NCBI GenBank assembly: GCA_003645255.1
Contig: QNES01000003.1
Span: 1-64,000 of the forward strand
Length of the DNA: 64,000 nt
Origin: Gammaproteobacteria bacterium
GTDB lineage: Bacteria > Pseudomonadota > Gammaproteobacteria > Beggiatoales > Beggiatoaceae
Direction: 5' to 3'
Under the pieces are notes generated by a model. The model searched no databases. It was not told where the DNA came from and saw only the letters and a list, made by a program, of their open reading frames with translations. Of this stretch, positions 1-64,000 are shown piece after piece (the first letter of the stretch is position 1; every line of letters begins with the position of its first letter). Made by a program: the position numbers and the translations under genes.

Positions 1-83
1 AAACCAAGGGCTTTGATGTGGAAATTATTTCAGAATTAACGGGACTTGAGACTGAAACGATTCGTCAAATCAAAATCGGTTAG
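1..83 (+). CDS. C-terminal end of an unidentified protein (cut by window edge)
   Basis: The frame is open from the window edge to a TAG stop and encodes 26 residues that include the pattern SELTGLETETIRQIK. Such a tail (helix, TGL, helix) resembles the C-termini of Rpn/PD-(D/E)XK transposase-like proteins, but this is a weak resemblance over a very short stretch. The rest of the gene lies outside the window, so I cannot name it. Confidence 0.35.
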   Translation, partial: TKGFDVEIISELTGLETETIRQIKIG

Positions 84-196
84 AAAATACACCTATAGAC
101 TTTACTATAAGTAATAACTAAAAGACGAGCCGTCGCTTTCTTAATAGATAGTTTTTTTTATGTGTTTTCTGCTTGAACGTAAAACTCAGCATACTT

Positions 197-300
197 AGCG
201 AGCGTAGGGTGGCTAAAATTTTTGCTGCAACCCACCATACCATTTATAGGAATCGTTCAAAAGGTGGGTGCAGTGAAACTCTACCCACCCTACGCTTGCT
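197..300. repeat. Inverted repeat of the GTAGGGTGGG family
   Basis: A 16-bp arm at 197-212 (AGCGAGCGTAGGGTGG) is matched inverted at 285-300 with one mismatch. Inner pieces at 229-236 and 262-270 repeat the CCCACC/GGTGGG core. Related copies occur throughout the window (near 2905, 11832, 18489 and 28772). No gene is visible in the surrounding 84-409 stretch. Confidence 0.75.
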
Positions 301-409
301 CGTGCCGGCCAAATCTGCCCCTCAAAATTGATGGGATACCTTGAAAAAACGTGGTTCCCACCCATTTTTATCCAAATTGGTTCCAGCAAAATGTTTGAAA
401 ATTTGTGGT

Positions 410-552
410 TCAGAACTTAGTTAGCACATATTTAATTATTCTTATTAATCTATGTGTTGGAATACCACTAAGATACCTGTCTAGGTAATCGTTGGTATCA
501 TCAATACCATTTGACTTGAGGTATGTATGATAATTATTCAATATATCGTCAA
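410..552 (-). pseudogene. Orphan C-terminal coding fragment
   Basis: The minus strand has an open frame of about 46 codons ending in TGA at 410-412. Its protein-like sequence includes NGIDDTNDYLDRYLSGIP and ends IKYVLTKF. It has no start and its upstream end runs straight into the inverted-repeat element at 551. I read it as the tail of a gene cut by that element. The family is not recognised. Confidence 0.4.
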
Positions 553-736
553 TAATTGGGGTCAGAGTAAAATTAATTATTGGCTAAATGCTCTTATGTG
601 AACCACGCAACCAACTTGGCTACGATATCAATAGAGCCAGCAGCATAAGCAAACTCAATTGAGAATGATTTGGATCGGAGTAACATTAATTACGATAGTT
701 TCTTCTTATTTTAATTTTACTCTGACCCCAATTATT
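551..736. repeat. 186-bp element bounded by perfect 26-bp inverted repeats
   Basis: The arms at 551-576 and 711-736 are perfect 26-bp inverted copies built around AATTGGGGTCAGAGTAAAAT. A third, degenerate copy (GGATCGGAGTAACATTAATT) sits inside at about 672-691. The interior is non-coding. The GGGGTCAGAGTAAAATT core resembles sequences often seen beside REP-associated tyrosine transposases, so a non-autonomous REP/MITE-like origin is likely; that link is inference. No transposase is present here. Confidence 0.75.
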
Positions 737-776
737 CCTGATCCCATGATGAAGTGGGTGGATACGTTATCCGACT

Positions 777-994
777 GTGATTAAATTGGGGCAACTTGGG
801 CGACTTAAACGGGTCTGCACATGGAACGCCCCAAAGCCGCCCCTTTCAGGGAAGGTCAAAGCTATCAGATTTGTCAAGTTTTGGAAACCTGACAGGTCTT
901 TAGATCAAAATCTTTATCTGAACAGCTATATAGTGAACAAACTGTTCACTACTTTTGTAGAAAAGGGTGCACAAAATATTAACAATAATAGGAG
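777..994. other. Intergenic stretch without a convincing gene
   Basis: A 73-codon frame crosses this stretch, but it contains the palindrome GTCAAGTTTTGGAAACCTGAC (873-893), a degenerate copy of the AACCTGTCAGGTT repeat family. It also has no ribosome binding site and is of biased composition. I treat it as non-coding repeat-bearing sequence between two mobile-like elements. Confidence 0.5.
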
Positions 995-1389
995 TTAATT
1001 AACTGTTCTCAAAAAATGGGACAAAGTTAGACTGTATTGGTATAAGTTGTCCAATTAATTAAAATGACTTTAAAAATAAACTAAGTCACCCCATAATAAG
1101 AAGCATCAGTCAGGTTGGCTGATGACGATAAAAGTTTTCTCGTACCTGGTATTGAGAAGTGAAGATTGGTAAATGGGTTTTCAAGTCTCGGCTTGGAGGT
1201 CAATTTGACCCTAAAGGGACAGCCCTCATTTCATACAGTACAGGGTTGCATAAGACCGTCTTGATGGAACTTATGCCAACGGTTGGGACTGCTCAACCAG
1301 GACTCTAGTTGCAACCTGAAAGGGTTATCAACAGAGAGCGAATCACCTAATGGGCAACTTTGTCCCACTTTTTAGGAGCAGTTAATAAA
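995..1389. mobile_element. 395-bp non-coding element with 34-bp terminal inverted repeats
   Basis: Positions 995-1028 and 1356-1389 are inverted copies that match at 29 of 34 positions, with the shared core TGGGACAAAGTT. The interior (1029-1355) has no useful ORF but is rich in perfect hairpins (see the RNA entry). The right end lies only 4 nt before the rfbD start, so the repeat supplies the sequence where its ribosome binding site would be (AGGAG at 1374-1378, unusually far from the ATG). It looks like a non-autonomous mobile element; the cognate transposase is unknown. Confidence 0.6.
1101..1350 (+). ncRNA. Structured RNA candidate, HEARO / IscB omega-RNA-like
   Basis: Clear stems follow one another: CATCAG/CTGATG (1104-1124), GGCT/AGCC enclosing GGTC/GACC (1190-1224), a perfect 7-bp GCATAAG/CTTATGC stem (1248-1276), GGTTG/CAACC (1281-1297) and GTTG/CAAC enclosing AACC/GGTT (1308-1332). 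The 3' end reads GAGCGAATCACC. That ending, the ATGGA(A) loop in the 7-bp stem and the overall order recall HEARO RNAs, the omega-RNAs of IscB elements, which are known to occur without their protein gene. No iscB lies nearby. The structure is seen directly; the family assignment is from memory and tentative. It lacks a group II intron domain V. Confidence 0.42.
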
Positions 1390-1393
1390 ATTA

Positions 1394-2290
1394 ATGTTTG
1401 ATAGCAAAAAAATACTATTAATAGGTCCTTATGGACAAGTTGGCTGGGAATTATGGCATAGCACACAACCGCTAGGTAAAGTTATTATTGCCGGCAGAGG
1501 CGCGAATCAACAGCTACAAGCCCAAATTAATTTAGCAGATCCCGATTCTATTCGCCGTGTTATCCGTGAAATTAAACCAAGCATTGTTCTGAATGCTGCA
1601 GCTTATACCAAAGTCGATAAAGCAGAACAAGAATCTGAATTAGTTTATCGGATTAACGCTATCGCACCAGGTGTATTAGCCGAAGAATGTCTACGCTTAA
1701 AAGCCCTGCTGATTCACTATTCAACAGATTATGTATTTGACGGGAATCACACGAACCCCTACACCGAAATAGATACCGTCAACCCATTAGGCGTTTATGG
1801 AACCAGTAAACTTACCGGTGAACAAGCTATCATTGACATCGGAGGGCAGTATCTTATTTTACGTACCGCCTGGGTGTACGGGAGACGTGGTCAAAATTTT
1901 CTATTGACTATGCAACGCCTTGCAGCCGAGCGTGAAGAATTAAAAATAGTGGCTGACCAAATAGGTGCTCCCACTTGGAGCCGTATGATTGCACAAGCGA
2001 CGTCGCATATCATAGCTCAAATCTATTCACCATTTTATCAACTTGATATTAAATCTTTGAGCGGTATCTATCATTTAACCAACGCAGGACAAACTAATTG
2101 GTACGAATTTGCTAAAGCCATCATAGCGCAATCCAAAAAACAACCCAGGCTACTACCCATCACGACAGCGGATTACCCAACCCCAGCTAAACGTCCTGCT
2201 TATTCGGTATTATCTAATGCCAAATTGAGTGATCTTTTTGGTATCAAATTACCTGCTTGGGACCAGGCATTGGCATTAGCACTTAGGTAA
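1394..2290 (+). CDS. rfbD: dTDP-4-dehydrorhamnose reductase
   Basis: RmlD/RfbD carries out the last step of dTDP-L-rhamnose synthesis, the NAD(P)H-dependent reduction of dTDP-4-dehydro-L-rhamnose, for surface polysaccharides. The 298-residue protein is full length. It has the Rossmann motif GPYGQVG (11-17), NAAAYTKVD (67-75), STDYVFDG (110-117) and the catalytic Tyr135-x3-Lys139 pair in YGTSK. The other rhamnose genes (rfbA, B, C) are not adjacent. The start follows the inverted-repeat element by 4 nt, so expression may depend on that element. Function is secure from the motifs. Confidence 0.93.
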   Translation: MFDSKKILLIGPYGQVGWELWHSTQPLGKVIIAGRGANQQLQAQINLADPDSIRRVIREIKPSIVLNAAAYTKVDKAEQESELVYRINAIAPGVLAEECLRLKALLIHYSTDYVFDGNHTNPYTEIDTVNPLGVYGTSKLTGEQAIIDIGGQYLILRTAWVYGRRGQNFLLTMQRLAAEREELKIVADQIGAPTWSRMIAQATSHIIAQIYSPFYQLDIKSLSGIYHLTNAGQTNWYEFAKAIIAQSKKQPRLLPITTADYPTPAKRPAYSVLSNAKLSDLFGIKLPAWDQALALALR

Positions 2291-2412
2291 ATCGCAAAAA
2301 ATAAAATACCCATCATGGGCAAGCACAAGGGTGTGCAGCCTACAAACCCTCGATGACTGTGGGGGCAAGACTGAAGGTTACCCTGGTATATTATTTTTGG
2401 CGAGTTGCCTTA
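2290..2412. repeat. Inverted-repeat element sharing arms with the 12.7-kb repeat
   Basis: The left arm (near 2296-2320, with AAAAATAAAATACCCATCA) and right arm (2376-2410, ending TTTTTGGCGAGTTGCC) are imperfect inverted copies. The left arm is nearly repeated at 12691-12725 (AACTCGCCAAAAATAAAATA). The interior carries GCACAAGGGTGTGC-type hairpin sequence. It follows rfbD directly and may act as its transcript end, though no T-run terminator is evident. Confidence 0.6.
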
Positions 2413-3811
2413 TACAAATTTTACGAGACTTTTAATTTTAAAAATTTTGACCTTTCCAATAATGCGATTAACTTATTTATTATCAGTAAGTGACAGAATT
2501 TTGCACCTGAAAATGCTTTTGACCCCATAAAAAACGGAACAAGTTTTGCCCTAATTTTAATCCATTTTTCATAAAATTGATTTTGACATAAATTTCAATT
2601 AGTTATTATGGTTAGAATTTGTCAATCCAACTTAAACCTGGTTAATAGCAATAGTGCTCGGAACACTTTTTGTTTAAATAAAACCAATAAAATTTGTATG
2701 GTTAAAATTCAGAGAAATCTCGTCAGTATGGCAAGATTTTTGTTGCTAAGAAATTTAAATCAGCCATAAATCCGATTTTTAGAAAAAATCGATTTCTTTG
2801 ATGCTTAAAAAAATGTTAAATAACAAAAAGTTAGCAATTATGCAAAAACTATTCCGAACAATATTGGGTTAATATACTACACACGGGCACAATATGGCAT
2901 GTTATGTAGGGTGGGTTGTTTTTGCTGCCCCCCAGCTCAAACGAGAAGCGGTGGGCAAGAAAACCCCTTGCCCACCCTACAAAAAAACTCATTTAAAAAG
3001 TTAAATTTATGCCCGCGCTGAGTATAGGTTATTTTTTCCACAAAAAATCCAAAAATGACTGAAGCAAAGTGCATGGATAGCTATAAGACCCAATTGATGT
3101 TTGGGCATCGGGGAAGTATCCGCAAATAACTGACGTAAACAACTCATTTCGACAATTTGACAAAATTGGCGTATATTATTTTCAGCATTGTCCTTTACAT
3201 TATCATGATGGCATTAATAAAATTTAGTTTCGAGTCAATCATGGATTGAGTTGATTCGCTACACAATGAAAAAACCATGCCGTTTTAATCACATTTATGA
3301 AGCAATGGTGGAATAGTTCGTTTCAATTTTTTTCACAATCATTCCCCCAAAACCACGCAAGGGTGTGGGTTTTTCAGGACAATTTTAGCATAACCTCAAT
3401 ATAAACAACAACTTGTTAGGGATTTGGAAAGTTCAAAATTTTGTCTTTCAATCAGTTTTGAAAATTAAATTTTATGAATATCATTATATTCTAAGCCAAT
3501 TCAATTAAAATATTTGATTTTGATTTGGCTTAAAAAATAATTATATATAAATCAATCAGTTATCTAAAATTTTAAAATATATAGCAGATTAAAGCTTGAC
3601 TTTTATTTTCACAATGATTATTATGCCAAAGTAGTTTGTGCTTGTTTAGACTTGATGATCAAGTTTTTTAAAATTTAGCCCCTAGAAATTCTTTAATATT
3701 GCTCGAATCAAAATTTTACTTGACTAAATGATTCAATTAAAGTATCATATTTCGTGTCGTGCTGAAAATACGCCAAACATTTTTGACTGAAAATGTTGGA
3801 ATATTAATAAC
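2413..3811. other. Long AT-rich intergenic region, no gene seen
   Basis: About 1.4 kb with no convincing ORF or ribosome binding site on either strand. It contains a degenerate AAATCCGATTTTT palindrome (about 2767-2795), the GTAGGGTGGG repeat at 2905-2980, and a hairpin-like AAAACCAC/GTGTGGGTTTT near 3351-3376. The 3' half before coaD is extremely AT-rich. It may hold a promoter for coaD, but I cannot choose one. Confidence 0.5.
2870..2984. repeat. GTAGGGTGGG inverted repeat copy with conserved left flank
   Basis: TGTAGGGTGGG at 2905 is matched by TTGCCCACCCTAC at 2968-2980. The left flank, ATACTACACACGGGCA (2872-2887), recurs before the copy at about 11800, so the repeat unit is longer than the palindrome alone. 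Confidence 0.65.
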
Positions 3812-4297
3812 ATGAAAATAACGGCTATTTATCCTGGTACATTTGATCCGATTACAAATGGACATACTGATATTGTTAAACGGGCTGCCAAGTTATTTGA
3901 ACATGTGATTGTAGCAATTGCAGCTAATCCATCCAAGGAACCCGTTTTTTCGTTAAAAAAACGTATTGACTTAGCAACTCGTGTTTTGGCAGAATTAAAT
4001 AATGTCAGTGTACGTGGTTTTGAAAGTTTATTGGCTCAATTTGCGAAGCAGTGTGGTGTACAAGTGATTGTAAGGGGACTTCGGGCAATGTCAGATTTTG
4101 AATATGAATTTCAGATGGCGGGTATGAACCGTACCTTGATTCCGGACATTGAGACCATATTTCTTACCCCAGCCGGCAAATATACTTACCTCTCTTCCAG
4201 TTTGGTGAGGGAAATTGCGACGTTAGGGGGTCCGGTAGGTGACTTTGTTCATCCAGATGTTTATGCGGCACTTTGTCAAAAAATGTGTCAATATTGA
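3812..4297 (+). CDS. coaD: Pantetheine-phosphate adenylyltransferase
   Basis: CoaD transfers AMP from ATP to 4'-phosphopantetheine, giving dephospho-CoA in the coenzyme A pathway (cytoplasm). The 161 residues match the family length. The nucleotidyltransferase signature [11 protein letters not shown] (8-18) carries the T/HxGH motif, followed by [13 protein letters not shown] (87-99) and the C-terminal SSSLVRE (128-134, usually SSSLVKE). It is followed after 36 nt by the ferredoxin gene, a common gammaproteobacterial pairing. Confidence 0.96.
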
Positions 4298-4318
4298 TTG
4301 ATGGTAAATAAATTTTGA

Positions 4319-4588
<270 letters not shown>

Positions 4589-4646
4589 ATTTTGAGCCTT
4601 TAGGAAGCGACAGTTCTGACAGGTTTACTTCGGTAAATTACAAATG

Positions 4647-4719
4647 GGGCCGTTAGCTCAGTTGGTAGAGCGGCTGACTCTTAATCAGCATGTCGTAGGT
4701 TCAATCCCTACACGGCCCA
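4647..4719 (+). tRNA. tRNA-Lys (anticodon CTT)
   Basis: Full cloverleaf: acceptor GGGCCGT/ACGGCCC, D-arm GCTCAGTTGGTAGAGC, anticodon stem GCTGA/TCAGC with loop CTCTTAA giving CTT, and T-arm GTAGG/CCTAC around TTCAATC. The discriminator is A and CCA is not encoded. CTT reads the AAG codon. Confidence 0.93.
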
Positions 4720-4758
4720 ATAATTAAACGTGATATCCGGTTATAAAGTGGTAAAAAC

Positions 4759-4787
4759 TTGACATTTTTAAAAATGTTAAGTATAAT
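4759..4787 (+). promoter_or_regulatory. Perfect sigma-70-type promoter upstream of tRNA-Leu
   Basis: TTGACA at 4759-4764 and TATAAT at 4782-4787 are both exact consensus and separated by exactly 17 nt. The start of transcription would be near 4794, about 77 nt before tRNA-Leu. It could also read on toward tig, since no terminator is evident between tRNA-Leu and tig. Confidence 0.8.
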
Positions 4788-4870
4788 TCATAAAGCTTGT
4801 TATAGACTTATGTCTATATATTTCTATATTTAATGACAAAATTTCAATCTAGTTGACTAAATATTCATAA

Positions 4871-4956
<86 letters not shown>

Positions 4957-5125
4957 ATTTTATTAGTTACTAGGATATAGTTTATAAAAATATCTACATT
5001 TATAGATAAGCCTGTAAAATAAAGTTATATAAATTGATCTCTTAAAGTTTGATTTTCACAAACCTCAAAAGTGATTGGTATCATTTTAGAATTGATTGGT
5101 ACGTATAAACAAGGGGTTATAAGAC

Positions 5126-6451
5126 ATGCAAGTGTCGGTAGAGATAACAAGTGCAGTTGAGCGTCGTATGACAATTGGGTTACCAAAAGAACTGATGGCA
5201 CCCAAGGTTCAAAGCCGTCTTAAAACGATGGCACATCAAACTAAAGTTAATGGTTTTCGACCAGGGAAAGTCCCTATACGAGTAATCGAACAAAAATATG
5301 GTCAAAAAGTACGTCAAGAAGTGCTTGGTGAAGTCTTGCATACCAGTTTTTCAGATGCTCTTACGCAGGAAAACTTAGCCTTAGCCCTGGTAGGTAATCC
5401 CATTTTTGATTTGAACAGTGATATCAAATATCTTGAACAAGGATTATCCTACACAGCGACTTTTGAAATTCGTCCACAAATTACCACACTGCATGTAGAT
5501 GGGTTAGCCATTGAAAAACCGGTGGTTGAAATCACTGAAGCTGATGTTGATACAATGTTGTATCGGCTACGTCAGCAGCGTCAAACTTGGACTGAAGTGG
5601 ATGATCGAACTGCAACAAATGGTGATCGAATTATTCTTGATTTTGTAGGTACCATTAATGGTTTACCTTTCAAAGGTAATGAAATCAAACAAGCATCGCT
5701 GACATTAGGGCAAAACGATTTTATTTTGCCTGGTTTTGAAGAACAATTAAGGGACATAAAAACAGGAGATGAACGCGAATTTGACTTAGCTTTTCCTAAA
5801 GATCATAGTAATGCGGAAATAGCGGGTCAGACGGTGCATTTTGTGGTGAATGTATCAAAGGTGACTACAGGGTACTTACCTGAAATAGATGCTGAATTTG
5901 TGAAATCCTTTGGGGTGGCAAATGGTAGTCTTGAGACTTTGCGTACTGAAACACGTCAGAATATGGAACGTGAGTTAAAGTATGTGACCGATATCAAACT
6001 CAAACAACAAATACTGGGAGCATTTTTAAAAGAAAATCCAATTGAAGCACCTCCTTCTTTAGTAGAACAAGAAACACAACAATTGTTAAAAACTCGGCAG
6101 CAGGAGCTCCAAAATCAAAATTTAGTTGCCGATATGTTTAAAAATGAGGCACAAAATCGCGTTAAACTGGGATTTTTGATAGGTGAATTAGTCAAGATAC
6201 ATAACCTCAAAGTAGAACAAGAACAAATTCGACAAATGGTTGAAAGGATAGCTTTTGCTTATAAGGATCCGGAAACCGTCGTCAAAGAATATTATGCGGA
6301 CGAACAGCGCTTAAAAGAAGTCGAATCCATTGTACTTGAAAACCAGGTGGTATTATGGCTATTAGAAAGAGCTAAAACAACTGACAAACCGATGGATTTT
6401 TATAGCCTGGTGATGGGAGATGACAGCTATGAGACAAGTGCAAAACAATGA
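5126..6451 (+). CDS. tig: Trigger factor, ribosome-associated chaperone
   Basis: Trigger factor binds at the ribosomal exit tunnel and shields nascent chains. The 441-residue protein has the ribosome-docking signature GFRPGK (43-48), a FKBP-like prolyl isomerase domain at about 160-245 (with [10 protein letters not shown]) and a C-terminal helical chaperone region. It precedes clpP and clpX as in most gammaproteobacteria. Its last codons overlap the clpP start by 4 nt (ATGA), so the two are probably translationally coupled. AAGGGG at about 5110 can serve as ribosome binding site. Confidence 0.96.
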
Positions 6452-7083
6452 ATGATAAACAATATTCGGAAGTAAGGGCAACAGGTGGTTTAGTACCGGT
6501 TGTCATTGAACAATCGGCCCGTGGTGAAAGAGCTTATGATATTTATTCTAGGCTTCTTAAAGAACGGGTCGTTTTTTTAGTCGGTCAAGTCGAAGATTAT
6601 ATGGCTAATCTAATTGTTGCTCAATTGCTCTTTTTAGAATCAGAAAACCCGGAAAAAGATATACATTTATATATTAATTCCCCAGGCGGTTCTGTGAGTG
6701 CGGGATTAGCGATTTACGATACCATGCAGTTTATTAAGCCTGATGTGAGTACCATAGTGGTTGGTCAAGCAGCTAGCATGGGAGCCTTATTACTCGCGGG
6801 AGGTGCTAAGGATAAGCGTTATTGTTTACCCCATTCGCGGGTGATGATTCATCAACCTTTGGGTGGTTTTCAGGGACAAGCGACTGATATTGACATTCAC
6901 GCCCGTGAAATTTTAAAAGTGCGTGAGCGCCTGAATGTTATTTTGGCTAAACATACAAAACAACCTTTAGAAACGATTCAAAAGGATACTGATCGAGATA
7001 ATTTTATGGGTGCTGATGAAGCAATGAAGTATGGTATCATTGATGAGGTTTTATCCACTCGGCAGACAATGATTAATGATTAA
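6448..7083 (+). CDS. clpP: ATP-dependent Clp protease proteolytic subunit
   Basis: ClpP is the serine peptidase barrel that degrades proteins fed by ClpX or ClpA. The catalytic triad is visible: Ser110 in GQAASMGA, His135 in MIHQPLG and Asp184 in DTDRDNF. Length (211) is normal, including a short N-terminal propeptide-like segment. It overlaps tig by 4 nt and precedes its partner clpX by about 60 nt, so the three form an operon. Confidence 0.97.
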
Positions 7084-7104
7084 TTATTAATGATGATGTA
7101 TCTC

Positions 7105-7126
7105 CCATTGAGCATTAACCATTAAC
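7105..7126. repeat. Heptamer-type direct repeat ahead of clpX
   Basis: Two CATTAAC-type units (GCATTAACCATTAAC) lie 18-40 nt before the clpX ATG. It is a short member of the heptamer repeat set found ahead of lon, hupB, ndk, ugd and sixA. Confidence 0.5.
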
Positions 7127-7144
7127 AAAAATAGGAAATTGATT

Positions 7145-8431
7145 ATGGCAGGTAAGAATAAAGGTGATTCAGGTACTCAGGAACGCTTGCTTTATTGTTC
7201 TTTTTGTGGCAAAAGTCAGGATGAAGTTCACAAATTAATTGCCGGTTCATCAGTTTTTATCTGTGATGAATGTGTTGATTTGTGCAACAATATTATAAAA
7301 GAGGATTTACCACCACAAGATGCTGAAAGCGATACTCATCACCGATTGCCAACGCCGTCTGAAATTAATCAACACTTAAATGAATATGTGATTGGACAAG
7401 AGTATGCTAAAAAGGTACTTTCTGTTGCGGTATATAACCACTACAAGCGTTTGGAAACCAATGCCCAAAATAATGACGTAGAAATTGCTAAAAGCAATGT
7501 CTTATTGATCGGTCCAACTGGTAGTGGCAAAACCTTATTAGCTGAAACTTTGGCCCGATTTTTAGATGTGCCATTGGCAATGGCAGATGCGACGACACTC
7601 ACGGAAGCCGGTTATGTAGGTGAAGATGTTGAGCATATCATACAAAAGTTATTGCAAAAATGTGAATATGATGTTGATAAAGCTCAGACGGCTATTATTT
7701 ACATAGATGAACTGGATAAGATTTCCAGGAAATCTGAAAATCCTTCAATTACCCGAGATGTTTCCGGAGAAGGTGTACAACAGGCATTGTTGAAATTAAT
7801 TGAAGGTACGGTGGCTTCTGTCCCACCACAGGGCGGTAGAAAACATCCAAAACAGGAATTTATTGCCATTGATACCACCAATATTTTATTTATTTGTGGG
7901 GGTGCTTTTGCCGGCTTGGAAAAAATTATTCGGGCACGTTCTGAAAAAAGCGGTATTGGTTTTTCAGCCGAAGTTTCAGATAAAGAAGATAAACGTAATT
8001 TAAATCAACTGCTTAATACCTTGGAGCCGGACGATTTAATTAAATTTGGCTTGATTCCAGAGTTGGTTGGACGATTGCCCATTTCAACCACACTTGAAGA
8101 ATTGAATGAAGAACAACTGGTACAAATATTGACAGAACCTAAAAATGCTTTAACCAAACAATATGCCCGCCTTTTTGAGATGGAAGGTACAGAGCTAGAA
8201 TTTCGACAGGAAGCTTTACAAGCAGTGGCTAAAAAGACGATGAAAAGAAATACTGGGGCACGAGGGTTGCGTTCAATTTTAGAGCATGTTTTGTTAGATA
8301 CTATGTATGAACTGCCTTCTATGAGTGATGATGTCGCTAAAGTTATTATTGAAGAGGCGGTTATTGAGGGTAAAAATCAACCACTCATTTTATATAGAAA
8401 TGAAAAGAAGCAGACAATGGTTAATGCTTAA
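7145..8431 (+). CDS. clpX: ATP-dependent Clp protease ATP-binding subunit ClpX
   Basis: ClpX is the AAA+ unfoldase partner of ClpP. The N-terminal zinc-binding domain has the pairs CSFC and CDEC, followed by Walker A GPTGSGKT, Walker [10 protein letters not shown] and a sensor region with NTGARGLRS near the C-terminus. I chose the ATG giving MAGKNKGD, 9 nt after AGGA, over an in-frame TTG two codons upstream. That gives 428 residues, the usual length. Confidence 0.96.
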
Positions 8432-8440
8432 TTATCCCTG

Positions 8441-8490
8441 TTAACCACTAATCATTAAACATAATCATTAAACATTAAACATTAATAAAA
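8441..8490. repeat. CATTAAA heptamer direct repeats ahead of lon
   Basis: Several near-perfect 7-nt units of CATTAAA/CATTAAT in a row fill the space where a ribosome binding site for lon is expected; no AGGA-type site is seen there. Comparable heptamers precede other genes in the window. Confidence 0.65.
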
Positions 8491-8500
8491 ATTCATACCT

Positions 8501-10939
8501 ATGGATAAGATATCTGAAGAAATAATAGAAGAGCCACAACGAATCCTACCCGTACTCCCGTTACGAGATGTTGTTGTCTATCCAAACATGGTTATTCCCT
8601 TGTTTGTAGGTAGAGACATGTCTATTTCTGCTCTGGAAAAGGCATTGGCTGAAGACAACAGACAAATTTTATTGGTTGCCCAAAAAAATGCTCAAGATAA
8701 TGAACCCAAGGTGGATGATCTTTATCAGATGGGTACCATTTCTAATGTTTTACAATTATTAAAATTACCCGATGGCACAATAAAACTACTTGTTGAAGGT
8801 GAACAACGGGCTAAAATTATTAATTTCCTGAATATAAATGAAGGATTTGCGGCTAACGTCATCCCGTTATCGGTCAAAATAAATGAAGATAAAGAAATTG
8901 AAGTATTATCACGTTCCATTACATCGCAATTTGATCAATACCTCAAACTGAATAAAAAAGTACCCCCTGAAATCCTTAATTCCCTATCGGGTATTGATGA
9001 TCCAAGTCGTTTGGCAGATACGATTGCCGCTCAGATAGCGGTTAAACAGGATGAAAAACAAAAAATACTGGAAATTGTTGAGGTGCAGAAACGCTTGGAA
9101 CATCTGATTGGCTTAATGGAATCAGAAATTGATTTACTCAAAGTCGAAAAACGTATTCGCAAACGAGTTAAGGATCAGATGGAAAAAAGCCAACGCGAAC
9201 ATTATCTCAATGAGCAAATGAAGGCGATTCAAAAGGAATTAGGAGAACTAGAAGGTGTTCCCAATGATTTTGATGAACTGACTAAAAAAATTGAATCTTC
9301 TGGCATGTCGAAAGAGGCTAAAACTAAAGTTAAATCAGAATTTAATAAACTCAAATTGATGCCGCCAATGTCTGCTGAAGCAACTGTGGTGCGTAATTAC
9401 ATTGATATAATGCTCAAAGTACCCTGGAAAAAGCGTACTAAAATTTGTTGTGATATTGCCGAAGCTGAAAAAGTTTTAGAGGCGGATCATTATGGTTTGA
9501 AAAAGGTTAAAGAACGGATACTGGAATATATTGCGGTGCAATTGCGTGTGAATAAAATGAAGGGTCCCATTCTTTGTTTAGTTGGACCACCTGGTGTGGG
9601 TAAAACTTCTTTAGGTCAATCTATTGCGAATGCCACTAATCGTAAATTTATACGAATGTCTTTGGGTGGTGTACGTGATGAGGCAGAAATTCGGGGACAT
9701 CGTCGTACTTACATAGGTTCATTGCCAGGTAAGATTATTTATAACCTATCTAAAGTGGGTGTACGTAATCCCTTGTTTTTATTAGATGAAGTTGATAAAA
9801 TGTCGATGGATTTTCGCGGTGATCCGTCATCTGCCTTGCTAGAGGTGCTTGATCCAGAGCAAAATCATAGTTTTAACGATCATTATTTAGAAGCCGATTA
9901 TGATCTATCTGAAGTTATGTTTGTTGCGACAGCTAATACTTTAAATATTCCTGCACCTTTGTTAGATCGGATGGAAGTGCTTCGTTTGTCAGGATACACG
10001 GAAGAGGAAAAACTTAATATAGCCCAGCAGTATCTTATTCCTAAACAAATTAAAGGTAATGGTCTCAAAGAAACTGAAATTAATATTGACGAAGATGCTC
10101 TTTATGATACTATTAGGTTTTATACACGCGAAGCGGGTGTTCGTAACCTAGAACGTGAAATCGCCAAAATTTGTCGAAAAGTGGTTAGGGAAATCTTGCT
10201 CAAACCTGATATTAAGCAAATCGCTGTGACACAAAGTCATCTTGATAAATATTTAAGTGTACAGCGTTTCCGTTATGGACGCGCTGATGAATTAGATCGT
10301 ATTGGTCAAGCGACCGGTTTAGCTTGGACGGAAGTGGGCGGTGATTTACTTACCATTGAAGCCGTTATTATGCCTGGTAAAGGAAAATTGTCATATACAG
10401 GACAATTAGGCGATATTATGCAGGAATCTATTCAGGCTGCTATGAGTGTCGTGCGGGCGCGGGCGAATCTTTTGGGAATAGGAATTGATTTTTATCAAAA
10501 AAATGACTTACATATCCATGTGCCAGAAGGTGCAACCCCTAAAGATGGTCCAAGTGCGGGTATTGGTATGTGTACTGCTATGGTGTCAGCATTGACAGAT
10601 ATTCCGGTACGTGCTGATGTTGCAATGACGGGTGAAATTACATTACGGGGTGAAGTTCTCCCAATTGGCGGCTTAAAAGAAAAATTGCTAGCGGCTTTGA
10701 GAGGGGGTATACGTATGGTCCTGATTCCCAAGGAAAACAAGCGAGATTTGAAGGAAATCCCGGAAAACGTTAAAAACAACTTAGATATCAAACCTGTCAA
10801 ATGGATAGAAGAAGTATTTGAATTTGCATTGCAACGGGTACCCATGCCTGGGGAAAACGTTCTTAAACCTGCTACAATCAGCAATGATATCATTATTGGA
10901 CAAAATCAGAGCATACAAACTAGCATACAAGCTAATTAG
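8501..10939 (+). CDS. lon: ATP-dependent protease Lon (LonA type)
   Basis: Lon is a soluble AAA+ serine-lysine protease that removes damaged and regulatory proteins. The 812-residue protein has an N-terminal LAN domain (PVLPLRDVVVYPNMVIPLFV at 17-36), a coiled region, Walker A GPPGVGKT with LFLLDEVDKM as Walker B, and the protease domain with the Ser-Lys dyad in PKDGPSAGIG and GGLKEKLLAA. It follows clpX by 69 nt. The start has no obvious Shine-Dalgarno sequence but is preceded by heptamer repeats. Its tail beyond the protease domain is Ser/Ile/Gln-rich and unremarkable. Confidence 0.97.
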   Translation: MDKISEEIIEEPQRILPVLPLRDVVVYPNMVIPLFVGRDMSISALEKALAEDNRQILLVAQKNAQDNEPKVDDLYQMGTISNVLQLLKLPDGTIKLLVEGEQRAKIINFLNINEGFAANVIPLSVKINEDKEIEVLSRSITSQFDQYLKLNKKVPPEILNSLSGIDDPSRLADTIAAQIAVKQDEKQKILEIVEVQKRLEHLIGLMESEIDLLKVEKRIRKRVKDQMEKSQREHYLNEQMKAIQKELGELEGVPNDFDELTKKIESSGMSKEAKTKVKSEFNKLKLMPPMSAEATVVRNYIDIMLKVPWKKRTKICCDIAEAEKVLEADHYGLKKVKERILEYIAVQLRVNKMKGPILCLVGPPGVGKTSLGQSIANATNRKFIRMSLGGVRDEAEIRGHRRTYIGSLPGKIIYNLSKVGVRNPLFLLDEVDKMSMDFRGDPSSALLEVLDPEQNHSFNDHYLEADYDLSEVMFVATANTLNIPAPLLDRMEVLRLSGYTEEEKLNIAQQYLIPKQIKGNGLKETEINIDEDALYDTIRFYTREAGVRNLEREIAKICRKVVREILLKPDIKQIAVTQSHLDKYLSVQRFRYGRADELDRIGQATGLAWTEVGGDLLTIEAVIMPGKGKLSYTGQLGDIMQESIQAAMSVVRARANLLGIGIDFYQKNDLHIHVPEGATPKDGPSAGIGMCTAMVSALTDIPVRADVAMTGEITLRGEVLPIGGLKEKLLAALRGGIRMVLIPKENKRDLKEIPENVKNNLDIKPVKWIEEVFEFALQRVPMPGENVLKPATISNDIIIGQNQSIQTSIQAN

Positions 10940-11025
10940 GGACAACCTAGTATTTTTAAATTGGATTAAAGTAAAATTTTATTTATTCTGAAAAACGATA
11001 ATAGAAGCTCATAACGAAGTTTCAC

Positions 11026-11054
11026 TTGACATACATTCCAGTCAGGTGTATTAT
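11026..11054 (+). promoter_or_regulatory. Sigma-70-type promoter for hupB and tRNA-Val
   Basis: TTGACA (11026-11031) and TATTAT (11049-11054) are separated by 17 nt. The transcript would have a leader of about 110 nt containing the TAACCAT repeats before hupB and would run into the overlapping tRNA-Val. Confidence 0.7.
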
Positions 11055-11121
11055 ACCACCACGTTTTTGGGCTTGATGCCACATTTTTATTTAAAAACGT
11101 TAAGTGGTGGACATAGTTCAT

Positions 11122-11149
11122 CATTAACCATTAACCATTAACCATTATT
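11122..11149. repeat. TAACCAT heptamer direct repeats ahead of hupB
   Basis: Three tandem perfect TAACCAT units lie about 20-45 nt before the hupB ATG, inside the predicted leader of its mRNA. A GGGGAAAA sequence nearer the start may be the ribosome binding site. Confidence 0.75.
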
Positions 11150-11168
11150 TTCGTAAAATGGGGAAAAA

Positions 11169-11456
11169 ATGAATAAATCAGAATTAATCCAAGCAGTTGC
11201 AGATTCTGCGGATATTTCCAAAGCCGCATCGGGAAAAGCTATTGATGCCCTGATGGATAGTATCAAAGACGCTCTAGCAGAAGGTGACACCGTCACTTTA
11301 ATAGGGTTTGGCACTTTTTCGGTACGTGAACGTGCTGCAAGGGTTGGACGTAATCCACGCACCGGTGAACGTCTAGATATTAAGGCTGCTAATGTACCGG
11401 TATTTAAGCCCGGTAAGGCACTTAAAGATTCAGTAAACAAGAATGCGGGTGTTTAG
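11169..11456 (+). CDS. hupB: DNA-binding protein HU
   Basis: HU is a small nucleoid protein that bends DNA. It starts [17 protein letters not shown] and has the family signature [20 protein letters not shown] (about 46-65) and the closing [12 protein letters not shown]. Position after lon is conserved. The last three codons (Ala-Gly-Val) and the TAG stop are read from the first 10 nt of tRNA-Val, so the two genes overlap. HU proteins normally end near VNK, so the tail looks added by the tRNA sequence. Confidence 0.95.
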
Positions 11457-11519
11457 CTCAGTTGGAAGAGCGTCGCCCTTACAAGGCGAAAGTCGGGGGT
11501 TCAAGTCCCTCAACACCCA
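11447..11519 (+). tRNA. tRNA-Val (anticodon TAC), first copy, overlaps hupB
   Basis: Acceptor GGGTGTT/AACACCC, anticodon stem TCGCC/GGCGA with loop CTTACAA (anticodon TAC), and T-arm GGGGG-TTCAAGT-CCCTC. CCA is not encoded. The first 10 nt are also the end of hupB, including its stop codon, so tRNA 5' processing would cut the hupB message at its 3' end. Confidence 0.94.
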
Positions 11520-11568
11520 TTAATTTTGAGGTTAGTAAGGGATAACCACTCTGTAAATTATTCCATAT

Positions 11569-11599
11569 AGAAACCAGGTTTTTTTTTAACTTGGTTTCT
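11569..11599. terminator. Hairpin between the two tRNA-Val genes
   Basis: AGAAACCAGGTT and AACTTGGTTTCT form a 12-bp stem with one mismatch around a T-rich loop, followed by TTGATTTTTTT. It may end the hupB-tRNA-Val transcript. The stem sequence is also a dispersed repeat (related copies at about 29011-29040 and 52134-52161), so termination is only one possible role. Confidence 0.45.
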
Positions 11600-11675
11600 T
11601 GATTTTTTTAATTGATTTTGGAATGATGATTTTACAACTGCCCTTAAAGTAAAGTTAATTACAGTTAAAATCATT

Positions 11676-11748
11676 GGGTGTTTAGCTCAGTTGGAAGAGC
11701 GTCGCCCTTACAAGGCGAAAGTCGGGGGTTCAAGTCCCTCAACACCCA
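11676..11748 (+). tRNA. tRNA-Val (anticodon TAC), second copy
   Basis: It is identical over all 73 nt to the copy that overlaps hupB, and lies 156 nt downstream. CCA is not encoded. The identity indicates a recent duplication or gene conversion. Confidence 0.94.
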
Positions 11749-11796
11749 GGAATTTAAATAAAATACATAAAATGGCTTTAGTCAATCATTTAATAT

Positions 11797-11875
11797 AACT
11801 ATACTACACACGGGCATAATTTAAACTTTTATGTAGGGTGGGCAAAGTTTTTTTTGCCCTGCTGCCTCATTGAAA
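11797..11875. repeat. GTAGGGTGGGCAA repeat copy (partial)
   Basis: It has the same flank as the 2.9-kb copy (ATACTACACACGGGCA) followed by ATGTAGGGTGGGCAAAG. The right arm is decayed to TTTTGCCCTGCTGCCTC. It lies between tRNA-Val and tRNA-Asp. Confidence 0.55.
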
Positions 11876-11979
11876 AAAGAATAATGGCTCATTGTGTTGT
11901 ATAACTCATTGATTTTATTAGCTATTAATTTAAATTAATGACGGTGGTGAAAAAAAATTGATATTTTTTGAAAAAAAGC

Positions 11980-12008
11980 TTGCTTTTTTGATTTAAAATG
12001 AGTATAAT
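11980..12008 (+). promoter_or_regulatory. Promoter candidate for tRNA-Asp
   Basis: An exact TATAAT at 12003-12008 followed by GGG is preceded, at a 17-nt spacing, by TTGCTT (11980-11985), a weak -35 element. It lies 38 nt upstream of tRNA-Asp, which suits a strong tRNA promoter. Confidence 0.55.
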
Positions 12009-12046
12009 GGGTTCAGATTATTTTTTTGAGCAACAAGTTTAATTTT

Positions 12047-12123
12047 GGAGCAGTAGCTCAGCTGGTTAGAGTATCGGCTTGTCACGCCGGAGGTCGCGGG
12101 TTCGACTCCCGTCTGCTCCGCCA
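12047..12123 (+). tRNA. tRNA-Asp (anticodon GTC)
   Basis: Acceptor GGAGCAG/CTGCTCC, anticodon stem TCGGC/GCCGG with loop TTGTCAC (anticodon GTC), T-arm GCGGG-TTCGACT-CCCGT, discriminator G and encoded CCA. The tRNA-Val/tRNA-Asp pair between hupB and ppiD is a conserved arrangement in several gammaproteobacteria. Confidence 0.95.
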
Positions 12124-12131
12124 TTTTATCT

Positions 12132-12169
12132 AAAAGCGTATCTTTATCATGAAGATACGCTTTTTTTTT
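12132..12169 (+). terminator. Rho-independent terminator after tRNA-Asp
   Basis: A perfect 10-bp stem AGCGTATCTT/AAGATACGCT around the loop TATCATG is followed directly by nine T. It sits 11 nt after the tRNA-Asp CCA. Confidence 0.9.
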
Positions 12170-12439
12170 AACTTGATAATCATCACTTCTATTTTAGGAT
12201 ATCTTTAAAGTTTTATCCAAAGTTTTATCCAAAATCTTCTTAATCTTAACAATTGCGGGAAATCAATATTCTAAATCATGTTCAAAAAAATGGTTTGGGT
12301 TGAAGTGAATTTATTTATACTGAAAAACTATAGATAGAATAGTTGAAAATTCTAGTTATGAATTTAATATAACTACTCAGCCTTGAGATTAATCAAAATA
12401 AATACCCCCTTTTTTTGAAATATTTTTAATACGCTAAAA

Positions 12440-12690
12440 CTGAGTACAACGGATTAGGGAAATTAACGAATTTTTTGCTTATTAAATTGAGTACAACAGA
12501 TTAATAAATTCAACAGATTTTTTTAGCATCCCCAAATGAAATCTTTTTTAGCACCCCCAAATGATAATCCGTTAATTGCTCGCTGCAAAGCCGCACTTCC
12601 TAAATCTGTTCTACTAAATCAAACTGAAAAATCCGTTAATTGATCGCAGCGAAGCTCCGGCAACGAAGTATCCTAAATCCGTTATACTGA
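12440..12690. repeat. Cluster of inverted and direct repeats, ATCCGTTAATTG type
   Basis: Two direct units of about 60 nt start with AATCCGTTAATTG (12570 and 12631) and end CCTAAATCTGTT/CCTAAATCCGTT. Two upstream copies (GAGTACAACGGATTAGG near 12443 and GAGTACAACAGATTAA near 12489) are inverted relative to them. AGCACCCCCAAATGA-type direct repeats lie in between. The stretch is non-coding. Confidence 0.6.
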
Positions 12691-12830
12691 GGTAACTCGC
12701 CAAAAATAAAATACCCATCAAGGGCTAACCATAAAGGATTGCCCCTACAACAATATTCTGATTGCGAGTTCTAAAAATATTCATACGTAGGCTGCACACC
12801 CTTGTGGTTGCCCTGAATAGTTACTCTAAT
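12690..12830. repeat. AACTCGCCAAAAATAAAATACCC repeat with hairpin core
   Basis: The left part (AACTCGCCAAAAATAAAATA) matches the arms of the 2.3-kb element, and the right part (GCTGCACACCCTTGTGGTTG) matches the interior of that element in inverted orientation. The rest of the 12170-13047 intergenic region shows no gene. Confidence 0.5.
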
Positions 12831-13047
12831 GTTTAAGATTTAAAATTAGATTACTTTTACAAAACTTTCGCCAAATTGTAAAAACCGTCAATTTCTAGCA
12901 TCCGTCAATTTTTAATTTATTGATTCTACTATAAAAATAAGTATTTTTTTTGAAATGGCTACAATTTTAAATTGGCAAAGGTATTGTTTTAAGGTGATTT
13001 TTTATTAAAAAATATAATAATGTTTATTGCTAATAGGTAAAAAAAAC

Positions 13048-15006
13048 ATGCTACAAAACATTCGTGATGGTGCCAGAGGTTGGCTTGCTTGGGTAATTGT
13101 TGGGATTATTTCAGTACCCTTTGCATTTTGGGGAATAAATGAGTATTTTAGTCCCGCCCCAAAGACAATCATTGTTGAAGTTAATGGGGTTGAACTGGCG
13201 GAAAGAGATTTCCAACAACAAGTGAGTTTACGTAAGCGACAATTACGCTCCATGTTTCAAAATCAAAATATTGATTTATCATTCATGGAGAATAGAATCA
13301 GACAAGAAACACTGGAACAGATGATAGAAGAAGAGGTGCTGGTACAATCCGCTATGGATGCAGGTATGCGAATAGGGGATGCTTTATTAGCAACCCGTAT
13401 TCATAGCTTTTCCGCTTTTTACAACGAGGAAGGTCAATTTTCCCAACAACGCTATGAAGAAACCTTACGTTACCAAGGTATGACTCCCACCCGCTTTGAG
13501 TGGGATGTGCGACGAGTATTGTTGACTGATCAACTGCGTGAAGGAGTGTTACGTTCTACGTTTTTGACAGATTATGATCAACAACAACGCACCCTCCTTG
13601 AGGAACAGCAACGCTTCTTGAGTTATTTAATTATTCCAGCGAACCGTTTTAACGATTCTGTTACGATTACCGATGCTGAAGTTAAAACGTATTATAATGA
13701 ACATATTACGCAATACATGACTGCTGAAAAAGTGAGTATTGAATATGTAGAATTATCACAAGCAAATTTAATTAGCACCGAAAGTATAAGTGAGGAAACG
13801 CTCAAACAACTTTATCAAGAGCGTAAAGCCTCTTTCACAACGCCTGGGCAATGGAATGCGCGACATATTTTGTTTAAAGGCAATGCAACTGAAGAAGAAA
13901 TAGAGGCAGCTCTGAAAAAAGCCCAAGAGGTGTTAACCAAAATAAATGCAGGCGAATCTTTTGAAGAGTTAGCTAAGCAATTTTCTGACGATGTGGGCAC
14001 TAAGAAAAATGGTGGTGATTTGGGCTGGTTCGGTGCAGGTATGATGGTTAAACCGTTTGAAGAGGCTATCATGGCTATGAAAGTCGGCGATGTCAGTACA
14101 CCGGTTAAAAGTCAGTATGGCTTTCATATTATTGAATTGCTAGATGTCAAGCCGGAGGTGGTTCGTTCGTTTGCTGAAGTGCGTACTCAGTTAGAGAAAG
14201 ATATTCAAAAAGAAGGTGCTGAAACAAAATTTGAAGGGCAAGCAGAACAATTTGGTAATTTAGCTTTTGAAAATCCAAACAGTTTAGAGGTGTTGATCGA
14301 AACTTTAAATTTGGAGAGCAAAAGTACCGGGTTATTTGATCGTACCGGAGGTGCTCAAAAAGATCAACATCCTATCCTTTCACATTCTCAAGTGATTGAG
14401 GCTGCTTTTAGCGATGATGTTTTAGAAGGAGGCTATAACAGTGAGCCAATTGAAATTGGTGAACAACATGCGGTTATATTGCGTCTGAAAGATCATGAAC
14501 AAGCAAAAGCCAAGCCTCTAGATGAGCTTAAACAGGAGATTGTTAGCGCCATCACACGCGATAAAACGAGGGCAGAGGCGCAAAGTTTAGGCAAAACGTT
14601 ACTGGATCAAATTAAACAAACAGGTGATTCCAAATCGACGGGTGCTACTGACTTAAATTGGTCACCAGCACAGTGGATTAAGCGGAAAGACACGACACTC
14701 AAGCAACCTGTGATAGTACGTGAAGCCTTTAAAATAGGACAACCTTCAGAAAATGCCGCAATTTACAAGGGGTTTAAATTAGATAATGGTGATTATGCGT
14801 TAGTGACGGTATTAGAAGTTAAAGATGGGGTAGTTCCCCCACCTGTAACTGAGGAATCAACAACAGATGATAGACAAGATGAACTGCGCCAAAAAGCTGA
14901 ACAGCAACAACAAGCACTGGGTACAAGTGAATTTGGTCAATTGGTGTCAGGTTTAAAGGCGGATGCCGAGATTAAGGATTATTCTAAAAAATTATCAGAC
15001 GGCTAA
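13048..15006 (+). CDS. ppiD: Peptidyl-prolyl isomerase / periplasmic chaperone PpiD
   Basis: PpiD is anchored in the inner membrane near the Sec translocon and helps proteins emerging into the periplasm. It has one N-terminal membrane helix (GWLAWVIVGIISVPFAFWGI), a SurA_N-like chaperone region and one parvulin domain at roughly 270-370 (QWNARHILF and NGGDLGWFGAGMMVKPFE). I chose the ATG giving MLQNIRDGARGW, 9 nt after AGGT, rather than a TTG seven codons upstream. The 652 residues are slightly longer than in E. coli. Position after hupB and the tRNAs is conserved. Confidence 0.93.
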   Translation: MLQNIRDGARGWLAWVIVGIISVPFAFWGINEYFSPAPKTIIVEVNGVELAERDFQQQVSLRKRQLRSMFQNQNIDLSFMENRIRQETLEQMIEEEVLVQSAMDAGMRIGDALLATRIHSFSAFYNEEGQFSQQRYEETLRYQGMTPTRFEWDVRRVLLTDQLREGVLRSTFLTDYDQQQRTLLEEQQRFLSYLIIPANRFNDSVTITDAEVKTYYNEHITQYMTAEKVSIEYVELSQANLISTESISEETLKQLYQERKASFTTPGQWNARHILFKGNATEEEIEAALKKAQEVLTKINAGESFEELAKQFSDDVGTKKNGGDLGWFGAGMMVKPFEEAIMAMKVGDVSTPVKSQYGFHIIELLDVKPEVVRSFAEVRTQLEKDIQKEGAETKFEGQAEQFGNLAFENPNSLEVLIETLNLESKSTGLFDRTGGAQKDQHPILSHSQVIEAAFSDDVLEGGYNSEPIEIGEQHAVILRLKDHEQAKAKPLDELKQEIVSAITRDKTRAEAQSLGKTLLDQIKQTGDSKSTGATDLNWSPAQWIKRKDTTLKQPVIVREAFKIGQPSENAAIYKGFKLDNGDYALVTVLEVKDGVVPPPVTEESTTDDRQDELRQKAEQQQQALGTSEFGQLVSGLKADAEIKDYSKKLSDG

Positions 15007-15027
15007 GGTGATTTCTTATGTTTCGAC

Positions 15028-15060
15028 AGACTTGACCGGTTTTAAAAACCTGTCAGGTCT
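15028..15060. repeat. AACCTGTCAGGTT-family palindrome
   Basis: AGACTTGACCGGTTTT and AAAACCTGTCAGGTCT face each other as an imperfect hairpin. It lies between ppiD and def and is one of at least seven related copies in the window. Confidence 0.7.
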
Positions 15061-15086
15061 AAACTACTTTCTTTCCTCAAATCAAA

Positions 15087-15620
15087 ATGCCAATCATACG
15101 TCAAGTCGCTCAACTTGGTCATGAAGTCCTGAGATTAAAAGCGGCTAAAATCGAAAAAATTACCCAACCATCAATTCAGTCCTTGATTGACGATATGTTA
15201 ATCACCGTATCAAATTCCGATGGTGTGGGCATCGCTGCACCACAAGTTTATGAATCTCTACAGATATTTGTCATCGCTTCCCACCCTAATTCAAGATACC
15301 CCAACGCACCGAATATAGAGCCAACTGCTATTATTAACCCAAAAATATTATGGGTTTCTGAGGAACAAAATAAAGCTTGGGAAGGATGTTTAAGCATTCC
15401 AACCATACGCGGTTTGGTACCAAGATATAAAAGTATCCGAGCAAAATATACGACAAGAGATAACACCACTAAGGAGCTTGTGTTTAGTGATTTTATGGCT
15501 CGAATCTTTCAACATGAATATGATCATCTGAATGGTATATCTTTTCTTGATCGTTTAGACAGTATGAAAGATATTATTACTGAAGTGGAATTTAATAAGT
15601 TGATTGACAAAGCTATTTGA
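15087..15620 (+). CDS. def: Peptide deformylase
   Basis: Deformylase removes the N-formyl group from new proteins. All three family motifs are present: GVGIAAPQ (46-53), EGCLS with metal ligand Cys101, and HEYDH with ligands His143 and His147 and catalytic Glu144. It is 177 residues. It stands apart from the usual fmt partner, so it may be one of several deformylases; the insertion SHPNSRYPNAPNIEP (65-79) is typical of type I proteins close to the plant/PDF1 branch. No Shine-Dalgarno sequence is clear. Confidence 0.93.
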   Translation: MPIIRQVAQLGHEVLRLKAAKIEKITQPSIQSLIDDMLITVSNSDGVGIAAPQVYESLQIFVIASHPNSRYPNAPNIEPTAIINPKILWVSEEQNKAWEGCLSIPTIRGLVPRYKSIRAKYTTRDNTTKELVFSDFMARIFQHEYDHLNGISFLDRLDSMKDIITEVEFNKLIDKAI

Positions 15621-15725
15621 ATTTCACGAAAGGTAACTACACAGACTCAACACCCTACCGTAATATTAAATTTTGGGAATTCCTATTTGGTATTCTCTTA
15701 ATCTATTATTTTTCATTAATTAAAT

Positions 15726-18386
15726 ATGTACACAGATATTGAACTTTTCAACCCTCCACAGTTTGAAAATGATTTAAAAACCAAAGAACAGAACGAACTG
15801 AGTGTGTTTCGCCATGCATTAGAACAGGGACATGACATTCTTAAAGAACGTTTTAAAACACATAAAAATGCCAACCATTATGTGACACAATTGGCTTGGT
15901 TAGTTGATCAAATATTGTTATATGCTTGGAAACAACATTTTACGGATATTGATTTTAATAGCACTGCTCTCATCGCAGTCGGTGGTTATGGGCGTGGTGA
16001 ACTACATCCGAATTCTGATGTGGATTTGTTAATTTTGTTAAAATCCCCTCCGGATAAGACCACACAAGCGTGTATTGAACGCTTGATCATGTTTTTATGG
16101 GATATTCGCCTTGAAATTGGGCACAGTGTGCGTACTTTAGCAGAGTGTGAAGAAAAAGCAATAGCTGATATTAGTGTCGCGACTAATCTCATGGAGACCC
16201 GTTTGCTGACTGGTTCAGAATACTTATTTCAAACAATGCAAGCTTCTATTTCTTCTAATCACGTTTGGTCAAATAAAGCATTTTTTGCAGCAAAGCTTGA
16301 AGAACAAATTCAACGTTATTCTAAATATGATGATACCGTTTATAATTTAGAACCTAATATTAAAGAAGGGCCCGGTGGATTACGCGATATTCAAATGATA
16401 GGCTGGGTCGCTAAACGTCATTTCGGTGCCAAAACTTTATACGATTTGGTACAACATGGTTTTTTAGCCGAAAAAGAATATCAAACCCTGATCGAGGGAC
16501 AAGTATTTCTATGGGAAGTCCGGTGTTTATTACATTTGGCTGCCAAACGGCATGAGGATCGTTTGCTATTTGATTATCAGCGTATCCTTGCCACCAAATT
16601 AGGTTATGAAGATGACGAAGCCGGTTTAGGCGTTGAAAAATTGATGAAACGCTATTATCGTACCGTCAAAGGAATCAGCACACTTAATGATATGCTATTG
16701 CAACTGTTTCAAGAAGCCATTTTATATGCTGCTTCCCATAAGAAAGTTTCCCCTTTAAATAGACGATTTCAGGTGAACAATGATTTTATTGAAGTGATTC
16801 ATGACAAAGTCTTTTTGCTTTATCCCTGGGCAATGCTGGAAATTTTTCTTTTAATGCAAGAGCATCCGGAAATAAAGGGAATACGCGCCGCTACGATTCG
16901 TCTGATTCTTCATTACAACTATTTGATTGATGACGTTTTCCGCAAAGACTTACGGGCACGGAGCCTTTTTTTTGAAATTCTTCGAGCGCCACAAGGTTTA
17001 ACTCATGCTCTACGACGTATGAATAGTTATGGTGTTCTTGCCGCCTATATTCCAACATTTGGTTCTATTGTTGGACAAATGCAATATGATTTATTTCATA
17101 TTTACACTGTCGATCAACACACGATTTTTGTCGTCAGTAATCTAAGGTGTTTTAGTCTCCCAGAGTTCTATCACGAATTCCCTTTTTGTTCAGAGTTGAT
17201 ACAAAACATTCCCAAACCAGAATTGTTATACTTAGCGGGCTTATTTCATGATGTAGCTAAAGGACGAGGTGGCAATCATTCAGAATTAGGTGAAAAAGAC
17301 GCAATAGATTTTTGCCTTTCTCATGACATAGGAAATAATGATGCCCGTTTTGTGGGATGGTTAGTCCGTAACCATTTGCTTATGTCTAACACGGCACAAC
17401 GTCAAGATATTTCCGATCCCGAAGTGATTAAAGCATTTGCCATGCACATTGAAGACATGCTACACCTTGATTGCTTATATCTATTAACGGTTGCCGATAT
17501 AAGAGCGACTAATCCACCTAAGTGGAACAACTGGAAAGATACATTACTTAAAGAGCTTTACCATAAAGCTCGTGCCATTTTGCGTCAAGGCGATGTTTTA
17601 GATAAACAATTCCATGTATTTTCGATAAGAAAAGCCGCTCGTCTTTTGCTGAATCATCCAGAAGAAAATGAACGTATCACGGCTTTATGGGACGATTTGG
17701 GTGATGAATATTTTTTATATAGCTCACCAAAAAACATTGCATACGAGACACAAGTCCTTTTGAACCAGGATATTTCTTCAAATCCTTTGGTGCTAAAGCG
17801 TGATGATAGCAAAGGGGGTACTCAATTCATTATTTATACGCGAGATAGTGACTATTTATTTGCTGAGATCACCTATTTTTTAGAACAACAATATTTGAAT
17901 ATTGTTGATGCTTATATTATTCTCTCTCCAAGCAGCGAATACACCTTTAGCAGTTATACGGTTTTAGAAAATAATGGCAAACAAATTGAGCAAAACGAAC
18001 GTGTTAATGACATTTTACAAGGTATCAAACAAACAATCATCAGCGATATCGATTCATCGTTCTGCCCAATCACTCGCCACATACCAAGACGGATTAAGCA
18101 CTTTTCTATACCCACTGAGGTTGATTTTACCCAGGATCCCGGTAATAACCATACCATTATAAAAGTGATTACCACAGATCGCCCCGGCGTTTTATCACGT
18201 ATTGCCCAAGCTTTTTTGGCTTGTCAGGCGCGAGTTAAAAATGCCAAAATTATTACACTCGGTTCCCGTGTTGAGGATATTTTCTTTATAACTGATTACG
18301 AAAATCATGCACTGTATTCTGCTGAAAAACTTGATTGTTTGCGTGAACAATTATCTCAGTTGCTTGATGAAAATATTTCCAATTGA
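15726..18386 (+). CDS. glnD: [Protein-PII] uridylyltransferase / uridylyl-removing enzyme
   Basis: GlnD senses glutamine and adds or removes UMP on PII proteins, setting nitrogen assimilation. The 886-residue protein has the nucleotidyltransferase signature GGYGRGELHPNSDVD (86-100), GPGGLRDI near 215, an HD domain with LFHDVAKGRGGNHSELG near 510, and two C-terminal ACT domains (the last beginning IIKVITTDRPGVLSRIAQAF). All domains look intact. No clear Shine-Dalgarno sequence precedes the ATG. Confidence 0.95.
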   Translation: MYTDIELFNPPQFENDLKTKEQNELSVFRHALEQGHDILKERFKTHKNANHYVTQLAWLVDQILLYAWKQHFTDIDFNSTALIAVGGYGRGELHPNSDVDLLILLKSPPDKTTQACIERLIMFLWDIRLEIGHSVRTLAECEEKAIADISVATNLMETRLLTGSEYLFQTMQASISSNHVWSNKAFFAAKLEEQIQRYSKYDDTVYNLEPNIKEGPGGLRDIQMIGWVAKRHFGAKTLYDLVQHGFLAEKEYQTLIEGQVFLWEVRCLLHLAAKRHEDRLLFDYQRILATKLGYEDDEAGLGVEKLMKRYYRTVKGISTLNDMLLQLFQEAILYAASHKKVSPLNRRFQVNNDFIEVIHDKVFLLYPWAMLEIFLLMQEHPEIKGIRAATIRLILHYNYLIDDVFRKDLRARSLFFEILRAPQGLTHALRRMNSYGVLAAYIPTFGSIVGQMQYDLFHIYTVDQHTIFVVSNLRCFSLPEFYHEFPFCSELIQNIPKPELLYLAGLFHDVAKGRGGNHSELGEKDAIDFCLSHDIGNNDARFVGWLVRNHLLMSNTAQRQDISDPEVIKAFAMHIEDMLHLDCLYLLTVADIRATNPPKWNNWKDTLLKELYHKARAILRQGDVLDKQFHVFSIRKAARLLLNHPEENERITALWDDLGDEYFLYSSPKNIAYETQVLLNQDISSNPLVLKRDDSKGGTQFIIYTRDSDYLFAEITYFLEQQYLNIVDAYIILSPSSEYTFSSYTVLENNGKQIEQNERVNDILQGIKQTIISDIDSSFCPITRHIPRRIKHFSIPTEVDFTQDPGNNHTIIKVITTDRPGVLSRIAQAFLACQARVKNAKIITLGSRVEDIFFITDYENHALYSAEKLDCLREQLSQLLDENISN

Positions 18387-18732
18387 TGTGACTACTCAGG
18401 GCATGGCAAATGAGGGGCGTAGAACGCACCCTACACTTAAAAAAATGTTAAAATACTTATGCTGTACCAACTTATATGCAATAAGTCATGTAGGGTGGGC
18501 AAAGTCCTTTTCTTGCCCACCTTCCTCATTAAAAAAGTGGTGGGCAACAAAAATACGTTGCCCACCCTACCTAACTGGTTTCTTCACAGCCTTATAGTAA
18601 GACTTGTACTCTTTGGTTAAATCAAGTTTCGACATTTGCTGTTCCTTTTATAATTGACAGATTCTTTCATAATAGCGTAAAAACTTAGCCGGGTTGGTGG
18701 GCAATAAAAATAATTGCTCACCCTAGCTGACT
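18387..18732. repeat. Intergenic repeats of the GTAGGGTGGGCAA family
   Basis: A full palindromic copy spans 18489-18570 (TGTAGGGTGGGCAA against TTGCCCACCCTAC), with an internal CTTGCCCACCTTCC half-site. A decayed copy lies at about 18692-18725. A frame of 96 codons runs through this area but only as a by-product of the repeat. No gene is seen. Confidence 0.7.
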
Positions 18733-19179
18733 CTATAATATTTTACGTATTACAATCACTGAACTTACACTGCATACATCGCAAAGTATATGAACAATGC
18801 CAGATTGACCGCCCTCATGTATGTTTACTCTTATAGGAGAAGCGACATTTATGTATGTCAATGATTTATCAATCGGATTATAATCAGGAAAGTATGCATT
18901 AGTGCCATACGATTCCAATTTGTTGAGCTCCTTGCCCAGATAAGTTGATGAAAATAAGTCTTTAGTTTCTTCAACAGCAGATAAAATGACTATAGCTACA
19001 TTATTTGTAGTTTGATGTATTGATAGGTAAATATCATCCTTATAGTTTGCATCAGGACCACTCCAGTTACTGTTTACTTCACCTACCCAGATACCGGAGA
19101 GATTATCCGCTGCGAAAGAATAAGTTGAAAATAACAAAGTCACAACACAAAATAATTTTGATAGTTTATGAGTTTTCAT
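18733..19179 (-). CDS. Secreted protein of unknown function
   Basis: The chosen start (MKTHKLSKL) follows AAAGGA at good spacing and opens a clear signal peptide ending near YSFAAD. The mature part of about 125 residues contains GIWVGEVNSNWSG and two cysteines near the end (LCDVCSV) that could pair. The family is not recognised. The GIW(V/T)G opening resembles small periplasmic beta-sandwich proteins, but that is only an impression. It stands alone between repeats. Confidence 0.65.
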   Translation of the reverse strand: MKTHKLSKLFCVVTLLFSTYSFAADNLSGIWVGEVNSNWSGPDANYKDDIYLSIHQTTNNVAIVILSAVEETKDLFSSTYLGKELNKLESYGTNAYFPDYNPIDKSLTYINVASPIRVNIHEGGQSGIVHILCDVCSVSSVIVIRKIL

Positions 19180-19813
19180 AATTCCTTTGAAAAAATTAGT
19201 TGAAAATAAACAAAGCAAACACAATAACACAAAATAACTTTAACACAAAATAATTTTATGAATTTCCTTATAATTTGAGCTAGGCATCTTTCCTTTGTTA
19301 GCCCTTGCATATTCCTCAAAGTAAACATTAGACATTATACCGATTTAATTTAAATGCTTGATTTCATTAGCTTTACTAAAATAGGATTTTTAAGTAAATC
19401 AATGGGTTACATTCCTATGTGTTCGGAATTTTTTCAAATTATTGATTTATAACCCATATTTTTTATTTCACTCATGCGGTGAGCAAAATGACACCTAATC
19501 AATAACCTGAAAAGTCTGTCTAAAACCTCCTATTTATGAGTTTTAGTCCTGAAAATCATTTTAAGCTAAAGTGCCTTTATACAAGGGTTTTATAAAAATC
19601 CAGAACACATAAGGGGTTACATTAAATTGGTATAATGCCTATTACCAAGTATACTGAACGTACTTCAAATTTGTGAAAATGGTATTTCTTATATTTTCAC
19701 GAAACTGATGGGCATATAGTATAGTTATTACAAGGATTGAATATTTTCTCGTTTCGTGATTAAATAAGTAGGTATATAATTGTGAATTGTTTTACTGCGT
19801 CGGGTTTTTCTTA
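19180..19813. other. Intergenic region with one dispersed-repeat copy
   Basis: About 630 nt without a credible gene. At 19650-19715 there is a short, decayed copy of the ATACTGAA...GTGAAAAT / ATTTTCAC inverted repeat that is better preserved at 47559-47660 and 42399-42509. Confidence 0.5.
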
Positions 19814-20212
19814 TCAAATATTTTCACGGTTTTGAATTCCGTTCAGTATATCTTCACCGAATAATTTTAATTGTCTAGAACTAGCCTTTAGTAACCTTTC
19901 GGATTCTTTTTTATCAAGAACACCTTCATTTTCTACGCCTTTCAATTCTTCCCAATATTGAAACGCAGAGAGAAGAAACCAAATGATATCTAGCCCTCCT
20001 GAATATTCTTCTTGTGTCAATTCGGGAAAGCGTTTTTTTATTCGTTCAGGCAATACGTCGTCTTCCATTAGCTCTGAAAATAAATCTGAAAGAAAAACAT
20101 TTGGTTTTGAAATTCCTAAGCCTTGTTTTACTACCCCAGACTCATTATTTTTATGATTATGCTGTGAGATTTCTTGCAACACAGATAAAAGTATTTGTTT
20201 ACCGCTTGGCAT
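19814..20212 (-). CDS. Unknown protein downstream of the endonuclease V-like gene
   Basis: A 132-residue soluble, mostly helical, acidic protein. An AAAGGA site precedes the ATG. Visible patches are FLSDLFSELMEDDVLPERIKKRFP and SGGLDIIWFLLSAFQYWEEL. It is 31 nt after the endonuclease V-like gene on the same strand and is probably co-transcribed with it. I do not recognise the family; a partner or immunity-like role would be speculation. Confidence 0.6.
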   Translation of the reverse strand: MPSGKQILLSVLQEISQHNHKNNESGVVKQGLGISKPNVFLSDLFSELMEDDVLPERIKKRFPELTQEEYSGGLDIIWFLLSAFQYWEELKGVENEGVLDKKESERLLKASSRQLKLFGEDILNGIQNRENI

Positions 20213-20243
20213 GATTTTCCTTTTTTGAAAACTAATACCTTCT

Positions 20244-20741
20244 CTAATTTCTTCGACAAATTTTATCTACTCGTTTTAACAAAGTGGGTACTCTAAACTC
20301 ACCATGCATTGATTTGACTAATTTTTTGGCTTGGGTTATATCAATTCCAACAGATGTTACATAAAGTGGTTTGTTGCTTTTTCCACGATATACCTCACAT
20401 TCTTTTGGTATTTCATTATAAGGATTTTTAGCAACACCAATAATGTTTACTTCACCGTTAAGATAGTCAAATAATTTTTTCCCTAAGCCAGGTTTTGCCT
20501 TGCCATCTAAATAGACGAAACCATCCACAATGATGCAGTTTGGTTTCACATTGTGTTCTTCTAATAATTGAACAATACAAGGTAGTTCACGCTTATAAAA
20601 TTCACCGGAAATATATTCTTCTACCTTTACGATTTCACTCATTATTATATTTTCTGGTGTATCACTTAAAAAATCTGTCAATATTACTCCAGCAATAGTT
20701 GCAGAAGTTTCGTGATAACACACATCTACTGCTAAGATCAT
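20244..20741 (-). CDS. Short endonuclease V-like protein
   Basis: Endonuclease V cuts DNA or RNA near deaminated purines. This 165-residue protein has the family's ordered acidic residues: Asp6 in LAVDV, Glu52 in FYKRELP, Asp73 in IIVDG, and the downstream GLGKKL and IGVAK (101-105) strand. It lacks the length of normal EndoV (about 220-230) and the usual PYRYIPG and HG motifs are altered. I infer a divergent, shortened EndoV fold; activity on inosine DNA is unproven. It pairs with the unknown gene at 19814-20212. Confidence 0.65.
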   Translation of the reverse strand: MILAVDVCYHETSATIAGVILTDFLSDTPENIIMSEIVKVEEYISGEFYKRELPCIVQLLEEHNVKPNCIIVDGFVYLDGKAKPGLGKKLFDYLNGEVNIIGVAKNPYNEIPKECEVYRGKSNKPLYVTSVGIDITQAKKLVKSMHGEFRVPTLLKRVDKICRRN

Positions 20742-20762
20742 ACGCTTATCATATAGCTCTCA

Positions 20763-20794
20763 AGAAATCCGATTTTTTCAAAAATCGGATTTCT
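20763..20794. repeat. AGAAATCCGATTTTT palindrome
   Basis: AGAAATCCGATTTTTT and AAAAATCGGATTTCT form a nearly perfect hairpin. It is followed at 20812-20847 by a decayed GTAGGGTGGGCAA copy. Further copies lie at 27302, 47602 and 56529. Confidence 0.75.
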
Positions 20795-20854
20795 ACAGAT
20801 TTTCAAAATAGTCATGTAGAGCAACGTCTTTTTGTTGCCTACCTAACTTCCCAT

Positions 20855-22090
20855 TTAAAACGCCCAACTAAAACCAATACTCAATGAATGTATCGAATCC
20901 GTCTCATTACCAAATATCATATCATTTCGATAAGTGACAAATGGCTTAAATGGTATATGATTGTCAGGCTCCCAGCCAAGATTGGTCGTCAATCCAATCA
21001 CATTATCCGAGTCCACCCCGTAATCAAAATAGCCAATTGTACCAATTGACATATTGAACCAGTTAAATAAGCGTTGTTCTAAAACGATTCCAATTGACGA
21101 AAATGATTCATCATTATCGCCAACAAATTTGGTTAGTTCCAATCCATAGCTTCTATTATCGGTGACCGGGAGCAAAATACGCCCACCATAATGATAAACA
21201 CTTTCATCGTCAAGCATACCATATCCAAAATGGGGTCTAACAATAACATTGGTTTTGGTTGCGGGATATTCTAATGTCTCATTCAGGTTAGCAAGGTTAT
21301 AACCCTGTTTGCCACGATATAACTCGTTTTTCAAATCAAACACAACTGTTTTTGAATCTCTGTACGTAATATAAAGGATTTGCTTGTTCAAGTCATACAC
21401 ATTTGACCATAAGGTAATCTTTTGGGATACAGTTGCTAACAAATTTTGCACCTTTGCTACTGAGTAAGGTGGTTGCAAATTGTTTTTTATAGCATTATAC
21501 CGCGCAAAAGAAGTTTCACTAGCGGTGCCAAGCTTTGGAGCTGTAACATAATGATTTGTCATCACTTGACTATTAACGCCTCTGATGATTTTCATTTCAT
21601 TATCAACGTATTCAACGATTGCCGACTCGCCATTTTTGTCCACAATCTTATAATGCACCAATGGATTCCCTAAAAAAGCACCAAAAACGACGGTGTATTG
21701 GGGAAATATCTGCAACGCTTCATCAACAGTTTGGGCTTTTTCCAATACTATTCTCACCAATTCTAAACTCTTTCTGATTGGCTTCACAAGTGAAAGAGGC
21801 GTATTTGTATCCGGCACCGCAGTAACAGCGATGAATAATCCTTTGTCATTGATGCCCTCATAAGGCATATCCACGCCAAGTTGTTCAAGGATAGACAAGC
21901 CATTGCTGGTATCAGTTGCTGGGATAAACCAAATTTTGCCGCCTGTTGTTTCCCAGTCAAAATTTCTGCCGACTAAAACTTGATCATTCTGATTTGTGGC
22001 ATGAAAAATGGTACAGGCAAACGCTGCTACTGAATGTAAAGATATTACTAATGTTAGCGTATAAATGGCTAACAGATGAAGTGTTTTCAT
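20855..22090 (-). CDS. Choloylglycine-hydrolase-like Ntn-hydrolase fused to an outer-membrane barrel
   Basis: A signal peptide ends at SVAAFA, placing Cys26 (ACTIFH) as the new N-terminus and nucleophile, as in the linear amide C-N hydrolases (choloylglycine hydrolase, penicillin V acylase and relatives). Supporting motifs are VGRNFDWE (40-47), MPYEGINDKGLFIAV and MTNHY. From about residue 285 the protein changes into roughly eight short alternating strands ending GFSWAF, with terminal Phe as in BAM-inserted barrels. So the enzyme is probably displayed on an 8-stranded outer-membrane barrel. Substrate (N-acyl amides, bile-acid-like or acyl-homoserine lactone) is unknown. A fragment of a paralogue lies at 30899-30960. 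Confidence 0.75.
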   Translation of the reverse strand: MKTLHLLAIYTLTLVISLHSVAAFACTIFHATNQNDQVLVGRNFDWETTGGKIWFIPATDTSNGLSILEQLGVDMPYEGINDKGLFIAVTAVPDTNTPLSLVKPIRKSLELVRIVLEKAQTVDEALQIFPQYTVVFGAFLGNPLVHYKIVDKNGESAIVEYVDNEMKIIRGVNSQVMTNHYVTAPKLGTASETSFARYNAIKNNLQPPYSVAKVQNLLATVSQKITLWSNVYDLNKQILYITYRDSKTVVFDLKNELYRGKQGYNLANLNETLEYPATKTNVIVRPHFGYGMLDDESVYHYGGRILLPVTDNRSYGLELTKFVGDNDESFSSIGIVLEQRLFNWFNMSIGTIGYFDYGVDSDNVIGLTTNLGWEPDNHIPFKPFVTYRNDMIFGNETDSIHSLSIGFSWAF

Positions 22091-22219
22091 AAGATTACGT
22101 TTTGTACAGGATATTTTTAAGTGTCTGAATCAAAATTGACAGAATAAAATCATCATAAATCATTGTAATAATATATTCTGTTAATTCTAAAATTCTGCAA
22201 ATTCTGATTCAGACAATGT

Positions 22220-23743
22220 TTAGATGTTTATACTTCCAATAACTTCATTAGCACAAAGCCACCCACTCATGATTGCAGCGGTAAAACCACCTCCCGGATT
22301 TGTCCATGCTGACGCAAAATAAAGCCCTTTTACTGGCGATTTTATCCGTGTTCTGAAAGGACCCGCTTGTTTTGGTATTTGGGCATAACCATAAACTGTA
22401 CCATGAGGGTTAAGCGTATACCTTTTAATTGTCTTCGGAGTCGCTACTTCACACCATCCAATTTCCTTATCTATGCCGGGTATGAGTTTCTCCAATTTCT
22501 CCCGATAAATTTGGGCAACTTGAGATTTTTTGGCTTTGTATTCCTCAGAACTCAAATTCTCCCAATCGGAAAGATAGTCAATCGTACAAATCACTCCAAC
22601 ACTTTTACCAGCAGGTGCCAGCTCAGATTCTATTTGACTATAATCAACAAAAACATAGTTTCTGTCTGCAAAATTACCACGGAAATTCGCTGGCATATCT
22701 TGCAATGTATTGATACTGTCATCAAATACAAATGTGGAATAGTGTTTATTCCCTAACGCCTTCGGTTCCTTATTAAAACCAAAGTAAATGGTGATAAGTG
22801 AACAAGCTTTCTGCAAGTTCTTGACTTTCTTCGCCTGCTTATTTTTCTCTGGAAGCATATCAACCACATTGGGAATAGCAGCATTGGCGATAATGACTTT
22901 TGCGTGAGCATTCATTATATGAATGGCATTTTTCCGATTCTCCTTATAATTCACACCGACAGCCTTATTATTTTCTACGATAATGCCAGTTACTAGATGG
23001 CGTAGGAGAATTTCACCCCCATTATCTTTTATGACTTTCGCCAAATAATCAGACAGCTTTTGGGAGCCCCCTTTTATGTAAGTACCCCCTTTATAATAGC
23101 CACCTTGGGCAACCGAGAAGTAGATAAGTGACATGCTATAAGGATCATCGTGATAGTAGCCAACATTGGCAGCCAAAATGAGCTTTAAATCCTCGTTGTC
23201 TATAATCGAATCCAGATACTTTCCCAAAGTCGCATAACTATTAAAAGCAAGATGGGGAAAAATAGCAGGAAATATCGGCATGAGTATGTCAAACTTCCAC
23301 CGACGACACCATAAAGGAACAGTTCTGTTCGCCTCTTTCCGTATCGCAAAGATTTTTCTAAAAAACTTCTTAATTCCTTTTGCCTCTTCTGGAAATTGGT
23401 TAGTCAACAACTCAATAGCTTGTTCAGCATCATCTGGAACAACAACGTCCACCCGATGGTTTTTAAAACGGTAAAACTCTGGCAACTTTAAAAACTCCAC
23501 ATTCTCAAAAACGCCCAAATCCTTAAAAATTCTTTGCTTGGGATCGGTCTCATCATAAAGCCCATCCATTTCATGGAGCCCAACTTCCATAGTGAACTCA
23601 TTTCTCTTAAAGGTAGTGGCACAACCGCCGGGGACATTATGTTGTTCGAGAAGCAGAACTTGTTTACCTTCTTTCGCAAGTTTGGCACCTGCAACAAGTC
23701 CACCTAAACCTCCACCGATGACAATTGCATCATAATTTTGCAT
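22220..23743 (-). CDS. FAD-dependent oxidoreductase, carotenoid desaturase/isomerase-like
   Basis: A 507-residue flavoprotein of the CrtI / CrtISO / retinol saturase group. The N-terminal dinucleotide-binding fold reads VIGGGLGGLVAGAKLAKEGK with LLLEQHNVPGGCA, and the C-terminal FAD contact reads GLYFASAWTNPGGGFTAAIMSGW. The family desaturates, saturates or isomerises polyenes. The substrate cannot be set from sequence, and other carotenoid genes are not in the window. It is 9 nt downstream of the ABM-domain gene and probably shares its operon. Confidence 0.82.
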   Translation of the reverse strand: MQNYDAIVIGGGLGGLVAGAKLAKEGKQVLLLEQHNVPGGCATTFKRNEFTMEVGLHEMDGLYDETDPKQRIFKDLGVFENVEFLKLPEFYRFKNHRVDVVVPDDAEQAIELLTNQFPEEAKGIKKFFRKIFAIRKEANRTVPLWCRRWKFDILMPIFPAIFPHLAFNSYATLGKYLDSIIDNEDLKLILAANVGYYHDDPYSMSLIYFSVAQGGYYKGGTYIKGGSQKLSDYLAKVIKDNGGEILLRHLVTGIIVENNKAVGVNYKENRKNAIHIMNAHAKVIIANAAIPNVVDMLPEKNKQAKKVKNLQKACSLITIYFGFNKEPKALGNKHYSTFVFDDSINTLQDMPANFRGNFADRNYVFVDYSQIESELAPAGKSVGVICTIDYLSDWENLSSEEYKAKKSQVAQIYREKLEKLIPGIDKEIGWCEVATPKTIKRYTLNPHGTVYGYAQIPKQAGPFRTRIKSPVKGLYFASAWTNPGGGFTAAIMSGWLCANEVIGSINI

Positions 23744-23752
23744 ATTTTCTTC

Positions 23753-24058
23753 CTATTCAATAAGTGATGTGTTATTACTATACTCACGTATGACTTCTAC
23801 AACTTGCACATTATAAGACTCGTACCAGGCTGAACGCCCCCGTTTTTGTGCAACTAAATGTTCTGAGTTTTCTTTCCATTGTTTTATTTGTTCTTGGCTT
23901 TTCCAATAAGATATTGCCATTTCTTGAGTTCCCTCAGTTATTGAGATAAACTCGGTACAACCATACTTGTTAATTGCTAATTCTCTCATTCGCTTTGCCA
24001 TTTCAGAATAGGCTTTATCTAATTTATGAATTTTTGCTTTGAATATGACAGCATACAT
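23753..24058 (-). CDS. ABM-domain (antibiotic biosynthesis monooxygenase-like) protein
   Basis: The 101-residue protein from MYAVIFKAKI has a dimeric alpha-beta barrel (ABM) pattern: beta strand, helix (YSEMAKRMRELA), GCTEFISITEG, SYWKSQEQIKQWKENSEHLVAQKRG and a closing strand. Such small proteins include monooxygenases and haem-binding enzymes acting on aromatic or polyketide substrates. I chose the start after AGGGGGAAG (9-nt spacing) rather than one 18 codons upstream. It directly precedes the FAD oxidoreductase gene, so it may act in the same conversion. Confidence 0.78.
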   Translation of the reverse strand: MYAVIFKAKIHKLDKAYSEMAKRMRELAINKYGCTEFISITEGTQEMAISYWKSQEQIKQWKENSEHLVAQKRGRSAWYESYNVQVVEVIREYSNNTSLIE

Positions 24059-24253
24059 TTGTTCTGACTTCCCCCTAAAACACATATTATTACGCATGAC
24101 ACTCATGGACATTTAGTTCTAAACAAAATAGCTGTTCACAAAGTTGACACCCCCAATACTCAACATTTGATGTTAGATATTTATCCATATTTTGGTTTCG
24201 TTTCCAATATTCATAGCCCGCTTTTTGAAAAATTTTGGTTTCTTAAATACCAC

Positions 24254-24285
24254 TACCTGACAGGTTTTTGAAACCTGTCAGGTTT
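24254..24285. repeat. AACCTGTCAGGTT-family palindrome
   Basis: ACCTGACAGGTTT and AAACCTGTCAGGT are perfect inverted copies around a short TTG spacer. It separates the DUF2141 gene from the ABM-domain gene and could end or attenuate the transcript. Confidence 0.8.
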
Positions 24286-24297
24286 TATCAAAGAACC

Positions 24298-24708
24298 TCA
24301 GTCAATATCTATCAATACTTCTTGTTCATCAGTTTTCAAAGTGAACACGGCATCTACAAAATCTGGCGGTCCAAAAAAACCTTTTTTACCACTAAACCCA
24401 TATTTTTCCTTTGGAATACCCAGGAAATTTTTGTCCAAAATTTCGTTTGAGTTAGCATCCTGAAATAATGCGATGGCATAATTACCGTGTGGTAAATCGG
24501 TAAAATGCACTTTTAAACTGGGAAGGCTACTAGCGACAGTTTCTCCCATCTTAGGCTCTCCATGAGGAAATTCTGCCGGATTATCAAATAGTCCAATCCG
24601 GATATTACCTTTATTAACCTCTACTCCATTAATGACTACTGTAACGGTACTCGCAATTGATACCTCTCCAATACCTAAGAGGAATGCTAAAATTATGGCT
24701 TGTTTCAT
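24298..24708 (-). CDS. DUF2141 secreted protein
   Basis: A signal peptide (MKQAIILAFLLGIGEVSIAS) is followed by a beta-sandwich domain typical of DUF2141: GNIRIGLFDNPAEFP, LPHGNYAIALFQDANSNEILDKN and PKEKYGFS. The function of the family is unknown. I chose the ATG preceded by AAGGA; an upstream in-frame GTG overlaps the stop of the previous gene by 4 nt (GTGA) and could give translational coupling. It belongs to the minus-strand cluster with the repeat protein, ABM-domain protein and FAD oxidoreductase. Confidence 0.8.
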   Translation of the reverse strand: MKQAIILAFLLGIGEVSIASTVTVVINGVEVNKGNIRIGLFDNPAEFPHGEPKMGETVASSLPSLKVHFTDLPHGNYAIALFQDANSNEILDKNFLGIPKEKYGFSGKKGFFGPPDFVDAVFTLKTDEQEVLIDID

Positions 24709-24731
24709 TGTTTTCGTTTCCTTATTAGTTA

Positions 24732-25328
24732 TCACTCGTTGACACTACACTCGTCGTCATGTTGCCAGTTGACTGAACCACTTTCATAACTCCATTCTAC
24801 CGAACCACATTTTTCACCATGCTCCCACTCGGCGGAACCATTGCCCTCATCATCAGTCCATGTTACGGAACCATTTTCATCGCCATGTTGCCACTCGGCG
24901 GAACCGAAGGTATCGTCAAAACGACAATCCCATTGCAGCACTGATTCTGCATCCGAATGGTGAGGCAAACCACAGTCAGAGCCGATAGTCACTTTACCCT
25001 CAAAGCCGGTGCCACCATAACCGCTTGGTGACCAAACTCGCCACAAAAAAGTTATCCCCTTAATTTGCTCTGGCTTTAAATTTATTTTCAGTACTTCCTG
25101 CACATAGAGACGCGGTGAAAAATGGTACAAATCTTCATCACAGGCTATCGCTTGATAGCCAGGATAGATATTCCAATTTTCATCAGTAATATCAATACAA
25201 TAGAGAGTATCGCTACCTCTTTTTTCCCATTGAACATTGTCATAATTTGACTGGTAAGCCATTGCAATACCGGTAACTGATAACAATGAAGACATACAAA
25301 TGCCAATTGCTAAGGTATTTTTTAACAT
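24732..25328 (-). CDS. Secreted protein with C-terminal GS-x-W repeats
   Basis: The 198-residue protein starts with a signal peptide ending TGIAMA. A globular part follows with two to four cysteines. The last 60 residues are built from five tandem units of about 9-13 residues, GSAEWQHGDEN, GSVTWTDDEGN, GSAEWEHGEKC, GSVEWSYES and GSVNWQHDDEC. These acidic, Trp-containing repeats could bind metal or carbohydrate; that is a guess. It is the first gene of the minus-strand cluster, divergent from the LytS-like kinase. Confidence 0.7.
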   Translation of the reverse strand: MLKNTLAIGICMSSLLSVTGIAMAYQSNYDNVQWEKRGSDTLYCIDITDENWNIYPGYQAIACDEDLYHFSPRLYVQEVLKINLKPEQIKGITFLWRVWSPSGYGGTGFEGKVTIGSDCGLPHHSDAESVLQWDCRFDDTFGSAEWQHGDENGSVTWTDDEGNGSAEWEHGEKCGSVEWSYESGSVNWQHDDECSVNE

Positions 25329-25512
25329 GATTGATTACCTCATTTATAGATAAACCTGAATAAATTTTAAAAACTGTGTGTCAGTCTATCGAAATACCAA
25401 AAAAAGTGCAATCAAAAAGTGACGAAACGACAAAAAAAGGGGGTGAGTTGCAAATAGGATAGATATATAGAAAAATAAATTTTGATAAACTGGGTTATGG
25501 TATGATAATTCT
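25329..25512. other. Divergent control region between repeat-protein gene and LytS-like kinase
   Basis: The only space from which both divergent transcripts can start. It contains CAAAAAAAGTG (25398-25408) and CAAAAAGTG (25413-25421) as close direct repeats, the sort of arrangement LytTR regulators bind, and a run of GGGGG at 25439. I could not fix a promoter. Regulation of the left cluster by the right-hand two-component pair is a reasonable inference, not shown. Confidence 0.35.
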
Positions 25513-26538
25513 ATGCGAAAAAGATTTATAACTGAACTCATATTGACATTATTATTCAATTCCCTTATTGCGATATTTGTTAGTTTGCTGATTGGACATA
25601 ATTCCTTTAAGATAAGTTTTATTTATTCTCAATCCATTGGTTTGAGTATTTTTTGTGCCGCTATGGGCTTGACAATTATACGACACTTAGATAAACCGGA
25701 TATATTTAGCTTCATAGTTTCTATTCCACTGGGTGGTATTATTGGTGTTACCATTGCTAATTGGATTATTGGTATTGATCTTCACCTAATTATTACTCAT
25801 GATCCCAACTTGTTAGTAATATTACTTTCTTGCACGGTCGCATTTGGCACCATTGTTTCTTACATTCTTCATGCGCGAAATATTATTATGGAAAATAGTA
25901 TTGCCTTACGGGAAGCCAGTTTACAACAGTTGGCTAGTGAAAAACAGTTGATGGAGGCTCATCTTAAACTTTTACAGGCGCAAATTGAGCCACATTTTTT
26001 ATTCAATACTTTATCCAATGTGTTAAGTCTTATTGATGAGGAGCCTAAACGTGCGTCGATGATGCTGGAAAATTTTACGCAATATTTACGGGTGTCTCTA
26101 CGACGTATTCGTCATGAAAAAGCGACGTTAAAAGATGAATTGGACTTACTACAGACTTACCTTGATATTCATACGATACGCATGGGGGAACGGTTACAGT
26201 ACCGTATAAAAGTACCAGGCATATTTCACACTATTAGTTTGCCGCCATTATTATTGCAACCTCTAGTAGAAAATGCTATTAAACATGGACTGGCACCAAA
26301 ATTAGAGGGGGGAACGATTTCTATTAGTGCTACTACCAGTAAAGCCCATAAGTTAGATATTGCAATCGTAGATACTGGGATAGGTTTACAGGGGGAACAT
26401 GGAACGGGTATGGGTTTGAACAATGTTAGGGCACGTTTACGTGCGTTCTATGGAAATCAAGCTAAAATGATAATAAAACAAAATATACCTTGTGGTGTAT
26501 ATGTTAATCTTTCTGTTCCGTTAGGTAAATCAATATGA
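25513..26538 (+). CDS. LytS/YehU-type sensor histidine kinase
   Basis: The 341-residue protein has four membrane helices in its first 125 residues, a short coiled segment, then the His_kinase domain with the phosphorylated His in QIEPHFLFNTLSNV (near 160). ATP-binding motifs are LLLQPLVENAIKHGL and GTGMGLNNVRARL. It has no periplasmic sensor domain, so it probably senses a membrane signal. It overlaps its response regulator by 4 nt (ATGA). The start lacks a Shine-Dalgarno sequence. Confidence 0.9.
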   Translation: MRKRFITELILTLLFNSLIAIFVSLLIGHNSFKISFIYSQSIGLSIFCAAMGLTIIRHLDKPDIFSFIVSIPLGGIIGVTIANWIIGIDLHLIITHDPNLLVILLSCTVAFGTIVSYILHARNIIMENSIALREASLQQLASEKQLMEAHLKLLQAQIEPHFLFNTLSNVLSLIDEEPKRASMMLENFTQYLRVSLRRIRHEKATLKDELDLLQTYLDIHTIRMGERLQYRIKVPGIFHTISLPPLLLQPLVENAIKHGLAPKLEGGTISISATTSKAHKLDIAIVDTGIGLQGEHGTGMGLNNVRARLRAFYGNQAKMIIKQNIPCGVYVNLSVPLGKSI

Positions 26539-27284
26539 CAACTGCTATCATTGCTGACGACGAAGCACCCTTACGCAATCATCTCAGAAAACAACTGGCT
26601 AATTTATGGTCCACTCTACAAATCTGTGGTGAGGCTATTAATGGTCCTCAAGCCCTTGAACTGATACAATCCAAACAGCCAGATATTGCTTTTTTAGACA
26701 TTCAAATGCCAGGCATGACGGGGCTGGAAGTAGTAGCACACTGTAATGGTGCTTGTCGTGTGGTGTTTATAACAGCGTATGATCAATACGCAGTACAAGC
26801 GTTTGAAAATGCGGCAGTAGATTATTTGCTCAAACCCGTTACTCAAGAACGTTTACAAAAAACCGTGACTCGTCTACAACAACAATTAGGTGAAAAACAG
26901 GTAGATTTTGATACACTATTGTTGCAATTGACAAAAAGCCAGCAATCCACTGTTTCCTATTTGCAATGGTTAAAGGTGGGTTATTTGAATGAAATTCAGA
27001 TGTTGCCAGTCAATGAAGTGAGTTATTTTCAGGCGGGTAATAAATATACTTCTGTCATTACGCCAGAAAAAGAATGGTTGATCAAAACCTCAATTAAAGA
27101 ACTCGAAACTTCTTTGCATCCAAACTATTTTTGGCGTATTCATCGCAGTACTATTGTGCGAGTTGGTGCTATTGCCCGTGTTAGTCGCAGTTTCCAAGGG
27201 CGTTATTCTCTTGAATTATATGAACATAAGAAAAAAGAACTTACTGTCAGTCGCGCTTATGTTTATCGTTTTAAGCAGATGTAA
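26535..27284 (+). CDS. LytTR-family response regulator
   Basis: The N-terminal receiver domain has the acidic pair DDE (8-10), phosphorylated Asp55 in FLDIQMPG, and the conserved Thr/Lys (FITAYD and LLKPV). The C-terminal LytTR DNA-binding domain spans about 145-249 (EVSYFQAGNKYTSV and FWRIHRSTIVRV). It pairs with the overlapping kinase gene, as in AlgR/LytR-type systems. Its likely targets include the divergent minus-strand cluster. Confidence 0.92.
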   Translation: MTTAIIADDEAPLRNHLRKQLANLWSTLQICGEAINGPQALELIQSKQPDIAFLDIQMPGMTGLEVVAHCNGACRVVFITAYDQYAVQAFENAAVDYLLKPVTQERLQKTVTRLQQQLGEKQVDFDTLLLQLTKSQQSTVSYLQWLKVGYLNEIQMLPVNEVSYFQAGNKYTSVITPEKEWLIKTSIKELETSLHPNYFWRIHRSTIVRVGAIARVSRSFQGRYSLELYEHKKKELTVSRAYVYRFKQM

Positions 27285-27301
27285 GTAGGTACGCAGAAGT
27301 T

Positions 27302-27333
27302 AGAAATCCGATTTTTTGAAAAATTGGATTTCT
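27302..27333. repeat. AGAAATCCGATTTTT palindrome between convergent genes
   Basis: AGAAATCCGATTTTTT and AAAATTGGATTTCT form a hairpin with one mismatch. It lies between the ends of the LytTR regulator and gltA, so it could end both transcripts. Confidence 0.7.
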
Positions 27334-27375
27334 CAATAGTTTGGAAAATACCTGGTGATAAAAATTTCCGCTTTC

Positions 27376-28674
27376 CTAAATACGTTCTTCTACCTGCACA
27401 TAATCTCGCCGTTGAGCACCTGTATATAATTGACGTGGACGACCAATTTTCAAATTAGGTTCTTCCATCATTTCCATCCATTGGGCTACCCAACCGACGG
27501 TACGTGCTACCGCAAACATGACTGTAAACATATTCAGGGGAATACCTAAAGCACGAAGAATCATGCCTGAGTAAAAGTCAACATTGGGATATAGTTTGCG
27601 TTCAATAAAGTATTCGTCTTCCAGGGCAATCCGTTCTAATTCCAATGCAATGTCAAATAGAACATGTTGTTTCATACCCAGTTCCTCTAACAGATTATAG
27701 CAGCTATCCCGGATAATCTTGGCTCGCGGATCATAGTTTTTATAGACACGATGCCCAAACCCCATTAGTCGTATTGGATCGTCTTTATCCTTAAAACGCC
27801 GGATATATTCCTGAATGTTTTTGGGGTGTTTAATATCGTGTAGCATACGAATGACAGCTTCATTCGCGCCCCCATGCGCTGGTCCCCACAGGGTTGCAAT
27901 ACCGCCCGCAACGCAAGAAAAGGGATGAGCTTGTGAACTGCCGGCTAAACGTACTGTTGAGGTGCTGGCATTTTGTTCATGATCGGCGTGCAAGATGAGC
28001 ATGATTTCTAAAGCTCTAGTCGCCTTTTCATTAAATTGATAGGGTTCCATAGGCACAGAAAACATCATGTGCATAAAATTAGCCACATAACTCAAGTCAT
28101 TGCGTGGATAGACATAAGGTTGCCCTATTAAGTACTTATGAATTTTCGCGGCAATCGTCGGCAGTTTGGCAATCAGGCGCACCGCACTCATATTACGATG
28201 TTCTGGATTTTGAATATCCAAAGCGTCGGGATAGTAACCAGACATTGCGCCCACTACGCCGACAAGCATCGCCATTGGGTGAGCATCATGCCTAAATCCT
28301 TTGTAAAAATTTACCAAGCCTTCATGTAGCAAGGTGTGTTGAGAAATGGAATGATTGAAATTGTCCATTTGTTCGCGTGTTGGTAGTTCGCCATATAACA
28401 GTAAATAGCACACCTCTGGATAGCTACTGTGTTGAGCTAACTGTTCAATTGGATAGCCACGATACAACAAAATACCTTTTTCACCATCAATGAAGGTGAT
28501 CTTGCTTTCACAACTCGCGGTTGTGACAAAAGCCGGATCGAAAGTAAATAGCCCTAATTTTGATGGCAATTGATGGCAATCTATGACGGAAGGACCATGT
28601 GTCCCTTTTTTAATGGGGCAGTCGATGGATTTTCCTGTTCGATTGTCAGTGATAGTGACAGTTTCTTTATTCAT
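27376..28674 (-). CDS. gltA: Citrate synthase
   Basis: Type I (hexameric, Gram-negative) citrate synthase that condenses oxaloacetate and acetyl-CoA in the TCA cycle. The 432-residue protein has the catalytic His in [12 protein letters not shown], the second active-site segment [11 protein letters not shown], and [14 protein letters not shown] with the arginine and aspartate regions. AAGGA precedes the ATG at about 8 nt. It is monocistronic. Length and motifs are fully canonical. Confidence 0.97.
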
Positions 28675-28771
28675 GTTTAATTCCTTAAATGAGATTTTTT
28701 AAATTTCCGAGATGATGGTTTTTTTTACAAATAAATGTATATGTAGCTACGCATAAATATTTTAACATTTT

Positions 28772-28817
28772 CAGCCCACCAATGGTGGGCAAGAAAACCA
28801 CCTTGCCCACCCTACAT
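28772..28817. repeat. GTAGGGTGGGCAA-family inverted repeat
   Basis: AGCCCACCAATGGTGGGCA forms one hairpin, and GGTGGGCAAG...CTTGCCCACC forms another; the right end CACCCTACAT matches the family boundary. It lies upstream of gltA. Confidence 0.7.
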
Positions 28818-28840
28818 AAAAGTTCAAATTAAAAGCTGGA

Positions 28841-28984
28841 TCATTACCAATAAAACACCGTGATCCGTTTGTTCGTATGTTAATGGCACAAGCAGAAAAG
28901 GCTACCCAAGCGAACTTAATTAAACGGCGCGAAGAAACCGTTGCTACTCGTTCACTGTTAAATACAGCCAGTGTTTTGGTTGTT
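28841..28984 (+). pseudogene. Fragment of a coding region, possibly SPFH/slipin C-terminus
   Basis: An open frame of about 48 codons has protein-like content with MLMAQAEKATQANLIKRREE and TRSLLNTASVL. This resembles the helical tail of some SPFH/slipin proteins, from memory only. No start, ribosome binding site or upstream domain is present, and the frame turns into repeat-like sequence after about 28984. It is a relic rather than a gene. Confidence 0.4.
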
Positions 28985-29058
28985 TTTAGGAAACGACAGT
29001 TTATAATCCCAAATAGAAGAACCATTTTTAAAAACTGGGTTTCTTGTCATCAAGAAAT

Positions 29059-29499
29059 CTATTTCTTAATGCGTTGTTTCTTAGCACGGCGCGTCGTAAT
29101 CGCTTTAAGTTCATCCGGATCAAGCGGTGCGACTCCAAGATACTGAAACTCACCAAAATTGCCCCCATCATCTATCCATGTACCACTGAGGCTAGTTGGA
29201 TCAATGCTAACAGCATTTTCAAAGACAAAAATATCTCCCATATTTTGGGTAAATGATAAGCGAAAGAGCTTATTGTTACCATCAAACAAAGCGGAACCAT
29301 CAAGCGGATACTGGGCATCAGAGACAATCGTCTCGCCTATCAAAGAAAAGTAGTGCCCATTCACATCATTTACTTCAAAGCAAACAACATGAGCAAAAGG
29401 CACCTGTTGCCAACAATGGGTGCCAAGACTGCTTGCAATGAGTGGCAAGCTGATAAACATCATGTAAAAAAAGAGTAAAAGTAATTTGATTTTTTTCAT
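29059..29499 (-). CDS. Secreted protein of unknown function
   Basis: A 146-residue protein with a strong signal peptide (LLLLFFYMMFISLPLIASS). The mature part is beta-rich with two cysteines (HCWQQ and VVCFEV) and the segment SLSGTWIDDGGNFGEFQYLG, reminiscent of small lipocalin-like or META-like barrels. It ends in a basic tail (TTRRAKKQRIKK). The family is not recognised. It stands alone, with repeats on both sides. Confidence 0.6.
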   Translation of the reverse strand: MKKIKLLLLFFYMMFISLPLIASSLGTHCWQQVPFAHVVCFEVNDVNGHYFSLIGETIVSDAQYPLDGSALFDGNNKLFRLSFTQNMGDIFVFENAVSIDPTSLSGTWIDDGGNFGEFQYLGVAPLDPDELKAITTRRAKKQRIKK

Positions 29500-29706
29500 T
29501 GAATCACAGCGTTTTTTTAAATCACCAGAGTTTTATAGCAAGCTGTAGCCTTCAAAGTTTTAACTTTGTCAGCGGCGTTCAAAGCTTGATCAACAATTAT
29601 AAGGATGAGAATCCTATTATTTTTAATAAAAGAATTGCTAGCCTTAAATTTAAGTATACTACTAACGGGTCATTTTTGAATTTTTTTATTAGGATGGGTA
29701 GAGCAG

Positions 29707-29737
29707 ACCTGACAGGTTTTTAAAACCTGTCAGGTTT
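29707..29737. repeat. AACCTGTCAGGTT-family palindrome
   Basis: ACCTGACAGGTTTT and AAAACCTGTCAGGT are perfect inverted copies around one T. It lies just downstream of the EF-hand gene (minus strand) and could serve as its terminator-like hairpin. The remaining 29500-29765 stretch shows no gene. Confidence 0.8.
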
Positions 29738-29765
29738 CAAACTCAACCGTGTTGTACGAGTTTTT

Positions 29766-30284
29766 TTATCTACGCGAACGATGACCCCGGTTATGTATCT
29801 GTTGCATTTCTTCCGCAGAAATTACACCATCTTGGTTAGTATCCAAGCGTTCAAACCTCTCCAATAACGGCGCATTTATTTCTAGGCTAGAAAGCATACC
29901 ATCACCATCTATATCTAGTCGTGAGAACCTTCGTTCTAATCTGCCGCCATGTTTTCCAGCAGGTGGTTTACCCGCTTGAAATTCTTCTACATTCAGTGAA
30001 GCGTTTCCGTCAGTGTCTAACTCAGCAAAACGTTCCGCTGCTCGTTCTTGGTGGCGTTGTTCATGAGCGGTTAACATTTCATCTTGCGTTAGCAAACCAT
30101 TACCATCAGCATCAGCAGTTGTGAATTTTTTGGTTAGCACAAACTGAACTTCATCCCCTACGATAGAACCATCTTGATTTACATCAAATTTCTCTAGCAG
30201 CCTGTTCGCTCTATCGGTTGCAACGGCAGTTCCCATTGTCAAACTTAAGGCAATGGCACTTGACAAAGTTGTAATTGTTTTCAT
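29766..30284 (-). CDS. Periplasmic EF-hand calcium-binding protein
   Basis: A signal peptide (to about residue 22, GTAVA) is followed by five EF-hand loops: Asp34-Glu45, Asp58-Glu69, Asp90-Glu101, Asp124-Glu135 and Asp148-Glu159, each with the DxDxDG pattern or a close variant (for example DIDGDGMLSSLE). The protein ends in a basic tail (HNRGHRSRR). It should bind several calcium ions in the periplasm. It is divergent from the truncated BaeS-like kinase; EF-hand genes beside such two-component systems suggest a former calcium- or stress-sensing unit. Confidence 0.88.
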   Translation of the reverse strand: MKTITTLSSAIALSLTMGTAVATDRANRLLEKFDVNQDGSIVGDEVQFVLTKKFTTADADGNGLLTQDEMLTAHEQRHQERAAERFAELDTDGNASLNVEEFQAGKPPAGKHGGRLERRFSRLDIDGDGMLSSLEINAPLLERFERLDTNQDGVISAEEMQQIHNRGHRSRR

Positions 30285-30476
30285 AATTTTTTCCTCTACT
30301 TTTAATTCAAACGATTAATATTTGACAACGGTTAATTAATTCTTTTAAAGATTTAAGTTGCCTTGTTAATACACATCATAACCATAAATTATGGAGAAAG
30401 TGTGATGAAAAAATGTTATTAATGTGAAGAATGATAAAAGTCTCTAAAAGCTGTTATAATAGATTCTTTTAACACA

Positions 30477-30827
30477 ATGAAAAATAATATGAAAATCAAG
30501 CTTTCCTACAAATTTTTTATGGCATTCTTGTTAACCAGTGTGATAAGTATTGTCTTAATGGTTATCATCATGGATTTTTATCTTCACAAAAACTTTGTAG
30601 GGTTTGTCAACAAAATGGAAATGGAAATACTCAATGATCTTGATAACAGACTCCGTGTAGAATATAAAGCGGAGCAAGGCTGGGATAGATTAAGAAATAA
30701 TCATCATCTTTGGGAAAGATTGCTACGCACTATTCATGATAGCAAAGATTTTGAGAGATCGCCTCCAGATTTTAGGCGAAAAGTTGAGCGAAAGCGGAGA
30801 GTTGGACCATTTCGGAGGCTTGCTTAG
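30477..30827 (+). pseudogene. Truncated sensor histidine kinase (BaeS-like N-terminus)
   Basis: The 116 codons encode the N-terminal membrane helix (FFMAFLLTSVISIVLMVIIM) and the start of a periplasmic sensor segment with EQGWDRLRNNHHLWERLL, the typical opening of BaeS-type kinases. The HAMP, histidine and ATPase domains are missing. A run of Arg/Lys codons and a stop follow. A TATAAT lies at 30455-30460. It is probably dead, though a short membrane peptide could still be made. Confidence 0.65.
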
Positions 30828-30829
30828 TA

Positions 30830-30870
30830 TTCGAGGTTTTCATTTTTCTTCAAAAAACGAAAACCTCGAA
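30830..30870. repeat. TTCGAGGTTTTC inverted repeat
   Basis: Perfect 12-bp arms TTCGAGGTTTTC (30830-30841) and GAAAACCTCGAA (30859-30870). A related hairpin is found at 50945-50984 after rodZ. It may act as a transcript end; it has no T-tract after it. Confidence 0.7.
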
Positions 30871-30898
30871 ACGAACTTATTTCATGCACGTTCCTTAG

Positions 30899-30960
30899 CA
30901 AAGCTATAACCATGTTTGCTACGATATAACTCATTTTTCAGATCAAACATGACAATTTTA
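30899..30960 (-). pseudogene. Fragment of a paralogue of the Ntn-hydrolase gene
   Basis: Read on the minus strand, this stretch encodes VMFDLKNELYRSKHGYSF, closely matching VVFDLKNELYRGKQGYNL of the hydrolase-barrel protein at 20855-22090. About 80 percent of the nucleotides agree. Nothing else of the gene is left on either side. It is a relic of a second copy. Confidence 0.7.
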
Positions 30961-31112
30961 AAAAAAAATAGGTGACAGATCTAGCCTGTCGAAATGCAAT
31001 TTGTTTTGACGGATGAAATTTTATTTATTCCATAATAATCAAAGAGTTATAAAAACATCAACCCATCAATAGAACATTGACAGAATATTAGTTATGATGC
31101 GAATAATAACCG

Positions 31113-31283
31113 TTGCAAGTTATTTTAGGTGAATCAGCGCATTATCATGGGCAGATAAAAAACAGCCCTATTTTTTGTACCAGCAAACCACCAACTGCAA
31201 ACGATATTGGACGCGCAGTTGCATTAATCCATCGTGCTTTGGTATTATGGTTATTTATTATTATATTAGGAGTAAAGACATGA
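31113..31283 (+). pseudogene. C-terminal relic of a CbiB/CobD-like protein
   Basis: An open frame encodes LQVILGESAHYHGQIKNSP, then PPTANDIGRAVALIHRALVL and a hydrophobic end before TGA. The order LG..A.Y.G, then DI.RA..L..RA, matches the C-terminus of adenosylcobinamide-phosphate synthase (CbiB/CobD). The rest of the gene is missing. Its last codon overlaps the Uma2-type gene's start codon. Confidence 0.5.
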
Positions 31284-31795
31284 GCGACTCGTATGAAGTT
31301 GAACATAACGGAATTGATGGAGAAGACAAAATGGGATCGTTAAATCACGGCATAGCGCAGACTAAGTTAAACTATCTACTGTTGAAGGAGAACAAAAACC
31401 TAACAGTCATCAGCGAACTGAGCTTAGACATTAGCCAGCATGATTTAAGTCAATATCGACTTGAGGGCAAGTATGAACTTAAACCCGATGTTTGCGCTTA
31501 TCTGGAACCTCCAATTATACCAGACACGGAAGACGACTTAGTAACTGTCTCCAAAATACCTGATTTGGTAATAGAGATACTTTCTCCTAGACAGGCGATC
31601 AGTTATCTGATTAGGAAAATCAACGCTTTTTTTAAGCTTGGCACCAAATCATGTTGGCTAGTTAATCCCAGTATGCAAATTATTACGGTTTACTCGCAGC
31701 CGAATCAGCGCGAAACCTTTGTTTCAAAAAAGGATGCCAAGGTTATTGATGAGGTAATGAATATTCATTTACCTATTCAAGAGATATTTTCCTAA
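31280..31795 (+). CDS. Uma2-family (DUF820) PD-(D/E)XK nuclease-like protein
   Basis: The 171-residue protein starts at ATG after AGGAG (9-nt spacing). It has the Uma2/DUF820 pattern: ELKPDVCAYLEPP with the first acidic residue, then PDLVIEILSP with the catalytic Glu, then INAFFKLGTKSCWLVNP. Uma2 proteins are abundant in cyanobacteria and Beggiatoa-like genomes and have a restriction-endonuclease fold; their role is not settled. A longer in-frame start lies 35 codons upstream but reads through the CbiB relic in another frame, so I reject it. Confidence 0.8.
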   Translation: MSDSYEVEHNGIDGEDKMGSLNHGIAQTKLNYLLLKENKNLTVISELSLDISQHDLSQYRLEGKYELKPDVCAYLEPPIIPDTEDDLVTVSKIPDLVIEILSPRQAISYLIRKINAFFKLGTKSCWLVNPSMQIITVYSQPNQRETFVSKKDAKVIDEVMNIHLPIQEIFS

Positions 31796-31842
31796 GTACT
31801 GAAGCACAAATTGTATCTTATTAAAATTTGGTGGTCGTTTTT

Positions 31843-32105
31843 TTATGTAGAGTGTTGGTTATATTCATCACGAATTTCAGCCAGAGTTAGAACCGGTTGA
31901 CTTTCTATTAACTCCTTTAGAAAAGCCTCCCCTGACACAAATATTAACGCTGGCGGTCACACTCCAATGAGATTTTTGGGCTATTTCGCCCTGAAAAATT
32001 TTTGTAGCAAACTAGCTACAAAGCTAAACGAAACTTTAAAACGTTCTGCTAATTCTCGCATTTAACCTTCATCATTGTTATAAGCAGTAACTATCTTTTC
32101 ACACA
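31843..32105 (-). pseudogene. IS630-family transposase N-terminal remnant
   Basis: On the minus strand one finds EKIVTAYNNDEG, a stop, MRELAERFKVSFSFVASLLQ, then after a frame disturbance FLKELIESQPVLTLAEIRDEY. This is the helix-turn-helix and linker order of IS630-type transposases. At least two stops and the absence of the DDE domain show it is dead. It abuts the 5' side of the response-regulator fragment and probably cut that gene. Confidence 0.7.
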
Positions 32106-32284
32106 CCGTATTTTCCAGTCAAAAATTATTAAATCTGATGCGAGATTATTACTTTGATGGCTATGAGCGTACCATTGATTCGCATATCAAAAATTTGCGT
32201 AAAAAGATCGCAAGCCAACTGCCTAATAAGGAAGTCATTAGTACCATTTATGGTATTGGCTATAAATTGAATTTTCCTTGGTAG
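32095..32284 (+). pseudogene. C-terminal fragment of an OmpR-family response regulator
   Basis: The frame encodes VFSSQKLLNLMRDYYFDGYE, then RTIDSHIKNLRKKI and STIYGIGYKLNF before TAG. This is the winged-helix (Trans_reg_C) end of a BaeR-type regulator with its recognition helix. The receiver domain is absent. With the truncated kinase at 30477 it is the other half of a destroyed two-component system. Confidence 0.75.
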
Positions 32285-32316
32285 GCACTCGGTATTATAT
32301 TCAGATCGGAGTATAA

Positions 32317-33921
32317 TCAATCATAATCAAGCCCTAGTGGTTGGATAAACGACTTTTCTAATTTAATCAAAGTCTTTCGCCGCTCTGACAGAAATTTTTC
32401 ATAATCGCCTTGCTTGAGTGCTTGTGCAGCTATTTTTGAAATAGCGTGACTGTCTAAAAAATCTTTATCCCAATCACCTAAGGAAGGAAATAATGAATCT
32501 TGATTAAGACGATTATTTAACAAATAATTCCTAAATTTAGAAGCTTCTTTTAGCTCAAAGATAAAACAATTTTCTGGAATGGATGGATAGTTACTATTAA
32601 GACGTATTATAGCATAGTTACCATGTAATCCTAATAGTTCTCCTGCTTTTAAAAGTGTTCCATCTATATGTCGTGGTTTGAGTTCAGCCAACCTCAACGC
32701 GAGTAATTTTGCACGCGATGATTTAAAATGAAATTGTTTTGGAAATGGCACTATTTTTTCTTTGAGTGTTCCAATTTCGTAAATTTCTCCCTTGGCAAGA
32801 GATAAAATATTATCAAGTGCCCTTTGCATACTCGCTTCATTGATACCACTAAATTCTTCAGTATAAGCCGTTCGCCATAACCAATTTTTTAGTTCTTGAA
32901 AAACCGTATCATTGGGAAGAGGGTTAGCTCGAATCGCTTCTTCTAAAAGAACACTTTGATAACCATAAGGCAACATTTGTGGCGAGTAAATACCACAATC
33001 TTGAAGGAATTTAGCGACTTGAATAAAATTTTTAGCGACTTCATCAAGAATTTTAGGATTTTTCTTGATTTTTTTGCTAGTCGTCTCAGCATTTGCTTTA
33101 TAAATTTCTAATTCTAAAATAGCTTTGCAAGCAGATAAAATTAATTTTTCATCTAATTCTGCCCAATCCACATCTGCTAATTTTTCCTGGACTTCTCGTA
33201 TTTTTTCCTTTAAATCAAAATCTTTACTCCAACTCAGTGCGGCTACCATATCAACATTACTCATCTTAGTACCCGTGCTATTAATCCTTTGAAAAGCTGT
33301 GGTTGCATGTTCTAAGTCATCCGTTTCAACAACAACAAGGGGTATTTTATAACTTATAAACGTTTTTGAAAGCTGATCAGCCCGTTGAATTAATTCATCG
33401 TCTTTTAAGGTACGCAAAAACTTCAGCAATGCAAGACTATCTAACAAAACGTTAGCTGGTAGCCAATTATATTTAGGTATTTCACGCATTTTTAACAAAA
33501 TAAAATCTTCTTCTTCTAAATCATAATAAATTCTCCAATTTATCTCATCAACGATATTGGCTTTATTTTCTAAAGCCTCATTCACTGGGCGTTTAAGCGT
33601 ACCAAAAAGTGTTGATAGCCTTTGATGCCCATCTAACAAATAAACGCGTGGTATCTGAGAGTTTGGTTTGGGGGGGGGCGGTACAGAAAGTCCCCCAATT
33701 TTGTCAAAAGTGATCAGATCATATTGAGTGGTTTCCCAAAGGAGAAGACTGCCTATCGGAATACCTGATTTAATACTCCGTAAGAGGTTTAAACGTTGAT
33801 TATCTTTCCAAACAAAACCACGTTGAAATTTAGGCACGAAAAGTTTACCATTTTCAATTTGATCAAGTAGTTGATATAGATATTTAATTTGGGGTTCTGA
33901 TATGGAACTTTGAATACTCAT
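32317..33921 (-). CDS. DUF262 (GmrS/SspE/ParB-like) protein, third gene of the defence-like operon
   Basis: The 534-residue protein has the DUF262 motifs in order: FVPKFQRGFVWKD (28-40), LLDGHQRLSTLFGTL (95-109, the DGxQR core) and FQRINSTGTKMS (about 210-221). DUF262 hydrolyses nucleotides and is the sensor/motor part of GmrSD and SspE restriction proteins, where an HNH (DUF1524) nuclease usually follows. No H-x-x-P/HNH signature is evident in the C-terminal half, which ends with SHAISKIAAQALKQGDYEKF. It starts 15 nt after the TOPRIM-like gene. A short G-run (nine G at 33670-33678 on the plus strand) lies in its Pro-rich codons and is a possible slippage site. Confidence 0.85.
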   Translation of the reverse strand: MSIQSSISEPQIKYLYQLLDQIENGKLFVPKFQRGFVWKDNQRLNLLRSIKSGIPIGSLLLWETTQYDLITFDKIGGLSVPPPPKPNSQIPRVYLLDGHQRLSTLFGTLKRPVNEALENKANIVDEINWRIYYDLEEEDFILLKMREIPKYNWLPANVLLDSLALLKFLRTLKDDELIQRADQLSKTFISYKIPLVVVETDDLEHATTAFQRINSTGTKMSNVDMVAALSWSKDFDLKEKIREVQEKLADVDWAELDEKLILSACKAILELEIYKANAETTSKKIKKNPKILDEVAKNFIQVAKFLQDCGIYSPQMLPYGYQSVLLEEAIRANPLPNDTVFQELKNWLWRTAYTEEFSGINEASMQRALDNILSLAKGEIYEIGTLKEKIVPFPKQFHFKSSRAKLLALRLAELKPRHIDGTLLKAGELLGLHGNYAIIRLNSNYPSIPENCFIFELKEASKFRNYLLNNRLNQDSLFPSLGDWDKDFLDSHAISKIAAQALKQGDYEKFLSERRKTLIKLEKSFIQPLGLDYD

Positions 33922-33936
33922 AGTTGGTTATTCTGG

Positions 33937-34977
33937 TTATACTAATGACAAAAGTCTTTTTAGCATCGGTTCAAGTTCTAAAATTAAACTTTTGTCGTCA
34001 TATAGCCATTTTTCTTTTATTAAAAAATGTTCTTCTTTAAAAAGTTCGGCAATGTCTGTGCCGAAACCTTGAGCCAAGACGATTCTGATTTCGGTAGAGA
34101 CATTCTGGTAAAAATGACTGACAAGCCGATGTTCTTGTTCGGTTTCTTTTTCATCATCCGCCTTAGTTTTTTTTAAATCGCCTTTAAAGCCTTTTTTCAT
34201 GTTAAAATGATGGCGTTGTTCTGAACTCAATTTTGCAAAGGCATCGACTAGCTTTCTTCTTAAAATGCCATTCACTTTTTTATGCACATTGATCCCCATC
34301 CATGCTGACAATGTGCTAAGTGGTAAATAGTTTTCAATTGCCCTTCGTTTTAATCGATGAAAATAAACTGATTTACCGCAAGCTGTCACTACGTCTTCAG
34401 ATTGTTTACTTGGTTTATCAGGTTCAAGAGCATCACTGTCAAATAAAACAAAATGACGCAGGTATTTTTCAGGTGGTTCTGAAATTTCTTCGACATATTT
34501 TAAAACTTCACCCATACCGCCACCCGCCTCAAATTTGAGCCAGTCTTCATTTAAGAATTTTTCTAATTTTTGTTTTCGCCAACCGGTAGCAGTGGCTCTA
34601 AGAAAAGCTGAATCATTACGCCTATTTTCAACAAAAATAATAAAAGGCTGAGATAAAAATTTTAGAGCAATATCTAAAGGTAAAAGTGGTTCCTCTTGAT
34701 ACCATTGCGCTTTATCAACACAAGCAACTTGTATAGTAAACGGTGAAAATTGCCCATATTCATCACTGTCTAAACGATAGCCTGAATCAAATGCTAATTC
34801 ACATTCTTCACGAACATCGTCACTTTGTTTATTAAGCCAGTCACGTACTTCATCGGCATCCAATGGCTCTACTTGTATTAAATGACGCTCATCAAGACCG
34901 AATTTGATTAACGCAGTGATATCAAGATGCTTAATATGCTGAGAAGCAAAAACTTCTGCTTTCAAAATAACTCTCAT
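33937..34977 (-). CDS. TOPRIM/DUF4435-like protein, second gene of the defence-like operon
   Basis: The 346-residue protein has an N-terminal region of about 105 residues of unknown type, then a TOPRIM-like core: Glu117 in FIIFVEN, the Gly-rich FEAGGGMGEV (149-158), FVLFDSDA with Asp180 and Asp182, and RLKRRAIENYLP (208-219), the positively charged K/R...EN motif of DUF4435 and OLD-type nucleases. This order is that of metal-dependent nuclease effectors such as PARIS AriB. The assignment is from motif order, not from a search. It overlaps the ATPase gene by 4 nt (ATGA), implying coupled synthesis. Confidence 0.65.
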   Translation of the reverse strand: MRVILKAEVFASQHIKHLDITALIKFGLDERHLIQVEPLDADEVRDWLNKQSDDVREECELAFDSGYRLDSDEYGQFSPFTIQVACVDKAQWYQEEPLLPLDIALKFLSQPFIIFVENRRNDSAFLRATATGWRKQKLEKFLNEDWLKFEAGGGMGEVLKYVEEISEPPEKYLRHFVLFDSDALEPDKPSKQSEDVVTACGKSVYFHRLKRRAIENYLPLSTLSAWMGINVHKKVNGILRRKLVDAFAKLSSEQRHHFNMKKGFKGDLKKTKADDEKETEQEHRLVSHFYQNVSTEIRIVLAQGFGTDIAELFKEEHFLIKEKWLYDDKSLILELEPMLKRLLSLV

Positions 34978-36206
34978 AAATGTTTACGCCTTTCTTGAAC
35001 CAGTTGTCTAGATAATTCTATATCTGTATAAAAAACATCTCGGGGCCATTCACCTTGTGGTCGCCCTTTACTATCAAAAACGACCGGTTCAGCAATACTT
35101 CGACCATCATCTAATTGACGCACCCAATAAACCATCACTAATTCTGGATCAAGTTCCCCTCGTGCAATTTCAAGTTGAGTTCGCAATAGAAAATTCTCGG
35201 AATGCGTTTCAAGCAAGACTTTTGGTGGTTCATCTTGTCTAGCCAGTTCAAAGAAATGCTCGGCTAATGCCGCATGTAGTTGTGGATGGAGATGTGATTC
35301 AGGTTCTTCTATCGCTAACATATTTGTATAGCCTTCACTTGCCATTGCACAAGCAACAAGCACCGGTAAGACTTGAATCAATCCTTCACCAACATCAACG
35401 ATGTTCACTTTACACGGTGAATTTGTCAGACGTTGCAATTTAATTTGAAAATGTTCAGCGACTTCTTCTATAACAATTTTTTGTTGTAGATTTTTTTCGT
35501 ACCAACTAGAAACTTTAGGCAATATCAGTAATTCGTCAAAAATGCTGTCATAAGCTAAAATATCAGCGGCGGAGCGCCCATCAGGTGCTAAATATTCTGG
35601 TGCCGCGCCCTTAAATGGGTTATTTCTTAACGGTGGTTTACGGACAGAAGTTAACCATTGCACATAGATATTCTCGTTTCTTATTTCATCATCTATTTCA
35701 ACTTTTGTATCTCCTATATTCGGGATTCTTTCATCTGAACCATCTTCATTGGCTAATAATCCATGAAAAGACAGATCACTTTTGAATGAAACATCATCTG
35801 TTTGAATAAGATATTTATTTTTCTGTTTGGATTCTGCTAACCACTGCACATTTGTTTGTTCATTAATCAAATAACGTGAAACAACATGGGTTCTTAATTC
35901 AGGAAAACGACGAATAGTCCACTTCAAATCATAATCAAGAATTGACAGTTCTATATCAAATTCCTGTCTCCCACTTATATGAGATAATAAATCACTAAAA
36001 TGACTTCCCCGTATAGCTGGACTATTTAATGCCAATGGGGTACGGGACTGTCCTTTGAGTGAATCGGCAATAAAGGGCAAAGCACGCAATAATGCACTTT
36101 TACCTGAATTGTTATAGCCAAACAAAAGTGTGAGTGGACGTAATTCAATAGTTGTGCGATCAACAAAGGATCGGTAATTTTTTAATGTAAATGATTGAAT
36201 AGACAT
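34974..36206 (-). CDS. OLD-like AAA ATPase (DUF3696 type), first gene of the defence-like operon
   Basis: A 410-residue SMC/ABC-type ATPase. It has Walker A GYNNSGKS (30-37), the signature segment DVGEGLIQVLPVL (271-283), Walker B MLAIEEPESHLHP (296-308) and the switch His in LLETHSEN (331-338). The C-terminal GEWPRDVF (385-392) resembles the DUF3696 tail. Unlike true OLD or GajA it carries no TOPRIM domain of its own; that domain seems to be supplied by the next gene. It has no Shine-Dalgarno sequence, and a TATAAT lies only a few nt before the ATG, so translation may be nearly leaderless. Confidence 0.88.
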   Translation of the reverse strand: MSIQSFTLKNYRSFVDRTTIELRPLTLLFGYNNSGKSALLRALPFIADSLKGQSRTPLALNSPAIRGSHFSDLLSHISGRQEFDIELSILDYDLKWTIRRFPELRTHVVSRYLINEQTNVQWLAESKQKNKYLIQTDDVSFKSDLSFHGLLANEDGSDERIPNIGDTKVEIDDEIRNENIYVQWLTSVRKPPLRNNPFKGAAPEYLAPDGRSAADILAYDSIFDELLILPKVSSWYEKNLQQKIVIEEVAEHFQIKLQRLTNSPCKVNIVDVGEGLIQVLPVLVACAMASEGYTNMLAIEEPESHLHPQLHAALAEHFFELARQDEPPKVLLETHSENFLLRTQLEIARGELDPELVMVYWVRQLDDGRSIAEPVVFDSKGRPQGEWPRDVFYTDIELSRQLVQERRKHL

Positions 36207-36497
36207 AGATTATAATGACAGAATTGTAGTGGGTATAATCAACACGACGATAATTTGATATTATACCACAGTTGTAAACACATCATTTCATGTTTGAACG
36301 AAGTGTTTTAGAAGTTATTTTGCGCACGTTCCTTATTAATAGTGCATATTAAATGATTCCCTGCGTCAAAAATATCTTGTAGGGGCAGTCCCTGGGTAGG
36401 AACCTTTCAACCTACCACTATTGCCATCCCATTTTGATAAAATACGAAAAAAGTGTATTCTATTAGCACTTATCACTTAATTATAGGGAATAATAAA
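36207..36497. other. Divergent intergenic region with one repeat
   Basis: It contains promoters for the defence-like operon (minus) and the transporter (plus). At 36380-36420 there is a GTAGGGGCAGTCCCTGGGTA-type repeat. On the minus strand TATAAT boxes occur close to the ATPase start and about 60 nt further upstream; no clear -35 elements were found. No gene is seen. Confidence 0.4.
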
Positions 36498-37949
36498 TTG
36501 AATAAATATAATATTTTAGCTTTTGCTAGCGGTCCAATTTTAGCAGGGCTTGTGGGCATTTTTTGTTTTAATGTGGATGGCATGACAAATGAAGCAGCGT
36601 GGACTGCCGTGATTACTACTTTGTGTGCAGTTTGGTGGATATTGGAGCCTATTCACATTGCAGTCGTGTCACTCATTCCGTTTGCTCTATTTCCAGCATT
36701 TGGTATTTTAAGTCATAAAGCTGCAGCTGCTCCTTTGGGTAATCATATTATCATTTTATTTATGGGTGGTTTTATGCTATCGGCTGCAATGGAAAAAACG
36801 GGTACACACCGCAAAATAGCTTATTGGGTTTTAAAAATAGTTGGTATTCATAGCAGGCGGAGAATTTTACTGGGCTTTATGTTAGCAACTGCCGGTTTAA
36901 GTATGTGGATTTCTAATACCGCCACTACGTTAATGATGTTACCTATCGCATTAGCCACTTTGGCGCAAGATGAAGAAGAAAGTATGGTGGTTCCTTTACT
37001 GTTAATTATTTGTTATTCTGCCAGTATTGGCGGGGTGGCAACGTTGATTGGTACTCCACCCAATGCCATTTTTATTAAAAATTATCAGGAAGTTACGGGC
37101 ATTGAAATGAGTTTTACCGAGTGGATGAGTATTGGTGGTATTATTCCCTTAATAATGTTACCAATTGTATGGCTTTGGTTAGCTCGCTTAATACCTTCTA
37201 AAAATACTAAGCCAATTAATTTACCTCGCCTTGAAAATTGGACGAAAGCGCAACAACGAGTTCTTATCGTTTTCATTATTACCGCAACGTTATGGGTAAC
37301 TCGTGCTATCCCGTTAGGTATCTGGCAAATAGGCGAGCAAGAGGTATTAATTAAAGGCTGGGGCGGTTTGCTTGAACACTATTTTGGAATTGGCACTATT
37401 GGCGATAGCACAATTGCTATTTTCGCGGTGTTGGCTCTATTCATCATTCCAGATAGTGAACCACACAATGATACTAAACATCATGGATTATTAGACTGGG
37501 CTTCGGCAGAACGTATTCCTTGGGGAATTTTGTTATTATTGGCAGGTGGTATGGTTATTGCGGAAGGTTTTGTCGCTTCTGGATTGACTAACATTTTAGG
37601 TGAACAACTGGTTTTATTAGCTGATTTGCCATTATGGTTAATCATTGGTTTTCTCTGTTTGATGGTTACTTTTTTGACTGAAATTACGAGTAATACTGCA
37701 TCTGCCAATGTTCTTTTACCCATTTTAGGAAGTGCCTCTATTTCTCTTAATTTGGATGATCCGCTATTACTCATGTTACCGGCTACAATAAGCGCAAGTT
37801 TTGCTTTCATGCTCCCAGTAGCAACCCCACCAAATGCCATTATAATGAGTTCTCAAAAAATTCCCATTCTTGTTATGGCGCGAGAAGGTTTTTTTCTAAA
37901 TTTGATTGGGGCGGTAATCGTGACGCTGGTTTGCTATTTTATGTTATGA
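36498..37949 (+). CDS. DASS/SLC13-family anion:sodium symporter
   Basis: Inner-membrane transporter of the divalent anion family (dicarboxylates, sulfate or similar). The 483 residues form about eleven helices and contain both family signatures, WISNTATTLMMLP and ITSNTASANVLLP (SNT motifs), plus GTPPNAIF and ATPPNAI in the two repeats. I chose the TTG preceded by AGGGAA at 7 nt over an upstream GTG without a site. Substrate is not fixed; C4-dicarboxylate or sulfate would both suit a sulfur bacterium. Confidence 0.88.
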   Translation: MNKYNILAFASGPILAGLVGIFCFNVDGMTNEAAWTAVITTLCAVWWILEPIHIAVVSLIPFALFPAFGILSHKAAAAPLGNHIIILFMGGFMLSAAMEKTGTHRKIAYWVLKIVGIHSRRRILLGFMLATAGLSMWISNTATTLMMLPIALATLAQDEEESMVVPLLLIICYSASIGGVATLIGTPPNAIFIKNYQEVTGIEMSFTEWMSIGGIIPLIMLPIVWLWLARLIPSKNTKPINLPRLENWTKAQQRVLIVFIITATLWVTRAIPLGIWQIGEQEVLIKGWGGLLEHYFGIGTIGDSTIAIFAVLALFIIPDSEPHNDTKHHGLLDWASAERIPWGILLLLAGGMVIAEGFVASGLTNILGEQLVLLADLPLWLIIGFLCLMVTFLTEITSNTASANVLLPILGSASISLNLDDPLLLMLPATISASFAFMLPVATPPNAIIMSSQKIPILVMAREGFFLNLIGAVIVTLVCYFML

Positions 37950-37976
37950 ATTAGGCACTGTTAGAATGGGATTGAT

Positions 37977-38135
37977 TCAAGCATCGTTGTTATACAAGCC
38001 ACGCGTAGGCTTGGGAACCGAGTCTGGAAAAGTGGATTTAACTACCCAAAGTGGATCACAAACCACTTCTCCAGGAGACATTTCAACACAAGTATCATCC
38101 AAAATAGGCTCAATAAAGGGGTCAAAAATCACCAC
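37977..38135 (-). CDS. Possible small ORF or relic after the DUF4291 gene
   Basis: A 52-codon minus-strand frame starting with GTG encodes VVIFDPFIEPILDDTCVEMS and later VCDPLWVVKSTFPDSVPKP before TGA. It is protein-like, but no clear ribosome binding site was found. It begins 12 nt after the DUF4291 stop. It could be a small gene or the end of a lost one; a plus-strand frame also crosses this stretch but overlaps DUF4291. Confidence 0.25.
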   Translation of the reverse strand: MVIFDPFIEPILDDTCVEMSPGEVVCDPLWVVKSTFPDSVPKPTRGLYNNDA

Positions 38136-38147
38136 TTCACGCGCACC

Positions 38148-38792
38148 TCAAAGCCCTTGTCTGGCATTATCAGAACTTTCCAATGATTCAATCGCAATGG
38201 TGTATCTTAGCGTATCGTCATTTTTAAGCACACTGTATTTATTAATTGTCAGAGCATTTTCTCTTTGTTTTGAGACAAATTCGCTTATGTCTATTATTTC
38301 AATCGGACTTGTTCCATATTTTTCAAGAATTTTGCCTCGTAAGCCTAATTGAATAGCCCGCCTTTCAACTTTTTTCCCAGTTGGAGAGTGATCTGGGTCC
38401 CATTGTAACCGTACTTCAGATTGCTTGACTGCTTGCTTCCATTCATCTTGACTATGAAATAACTTTTTATTAAAAGATGAAACAACTGCATTTTCAAGCA
38501 TTTCATCAAATAAATTTATAGAAATTCTAACAGCAAGAATGATCTCTTGTCCAGGTTTTGTAGCCCATCCCGATCTATACATCATCCATAGAAAGTTGGG
38601 TTTTATCCAACTCATTCTTGAATAGCTGAAAGGACCACCAAAATATCCTTTTGATGCTGCAAAATTTCCAATTTCTTTTCGATAAGCTTGATAAACAATA
38701 ATCGACTCTTCATCGTATTGTGCAAGAATATGACGACCCGTTTGAGGCCAATTTTTGACTTGTTCTTTATATGAGCAAATTGTTAGATTCAT
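38148..38792 (-). CDS. DUF4291 protein
   Basis: The 214-residue protein carries the DUF4291 core: HILAQYDEESIIVYQAYRKE (21-40), then SRMSWIKPNFLWMMYRSGWA, then FNKKLFHSQDEWK. The family is widespread, soluble and of unknown function. It lies 19 nt downstream of the binding-protein/MscS fusion gene and may be co-transcribed with it. Confidence 0.88.
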   Translation of the reverse strand: MNLTICSYKEQVKNWPQTGRHILAQYDEESIIVYQAYRKEIGNFAASKGYFGGPFSYSRMSWIKPNFLWMMYRSGWATKPGQEIILAVRISINLFDEMLENAVVSSFNKKLFHSQDEWKQAVKQSEVRLQWDPDHSPTGKKVERRAIQLGLRGKILEKYGTSPIEIIDISEFVSKQRENALTINKYSVLKNDDTLRYTIAIESLESSDNARQGL

Positions 38793-38811
38793 ATTTGTGA
38801 ATGGAATAGCA

Positions 38812-41796
38812 CTAGCGAGTCCGATTTACCATCATCTTCTGCAAGTCTTCTGATTGAAAAACTTTGTTAAGTTTGATTTCAATTGGAAAAGTGGCACTTT
38901 GATTGCTTTTTTGAGTTTCTTCCTCAGTTTGATAATGTGACAGTTTAGGAAGGATGCCATTATTATTCAAATGCACCCAAATATTATCCCAAACTTGTTT
39001 TAAAGTACGGAATTTGAGAAGATAATTTTTGGTTTCAAAAACGATGATATAAACTGCTACCCATTCTTCCTTACCCGCATCCGTTTGGACATCTTTAAGC
39101 CAAATCACAGGTTTAAAGTCTTTTATCACTTCTTCTACAGAAAGTATCGCGTTTATGAAAATTTCTTCGACTTTTCTGGGATCATGGTTTGTCGCAATTG
39201 GCACGGTAAGCCGTAACCGATATTGATTATCAGGATAACTGAAATTGTGGATGTCTGATTGTGAAACGGTGCTATTAGGAATACTTAAAATATATCCCTT
39301 TCTGGTTTCAATTTGTGTGACTCGCCAATTCATATTAACCACTTGCCCTTCATCAAAATTACCTACTTTCACCCAATCACCAATGCGAAAAGAACGCTCA
39401 ATACTTAGTCCAATGCCCGAAAAAATGTTGGCTAAATTAACTTGAATCCCTAAACCAACAATCATGGCAACCACACCCGAAGTGGCTAATAAACTGGTGA
39501 CAGCTTGTTCAAATACAAAGCCGACGATACCCAATGCTGCTAATAAATAAATTAAGAGTGAAACTAAAAAACGCACCAGATTCGGGATGGAATGTCCTGT
39601 TTTTTTCTCTAATGGTAGCCATAAAAAATGTTCGACAGCGATATTAAGCAAGATAGCCGGTATTATCCACCAGAGTAGTTCAAATATCATGGTGATAGTT
39701 TTAATCTGAAAAATAATTTGGCTATGATTAGCTATCCAATGTTCTACAACCACTTCAGTTGATATAAGTAAAATAAACGCAAAAATAGCCTGTAAAAACC
39801 ATAAATATTTTAGGTGTTTAATGTTCCGTTTCTGCTTATAACTGAAAAAAATCAGTAACAAGGTGATAATCGCACTGAATATAAAAAACTCCGTCGTGAA
39901 GTGAGAGGGAATAATGGCATGATAAAAATCAGCATTATTGCTAATCCAAATTTCTGCATTGAAGGTAGAATATTCAAGACTATGATCAAGTAAGAGATAT
40001 TTGGGCGCACCTAAAACTTTTTTTTCGACGGTGGCTTGGAAAAAATCGACTCCTTTAATTATCCAGTCTTTTAAGGTACTTAGTTGTTGAATATTTTTAA
40101 TCTTGTCATCTAATAAAGTACTTTCATATACCGGTTCCATTCCTAAAACATCTTTCACATAAACCAGATTATTTCGTTCTAAATCACGATGACGGAAATT
40201 GACACCGAGTCGATATTCGGTTGAAAAAATATGACTTCTTGAAAAATGAACATTGGCTTTAAATTCCCCCTTTATTCTATAAAGTCGGTAGCTTTCCTTA
40301 CCAACTGTTTCCTCAGCAAGCGGAGTACCTAATGGAATAGGCTCAATGCTATTAAGAAATACAATATCTTGCGGATTGATCTGCCCTTCAAATCGAAACC
40401 AAAGAAAAAAATCTTGGGTATAAGTTAACGTTTTGGGGTTAAAATCGCTAATCTCGTTAAATTGTATACCTGTATAAACGACATGTGTTTGGTACATGTA
40501 TTTTTTATTTTTATTAATGAGAAAATATATTGGAGCTGGTTGCTGATGATATTCATCCAAATAATAGGGCACAAGATTGAGCTGTTGAAAGGTAGAAATT
40601 AAATGATTTTTTTTATAAACACCCATTAAAACGGATTTTGTGGCATTGCCACGACTATCAAAATAATTTAAGCCAGTATATCCTTCTATTGCTTGTTCAG
40701 GGCTATTAAAAAAGGTTATTGCATCCCGAATGTTTTTTCTATCTATTTTCAATGTTTTTGGTTTTCCCCGAAAGTCACTTTGTTTTATGGCTTCGAGAAT
40801 CACAATAGCCGCATCGACGGCAAAAAATGCTTGCAAGGGCAATTGTTCCCCATATTTTTCTTCATAAATGGAATTTAACTGTTGGGCATTTCTATTAGCG
40901 GTATCAAACAGGAAGGGGGTTGAAACATGGATATCGCTTGTATAATAACCGAGGGTACGCTTTTCTTTTATATATTTTTTGAAACCTTCTGAAAAACTTT
41001 TGCTGGCATAAGAATCAGGGGCGATAAGTGGATTTTTAATTTTCATATCCTTAATTAATTTTACTAGCATAACACCTTCAGGAGCGTGTGTTGCTAGAAA
41101 AATCAGACCCGCATCCTGTTTGCTTCGCAATTCATTAAGGATTTGTACGATATTATGTCTTAATTCGTTCTTTTGTTCTAGTTGCCATTTATATTTGACT
41201 TCAACATTTAACGCTTTTGAGGTTGTTTCAAACACCTCTGCAAGATGAGAACCATAAACCGTATTGCTATAAATGATACTGACAGTATCTTGTTGTAGAA
41301 GATTTTTGGCGTAATTGGCTAAAAAATGACCTTGTAAATTGTCATTAAAAACGGTTCTGAAATACCATTTGTTATGTTCAGTGACTTCAGCGTGTGTAGA
41401 ACTGGGAGTGATCGCCACTATCCCTTGTTTTTGATAAATTTTTCCCGCGCTGATCGAACAAGCACTATAATTATGTCCAATAACGGCAATGGCACGATTG
41501 TCTGCCACAATTTTCTGCGCTGCAATAATGGCTTCATTAGGATCATTTTTGTCATCAAAAGTCTCAAGCATGACCTTTTTTTTATTAACGCCCCCTTGTT
41601 TATTGACACTATCTAGGTATAATTGAACTGCTCGCTTCATGGCAATGCCTACAGTAGCGTCTGATCCTGATAAAGGACCTACAAAGGCAATATGAATAGC
41701 ATTCTTTTCTTCATGATAGAGTTTTAAGCCTGCCCAGATTAACAAGGATAAAATAACGATATTTAATAGAAATTTGATGGGATATTTTATTTTCAT
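38812..41796 (-). CDS. Periplasmic ligand-binding domain fused to an MscS-type channel
   Basis: The 994-residue protein starts with a membrane anchor (FLLNIVILSLLIWAGLKLY), then a full type I periplasmic-binding domain of the LivJ/Peripla_BP_6 type (about 33-400; IAFVGPLSGSDATVGIAMKR, VIGHNYSACS, TPSSTHAEVTEHNKWYFRTV). A linker of about 240 residues follows, then about four or five helices and an MscS core from about 750 (SGVVAMIVGLGIQVNLANIF, GLSIERSFRIGDWVKVG, LSIPNSTVSQSDIHNFSY). Ligand binding outside may gate ion flow, an architecture akin to ionotropic receptors. Both halves are in one uninterrupted frame. Confidence 0.85.
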   Translation of the reverse strand: MKIKYPIKFLLNIVILSLLIWAGLKLYHEEKNAIHIAFVGPLSGSDATVGIAMKRAVQLYLDSVNKQGGVNKKKVMLETFDDKNDPNEAIIAAQKIVADNRAIAVIGHNYSACSISAGKIYQKQGIVAITPSSTHAEVTEHNKWYFRTVFNDNLQGHFLANYAKNLLQQDTVSIIYSNTVYGSHLAEVFETTSKALNVEVKYKWQLEQKNELRHNIVQILNELRSKQDAGLIFLATHAPEGVMLVKLIKDMKIKNPLIAPDSYASKSFSEGFKKYIKEKRTLGYYTSDIHVSTPFLFDTANRNAQQLNSIYEEKYGEQLPLQAFFAVDAAIVILEAIKQSDFRGKPKTLKIDRKNIRDAITFFNSPEQAIEGYTGLNYFDSRGNATKSVLMGVYKKNHLISTFQQLNLVPYYLDEYHQQPAPIYFLINKNKKYMYQTHVVYTGIQFNEISDFNPKTLTYTQDFFLWFRFEGQINPQDIVFLNSIEPIPLGTPLAEETVGKESYRLYRIKGEFKANVHFSRSHIFSTEYRLGVNFRHRDLERNNLVYVKDVLGMEPVYESTLLDDKIKNIQQLSTLKDWIIKGVDFFQATVEKKVLGAPKYLLLDHSLEYSTFNAEIWISNNADFYHAIIPSHFTTEFFIFSAIITLLLIFFSYKQKRNIKHLKYLWFLQAIFAFILLISTEVVVEHWIANHSQIIFQIKTITMIFELLWWIIPAILLNIAVEHFLWLPLEKKTGHSIPNLVRFLVSLLIYLLAALGIVGFVFEQAVTSLLATSGVVAMIVGLGIQVNLANIFSGIGLSIERSFRIGDWVKVGNFDEGQVVNMNWRVTQIETRKGYILSIPNSTVSQSDIHNFSYPDNQYRLRLTVPIATNHDPRKVEEIFINAILSVEEVIKDFKPVIWLKDVQTDAGKEEWVAVYIIVFETKNYLLKFRTLKQVWDNIWVHLNNNGILPKLSHYQTEEETQKSNQSATFPIEIKLNKVFQSEDLQKMMVNRTR

Positions 41797-42012
41797 AGAA
41801 CAGAATATTTAGATTGCTGTACAAAACAAGAAACTGACATTTCACTTCTGATAATTAATTTCAGTCAAATTATAACTATTCTAGTTTCTGTTGTAAACAC
41901 AAATGGGAAAAGATTAAAGGGAAAGGATAAAAAAAAGTGGTAGAACCTACCTGAACATTTTATATGTCTTCTACCAAAATGGGTTGAAAGTGGTTAAATT
42001 GTTATAAATTGT

Positions 42013-42300
42013 TTAATGGAGATTTGAGTTAACAGTATTAACCCAATTATCACCAACAAAATTGCCTGTTTCTATGGAACTATCTCGTTGTTCGATAACA
42101 ACTGCACCTGTAAAATTTTTCATATTTTCTTCAGTTAAAATAAGTACTTCATCATGCCTCACGTTATTTAATACCCTGGGTAAATCCCCAATAGAAACAA
42201 CTTGTATTTTTTTAGCTTGAGTGGGGGTGAAAGTCGTACAACTCACACTCATAACCAACACAATGGCTCCAGAAAGTACTTTTAAAATGTTATACATCAT
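42013..42300 (-). CDS. Small lipoprotein of unknown function
   Basis: The 95-residue protein starts at an ATG 7 nt after GGAG. It has a lipoprotein signal (VLSGAIVLVMSVSC) with acylated Cys and a 75-residue mature part including VSIGDLPRVLNNVRHDEVLI. The family is not recognised. The region between it and the MscS fusion (41797-42012) shows nothing else. Confidence 0.6.
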   Translation of the reverse strand: MMYNILKVLSGAIVLVMSVSCTTFTPTQAKKIQVVSIGDLPRVLNNVRHDEVLILTEENMKNFTGAVVIEQRDSSIETGNFVGDNWVNTVNSNLH

Positions 42301-42398
42301 CAGCATTCTCCTTGAAATAACACTTAAAATGTGTACTTTTTTGCTAAATATATGCAAAAGTTATTCCAATGATGTACTAATAATGATTTTTATTAACT

Positions 42399-42509
42399 AT
42401 ACTGGACTGAAATCAAATTTGTGAAAATGTTGCTCAGTATAGAAATCCTATTTTTTTTTAAATCCTATTTTTTTATTCTTTAATTTTCACAAATTTCAAG
42501 TACGCTATA
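42399..42509. repeat. Composite inverted repeat (ATACTG...GTGAAAAT family)
   Basis: The left arm ATACTGGACTGAAATCAAAT-TTGTGAAAATGTT and right arm AATTTTCACAAATTTCAAGT-ACGCTAT are inverted copies. The middle contains AGAAATCCTATTTTTTTTTA, a decayed form of the AGAAATCCGATTTTT palindrome. The better copy is at 47559-47660. Confidence 0.65.
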
Positions 42510-43185
42510 AACCCGCGAATAATCCACGGCTATATCTAACCACATTTAATTCATTCCGCATAAGTTCTTCGTCTCGAATCGCTAATGGGTGTTCGGTAGC
42601 TGTATTAAAACCCTTTTTGCCTAATACAAGGGTAATGCCAGTCCATTCTTTAGAAAATGCACTTATCGACATACGTAAATTGCCACGACTCGGATCGGCA
42701 AGAAAAACACGATCATCTTTAATGCCCCGTAAAATAGCAAAGTGTTTATCTTTCTTGACATGGATATAAACTAATACTGGTCCCCGTAATTTGGGCAGGG
42801 CAGACATTTTTAATTTAACCCCGACTGCTTGATATCCACGCCGCTTGGCAAATTGTTGTAAGTCGAACATGGAAAAACCCTTTTTTTGACGAGATTCAAT
42901 TTCGACATCGTTGAGATGATGAATGATTTCCTGTAATATTTCCCTTTCGGTGACTTCATCTTGAAAATAATAGTGCATTAAAGTTGCCAGGGCACCAGAA
43001 CCGCAAGAGTAATCAAATTTTTGCATAACCACATTTTGTTCACGAAATTCTTTCCACGTTTTGACAGATTTTACAAAATGCAAATGATGACTAGATAAAA
43101 CCATCGGAGTGGGTGCAAAAACATGACTACAACTACTAAGTAGTAGAATCAGACTTAAAAAAATAGGCCAAATTGAAATATTCAT
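42505..43185 (-). CDS. C39-family peptidase-like lipoprotein
   Basis: A lipoprotein signal (LSLILLLSSC, Cys19) is followed by a papain-fold C39 peptidase domain: the catalytic Cys in FDYSCGSGALATLMHYYF, the His in KKDKHFAILRGI, and the Asp in VFLADPSRGN. Such stand-alone C39 proteins process secreted or amyloid/pilus proteins (FapD is one example). No secretion partner is adjacent. It is divergent from the FAD/Fe-S oxidoreductase gene. Confidence 0.82.
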   Translation of the reverse strand: MNISIWPIFLSLILLLSSCSHVFAPTPMVLSSHHLHFVKSVKTWKEFREQNVVMQKFDYSCGSGALATLMHYYFQDEVTEREILQEIIHHLNDVEIESRQKKGFSMFDLQQFAKRRGYQAVGVKLKMSALPKLRGPVLVYIHVKKDKHFAILRGIKDDRVFLADPSRGNLRMSISAFSKEWTGITLVLGKKGFNTATEHPLAIRDEELMRNELNVVRYSRGLFAGL

Positions 43186-43261
43186 AGTTATTTAAAAATT
43201 AGAATTTGGAAATTGATAATAATTATATAATATTTGAACTGTAAATTCATATGATTATTAA

Positions 43262-46180
43262 ATGAAAACCAATAATCTCTATCATAAATTAGAACAAGCT
43301 ATTGACGGGGAACTGTTAATAGATTTAGCTTCCAGACGGCTTTATGCGACAGATGCTTCGATCTATCAAGAAATGCCGAGGGCTGTTGTTCGCCCTAAAC
43401 ATAAACAGGATTGTATAAAGATTGTCAAATTTGCGAATCAATATCAGATTCCACTGATTCCGAGGGCGGCGGGGACCAGTACTGCCGGGCAATGTGTGGG
43501 GAATGGTATGGTTGTTGATGTTTCGCGTCATCAGACGCTTATACTCAGTGATGTCAAAGATAATACCATTCGTGTGCAGCCTGGCGTTATTTTGGATGAT
43601 CTAAATGCTTTCGTTTTGAAAAAAAATCTGAAATTTGCCCAGGATATATCGACTTCTAATCGCTGTATGATAGGGGGTATGATTGGCAATAATGCTTGCG
43701 GTCCACATTCCCTTCTTTATGGTACTACTCGTGATCATGTTATTGAAATTGAAGCGGTGTTGTCAGATGGTTCATTAGTTCAATTTCGACCATTGGAGCA
43801 AGTTCAACTGGAAAATAAATTGAAGCAAGCGGATTTAGAGGGCAATATTTATCGCTCTATTTATAATGCGATTGAAAATAATGAAGAACGTATAAAAGAA
43901 CATTATCCTTCTCCCAAAATTAGTCGGCGCAATACCGGTTATGCTTTAGATTATTTGGCTGATAATTTGCCCTGGTATAAAAATGGCAAACTTTTCAATC
44001 TTGCCCCCTTTCTATGTGGTTCAGAAGGCACATTAGTCTTGCTCACTGAAGCCACCTTAAAATTGGTGCCGATACCAAAACATAAGTTATTGATTTGTGT
44101 ACATTTTTTCGATTTAATCAAATCAATGCGTGCGACGGTGGCGATGCTGCCCTTTAAACCGGCTGCCATAGAATTGCTAGATCAAAGAATCCTAGAATGT
44201 ACTAAAGATAATTTGGAGCAGCGCCGTAATCGTTTTTGGATTCAGGGGGAGCCACGGGCTATATTGGTTATTGAATTGTTTGAAAACGAGCGTTCCGTAT
44301 TAAAACAACATGCCCAAAAACTGATACAACATTTACAAGAGCAAGGGCTTGGTTATGCTTATCCCATCATTGAGGGTGAGCAGATGAAACAGGTTTGGGC
44401 TTTACGCAAAGCCGGGCTGGGCTTGTTAATGGGAATCCGGAGCGAAAAGAAGGCAATTGCGGTTATTGAAGACACTGCCGTCGCTGTGCCGGATTTACCG
44501 GCTTACGTGAGTCAAATCCAAAAAATCATGGATAATCATCATACTCAGTACATCTGTTATGGGCATGCTTTGGTGGGATTATTGCACTTACGACCGGTAT
44601 TAAATCTCAAGAATCCCCAGGATAAAAAAACGCTTTTGAGTATTGCTGATCAAGTAGCTGATTTGGTAGCCAAATTTAAAGGTTCATTATCCGGTGAACA
44701 TGGTGATGGGCGGGTACGGGGTCCTTATGTTAAAAAAATGTTGGGGGAAGAAGTCTATCAATTGTTAGTACAAATTAAACAGGCTTTTGATCCGAATAAT
44801 ATTTTCAACCCGAATAAAATTATTACTGATTTAGCCATTGATCAAAATTTACGATTTGAAAATATTGTACCTGAAAAGAGTTTTAAAACCCAATTTAATT
44901 GGGAAAAAGACCTGGGGTTAAGGGCAGCCACTGAAAAATGTAATGGTTCGGGTACTTGCCGAAAAAGTGTGGGGCAGGGTACGATGTGCCCGTCGTATAT
45001 GGTAACCAAAGAAGAATATTATTCTACACGAGGGCGGGCTAATCTACTAAGACAAGCCCTCAATTCAGCCCTTCCCATTGAAGAATTTAGCAGCGAAGAA
45101 CTGAAAAAAACCCTGGATTTATGCCTAGCTTGTAAAGCGTGTCAATCAGAATGCCCGGCTAACGTAGATATGGCGCGACTTAAATCAGAATTTTTGTATC
45201 ATTATTATCATCAAAAAGGGGTGCCATTCAAAACGAGGCTGATGCGTCACTATGCCCTGATGCTGAGATTAGGTGCTTTATTTCCTAAATTAAGTAATCG
45301 CCTGGCTAAAAATCGCTGGTTAAAAAAATTTTTACAAATATCCGAGCAACGTCAATTACCATCCATTACCATAGCATCTTTATCTAAACCTGTCAGGTTT
45401 GACTCAAAAGTGACTGTACTTTTATTATGTGACATTTTCACTCAATACCATGAACCCCATATAGCACAAGCGGCTATCCAATTTTTGGAATATCATGGTT
45501 ATCATGTTATGCCCATCTTTTTATCGGATTCCCCCCGTTTATTGATTAGTCAAGGCTTACTTAAACCGGCTAAAAAAGCACTTGAACGGATTATAAAGCA
45601 ATGTTATGATTTATGCCAATCGGGAATGAGTGTTATTGGCTTGGAACCGTCAGAACTTTTGACGCTGAAAGATGAAGCGATTGATTTGGTTGAAGCTAAT
45701 CAACGGGAAAAGATGCGTATCTTAAGTACACAGGCTCAATTGTTTGAAGAATTTATTCTCCAAGAAATATCGGTAGGAAATATTGATAAAAAACAATTTA
45801 GTTATAAAAAACAACAACTTATCGTACATATTCATTGTCACCAAAAATCATTGGTTGGCATTGACAGTACGATTGAAGCCCTTCAGCAATTACCGGGTAC
45901 GACGGTAACGGCTTTACAAACTGGTTGTTGTGGTATGGCGGGTACGTTTGGTTATGAGCATTATGATTTGTCGATGAAGATTGGCGAACTGCAATTATTC
46001 CCTGCAATTCGACAAGCGGCAGATGATGCCATTATTGTTGCAACGGGAACGAGTTGTCGTCATCAGATAGCTGATGGTATTGCTGTTAAGGCATTACATC
46101 CCGCACAAATTTTTTTGAATTCTCAACGACAGACTAAAACTCATCAGGAGAACATTATACAATGGCGAAAAATTTTCTAA
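43262..46180 (+). CDS. FAD/[4Fe-4S] D-lactate or glycolate-type dehydrogenase (GlcD-GlcF fusion)
   Basis: The 972-residue protein joins a FAD_binding_4 oxidase (PRAAGTSTAGQCVG and GGMIGNNACGPHSLLYG) with its C-terminal FAD-oxidase half (SGEHGDGRVRG) and an Fe-S reductase half with LACKACQSECPANVDM and CCG segments ending GCCGMAGTFGYE. This is the YdiJ/Dld-II architecture that oxidises D-2-hydroxyacids and passes electrons to quinone. A copy of the AAACCTGTCAGGTTT palindrome (45386-45400) lies in frame between the two halves. It overlaps the FNT channel gene by 19 nt. Confidence 0.9.
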   Translation: MKTNNLYHKLEQAIDGELLIDLASRRLYATDASIYQEMPRAVVRPKHKQDCIKIVKFANQYQIPLIPRAAGTSTAGQCVGNGMVVDVSRHQTLILSDVKDNTIRVQPGVILDDLNAFVLKKNLKFAQDISTSNRCMIGGMIGNNACGPHSLLYGTTRDHVIEIEAVLSDGSLVQFRPLEQVQLENKLKQADLEGNIYRSIYNAIENNEERIKEHYPSPKISRRNTGYALDYLADNLPWYKNGKLFNLAPFLCGSEGTLVLLTEATLKLVPIPKHKLLICVHFFDLIKSMRATVAMLPFKPAAIELLDQRILECTKDNLEQRRNRFWIQGEPRAILVIELFENERSVLKQHAQKLIQHLQEQGLGYAYPIIEGEQMKQVWALRKAGLGLLMGIRSEKKAIAVIEDTAVAVPDLPAYVSQIQKIMDNHHTQYICYGHALVGLLHLRPVLNLKNPQDKKTLLSIADQVADLVAKFKGSLSGEHGDGRVRGPYVKKMLGEEVYQLLVQIKQAFDPNNIFNPNKIITDLAIDQNLRFENIVPEKSFKTQFNWEKDLGLRAATEKCNGSGTCRKSVGQGTMCPSYMVTKEEYYSTRGRANLLRQALNSALPIEEFSSEELKKTLDLCLACKACQSECPANVDMARLKSEFLYHYYHQKGVPFKTRLMRHYALMLRLGALFPKLSNRLAKNRWLKKFLQISEQRQLPSITIASLSKPVRFDSKVTVLLLCDIFTQYHEPHIAQAAIQFLEYHGYHVMPIFLSDSPRLLISQGLLKPAKKALERIIKQCYDLCQSGMSVIGLEPSELLTLKDEAIDLVEANQREKMRILSTQAQLFEEFILQEISVGNIDKKQFSYKKQQLIVHIHCHQKSLVGIDSTIEALQQLPGTTVTALQTGCCGMAGTFGYEHYDLSMKIGELQLFPAIRQAADDAIIVATGTSCRHQIADGIAVKALHPAQIFLNSQRQTKTHQENIIQWRKIF
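45386..45400. repeat. AACCTGTCAGGTT palindrome inside a coding sequence
   Basis: AAACCTGTCAGGTTT, the core of the dispersed palindrome family, lies in frame within the oxidoreductase gene and is translated as KPVRF in the linker between the Fe-S domain and the first CCG region. All other copies seen are intergenic. Confidence 0.7.
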
Positions 46181-47031
46181 CTCCGGCGGAAACAGCCCAA
46201 GCTTTTATCAACGTCGGCAATACTAAAACGAAAATGCCGGTAGGCAAGGTCCTCATTTCATCTTTTTTAGCGGGTGCATATATTGCTTTTGCCGCTCAAT
46301 TAATGACAACCGTTACTCACGATATGGCTGGGTACTTTGGTGTCGGTTTTAGTAGCTTTATTGGGGGATGCGTGTTTGGTATTGCTCTTGTCCTCGTTCT
46401 GGTTGCCGGTTCAGATCTATTTACTGGCAATTGCCTCCTTTCCATGGGATGGTTAAACGGAGATTTGAGAACCAGCCAAGTTTTAAATAACTGGACGCTC
46501 GTTTATATTGGCAACTTTATTGGTGGCTTATTCCTAGTTTGGATGATGTTTACCAGCGATATTTGGTCAGGGCATGGGGGTCAAATAGGGGGTCATGCGG
46601 TCGCCATTGCTTATAAAAAAACCCATCTGACTTTTTGGGAAGCTTTTACGAGAGGTATAGGATGCAACTGGTTGGTTTGTTTAGCAGTAGTGATTGTCGC
46701 TGCTGGGCAAGATACGATGGGTAAAATTGCAGGTGCCTGGTTCCCAGTTATGGCATTTATCGCCAGCGGCTTTGAGCATTGTATTGCTAACATGTTTATC
46801 ATCCCGGCGGGCTTGGTTGCTAAGTTAGATCCCACAATTGCCCAAGTTGTTATGTCCAATCATCCGACTTGGGATCTAAACTCCTTGAATATGTACAGCT
46901 TTTTTGTTGGTAATCTCCTGCCGGTGACTTTAGGAAATATTGTAAGCGGTGCTGGACTGGTTGGCGGTATTTATTGGTATCTCTATGTAAAGGGAACCAA
47001 AGAAGCGATTCCAGTAAGCCAGAAAGCTTAA
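46162..47031 (+). CDS. Formate/nitrite-family (FNT) channel
   Basis: FocA/NirC-type pentameric channel for small monovalent acids (formate, lactate, nitrite or hydrosulfide). The 289 residues have six helices and the family landmarks: LVAGSDLFTGNCLL, AFTRGIGCNWLVCLAV and GFEHCIANMFIIPAG with the central pore His. AGGAGA precedes the ATG by 10 nt. It begins inside the end of the hydroxyacid dehydrogenase gene (19-nt overlap), so the two are coupled; lactate uptake for that enzyme is a fair inference. Confidence 0.92.
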   Translation: MAKNFLTPAETAQAFINVGNTKTKMPVGKVLISSFLAGAYIAFAAQLMTTVTHDMAGYFGVGFSSFIGGCVFGIALVLVLVAGSDLFTGNCLLSMGWLNGDLRTSQVLNNWTLVYIGNFIGGLFLVWMMFTSDIWSGHGGQIGGHAVAIAYKKTHLTFWEAFTRGIGCNWLVCLAVVIVAAGQDTMGKIAGAWFPVMAFIASGFEHCIANMFIIPAGLVAKLDPTIAQVVMSNHPTWDLNSLNMYSFFVGNLLPVTLGNIVSGAGLVGGIYWYLYVKGTKEAIPVSQKA

Positions 47032-47081
47032 CCTGAATTAAGGGCGAACACGAGGGCGAACACGCAGGTTCGCCCCTACTT

Positions 47082-47108
47082 TAACTGATAACTGATAACT
47101 GATAATTA
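47082..47108. repeat. TAACTGA heptamer direct repeats ahead of ndk
   Basis: Three perfect tandem TAACTGA units and a partial fourth end 3-5 nt before the ndk ATG, in place of a Shine-Dalgarno sequence. A separate small inverted repeat, GGGCGAACACGCAGGTTCGCCC, lies just upstream (47056-47077). TAACTGA repeats have been described from marine Beggiatoaceae. Confidence 0.85.
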
Positions 47109-47111
47109 AAT

Positions 47112-47543
47112 ATGGCTATTGAACGTACCTTATCCATCATTAAACCAGATGCTGTTGCTAAAAATGTGATTGGCGAAATCAATTCGCGCTTTGAAAAAAA
47201 TGGCTTACACATTATCGCAGCTAAAATGCTGCACCTATCCCGTTCACAAGCTGAAGGCTTTTATGCCGTGCATAAAGAACGCCCCTTTTTTAAGGAGTTA
47301 GTTGACTTTATGATGACAGGTCCTGTTCTGGTGCAAGTCCTTGAAGGTGAAAATGCGATTAATGTCAACCGTGACTTAATGGGAGCAACTAACCCAAAAG
47401 ACGCAGCACCGGGAACGATACGTGCCGATTTTGCACAAACGGTTGATGAAAATGCTGTACATGGCTCTGATGCTTTGGAAACGGCAAAAAATGAAATTAA
47501 TTTCTTTTTTGGCGCTTCAGAAATTTGTCCACGAACCCGTTAG
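47112..47543 (+). CDS. ndk: Nucleoside diphosphate kinase
   Basis: Ndk equilibrates nucleoside di- and triphosphates using a phospho-His intermediate. The 143-residue protein has the opening [27 protein letters not shown], and the active-site His in [15 protein letters not shown]. It precedes rlmN-pilW-rodZ-ispG, a conserved gammaproteobacterial order. Translation begins just after TAACTGA repeats. Confidence 0.97.
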
Positions 47544-47558
47544 GAATGTGAAGGAAAT

Positions 47559-47660
47559 ATACTGAACTGAAATCAAATCTGTGAAAATGTTGAGCAGTTC
47601 ATAAATCGAATTTTCAAAAATCGGATTTCTGAATGAATTTTCACAGATTTCAAATACGCT
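47559..47660. repeat. Composite inverted repeat with nested palindrome
   Basis: The left arm ATACTGAACTGAAATCAAAT-CTGTGAAAATGTT and right arm AATTTTCACAGATTTCAAAT-ACGCT are inverted copies of about 25 nt. A degenerate AATCGAATTTTCAAAAATCGGATTT palindrome, itself a dispersed family, sits between them. The whole lies between ndk and rlmN, and its right arm is read through by an alternative long rlmN frame. Confidence 0.75.
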
Positions 47661-47704
47661 TAGTATCTTATGTGTTCTGGATTATTTTTAACTTATTGAT
47701 TTTA

Positions 47705-48820
47705 ATGAGTATTAAAGTAATGGTTAATTTGCTGGATTTAGATCGAGAAGGACTCATCTCTTTTTTCGTTAGCCTGGGCGAAAAGCCATTTCGTGCCACG
47801 CAAGTGATGCAATGGATTCATCAACTGGGAATTATTGATTTTGATATGATGACCAATTTGAGCAAACCATTACGGCAACGATTAAAAGAAATCGCTTGTA
47901 TATCCCTGCCTCAAGTTAAAATGAGCCAAGTTTCACAGGATGGGACCCGAAAATGGTTATTACAGCTTGATAGTGATAACAGTATTGAAATGGTGTTCAT
48001 TCCTGAAGAAAGCAGAAATACGTTATGTATATCTTCACAAGTAGGATGTGCATTAGATTGCCAATTTTGTGCGACCGCACAGCAAGGATTTAATCGTAAC
48101 CTCAGTACGGGCGAAATAATTGCCCAACTCTGGTTAATTGAGCATAGACTTCAAACTGAAATCGAGATGATTTCTACTGATTCTATATTACCGAAATCCA
48201 TTAAAAAAGACAAATCACTTATTAGTAATGTTGTCATAATGGGCATGGGCGAACCTTTGAGCAATTTTAATGCTATGGTTAAAGCCTTGCACCTGATGTT
48301 AGATGACTTTAGCTATGGTTTATCTTGGCGACGTGTCACCCTGAGTACGGTTGGTATCATACCAGCACTGGCACGATTGAAAGCGCAATGCCCGGTCAAT
48401 ATTGCCATTTCTTTACATGCGCCGAATGATGCCCTACGCAATCAACTTATGCCCATTAATAAAAAATATCCACTGCAAGAATTAATCAAAGCCTGTCACG
48501 CTTATATTTCAGGGGAACTGCACCGTCGTCACATTACTTTTGAATATATTATGCTCAAGGATATTAATGATCAGCCCGCTCATGCAAGGGCATTAGTCAA
48601 ATTATTGCGTGGTTTACCAGCTAAAGTTAATCTTATTCCATTCAATCGTTTTCCACAGACGCATTATCAATGTAGCTCAACTGAAACCATAGATCGTTTT
48701 CGTGATATTATTACACAAGCCGGCTTGATAACCGTGACGCGAAAAACCCGAGGCAATGATATTGATGCCGCTTGTGGGCAATTAGCAGGAAAAGTATTGA
48801 ATAGGAGAGTTTGTCAATGA
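47705..48820 (+). CDS. rlmN: 23S rRNA (A2503-C2) / tRNA (A37-C2) methyltransferase RlmN
   Basis: Radical-SAM methyltransferase with the cluster motif in [20 protein letters not shown]. Other family segments are [11 protein letters not shown] at the N-terminus, [19 protein letters not shown], and the second catalytic Cys in [14 protein letters not shown] near the end. I start at [11 protein letters not shown]; the frame stays open 24 codons further up, but that part is the dispersed repeat arm. A second ATG lies five codons later. Its stop overlaps the pilW start by 4 nt. Confidence 0.95.
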
Positions 48821-49581
48821 AGCTAAATTTTTTGGGAAAATTATATTTGTTGTGCTTTATAATTGGACTAATCAGTGCTTGTGGGCAAAATGTCCAAGAT
48901 AATACCTATATACCAAGCGATGGAGCCGCTAAAATTAATTTACAATTAGGTGTAGAATATATGCGGCGTGGAAAACACGACATCGCACTTAATAAGTTCC
49001 AAAAAGCCTTAAGACTTGATTCAAATTATGCCGATGCTCATAATGCGATTGCTGTCTTATATGAACGTTTAGGAATAGATGAGCAAGCAAAGCAGCATTA
49101 TCAAAAGGCTTTGATACTCAAACCAAAGGGTTCAGACGTTCACAATAATTATGGGCAATTTTTATGTCGGCATAAACAATTTCAGGAAGCTGACAAACAT
49201 TTTCTAATGGCATTGGAAAATCCTGTTTATAGAACGCCAGAAATTCCTTATACTAATGCTGGGTTGTGTGCTTTACGTGCTCATAATTCTACTCAAGCTG
49301 AAACCTATTTTCGCCAAGCTTTACAAAAAAATCCTAAATTTCCAAGGGCATTGTTTCGAATGGCTGAGTTAAGCTATGAGCAAAAATATTATACGCAAGC
49401 ATACGAATATTTACAACGATATATAGAAATTGCCAAACACACGCCTCAAACATTGTGGTTGGGCATTCGCATTGAACGTGCTCTCAACAATAGAAGTACA
49501 GCAGCAAGCTATGCGTTATTATTACAGCGAAATTTTCCAGATGCTTCAGAAACGCAATTGCTTAATCAATTGGAAAAATAA
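48817..49581 (+). CDS. pilW: Type IV pilus biogenesis lipoprotein PilW/PilF
   Basis: PilW is a TPR lipoprotein needed for assembly and stability of the PilQ secretin. The start [11 protein letters not shown] is followed by a lipobox (GLISAC, Cys at 22) and about six TPR units (for example [21 protein letters not shown] and [20 protein letters not shown]). The 254 residues match the family. The ATG overlaps the rlmN stop (ATGA), and rodZ follows. This supports gliding or twitching by type IV pili in the host. Confidence 0.92.
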
Positions 49582-49633
49582 CGATAAATCATGATATTTT
49601 TCATCTTTCATTCGTATAAATAAGAGGTTCTAT

Positions 49634-50887
49634 ATGAACGCGACAACAAACATCCCTTCTTCCAATTTTGATGGTGAAGGTAACGAGACTTTAGATCGTA
49701 AAGAGACTGAAATTCGCATTGATAGCAAAGGTGATCAGCCTGAAAAGGACGATGCCCTCATACATGACAAAATTGATAAGCCCGATGACATTGACAAGTA
49801 TAGCGGCTATGACTTGCATAATGAGTCAACTGATGCCGATAAATTGATGGACAGCAATCATAAAGAGATTGAAATTCCCCATCACGAATCCAAAAATAGC
49901 GTCATGAATGAAGCTAAAGAAGGTAATGTCAAAGAGGGCAATGATGTTCTCAAAAAAAGCGACGACGCTGAAAAGCCTCACAATGAAGTTAGTGATAAGG
50001 TTTCTACCCAGCTTGATAATGAGAACCATATCCAATCACCTGGAACATGTTTGCGCCAAGCGCGTGAGCAAAACAATATGTCACTTAAACATGTCGCTGA
50101 TCGGCTTTACTTAGATTCCCGTGTTATTGAAGCACTTGAAATGGATAATTATCAGGGATTACCCCCCACCATTTTTGTCCGTGGCTATCTGCGTAATTAT
50201 GCTAAGTTAATGGATATAGCGCCGGAATCTATTATGGTGGCTTTTGATCAGCAACCGCATACATCGGCACCCTCCCTCAAAGCTGCCCCATTAAAGCGAA
50301 ACAAACAAACCAGTAGCCAGGATTTATGGCCTACCGTTGCCACGATTGTTGTTATTGTTACTTTGATGACTTTGATGGCATTGTGGAAGTTTTATCCACC
50401 AAGCACGGCTACTGATGAAACTCCTATCGCAGGCACACCCATCGGACCCCATGATTCGTCATGGAATGCCGATTTTGATCAGATGGTGGGAATGAATACC
50501 GACCACACCACAGAGACTGATGAACCTAAAACCACTCAATACAGTGAACAGGGTATCATAGTTTCTACAACGACAGTGCAATCTCCGCCTGCGGTGGTGA
50601 GTATTATTCAAGCTGATGATAGCGCATCAAGCCTCCCTTCGAATAAAAAAGGAGAAATGATACGTGTGTTTTTTAAACAGAGAGTATGGATGAGAATCAC
50701 CGACAAAACAGGTGAACAGTTATATGAAGGTATTGGCAATGCAGGTAAGAGATTGTCTTTGAATGGTATACCACCGTTTAAGCTAAAGGTAGGTAATACA
50801 GGTGTAGATATTGAATATCAGGGCAATACCCAAAATATAAAAGCCTACCCAAGTCAAAAGCTGAAATTCACGATAGGTGCTGAATAG
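49634..50887 (+). CDS. rodZ: Cell-shape protein RodZ with long acidic N-terminal extension
   Basis: RodZ links MreB to the cell wall machinery. The Xre-type HTH starts only at about residue 136 (CLRQAREQNNMSLKHVADRL), after an acidic, low-complexity extension rich in Asp, Glu, Lys and His that ordinary RodZ lacks. A single helix follows (WPTVATIVVIVTLMTLMALW near 235), then a periplasmic linker and the C-terminal DUF4115 domain (RVWMRITDKTGEQLYEG). AAGAGG lies before the ATG. Downstream ispG fits the conserved order. Confidence 0.92.
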   Translation: MNATTNIPSSNFDGEGNETLDRKETEIRIDSKGDQPEKDDALIHDKIDKPDDIDKYSGYDLHNESTDADKLMDSNHKEIEIPHHESKNSVMNEAKEGNVKEGNDVLKKSDDAEKPHNEVSDKVSTQLDNENHIQSPGTCLRQAREQNNMSLKHVADRLYLDSRVIEALEMDNYQGLPPTIFVRGYLRNYAKLMDIAPESIMVAFDQQPHTSAPSLKAAPLKRNKQTSSQDLWPTVATIVVIVTLMTLMALWKFYPPSTATDETPIAGTPIGPHDSSWNADFDQMVGMNTDHTTETDEPKTTQYSEQGIIVSTTTVQSPPAVVSIIQADDSASSLPSNKKGEMIRVFFKQRVWMRITDKTGEQLYEGIGNAGKRLSLNGIPPFKLKVGNTGVDIEYQGNTQNIKAYPSQKLKFTIGAE

Positions 50888-50944
50888 AAAAATTGATTTG
50901 ACCTGGCAGCCAAAGCCCTGGGTTAAAAAAACCGTTTTTTTAAA

Positions 50945-50984
50945 TTCGAGGTTTGAATCTTTTGAAAAAAACTTAAACCTCGAA
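50945..50984. repeat. TTCGAGGTTT inverted repeat after rodZ
   Basis: TTCGAGGTTT and AAACCTCGAA form a 10-bp stem around an A-rich loop. It is related to the hairpin at 30830-30870. An AAAAAAACCGTTTTTTT stretch (50926-50942) precedes it. Either could weaken read-through from rodZ into ispG. Confidence 0.65.
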
Positions 50985-51036
50985 ACTTGGTTTCTATCTG
51001 GAATAATTTATTTTTGCGGTATTAAGGTAAATAACA

Positions 51037-52116
51037 ATGCTTTCTTCGTTTAAAATTACCCGCCGTCCTTCTCGACCTATTCAGGTTGGCAAAGTAGCAG
51101 TGGGGGGTAATGCACCCATTTCAGTACAAAGTATGACTAACACGGACACCTGCAATGTAGCAGATACCGTAGCACAAATCCAAGCTCTGCAAAATGTCGG
51201 TGCTGATATTGTACGAGTTGCCGTCCCTACTTTAGAAGCGGCTGAAGCCTTTGGAAAAATTAAAAAACGGGTTAATATCCCGTTAGTGGCAGATATTCAT
51301 TTTGACTATCGTATTGCCCTGAAAGTGGCTGAGTTAGGGGTAGACTGTTTGCGCATTAATCCTGGCAATATTGGGCGCGAAGATCGTGTCCGAGCGGTCG
51401 TGGATTGTGCTAAAGATAAAAATATTCCCATTCGTATTGGTGTCAATGCAGGCTCTTTGGAAAAAGACTTACAGAAAAAATACGGTGAACCAACCGCTGA
51501 TGCCCTAGTTGAATCAGCCCTACGCCATATTGAAATTCTGGATAGACTCAATTTTCCCGATTTTAAAATTAGCCTTAAAGCTTCAGAAGTTTTTATGACT
51601 GTCGCAGCTTACCGAAAACTAGCGACACAAATTGAACAACCGCTACATTTAGGCATTACAGAAGCCGGCGGCTTTCGCGCAGGTGCTGTTAAATCTGCTA
51701 TTGGTTTAGGAATGTTATTAGCAGATGGCATTGGCGATACGATCCGCGTTTCACTGGCAGCCGATCCAGTCGAGGAAATCAAAGTCGGATTTGATATTTT
51801 AAAAAGTCTCCACCTTCGTCAAAAAGGCATCAACTTAATTGCCTGCCCCTCTTGTTCCCGGCAAAACTTTGATGTCATAAAAACCGTCAATGAATTAGAG
51901 AGCCGTCTTGAAGACATTTTACAGCCACTAGATGTAGCAATAATGGGTTGCGTGGTGAATGGACCAGGAGAAGCGCGAGAAACACACATCGCTATCACTG
52001 GCGGTACACCCAATAATTTGTTGTATATTAATGGTAAACCCGAACACAAAGTTAAAAATGAAAATTTAGTAGATGAATTGGAGCAGAAGATTCGGGCACT
52101 TGTGCTTCAAAAATAA
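51037..52116 (+). CDS. ispG: (E)-4-hydroxy-3-methylbut-2-enyl-diphosphate synthase
   Basis: IspG (GcpE) is the [4Fe-4S] enzyme that makes HMBPP in the MEP isoprenoid pathway. The 359-residue, two-domain bacterial form has the TIM-barrel opening [41 protein letters not shown], and the cluster cysteines in [10 protein letters not shown] and [12 protein letters not shown]. It follows rodZ as usual. hisS, which often follows ispG, is absent here; a hairpin terminator follows instead. Confidence 0.97.
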
Positions 52117-52171
52117 CCGCTTATGCGGGAAGAAACCCAGTTTTTTAAAAATTTGCTTTCTAATTTGATAG

Positions 52172-52202
52172 AAATACTATTTTTGAAAAATAGTATTTTT
52201 AA
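52172..52202 (+). terminator. Hairpin after ispG
   Basis: AAATACTATTTTT and AAAAATAGTATTT are perfect 13-nt inverted copies around a single G, followed by a few T. It lies about 55 nt after the ispG stop. An AGAAACCCAGTTTTTT-type repeat precedes it (52134-52161). Confidence 0.6.
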
Positions 52203-52293
52203 CACGTTAAGGCTGAGTTGAGTCGTTACAAAGACCGTACCTACTTAACTATTTGATTTAATTTGTTTTTTTAATTATCAATAGGGAAAAATC

Positions 52294-52542
52294 ATGACAA
52301 CGATTACACTTGAAGAAGAGATCTTCGCTGAATTAGAAATGATTGCAAGGCGCAAATTAACGACGGTAGAAACGCTCGTCAAAGAGACTTTACAACGGTA
52401 TTTGCAATCTACAGACGCTCAACCACCTAGAAAATATTCTTTTATTGGAATTGGACGCAGCGGTCAAAAGAATATCTCTACACAGGTAGAAGAGACGTTG
52501 GCAAAAGGGGCAAATCGCATTGAGGGATGGAGTTTATCATGA
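52294..52542 (+). CDS. Small antitoxin-like protein without a partner
   Basis: The 82-residue protein starts MTTITLEEEIFAELEMIARR, a strand-helix pattern of ribbon-helix-helix type, and continues to a Pro/Lys linker (PPRKYSFIGIG) and a C-terminal segment. This matches antitoxins usually paired with a PIN-domain toxin whose gene overlaps the antitoxin stop. An ATG does overlap the stop (TCATGATG), but its frame ends after 22 codons without PIN motifs. AGGGAAAA precedes the start. Confidence 0.6.
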   Translation: MTTITLEEEIFAELEMIARRKLTTVETLVKETLQRYLQSTDAQPPRKYSFIGIGRSGQKNISTQVEETLAKGANRIEGWSLS

Positions 52543-52662
52543 TGAATGAAAGTGCTTTGTTGATATTGCGCCCTAAACATTGTTCCTACTTTGTCATTAT
52601 CCCATAACTTTAAAGCCAAGTTTAGTTTTGAATAAGATTTATTATCCAAAAAAAGGTATTTT

Positions 52663-54969
52663 ATGACGACAAAACTTCCTGATTACACACGCTCTTTTGC
52701 TGAAGTTTATTTAGCAGAAATGGAATATGTGAAAACCAAGCGTGAGACGATGAATATTGCCACGGAAACAGTTGAGAAAGAATCCGACAGAATACGTCAA
52801 GAACTGGAAAAACTCAGTGAAAATTCTGAGAATCAGTCCGAAGTTCCCCGTTTTGACGTGAGAATTAGTAATGATGCGGAACTCGTGGGACTCGCATTAT
52901 CCGGTGGAGGTGTTCGTTCTGCCACCTTTAACTTAGGTTTACTTCAAGGGCTTGATAAAGGGGGAATATTACGTTATTGCGACTATCTTTCTACCGTTTC
53001 CGGGGGAGGATATATCGGTTCATGTTTGAGTTCTTTATTGACTAATTCTGAAGCATCGACAGATTCGTCCTCGAAAAAAGGACACTTTCCATTTCGTTTT
53101 CATCGTGACAGTGAGTCAGATGAACACCAAGAGGTTAATTATCAACTACTGTCTGAGCCAGATAGTTACGAAGAACGGCGCGAAGTGAGCTATCTGCGAG
53201 CCGCCAAAAACTATTTAGGACTTGATCGGGGCATATTCAGTTTAGATACTTGGCGTTTTATTTCCATGTTTTTGTCCGGCGTGATATTGATCAATATCGT
53301 ACCGCTTATCTTTGCTATTTTGACGGCTTATGGTTTATTTTTAATTGAAAATCCACTGGCGGTATTTTATGCCATCCCTCAACTCAATGAAATAGGAGAA
53401 GTGGTAGGTTATACCCAGGGAAACTTTGATAAAGTAAGCACTTTTTTCAATTTTCATTCGTTGATAAACTTTTTGCTGGAATTGGCAATGTACACTTTTG
53501 GGATGATGATCATTGCTCGCGGATTATCGGTGTTTTCTAATTTAAATACCAAAGTAGTGACCGGCTTACAAGCCTGGTTAGGTGTCATAACCGTTATACT
53601 CGTTATTATAGTGGGATTGACTACCTTTACCTTTTATTTATTCTTGGATGAATATGGCAAGATAGATAAACAGCTCTTAACTTTGTTGAACTACACCTTA
53701 TTGGCGGCGATTCTATTTTTTATTTTCGGTCGTTTAAAGGCAACCAATCAGTTCGTACAAAGCATCTTGAAAGTTATGTTATTCCTTGCCCTAGTCGCAC
53801 TGTTTCCTATCATTTTTGCCCAATTCTTTCGCATACTATGGAAACTAAGTTTTTTTGAAACTGTCTATGACTTTGTACCGATGCTTGCGACTTTTTTACC
53901 TGGGACGTTTGAATCCGTGTTGAAGTGGTTACCAATGCCAATATTCGCCGCTGTGATCCTGTTTATTATAAGTTTAATGATCAATATCAATAGCATTTCT
54001 CAACATGCTTTTTATCGTGATGGTCTCAGTAAAACTTATATGATCAAGCGAAAAAAAGGGAAAATTAAGTCCAATGAAGGCATAACCCTCAAGGAACTCC
54101 ATACCCATCACAATGGTCCTTATCACCTAATTAATGCGACTTTGAATCTCCAAGGTTCTACAAATCGTCATTTATCTGGACGCATGGCTGATTACTTTAT
54201 TTTCTCAAAGTTCTATTGTGGAGCCGAATCAACAGGCTACCACCATACTGAAAGCTATAACAAGGGTCAAACAGAACTCGCGACGGCGATGGCTATTTCG
54301 GGTGCTGCTGCCAGTCCTTCCATGGGAACTGATACTAATTCCCTGATGGCTTTTTACATGATTTTATTTAATATTCGCTTGAATGTTTGGATGCCTAATC
54401 CTAATCCAAAATATGCAGCCAAAAAATTGACAATATGGCCCCGTTATTTTTTGAAAGAGTTTTTTCCCCTTAATAAAGAGGAAAATGCTAAACTCAACCT
54501 ATCTGATGGGGCGCATCACGAAAACCTCGGTATCTATCCTTTACTCAAGCGTCGTTGCCGATTGATTATTGCCTCAGATGCGGCTTCCGATCCTGATTAC
54601 AAGATAAATGATCTGGCTAATCTGAAACGCAAAGCCCGTATTGATTTGGGGATAAACATTGAACTGGACATGACACCATTACGCCCAGATCAAGATGGGA
54701 ATGTTGCAAAATGCTATGTTAAAGGGATTATTCATTATCCCAATGATAAGAATGGGGTTTTATTTTATATCAAAACCTCAATGACAGGAAAAGAACCGGA
54801 AGATTTGCTTTCCTATCGGCGTAAAAACCCCAGTTTTCCTGACGAAACAACCGCCAACCAATTTTTTAACGAGGCTCAATTTGAATCCTATCGAAAATTG
54901 GGTGAAGTCATTGGTAAAGCAGTTTGCCCCGATATTGAAGAGGAAATTCAAAATATTTTTCTGCCCTGA
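52663..54969 (+). CDS. Membrane-spanning patatin-like phospholipase
   Basis: The 768-residue protein has the patatin oxyanion loop GLALSGGGVRSATFNLGLLQ (76-95) and nucleophile Ser113 in STVSGGGYIG. The catalytic Asp is in SDGAHHENLGIYPLLKR near residue 605. About 400 residues separate the two, and this insert contains at least seven hydrophobic helices (for example FISMFLSGVILINIVPLIFA, 206-225). So the hydrolase is split by a membrane domain. Lipid substrate and role (membrane remodelling, storage or toxin-like) are unknown. No secretion genes lie next to it. Confidence 0.85.
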   Translation: MTTKLPDYTRSFAEVYLAEMEYVKTKRETMNIATETVEKESDRIRQELEKLSENSENQSEVPRFDVRISNDAELVGLALSGGGVRSATFNLGLLQGLDKGGILRYCDYLSTVSGGGYIGSCLSSLLTNSEASTDSSSKKGHFPFRFHRDSESDEHQEVNYQLLSEPDSYEERREVSYLRAAKNYLGLDRGIFSLDTWRFISMFLSGVILINIVPLIFAILTAYGLFLIENPLAVFYAIPQLNEIGEVVGYTQGNFDKVSTFFNFHSLINFLLELAMYTFGMMIIARGLSVFSNLNTKVVTGLQAWLGVITVILVIIVGLTTFTFYLFLDEYGKIDKQLLTLLNYTLLAAILFFIFGRLKATNQFVQSILKVMLFLALVALFPIIFAQFFRILWKLSFFETVYDFVPMLATFLPGTFESVLKWLPMPIFAAVILFIISLMININSISQHAFYRDGLSKTYMIKRKKGKIKSNEGITLKELHTHHNGPYHLINATLNLQGSTNRHLSGRMADYFIFSKFYCGAESTGYHHTESYNKGQTELATAMAISGAAASPSMGTDTNSLMAFYMILFNIRLNVWMPNPNPKYAAKKLTIWPRYFLKEFFPLNKEENAKLNLSDGAHHENLGIYPLLKRRCRLIIASDAASDPDYKINDLANLKRKARIDLGINIELDMTPLRPDQDGNVAKCYVKGIIHYPNDKNGVLFYIKTSMTGKEPEDLLSYRRKNPSFPDETTANQFFNEAQFESYRKLGEVIGKAVCPDIEEEIQNIFLP

Positions 54970-54991
54970 ATTTTCAAAATTTGCATAACAC

Positions 54992-55050
54992 AAACCTGCC
55001 AGGTTTAAAAAACCTGGCAGGTTTAAAGGTTTAAAAAACCTGCCATGTTT
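54992..55050. repeat. Tandem AACCTG(C/T)CAGGTT palindromes between convergent genes
   Basis: Three linked copies of AAACCTGCCAGGTTT / AAACCTGGCAGGTTT / AAACCTGCCATGTTT alternate with TTTAAAAA. The C-variant replaces the usual GTC. It lies between the ends of the patatin gene and ugd and may end both transcripts. Confidence 0.75.
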
Positions 55051-55096
55051 GGCTTGAAAGTTTTTTCAGTTCTTAAAACCTCATTCCTATGTTTGA

Positions 55097-56428
55097 TTAT
55101 AATCGTTCCCCACGCCCTATCGCATAATAGGTAATACCCCGTTGGCGCATTCTTTCAGGTTCATAAAGGTTACGTCCATCAAAAATGACGGGTTGGTTTA
55201 GATTGCCTTTGATAAGTTCAAAATTTGGGCTGCGAAAATGTTTCCATTCTGTCATAATAACTAATGCATCGGCACCCTGGAGAGCTGCTTCAGGTGTTTC
55301 ACAAAATTTTAAATCTGAACGCTTACCATATAAGTGCTGAGTTTCGGACATCGCTTGTGGATCATAAGCTTGTATATTAGCACCTTCTGCCCATAAAGCT
55401 TCTATTAACTTGCGACTGGGTGCCTCACGCATGTCATCAGTATTGGGTTTAAAGGCGAGTCCCCATAATGCAAATCGACGATTTTGTAACTGCCCTTGAA
55501 AATGTTTATGAATTTTTTGAAATAAAACTTGTGGCTGATGTTGATTGATAGTTTCAACCGCAGGTAATATTTGAGTATCAACCCCGACTTGTCGAGCTGA
55601 ACGTATTAAGGCTTGTACATCTTTGGGAAAGCAACTTCCACCATAGCCTGCGCCAGGATAGATAAAATCAAATCCAATACGGGGATCGGAACCCATGCCA
55701 ATACGGACTTGTTCAATATCAGCCCCTACCAATTCAGCAATATGAGCCATTTCATTCATAAAGCTGATTTTGGTGGCTAATATCGCGTTAGCAGCATATT
55801 TAGTCATTTCCGCAGAACGAATATCCATCACAATAAGCCGATCACGATTCCGGTTAAATGGCGCGTAAAGTTCACGCATGATTTCAGTTGGACGAGATTG
55901 ATCGGTGCCAACAATAATCCTATCGGGTTTTAAAAAATCTGAAATGGCAGCCCCTTCTTTTAAAAACTCCGGGTTAGACACCACGTCAAAATCACAGGCG
56001 ACGGCGCGAGCGTCAAGTGCCCTTTGTACAGTTTCACGTACTTTATCTGCCGTACCCACGGGAACGGTAGATTTATCCATAATCAGTTGATAGCCGGTCA
56101 TGTATTTGCCAATCGTCTCAGCCACTTGTAATACATATTGAAGATCGGCTGCACCATCTTCATCAGGTGGTGTACCAACCGCAATGCATTGAATATCAGC
56201 GTGCTTGACCGCTTTGACAACATCAGTGGTAAATTGCAAACGACCGGCAGCGAGGTTTGTTTTTAAAAGGGTTTCTAAGCCGGGTTCGTGAATAGGCACT
56301 TTACCTTGCTGCAATTGGGCAATTTTCTTTTCATCAACATCGACACATAAAACATGATTGCCCACATCTGCTAAACAAGTACCTGTCACTAAACCTACAT
56401 AGCCTGAGCCAAAAATGCTAATATACAT
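55097..56428 (-). CDS. ugd: UDP-glucose 6-dehydrogenase
   Basis: Ugd oxidises UDP-glucose to UDP-glucuronate for capsule or exopolysaccharide. The 443 residues have the NAD-binding motif [17 protein letters not shown] (7-23), [11 protein letters not shown], the catalytic Cys in [11 protein letters not shown] and the C-terminal [17 protein letters not shown]. The start is preceded by ATTCACA heptamer repeats and not by a Shine-Dalgarno sequence. It stands alone. Confidence 0.96.
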
Positions 56429-56429
56429 A

Positions 56430-56457
56430 GTTAATTGTGAATTGTGAATTGTGAATG
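56430..56457. repeat. Heptamer direct repeats ahead of ugd
   Basis: Three tandem TTGTGAA units (ATTCACA-type on the coding strand) lie directly upstream of the ugd ATG on the minus strand. The sequence differs from the TAACTGA units at ndk but period and position are the same. Confidence 0.75.
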
Positions 56458-56528
56458 GATAGTAAACTTAACTATAATTATGTAAATATGAATTATGAAT
56501 AAAGTATCTTAACATTTTTTCAAATCAG

Positions 56529-56560
56529 TAGAAATCCGATTTTTAAAAAATCTGATTTCT
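56529..56560. repeat. AGAAATCCGATTTTT palindrome between divergent genes
   Basis: AGAAATCCGATTTTT and AAAAATCTGATTTCT form a hairpin with one mismatch. It lies 16 nt before the moeB-like start, so it is in the 5' region and not only at transcript ends. Confidence 0.75.
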
Positions 56561-56576
56561 TGAGCAGAATAATTTA

Positions 56577-57317
56577 ATGGATGATGCACAATTATTACGT
56601 TATAGTCGTCAAATTTTATTGCCCCAGGTTGGCATAGAAAATCAAGAACGTTTATTAAACTCTAAAGTATTAATTATTGGTATGGGTGGCTTAGGTTCAC
56701 CGGCAGCCATGTATTTGGCAGCGGCGGGGGTAGGGCATTTACTATTATGTGATTTTGATGTTGTTGATCTATCTAACTTACAACGCCAAATCATTCATAA
56801 CACAGATGACATTGGTAAACCCAAGGTAGAATCCGCGCGTGATTCATTGTTAGCTTTAAATCCATTGATTAAAATTACCCCCCTTTATCAACAATTAGAT
56901 CATGATGCTTTAGCAAAGCAAATAAGTCAAGTAGATGTCGTGCTAGACTGTAGTGATAATTTGCCAACACGCTTTGCGATTAATCAAGCTTGCGTGGAAA
57001 CACAGACTCCCTTAGTATCGGGGGCTGCGATACGTATGGAAGGACAAATTACGGTTTTTCGTAGTGACATACCTGACAGTCCTTGTTATCGTTGTTTATA
57101 TCCCAGCAAAGAAGCACTGGTGGAAACTTGCACCCAAACTGGAATATTAGCACCTGTGGTAGGTATTATTGGTAGTTTACAAGCGTTGGAAGCTATGAAA
57201 CTTATTATGGGTGTAGGTGAAAGCTTGATTGGACAGTTGTTATTGATTGACGCTTTGAATATGGAATTTAATCAAATGAAATTGGTCAAAAATCCGACAT
57301 GCCCTACATGTGGGTAA
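56577..57317 (+). CDS. moeB: MoeB/ThiF-family adenylyltransferase
   Basis: E1-like enzyme that adenylates the C-terminal Gly of a small sulfur carrier (MoaD or ThiS). The 246 residues carry the nucleotide-binding GMGGLGSPAAMYLAAAGVG (35-53), DFDVVDLSNLQRQ with the conserved Arg, DCSDNLPTRFAIN, and zinc-binding CYRC (171-174) and CPTC at the very end. MoeB and ThiF cannot be separated firmly from sequence; length and lack of thi neighbours favour MoeB. No ribosome binding site is clear. Confidence 0.9.
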   Translation: MDDAQLLRYSRQILLPQVGIENQERLLNSKVLIIGMGGLGSPAAMYLAAAGVGHLLLCDFDVVDLSNLQRQIIHNTDDIGKPKVESARDSLLALNPLIKITPLYQQLDHDALAKQISQVDVVLDCSDNLPTRFAINQACVETQTPLVSGAAIRMEGQITVFRSDIPDSPCYRCLYPSKEALVETCTQTGILAPVVGIIGSLQALEAMKLIMGVGESLIGQLLLIDALNMEFNQMKLVKNPTCPTCG

Positions 57318-57437
57318 TGGTTAATTCTACGAAAGTCACATTGATGTTGGTGTGTCAAAAATACTTTTTTTTTATTCTTTAATTTTCACAGATTTCTATA
57401 CTAACTACCAGGTTCATTGAAAAGTTCTTGGAAATGG

Positions 57438-57468
57438 ATAACAAATAACTGATAACAGATAACTGATA
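57438..57468. repeat. TAACTGA-type heptamer repeats
   Basis: Units TAACAAA, TAACTGA, TAACAGA and TAACTGA run in tandem and end exactly at the ATG of a 36-codon ORF. This matches the placement before ndk and supports that ORF as a true gene. Upstream, at 57372-57398, is a half copy of the AATTTTCACAGATTT repeat. Confidence 0.8.
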
Positions 57469-57579
57469 ATGACTCATTCCAAACAAGAGCTAGTTAAAGC
57501 ACTTGTGGCTAATTTAACGGAAATAGAAAACGAATCTGCACGTTTTGAAGCAGCTTTAAAATCAGGTGGATACTTATGA
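57469..57579 (+). CDS. 36-residue ORF coupled to the c-di-GMP regulator gene
   Basis: The ORF encodes a small soluble, helical peptide starting MTHSKQELVKALVANLTEIE and ending LKSGGYL. Its stop overlaps the start of the REC-PAS-GGDEF-EAL gene by 4 nt (ATGA), and a TAACTGA array sits right before its start as at ndk. These two facts support translation; it could be a small protein or a leader coupling peptide. No family is recognised. Confidence 0.5.
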   Translation: MTHSKQELVKALVANLTEIENESARFEAALKSGGYL

Positions 57580-59666
57580 TAAATAGCCAAGCATGTATTT
57601 TAGTGGTTGATGATGCCCACTTGATTCGCAAATTATTAGAGCAGGTTCTACAAAAATATGGCTACACTGTCGAAATAGCTGAAAACGGTCAACAAGCGAT
57701 TGATTCCTTTATCAAACATCAGCCCGATTTAATACTGATGGACGCGGATATGCCTATTCTTGATGGAATAACAGCTTGTCGTCAAATTAAACAATTGCCA
57801 GAGGCGAAAAACCTTCCTATTATCATGGTGACCGCTATTGTTGAGGGGAAATGGATTGATAGTGCTTATGCAGCAGGTGCGATGGATTATATTACTAAAC
57901 CGATTAACTTGGATGTTTTACGTAATCGCATTCACTATATTCTACAAGCCAAGCGTGCTGAAGAAGCCCTTTTTGAGGAAAAAGAAAAAGCTTTAGTGAC
58001 TTTATCTTCGATTTGTGATGGCGTAATCACAACGGATGCCGAGGGAATGGTAGAGTTTTTAAACCCAGTGGCAACGATTTTGACCGGGTGGACAACCCAA
58101 GAAGCGCAGGGATTACCTTTAAGCCAAGTGTTTTCAATTATTCACGAAAAAACTCAGCAGCCGATTGAATTTTCTATACAGTATTGTTTAAAAAACTGCA
58201 AAATGCTGGGATTAGAAAAAAATATTGTTTTGCTCCACCGTCAACAGAAAAAAAAGTTTGTCATAGAAAATTCAGCCGCACCGATTAAAGACCGCAATGG
58301 GCAAATGATTGGCGTAGTCTTAGTCTTTCATAATGTGACTGAAACACGCAAAATGACCCAAGAACTTTCCTATAAAGCTAAGCACGATGCCCTGACAGGT
58401 TTATACAACCGACTTGAATTTCAAATTCAACTTAAATATATCTTAGAAGGTTCGCGTGATAAAAATATTCAACATGCCCTGCTATATATGGATTTAGATC
58501 GCTTTAAAATTGTGAATGATACTTGTGGGCATGAAGCAGGTGATCAACTACTAAAAGATGTTGCATTGATATTGCAAGAAATTGTAAACAGGCACACTTC
58601 CTTTACACAAGCAACCTTAGCCAGATTAGGTGGAGATGAATTTGGTTTATTACTTGAACATTGCACTTTATCACACGCCTTAGATATTGCTAATAGCTTA
58701 TGTAAAGGGATTGAAAATTTAAGATTTTTTTGGCAGAATGAAGAACAAGAAAAAAGGGTTTTCAGTATCGGCATCAGTATCGGTTTAGTAGCGATTTCGG
58801 TGTTAATGGACAACCCAAAAAGCATTATAGCGATGGCTGACACCGCTTGTTATGCCGCAAAAAATGCTGGTCGTAATGGTGTTCATATTTATCAAGAAGA
58901 TAATGAAATGCCATCAGCTCATAATATACAATGGGTTTCTATGATCAACGACAATCTTGAAAAAGACAGCGGATTTTATTTATTTTATCAATCTATTACT
59001 CCTCTTACTTCTCACAATGATGTCAATGATTGTTATGAAATCTTGCTACGCATGAATGATCAACAGGAGCATTTAGTTCCCCCAGGGGCTTTTTTATCTG
59101 CTGCTATGCGTTATAATTTAATGCCTTCCTTGGATCGGTGGGTGATCGCTAAAATACTTAAGTGGTTAAGTACACAGCCTCAGCATTTAGATAACTTAAC
59201 TTTAATCACAATTAATATTTCAGGTTATTCACTCAATGATTCCCTTTTTTTGGAAACGATTATCAATTATCTTGAAGAGAGTGAAATTTCCACACATAAG
59301 TTCTGCTTTGAAATCGCCGAAACGACGGTTCTTAACAATCTAACAGGTGTTTTGGATTTTGTAATTGCCCTTAAAAAATTGGGCTGTCGTTTTGCGCTAG
59401 ACAATTTTGGTACGGGTATCGCCTCATTCGCTTACTTAAAATATCTCCCTGTCGATTTTTTAAAAATTGATGGTAGCTTGATTAAAAATATCATCAGCGA
59501 TCCAGTTGATTATGCCATGGTCAAATCTATCAATGATATAGCTCATCTTATGCAAATACAGACTATTGCTGAAAGTGTCGAAAACCAGGCGACGCTTGAT
59601 AAATTAAAAGAAATTCAGGTGGATTATGTGCAAGGCTATTGGATTGCTGAACCGAAACCTTTATAG
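57576..59666 (+). CDS. Response regulator with PAS, GGDEF and altered EAL domains
   Basis: A 696-residue c-di-GMP signalling protein. The receiver has Asp56 in LILMDADMP; a PAS domain covers about 135-260 (ICDGVITTDAEGMVEFLNPV); GGDEF is intact at about 350 (RLGGDEFGLL). In the EAL domain the signature is EIL (YEILLRM) and the usual DDFGTG reads DNFGTG, losing one metal-binding Asp, although EIAET, KIDGSLI and AESVEN remain. It is therefore likely a diguanylate cyclase with a weak or binding-only EAL. It precedes a type I secretion adaptor, which c-di-GMP often governs. Confidence 0.92.
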   Translation: MINSQACILVVDDAHLIRKLLEQVLQKYGYTVEIAENGQQAIDSFIKHQPDLILMDADMPILDGITACRQIKQLPEAKNLPIIMVTAIVEGKWIDSAYAAGAMDYITKPINLDVLRNRIHYILQAKRAEEALFEEKEKALVTLSSICDGVITTDAEGMVEFLNPVATILTGWTTQEAQGLPLSQVFSIIHEKTQQPIEFSIQYCLKNCKMLGLEKNIVLLHRQQKKKFVIENSAAPIKDRNGQMIGVVLVFHNVTETRKMTQELSYKAKHDALTGLYNRLEFQIQLKYILEGSRDKNIQHALLYMDLDRFKIVNDTCGHEAGDQLLKDVALILQEIVNRHTSFTQATLARLGGDEFGLLLEHCTLSHALDIANSLCKGIENLRFFWQNEEQEKRVFSIGISIGLVAISVLMDNPKSIIAMADTACYAAKNAGRNGVHIYQEDNEMPSAHNIQWVSMINDNLEKDSGFYLFYQSITPLTSHNDVNDCYEILLRMNDQQEHLVPPGAFLSAAMRYNLMPSLDRWVIAKILKWLSTQPQHLDNLTLITINISGYSLNDSLFLETIINYLEESEISTHKFCFEIAETTVLNNLTGVLDFVIALKKLGCRFALDNFGTGIASFAYLKYLPVDFLKIDGSLIKNIISDPVDYAMVKSINDIAHLMQIQTIAESVENQATLDKLKEIQVDYVQGYWIAEPKPL

Positions 59667-59718
59667 TTAATAATTATATAAAAATGTTATAAATCAATGT
59701 GTTATCAGGCATATCGAC

Positions 59719-61026
59719 ATGAAAGATTTATTCGGGCAACGGGCGAGAGAATATCAATATTTTTTAGATAGTAAGCCTTCCCGTTTTAGCCATTTAATTT
59801 TATGGATAACGCTATTATTTTTTGCCAGTGCCGGCGTTTGGGCTTATTATTCTAAACTTGATGAAGTCACTCGTGGAACCGGTAAAGTCATACCATCAAG
59901 CCATGTACAAGTTGTACAAAATCTGGAAGGGGGCATCGTTTCAGAAATTTTAATGAAAGAAGGCGAAATTGTTAAAAAAGGTCAAGTGTTATTACGGATT
60001 GATGACACTCGCTTTTCCTCCTCTTACCGTGAAAGCCAAGTGACTTCTTCAGCGATGGAAGCTAAAAAAGCCCGTTTAATCGCAGAATATCAGGGAAAAC
60101 CGTTTAAATTATCTCCAAAATGGAAAAAGCGAGAATTGTTTCTCAATGAACGCGCTTTAGCGCAATCGCGTCAACAGGAATTACAAGCAGGCATTGCAAT
60201 TTTAAACCAACAACAAACTCAAAAAAGACATGAAATTAAAGAATTAAAATCCAAACAACGCCACTTACAACATAGTTATGACTTCCTTCAAAAAGAATTG
60301 AAAATTACTCACCCGCTGGTTAAAAAAGGGGTCATGTCAGAAGTTGAATTATTGCGTTTACAACGTGAAGCCAGTCTTATGAAAGCTGAACTAGAAAATA
60401 CTCGCCTAAGCATTCCGCGTGTTGAAGCTGCTATTATTGAAACTGATCATAAAATTGAAGAAATCAAAGTAAATTTCCGCACACAAGCTTTAGCTGAACT
60501 CAATGAAATCAGGGCTGAATTATCGCGTATGTCTGAATCTAAGCGTGCGCTCAAAGATCGTGTCACACGCACCGCCGTCCGTTCACCCATGAAAGGGACA
60601 ATCAAACAAATTAAAGTCACAACTATCGGCGGTGTCGTTCAACCGGGCATGGATTTAGTAGAAATCGTTCCCTTAAAAGATAGTTTACTCATTGAAGCAC
60701 AAATTCGCCCTTCTGATATTGCCTTTTTGCATCCGGGGCAAATGGCAATGATTAAATTGACTGCCTATGATTTTTCAATTTTTGGTGGTTTAAAAGCATC
60801 CCTTGAACATATCAGTGCTGATACGATTATCAATGAGCGCGGTGAACCCTTTTTCTTGATTCGCCTACGTACAGAACGCAATTATTTAGGAACCATTGAA
60901 TTACCGTTGCCCATTATAGCGGGGATGACCGTCAACGTGGATATTTTAACAGGTAAAAAAAGCCTACTAGATTATTTACTTAAACCGATTAAAAAAGCAC
61001 AAGAACGTGCTTTACGTGAACGCTAA
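59719..61026 (+). CDS. HlyD-family type I secretion periplasmic adaptor
   Basis: Membrane-fusion protein linking an inner-membrane ABC exporter to TolC. The 435-residue protein has one N-terminal helix (HLILWITLLFFASAGVWAYY, about 25-44), the lipoyl half-motif VQNLEGGIVSEILMKEGE, a long coiled coil (about 145-285) and the closing beta-barrel with AVRSPMKGTIKQIKVTTIGG and VQPGMDLVEIVP. Its ABC and outer-membrane partners are not in the window. It lies 52 nt after the c-di-GMP gene, suggesting an adhesin-export (LapC-like) role. Confidence 0.9.
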   Translation: MKDLFGQRAREYQYFLDSKPSRFSHLILWITLLFFASAGVWAYYSKLDEVTRGTGKVIPSSHVQVVQNLEGGIVSEILMKEGEIVKKGQVLLRIDDTRFSSSYRESQVTSSAMEAKKARLIAEYQGKPFKLSPKWKKRELFLNERALAQSRQQELQAGIAILNQQQTQKRHEIKELKSKQRHLQHSYDFLQKELKITHPLVKKGVMSEVELLRLQREASLMKAELENTRLSIPRVEAAIIETDHKIEEIKVNFRTQALAELNEIRAELSRMSESKRALKDRVTRTAVRSPMKGTIKQIKVTTIGGVVQPGMDLVEIVPLKDSLLIEAQIRPSDIAFLHPGQMAMIKLTAYDFSIFGGLKASLEHISADTIINERGEPFFLIRLRTERNYLGTIELPLPIIAGMTVNVDILTGKKSLLDYLLKPIKKAQERALRER

Positions 61027-61027
61027 T

Positions 61028-61060
61028 AAACCTGACCGCTTTTTAAAACCTGTCAGGTTT
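61028..61060. repeat. AACCTGTCAGGTT-family palindrome
   Basis: AAACCTGACCGCTTTTT and AAAACCTGTCAGGTTT form an imperfect hairpin right after the HlyD-family stop. TAACCAT repeats (61071-61087) follow before sixA. Confidence 0.7.
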
Positions 61061-61070
61061 GATTCAATAT

Positions 61071-61087
61071 TAACCATTAACCATTAA
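61071..61087. repeat. TAACCAT heptamer repeats ahead of sixA
   Basis: Two TAACCAT units followed by TAAAAAT end 4 nt before the sixA ATG; no AGGA-type site is present. This is the same arrangement as at hupB and ndk. Confidence 0.7.
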
Positions 61088-61091
61088 AAAT

Positions 61092-61622
61092 ATGCAAATA
61101 CTCATTATACGCCATGCGCCTGCTGAAGATCGTGAAGAATTTGCCAACACGAATCAACCGGATGCACTACGTCCATTAACCAGTAAGGGCAAAGCTAAAA
61201 TGCATCAAAATATACAGGGCTTACAGCACCTCGTACCTCAAATAGACTGCATTACAACCAGTCCATTAATCCGCGCGAAACAAACCGCTGCTTTGCTTGC
61301 TTCTGCTTATCCTAATGCTAAACTTAAAATTTTACCTGCCCTAGCCCCCGCCGGTTCAGAATCAGTAATCTTAACCTATTTACAAAAAATGGCTCAAACC
61401 ATACAAACGATTGCTTTAGTTGGACACGAACCAGATTTAGGAGAATTGACTGCTTGGCTACTTAGCAGACAATTAAATGACTGGATATTCCTAAAAAAAG
61501 GAGGGGCGTGTTTATTAGAATTTATTGAGGAGGTGAAAGCTGGAAAAGCAGAACTGGGTTGGCTGCTGAAACCTAAAGAATTACGTCAATTAGCAAAATC
61601 TAAAGCTTCACTGACTTTTTAG
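61092..61622 (+). CDS. sixA: Phosphohistidine phosphatase SixA
   Basis: SixA removes phosphate from His residues of phosphotransfer proteins. The 176-residue histidine-phosphatase fold has the catalytic RHAPAED (7-13, His8), TTSPLIRAKQTA and the second His in LVGHEPDLGEL. The C-terminal part is slightly longer than in E. coli. It lies alone downstream of the secretion adaptor. Confidence 0.9.
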   Translation: MQILIIRHAPAEDREEFANTNQPDALRPLTSKGKAKMHQNIQGLQHLVPQIDCITTSPLIRAKQTAALLASAYPNAKLKILPALAPAGSESVILTYLQKMAQTIQTIALVGHEPDLGELTAWLLSRQLNDWIFLKKGGACLLEFIEEVKAGKAELGWLLKPKELRQLAKSKASLTF

Positions 61623-61697
61623 GTCGTCCTAAATTAATAGTGATTTTGGGAGTTGGGCAACCACTATGGTTGCCCCATTTGTTCTATCACGACATAC

Positions 61698-62363
61698 TCA
61701 CTTCTGGCTCATCGCATGGATAAACGTATCCGCTTCAGCAATAGAAACTTCCATTTCACTAATAAGTGAAGCCACACTTGATTCCACCGAAACGAGTTCA
61801 CTTTGTAACGAAGCAATGGCTTGAGCATTCAAATTGTGCTTCAAAAACAGCACTTGATCCCGAAACGTGCTTAATACCGGTTCAATCTTCTGTTCAACAC
61901 GCTTCATTGCACTGATGAGCTTGGCATATCGCTGACGTGTTTCTGTCAAATTTTGTTTACTGATTTTCTGCATGTTTTTGTTGGAATACTGCTGCAATTC
62001 CGTTTCCCATTCATTAAACAGAGCTTTAGCTACATCTTCTACAGAATTAATCTGTTCCTGAACTTCTTCTGCCTTGGATTCACTATTCTTCAACTCAGAA
62101 CTCAGTTGATCATACTTCTGTTGTAATACCCCGCCGTCAAAATTAACCACTGCACTAAATTGCTCCAGGGCAGATTTGAATTGTTCCTTAGCTTCTTCTT
62201 GAGCATGACTCGCCTTTTCAACCCCCTGCACTAGCAAGTCGCGCTTGTGAACGCCAAACTGTTCCATTGTATAATAATAGGCTGGCTGGCAGCCCAATAG
62301 TAGCAAGGTAGCAGTTATTAATAAAACGATTATATTTTGGTATTGTAGTCTATTTTTAGTCAT
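61698..62363 (-). CDS. DUF2959 lipoprotein
   Basis: The 221-residue protein has a lipobox (ATLLLLGC, Cys25) and a long helical, coiled-coil mature part with YYTMEQFGVHKRDLLVQGVE (29-48), the hallmark of DUF2959. The family is common in gammaproteobacteria and of unknown function; it is probably periplasm-facing. It is convergent with sixA. Confidence 0.88.
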   Translation of the reverse strand: MTKNRLQYQNIIVLLITATLLLLGCQPAYYYTMEQFGVHKRDLLVQGVEKASHAQEEAKEQFKSALEQFSAVVNFDGGVLQQKYDQLSSELKNSESKAEEVQEQINSVEDVAKALFNEWETELQQYSNKNMQKISKQNLTETRQRYAKLISAMKRVEQKIEPVLSTFRDQVLFLKHNLNAQAIASLQSELVSVESSVASLISEMEVSIAEADTFIHAMSQK

Positions 62364-62424
62364 ATTGCATTATCAGCTTTTTCAGTGTTACCGGATCGAT
62401 ATTAATTATATTTATAAAATGCTT

Positions 62425-62454
62425 TTGGTTAACGAGTATATTATAAACTATAAT
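62425..62454 (+). promoter_or_regulatory. Promoter candidate for the DUF945 gene
   Basis: TTGGTT (62425-62430) and an exact TATAAT (62449-62454) are 18 nt apart. The start would be near 62461, about 78 nt before the ATG. The -35 is weak. Confidence 0.4.
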
Positions 62455-62538
62455 AAAGAAATACCCTTTTTGAAAAAAGTCGTGTTTCTGAAAAGGGCAA
62501 CTTTATACATTAAGATTTAAAAATACCACAAGGATATT

Positions 62539-63849
62539 ATGAAAAAAATTATACTGCTCATTATCTCACTCATATTAGGCATTGTGACTATCATTCCTTA
62601 TTTCGCGGGGATTGAGGCTTCACGGCAATTCGGTTATTTTAATCAAACCTTCTATCCCACGAATAATTTAAAGCTACTGGATAGTACCTATCAACGTGGC
62701 TGGTTTCACTCAGTTGCTCAATCTCGTTTTGAAACATCGGAACAGAACCAAGTGGCTGATAATAAAGCCAATTTTGTTTTTTTACATGAAATTGAACATG
62801 GTTTTGTGCCAATACAACCCACAGTGGTTCATAGCCGCCTCTATTTAGCCCAGGATTTTCAGGCATCGCCCAGTCGTGAAATGTTTGATCATGACGTACT
62901 ACTAGAGGTGCAAACAAAAGTCGAAATGAATGGCGATAATTTGAGTACGCTAAGAACACCCGCCTTAACAATTGAAGATGATGGTGCTAGTTTGCAATGG
63001 CAAGGTTTACAGGGCAGCATAGAGGTTAAACAAAATGTAGCGACAGTACAAGCTGAAATATATACCCCCCAAATACAATTAGACACGGACCAGGGGCAAA
63101 TAGTAATACAAGACATCACATTTAATGCTGATATGCAATCGGCTAACAACAATGTCATGCAAGGTGAGGGGCATTTAAACATTGCAAATGCACAGATCAT
63201 CAGTAAACAGGTGCCGCAGGTGAAATTGGAAGGAATTGAATTGGTTGGTAGTCATAATGTCGTCAACGAATATTTGACGTTTGTGCTAAAAACAGGTTTG
63301 CAGCAAATGCAGGTGGGAGTAGATCACTATGGTCCAGGATATGGTGATATTGAATTACGTCATTGGCATCTACCAACTTTGACTCATATCAAAAACACAT
63401 TAGCTGAAAGACGTTATCAGGGCATGACTCTAACACAACGAATCAATGCCGCAAAATTTCAATTAATGCCATTAGGGCTTAAGTTTTTGAACAAATCACC
63501 TGAATTGGCTTTAACTCGTTTGAACATCAACACCCAAGAAGGTGAATTACAAGCTCGATTACGGGTAAAAATGGAACCGTTTGAAGGAGGAATTTTTCTC
63601 CTGTTTAATCCTACTCTACTCCTCAACGCCCTGAATGCCCAACTAGAGATATTTCTGCCCCAATCCTTATTAGACAATTCATCACTGGCACCTGAAACAA
63701 TTAGAGCATACCTAAAAATGTGGGTAAAAAAAGGATTTTTGGTAGCATCTAATGAAGAACCTGGTTATTATCATAGCCAAATGCAATTATCAAACGGCAT
63801 ATTACAAGTTAATGGACAGCAGCTACCAATAACAAATGTTTTTCGTTAA
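62539..63849 (+). CDS. DUF945 (YdgA-like) protein
   Basis: The 436-residue protein has an N-terminal signal anchor (KKIILLIISLILGIVTIIPYF) and the DUF945 layout: YFNQTFYPTNNLKLLDSTYQ, GWFHSVAQSRFE, then a long beta-rich region with repeated amphipathic strands. AAGGAT precedes the ATG at good spacing. Family function is unknown; proteins are thought to face the periplasm. The AsmA/YdgA-like fold suggests lipid or envelope contact, which is inference. Confidence 0.85.
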   Translation: MKKIILLIISLILGIVTIIPYFAGIEASRQFGYFNQTFYPTNNLKLLDSTYQRGWFHSVAQSRFETSEQNQVADNKANFVFLHEIEHGFVPIQPTVVHSRLYLAQDFQASPSREMFDHDVLLEVQTKVEMNGDNLSTLRTPALTIEDDGASLQWQGLQGSIEVKQNVATVQAEIYTPQIQLDTDQGQIVIQDITFNADMQSANNNVMQGEGHLNIANAQIISKQVPQVKLEGIELVGSHNVVNEYLTFVLKTGLQQMQVGVDHYGPGYGDIELRHWHLPTLTHIKNTLAERRYQGMTLTQRINAAKFQLMPLGLKFLNKSPELALTRLNINTQEGELQARLRVKMEPFEGGIFLLFNPTLLLNALNAQLEIFLPQSLLDNSSLAPETIRAYLKMWVKKGFLVASNEEPGYYHSQMQLSNGILQVNGQQLPITNVFR

Positions 63850-64000
63850 AGTTTAGACTCGAAACAAAAATATTACTTGGGTTCCCGTTTGCATGAGGAA
63901 AAAACGAGATTTTTACTCTTTCAGGAAGCGATATTTCTTCCAGGTTGCTCTCGCTCTGGCTTCTTGAAAGTGATTCATCCTGTTACTTCACACAATATTG
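63850..64000. other. Window end, nothing identified
   Basis: About 150 nt after the DUF945 gene. Short frames on the minus strand (one with SQSESNLEEISLPERVKI) hint at a coding end, but nothing can be supported from so little sequence. Confidence 0.3.

Follow-up and report, generated by a model that had tools for sequence, protein, structure and literature searches.

The Locus and Its Domain Organization

The uninterrupted frame of 994 codons that the sequence-only reading of this DNA had described at 38812..41796 is real; it lies on the minus strand of the window (the whole 64,000-nucleotide stretch of DNA that was analysed) and runs from an ATG to a stop codon, and the plus strand is rich in stops over the same interval. 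The features assigned to this gene and to its product (P0001) are the following:

38812..41796, minus strand: whole gene, 994 aa plus stop, coding for P0001 with a type I periplasmic binding domain (PBP-I), a predicted pLGIC ectodomain and an MscS pore (frame, Pfam)
41704..41787, minus strand: N-terminal hydrophobic helix, aa 4-31, signal anchor or signal peptide (hydropathy peak at aa 6-24; AlphaFold helix 4-31)
40582..41697, minus strand: type I periplasmic binding domain, aa 34-405, LivJ/LivK/Atu2422-like (Pfam, Foldseek)
41464..41466, minus strand: pocket Ser111, aligned to Ser79 of LivJ/LivK (conserved in 37/37 sequences of the family alignment)
41395..41397, minus strand: pocket Thr134, aligned to Thr102 (sequence alignment)
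41014..41016, minus strand: pocket Asp261, aligned to Glu226 of LivK and Asp226 of Atu2422 (sequence alignment)
39931..40524, minus strand: predicted pLGIC (Cys-loop/Pro-loop receptor) ectodomain, aa ~425-622 (HHalign, AF2 model, Foldseek)
40213..40245, minus strand: degenerate Pro-loop, aa 518-528 (FSRSHIFSTEY; the pLGIC-pore paralogs have DYPLDxQ at the same place)
39397..39906, minus strand: five YnaI-like TM helices, aa 631-654, 659-691, 695-733, 739-761 and 766-800 (AlphaFold, hydropathy, YnaI alignment)
39397..39501, minus strand: pore-lining helix, aa 766-800 (LLATSGVVAMIVGLGIQVNLANIFSG), equivalent to MscS TM3 (YnaI/MscS alignment; near-invariant positions in the family alignment)
39238..39435, minus strand: MscS beta domain, aa 788-853 (Pfam PF00924, E 1.9e-18)
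38962..39237, minus strand: C-terminal alpha/beta part of the MscS vestibule, aa 854-945 (AlphaFold elements 859-945)

A full-length AlphaFold model of the window protein (pLDDT 80.5, pTM 0.64) arranges these elements in the order hydrophobic helix, two-lobed binding domain, beta-rich domain (~aa 426-620), five helices and a cytoplasmic beta plus alpha/beta part. Because the number of helices that follow the periplasmic region is odd, the MscS vestibule should be located in the cytoplasm, as expected. Pfam MS_channel_3rd has no significant match in the window protein and is present in its tandem paralogs. It is practically beyond doubt that a PBP-I domain comes first, that a pLGIC ectodomain (ECD) comes next and that the chain continues in an MscS pore of the YnaI type, with five helices and a cytoplasmic beta domain. 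The protein is a natural chimera of PBP-I, a Cys-loop-receptor ECD and an MscS pore; by its pore it belongs to the MscS superfamily, and it is not a pLGIC by membership, because the pLGIC pore and the Pro-loop are both absent.

The channel gene is followed on its strand, after 19 bases, by a DUF4291 gene (window 38148-38792, minus strand), which was not found beside the channel in the other loci fetched; a conserved neighbourhood of the window gene was searched for in these loci and none was seen. The window also encodes a C39-family peptidase (42505-43185, minus strand) that resembles FapD/FilB amyloid or pilus maturation peptidases, with an NCBIfam match of 5.4e-31 that is under the equivalog cut-off.

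The Periplasmic Binding Domain and Its Predicted Ligand

Pfam Peripla_BP_6 (PF13458) matches aa 34-357 with an E-value of 9.1e-31, far over the cut-off, LivJ/LivK/Atu2422-type binding proteins match aa 34-269 in a sequence search of the PDB, and Foldseek aligns the domain, a two-lobed PBP-I, with LivJ (4gnr; 4.9e-25, TMt 0.86). These matches, together with that of Pfam MS_channel_2nd and the PDB sequence matches, bear out the earlier claim that a LivJ-like domain and an MscS pore are joined in one chain. No PBP-II family was found in a Pfam scan of the window protein.

Ser79, Thr102 and Glu/Asp226 of LivJ, LivK and Atu2422 are the residues that contact the alpha-carboxylate and the alpha-amine of an alpha-amino acid. 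In the sequence alignment, S111, T134 and D261 of the window protein match these LivJ/LivK positions, so that an objection foreseen in the sequence-only reading, a pocket lacking all ligand contacts, does not apply. Position 261 is Asp in the window protein and in its seven closest relatives, and mostly Ser or Thr in the other MscS-type paralogs. Since the acid is kept in its own clade and Ser/Thr is found elsewhere, the ligand of the window clade is predicted to be an amino acid or a GABA-like compound, and the other clades would bind different ligands.

The MscS Pore and the Membrane Region

The MS_channel_2nd profile (PF00924) matches aa 788-853 with an E-value of 1.9e-18 and 66.8 bits (cut-off 20.2), and phmmer aligns YnaI over aa 638-884, that is, over all five membrane helices and the beta domain; MscS was also matched. 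Within the pore helix, M778 and L782 align with L and M of YnaI. Neur_chan_memb (PF02932), the four-helix pore M1-M4, has no match in P0001, which contains the five-helix YnaI-like region instead. A retained pLGIC M1 helix was also considered and dropped, since the similarity to pLGICs ends at the membrane entry and the similarity to YnaI spans the five helices. By Pfam, a C-terminal cyclic-nucleotide-binding (cNMP) domain is absent from the window protein and present in a paralog of its own genome (L002).

GLIC entries of the PDB contain five chains, and MscS and YnaI entries seven. As the deposited structures of pLGICs are pentamers and those of MscS/YnaI are heptamers, the two halves of the protein conflict in symmetry: either the ECD has been re-packed to seven, or the ECDs form no closed ring, or the MscS pore is unusual.

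The Middle Region

The segment between the binding domain and the membrane had been described from sequence as a long linker. Taken by itself, the middle domain of the MscS types (A1, 41 sequences) finds nothing related in a Pfam scan or in a PDB profile search and, lacking a direct match, it resembles a linker. A whole-genome search with the window protein yielded paralogs whose similarity is confined to aa 1-640. Two of them, L005 (756 aa) and L006 (776 aa), both from the genome of the window itself, have a PBP-I domain followed by weak Neur_chan_LBD and Neur_chan_memb matches. These genes (L005:1183-3450 and L006:655-2982) code for two PBP-I-pLGICs that are co-resident with the chimera. Their Neur_chan_memb matches are under the Pfam cut-off, so that standard annotation would probably miss them, and a PF02932 search of the own genome gave no match because its pLGIC paralogs fall under the search threshold.

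When 31 PBP-fused ectodomain and membrane regions were aligned (A4), the resulting profile matched GLIC and GABA-A chimeras along the entire ECD and pore (1.5e-26), and HHalign connects the MscS-type and pLGIC-type middle domains with a probability of 100% and E-values of 1.6e-58 (A2) and 1.1e-53 (A4), with 31% identity across the full domain. AlphaFold, run on A1 alone, produced a confident beta sandwich (pLDDT 82.4); A1 contains no pLGIC-pore sequence and this structural evidence is thus independent of the paralogs. In a Foldseek comparison with the PDB, the best 50 matches listed were all AChBP, pLGIC ectodomains or pLGICs, including AChBP (the best, 2.5e-10), nAChR alpha2, GABA-A, RDL and GLIC, with a probability of 1.00 and TM-scores of 0.50-0.56 to the query. 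Because direct profile searches find no pLGIC, the identity of the ECD rests on the paralog bridge and the predicted structure, from which aa ~425-622 are predicted to be a complete Cys-loop-receptor (pLGIC) ectodomain, a folded domain in place of the supposed linker.

Loss of the Pro-Loop

Throughout the superfamily only the Cys-loop proline is conserved absolutely; it has been grouped with the residues of the ECD/membrane interface, and Y/FPxD has been considered the best marker of the superfamily (Jaiteh et al. 2016, PMC4795631). This Y/F-P-x-D motif is absent from the window protein, which contains SHIFSTEY at that place. All 34 PBP-fused proteins with a pLGIC pore (34/34) have [FYW]PxDxQ, and [FYW]PxD stands at the Pro-loop place in 1/116 MscS-pore sequences; as overlapping fetches left near-duplicates among these 116 and the loss was maybe a single event, this is a striking correlation and not a statistic of independent events. 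The sole exception (L075:1-2712, from a Desulfonema limicola MAG) has YPIDKH and is a possible transitional form. The pattern fits a Pro-loop that serves coupling to the pLGIC pore and is dispensable once that pore is lost, and the ECD could now be a mere spacer.

Distribution and Direction of the Pore Change

Among 84,980 species genomes scanned, 143 relatives were found. The order PBP-I, ECD and MscS pore, with or without a C-terminal cNMP-binding domain, is present in more than 100 intact frames, so that the search for the same domain pair that had been proposed earlier found it in the same order, and the statement that such proteins are much rarer than other MscS fusions proved too strong for a family of more than 100 members from several phyla, largely missed by annotation. 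Among the loci kept, the carriers are Thioploca, Parabeggiatoa, Halobeggiatoa and Thiomargarita relatives in the Gammaproteobacteria (the window's kin), Desulfonema magnum, Desulfoluna and Desulfamplus in the Desulfobacteria, and Magnetospirillum moscoviense and Rhodospirillales in the Alphaproteobacteria; one MAG each of SAR324, Cloacimonadota, Spirochaetota and Myxococcota also carries the intact architecture. The carriers found are mostly large filamentous sulfur bacteria and sulfate reducers, in which the genes are multiplied. In a sample of the window's phylum, the ectodomain was found in 43 of 398 genomes, several of them with both pLGIC-pore and MscS-pore versions. The fusion is intact on the closed chromosome of Desulfonema magnum 4be13 (L061) and in a single-contig 4.8-Mb genome (G003: L033, L034), and the suspicion that assembly had joined two genes in error failed on these genomes.

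In a PBP+ECD tree of 73 sequences the pore type changes once (SH-aLRT 99), and in an ECD tree with a plain pLGIC outgroup the MscS types form one clade (49/49, SH-aLRT 100). A single pore change in the family tree is, in our judgement, highly probable. Whether the MscS types are nested within the PBP-pLGICs was also tested: a tree constrained to PBP-pLGIC monophyly was not rejected and even had the higher score (p-AU 0.77). Since the outgroup has a pLGIC pore, the MscS pore is derived by parsimony, and, with nesting not established, the direction of the change rests on this outgroup. We infer that a PBP-I-pLGIC exchanged its pore for an MscS pore at the boundary between ECD and membrane, the window protein being a pore-swapped derivative of the bacterial PBP-I-pLGICs.

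In ~13 genomes, including the window's own, an MscS-type gene without the cNMP domain is followed on the same strand by one that has it, suggesting heteromers that sense a solute outside the cell and a cyclic nucleotide within it. The pair of the window genome (L003:1330-4341 and L002:985-4434) is located on contig C4, and further tandem pairs are found at L033, L035, L036, L041, L042, L062, L070, L072, L102, L105, L108 and L112.

Several relatives depart from these layouts. Two PBP-I-pLGICs (L040:2981-6544 and L045:2501-6070) contain an unrelated SBP_bac_1 domain, confirmed by Pfam, after the last membrane helix and topologically periplasmic, a pLGIC with two binding proteins; by their similar length, L103:7944-11552, L109:4702-8244, L116:4702-8265, L122:4696-8265 and L124 are candidates for the same fusion. 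In L174 (1418-2620 and 2601-4925, minus strand), a PBP-pLGIC gene overlaps a downstream PBP-less pLGIC-like gene by ~20 bases, and their products possibly form a heteromer. A 716-aa frame (L183:1866-4013) encodes PBP-I and the ectodomain and ends without a detected pore domain. A relative 56% identical to the window protein is split across several frames (L048/L032, genome G018) and looks like a decayed copy or a sequencing error.

Proposed Mechanism and Alternative Explanations

The window protein is probably a chimeric channel of the inner membrane, which would be gated by a ligand, the natural reading that the sequence-only reading had also reached. A small solute, in the window clade an amino acid or a GABA-like compound, would shut the periplasmic PBP cleft, and this movement would pass to the ECD below, which may tilt or twist, so that the junction before TM1 would pull the outer YnaI-like helices. 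The pore helix would then open at its hydrophobic gate (by alignment, M778/L782) and let ions flow. Where a cytoplasmic cNMP-binding domain is present, as in many relatives, this pore would also report the level of cyclic nucleotide. The channel would be composed of seven subunits, following the MscS rule and with an ECD known only as a pentamer re-packed, or of five. More tentatively, these proteins may constitute a separate class of ligand-gated channels, in which a Cys-loop ECD otherwise known only from pentamers on its own pore was transferred to an MscS pore of seven subunits and continues to gate it, with the Pro-loop discarded and a new ECD-to-MscS coupling, and in which the paired genes with and without the cNMP domain form heteromers that integrate outside solute, second messenger and possibly tension.

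A tension-gated osmotic valve like YnaI or MscS, whose PBP and pLGIC-like domains modulate or anchor it (responding, for example, to periplasmic crowding or solute load) without gating it, appears unlikely. The pore region is that of an ordinary YnaI-type MscS with all five helices and the Pro-loop coupling element is lost, as a valve would have it, but the PBP pocket contacts are kept and the genome also encodes this pair of sensors on true pLGIC pores, for which opening by tension would be unexpected. In addition, the window genome contains three further MscS-type genes without a detected sensor, so that the valve role is probably already covered.

The pore helix is among the best-conserved parts of the membrane domain, and, apart from the MscS vestibule, the window protein lacks a cytoplasmic output domain; both points speak against a non-conducting, metabotropic-like receptor that signals through the MscS scaffold, possibly in a chemotaxis-type pathway. 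This explanation is improbable, although many relatives contain a cNMP-binding domain and chemotaxis roles have been proposed for bacterial pLGICs (Tasneem 2005, PMC549065).

It is very hard to sustain that the middle region is an unrelated beta-sandwich or a spacer whose similarity to pLGICs is convergent: the lack of a direct Pfam/PDB sequence match and of the Pro-loop motif would agree with it, whereas the 31% identity that the full-length domain shares with bona fide pLGIC ectodomains (E 1.1e-53), the Foldseek probability of 1.0 and the YPID kept by an MscS-type member (L075) argue against it. An assembly or gene-calling artefact joining two genes can be dismissed, because, although the window genome is a 313-contig draft, the same fusion recurs in more than 100 frames, on the closed D. 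magnum chromosome and in a single-contig genome.

A natural chimera of this kind makes several questions testable: what the Pro-loop is for, given its loss alongside the pLGIC pore; whether an ectodomain can shift from five to seven subunits; how MscS pores can be gated by ligands; and what the bacterial relatives of Cys-loop receptors sense.

Comparison with Known Systems

Ionotropic receptors, to which the protein had been compared from sequence, are not the closest comparison, because the middle region is a predicted pLGIC ectodomain and the bacterial PBP-I-pLGICs are the closest relatives. In ionotropic glutamate receptors, a PBP-II ligand core is interrupted by an inverted K+-channel-like pore. 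They share with the window protein a PBP-I-type N-terminal domain on a channel; unlike them, it has neither the PBP-II core nor the inverted pore.

On the side of the pore, the window protein shares with YnaI and MscS the whole five-helix membrane domain, the pore helix and the beta domain, whereas YnaI has no large periplasmic domains and the window protein has ~600 sensor residues before TM1. Fifteen MscS subfamilies have been described, some of them with ligand-binding domains (PMC4560390), and the bCNG channels combine an MscS pore with a C-terminal cyclic-nucleotide-binding domain (Caldwell 2010, cited in PMC4560390). Like bCNG, the proteins studied here have a ligand-binding domain on an MscS pore, and many of the relatives end in a cNMP-binding domain; the window protein has no cNMP domain, and for bCNG channels the part of this literature that was found describes no periplasmic PBP or pLGIC ectodomain.

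On the side of the sensor, the ectodomain fold is shared with GLIC (a Gloeobacter pLGIC), nAChR and GABA-A, although the window protein has neither the M1-M4 pore nor the Pro-loop and contains an additional PBP-I. DeCLIC also has a pLGIC ectodomain with an extra N-terminal periplasmic domain, but its pore is of the pLGIC type (PMC9897478). The closest layout is that of the PBP-I-pLGIC fusions of Magnetospirillum magnetotacticum and Bradyrhizobium japonicum (Tasneem et al. 2005, PMC549065), in which an N-terminal PBP-I is followed by a pLGIC ectodomain. The paralogs described above have this layout too, and in both domains these paralogs are homologous to the window protein. The fusions of 2005 retain the pLGIC pore with its four helices, whereas the window protein has an MscS pore and no Pro-loop. 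PBP-I-pLGIC and MscS-cNMP fusions were thus already known. A pLGIC ectodomain on an MscS pore, of which no description was found in the open-access literature, is apparently new; it joins in a natural protein fast synaptic receptors and mechanosensitive channels, unrelated superfamilies of different symmetry, suggesting that evolution kept the sensing end of the receptor while swapping its pore.
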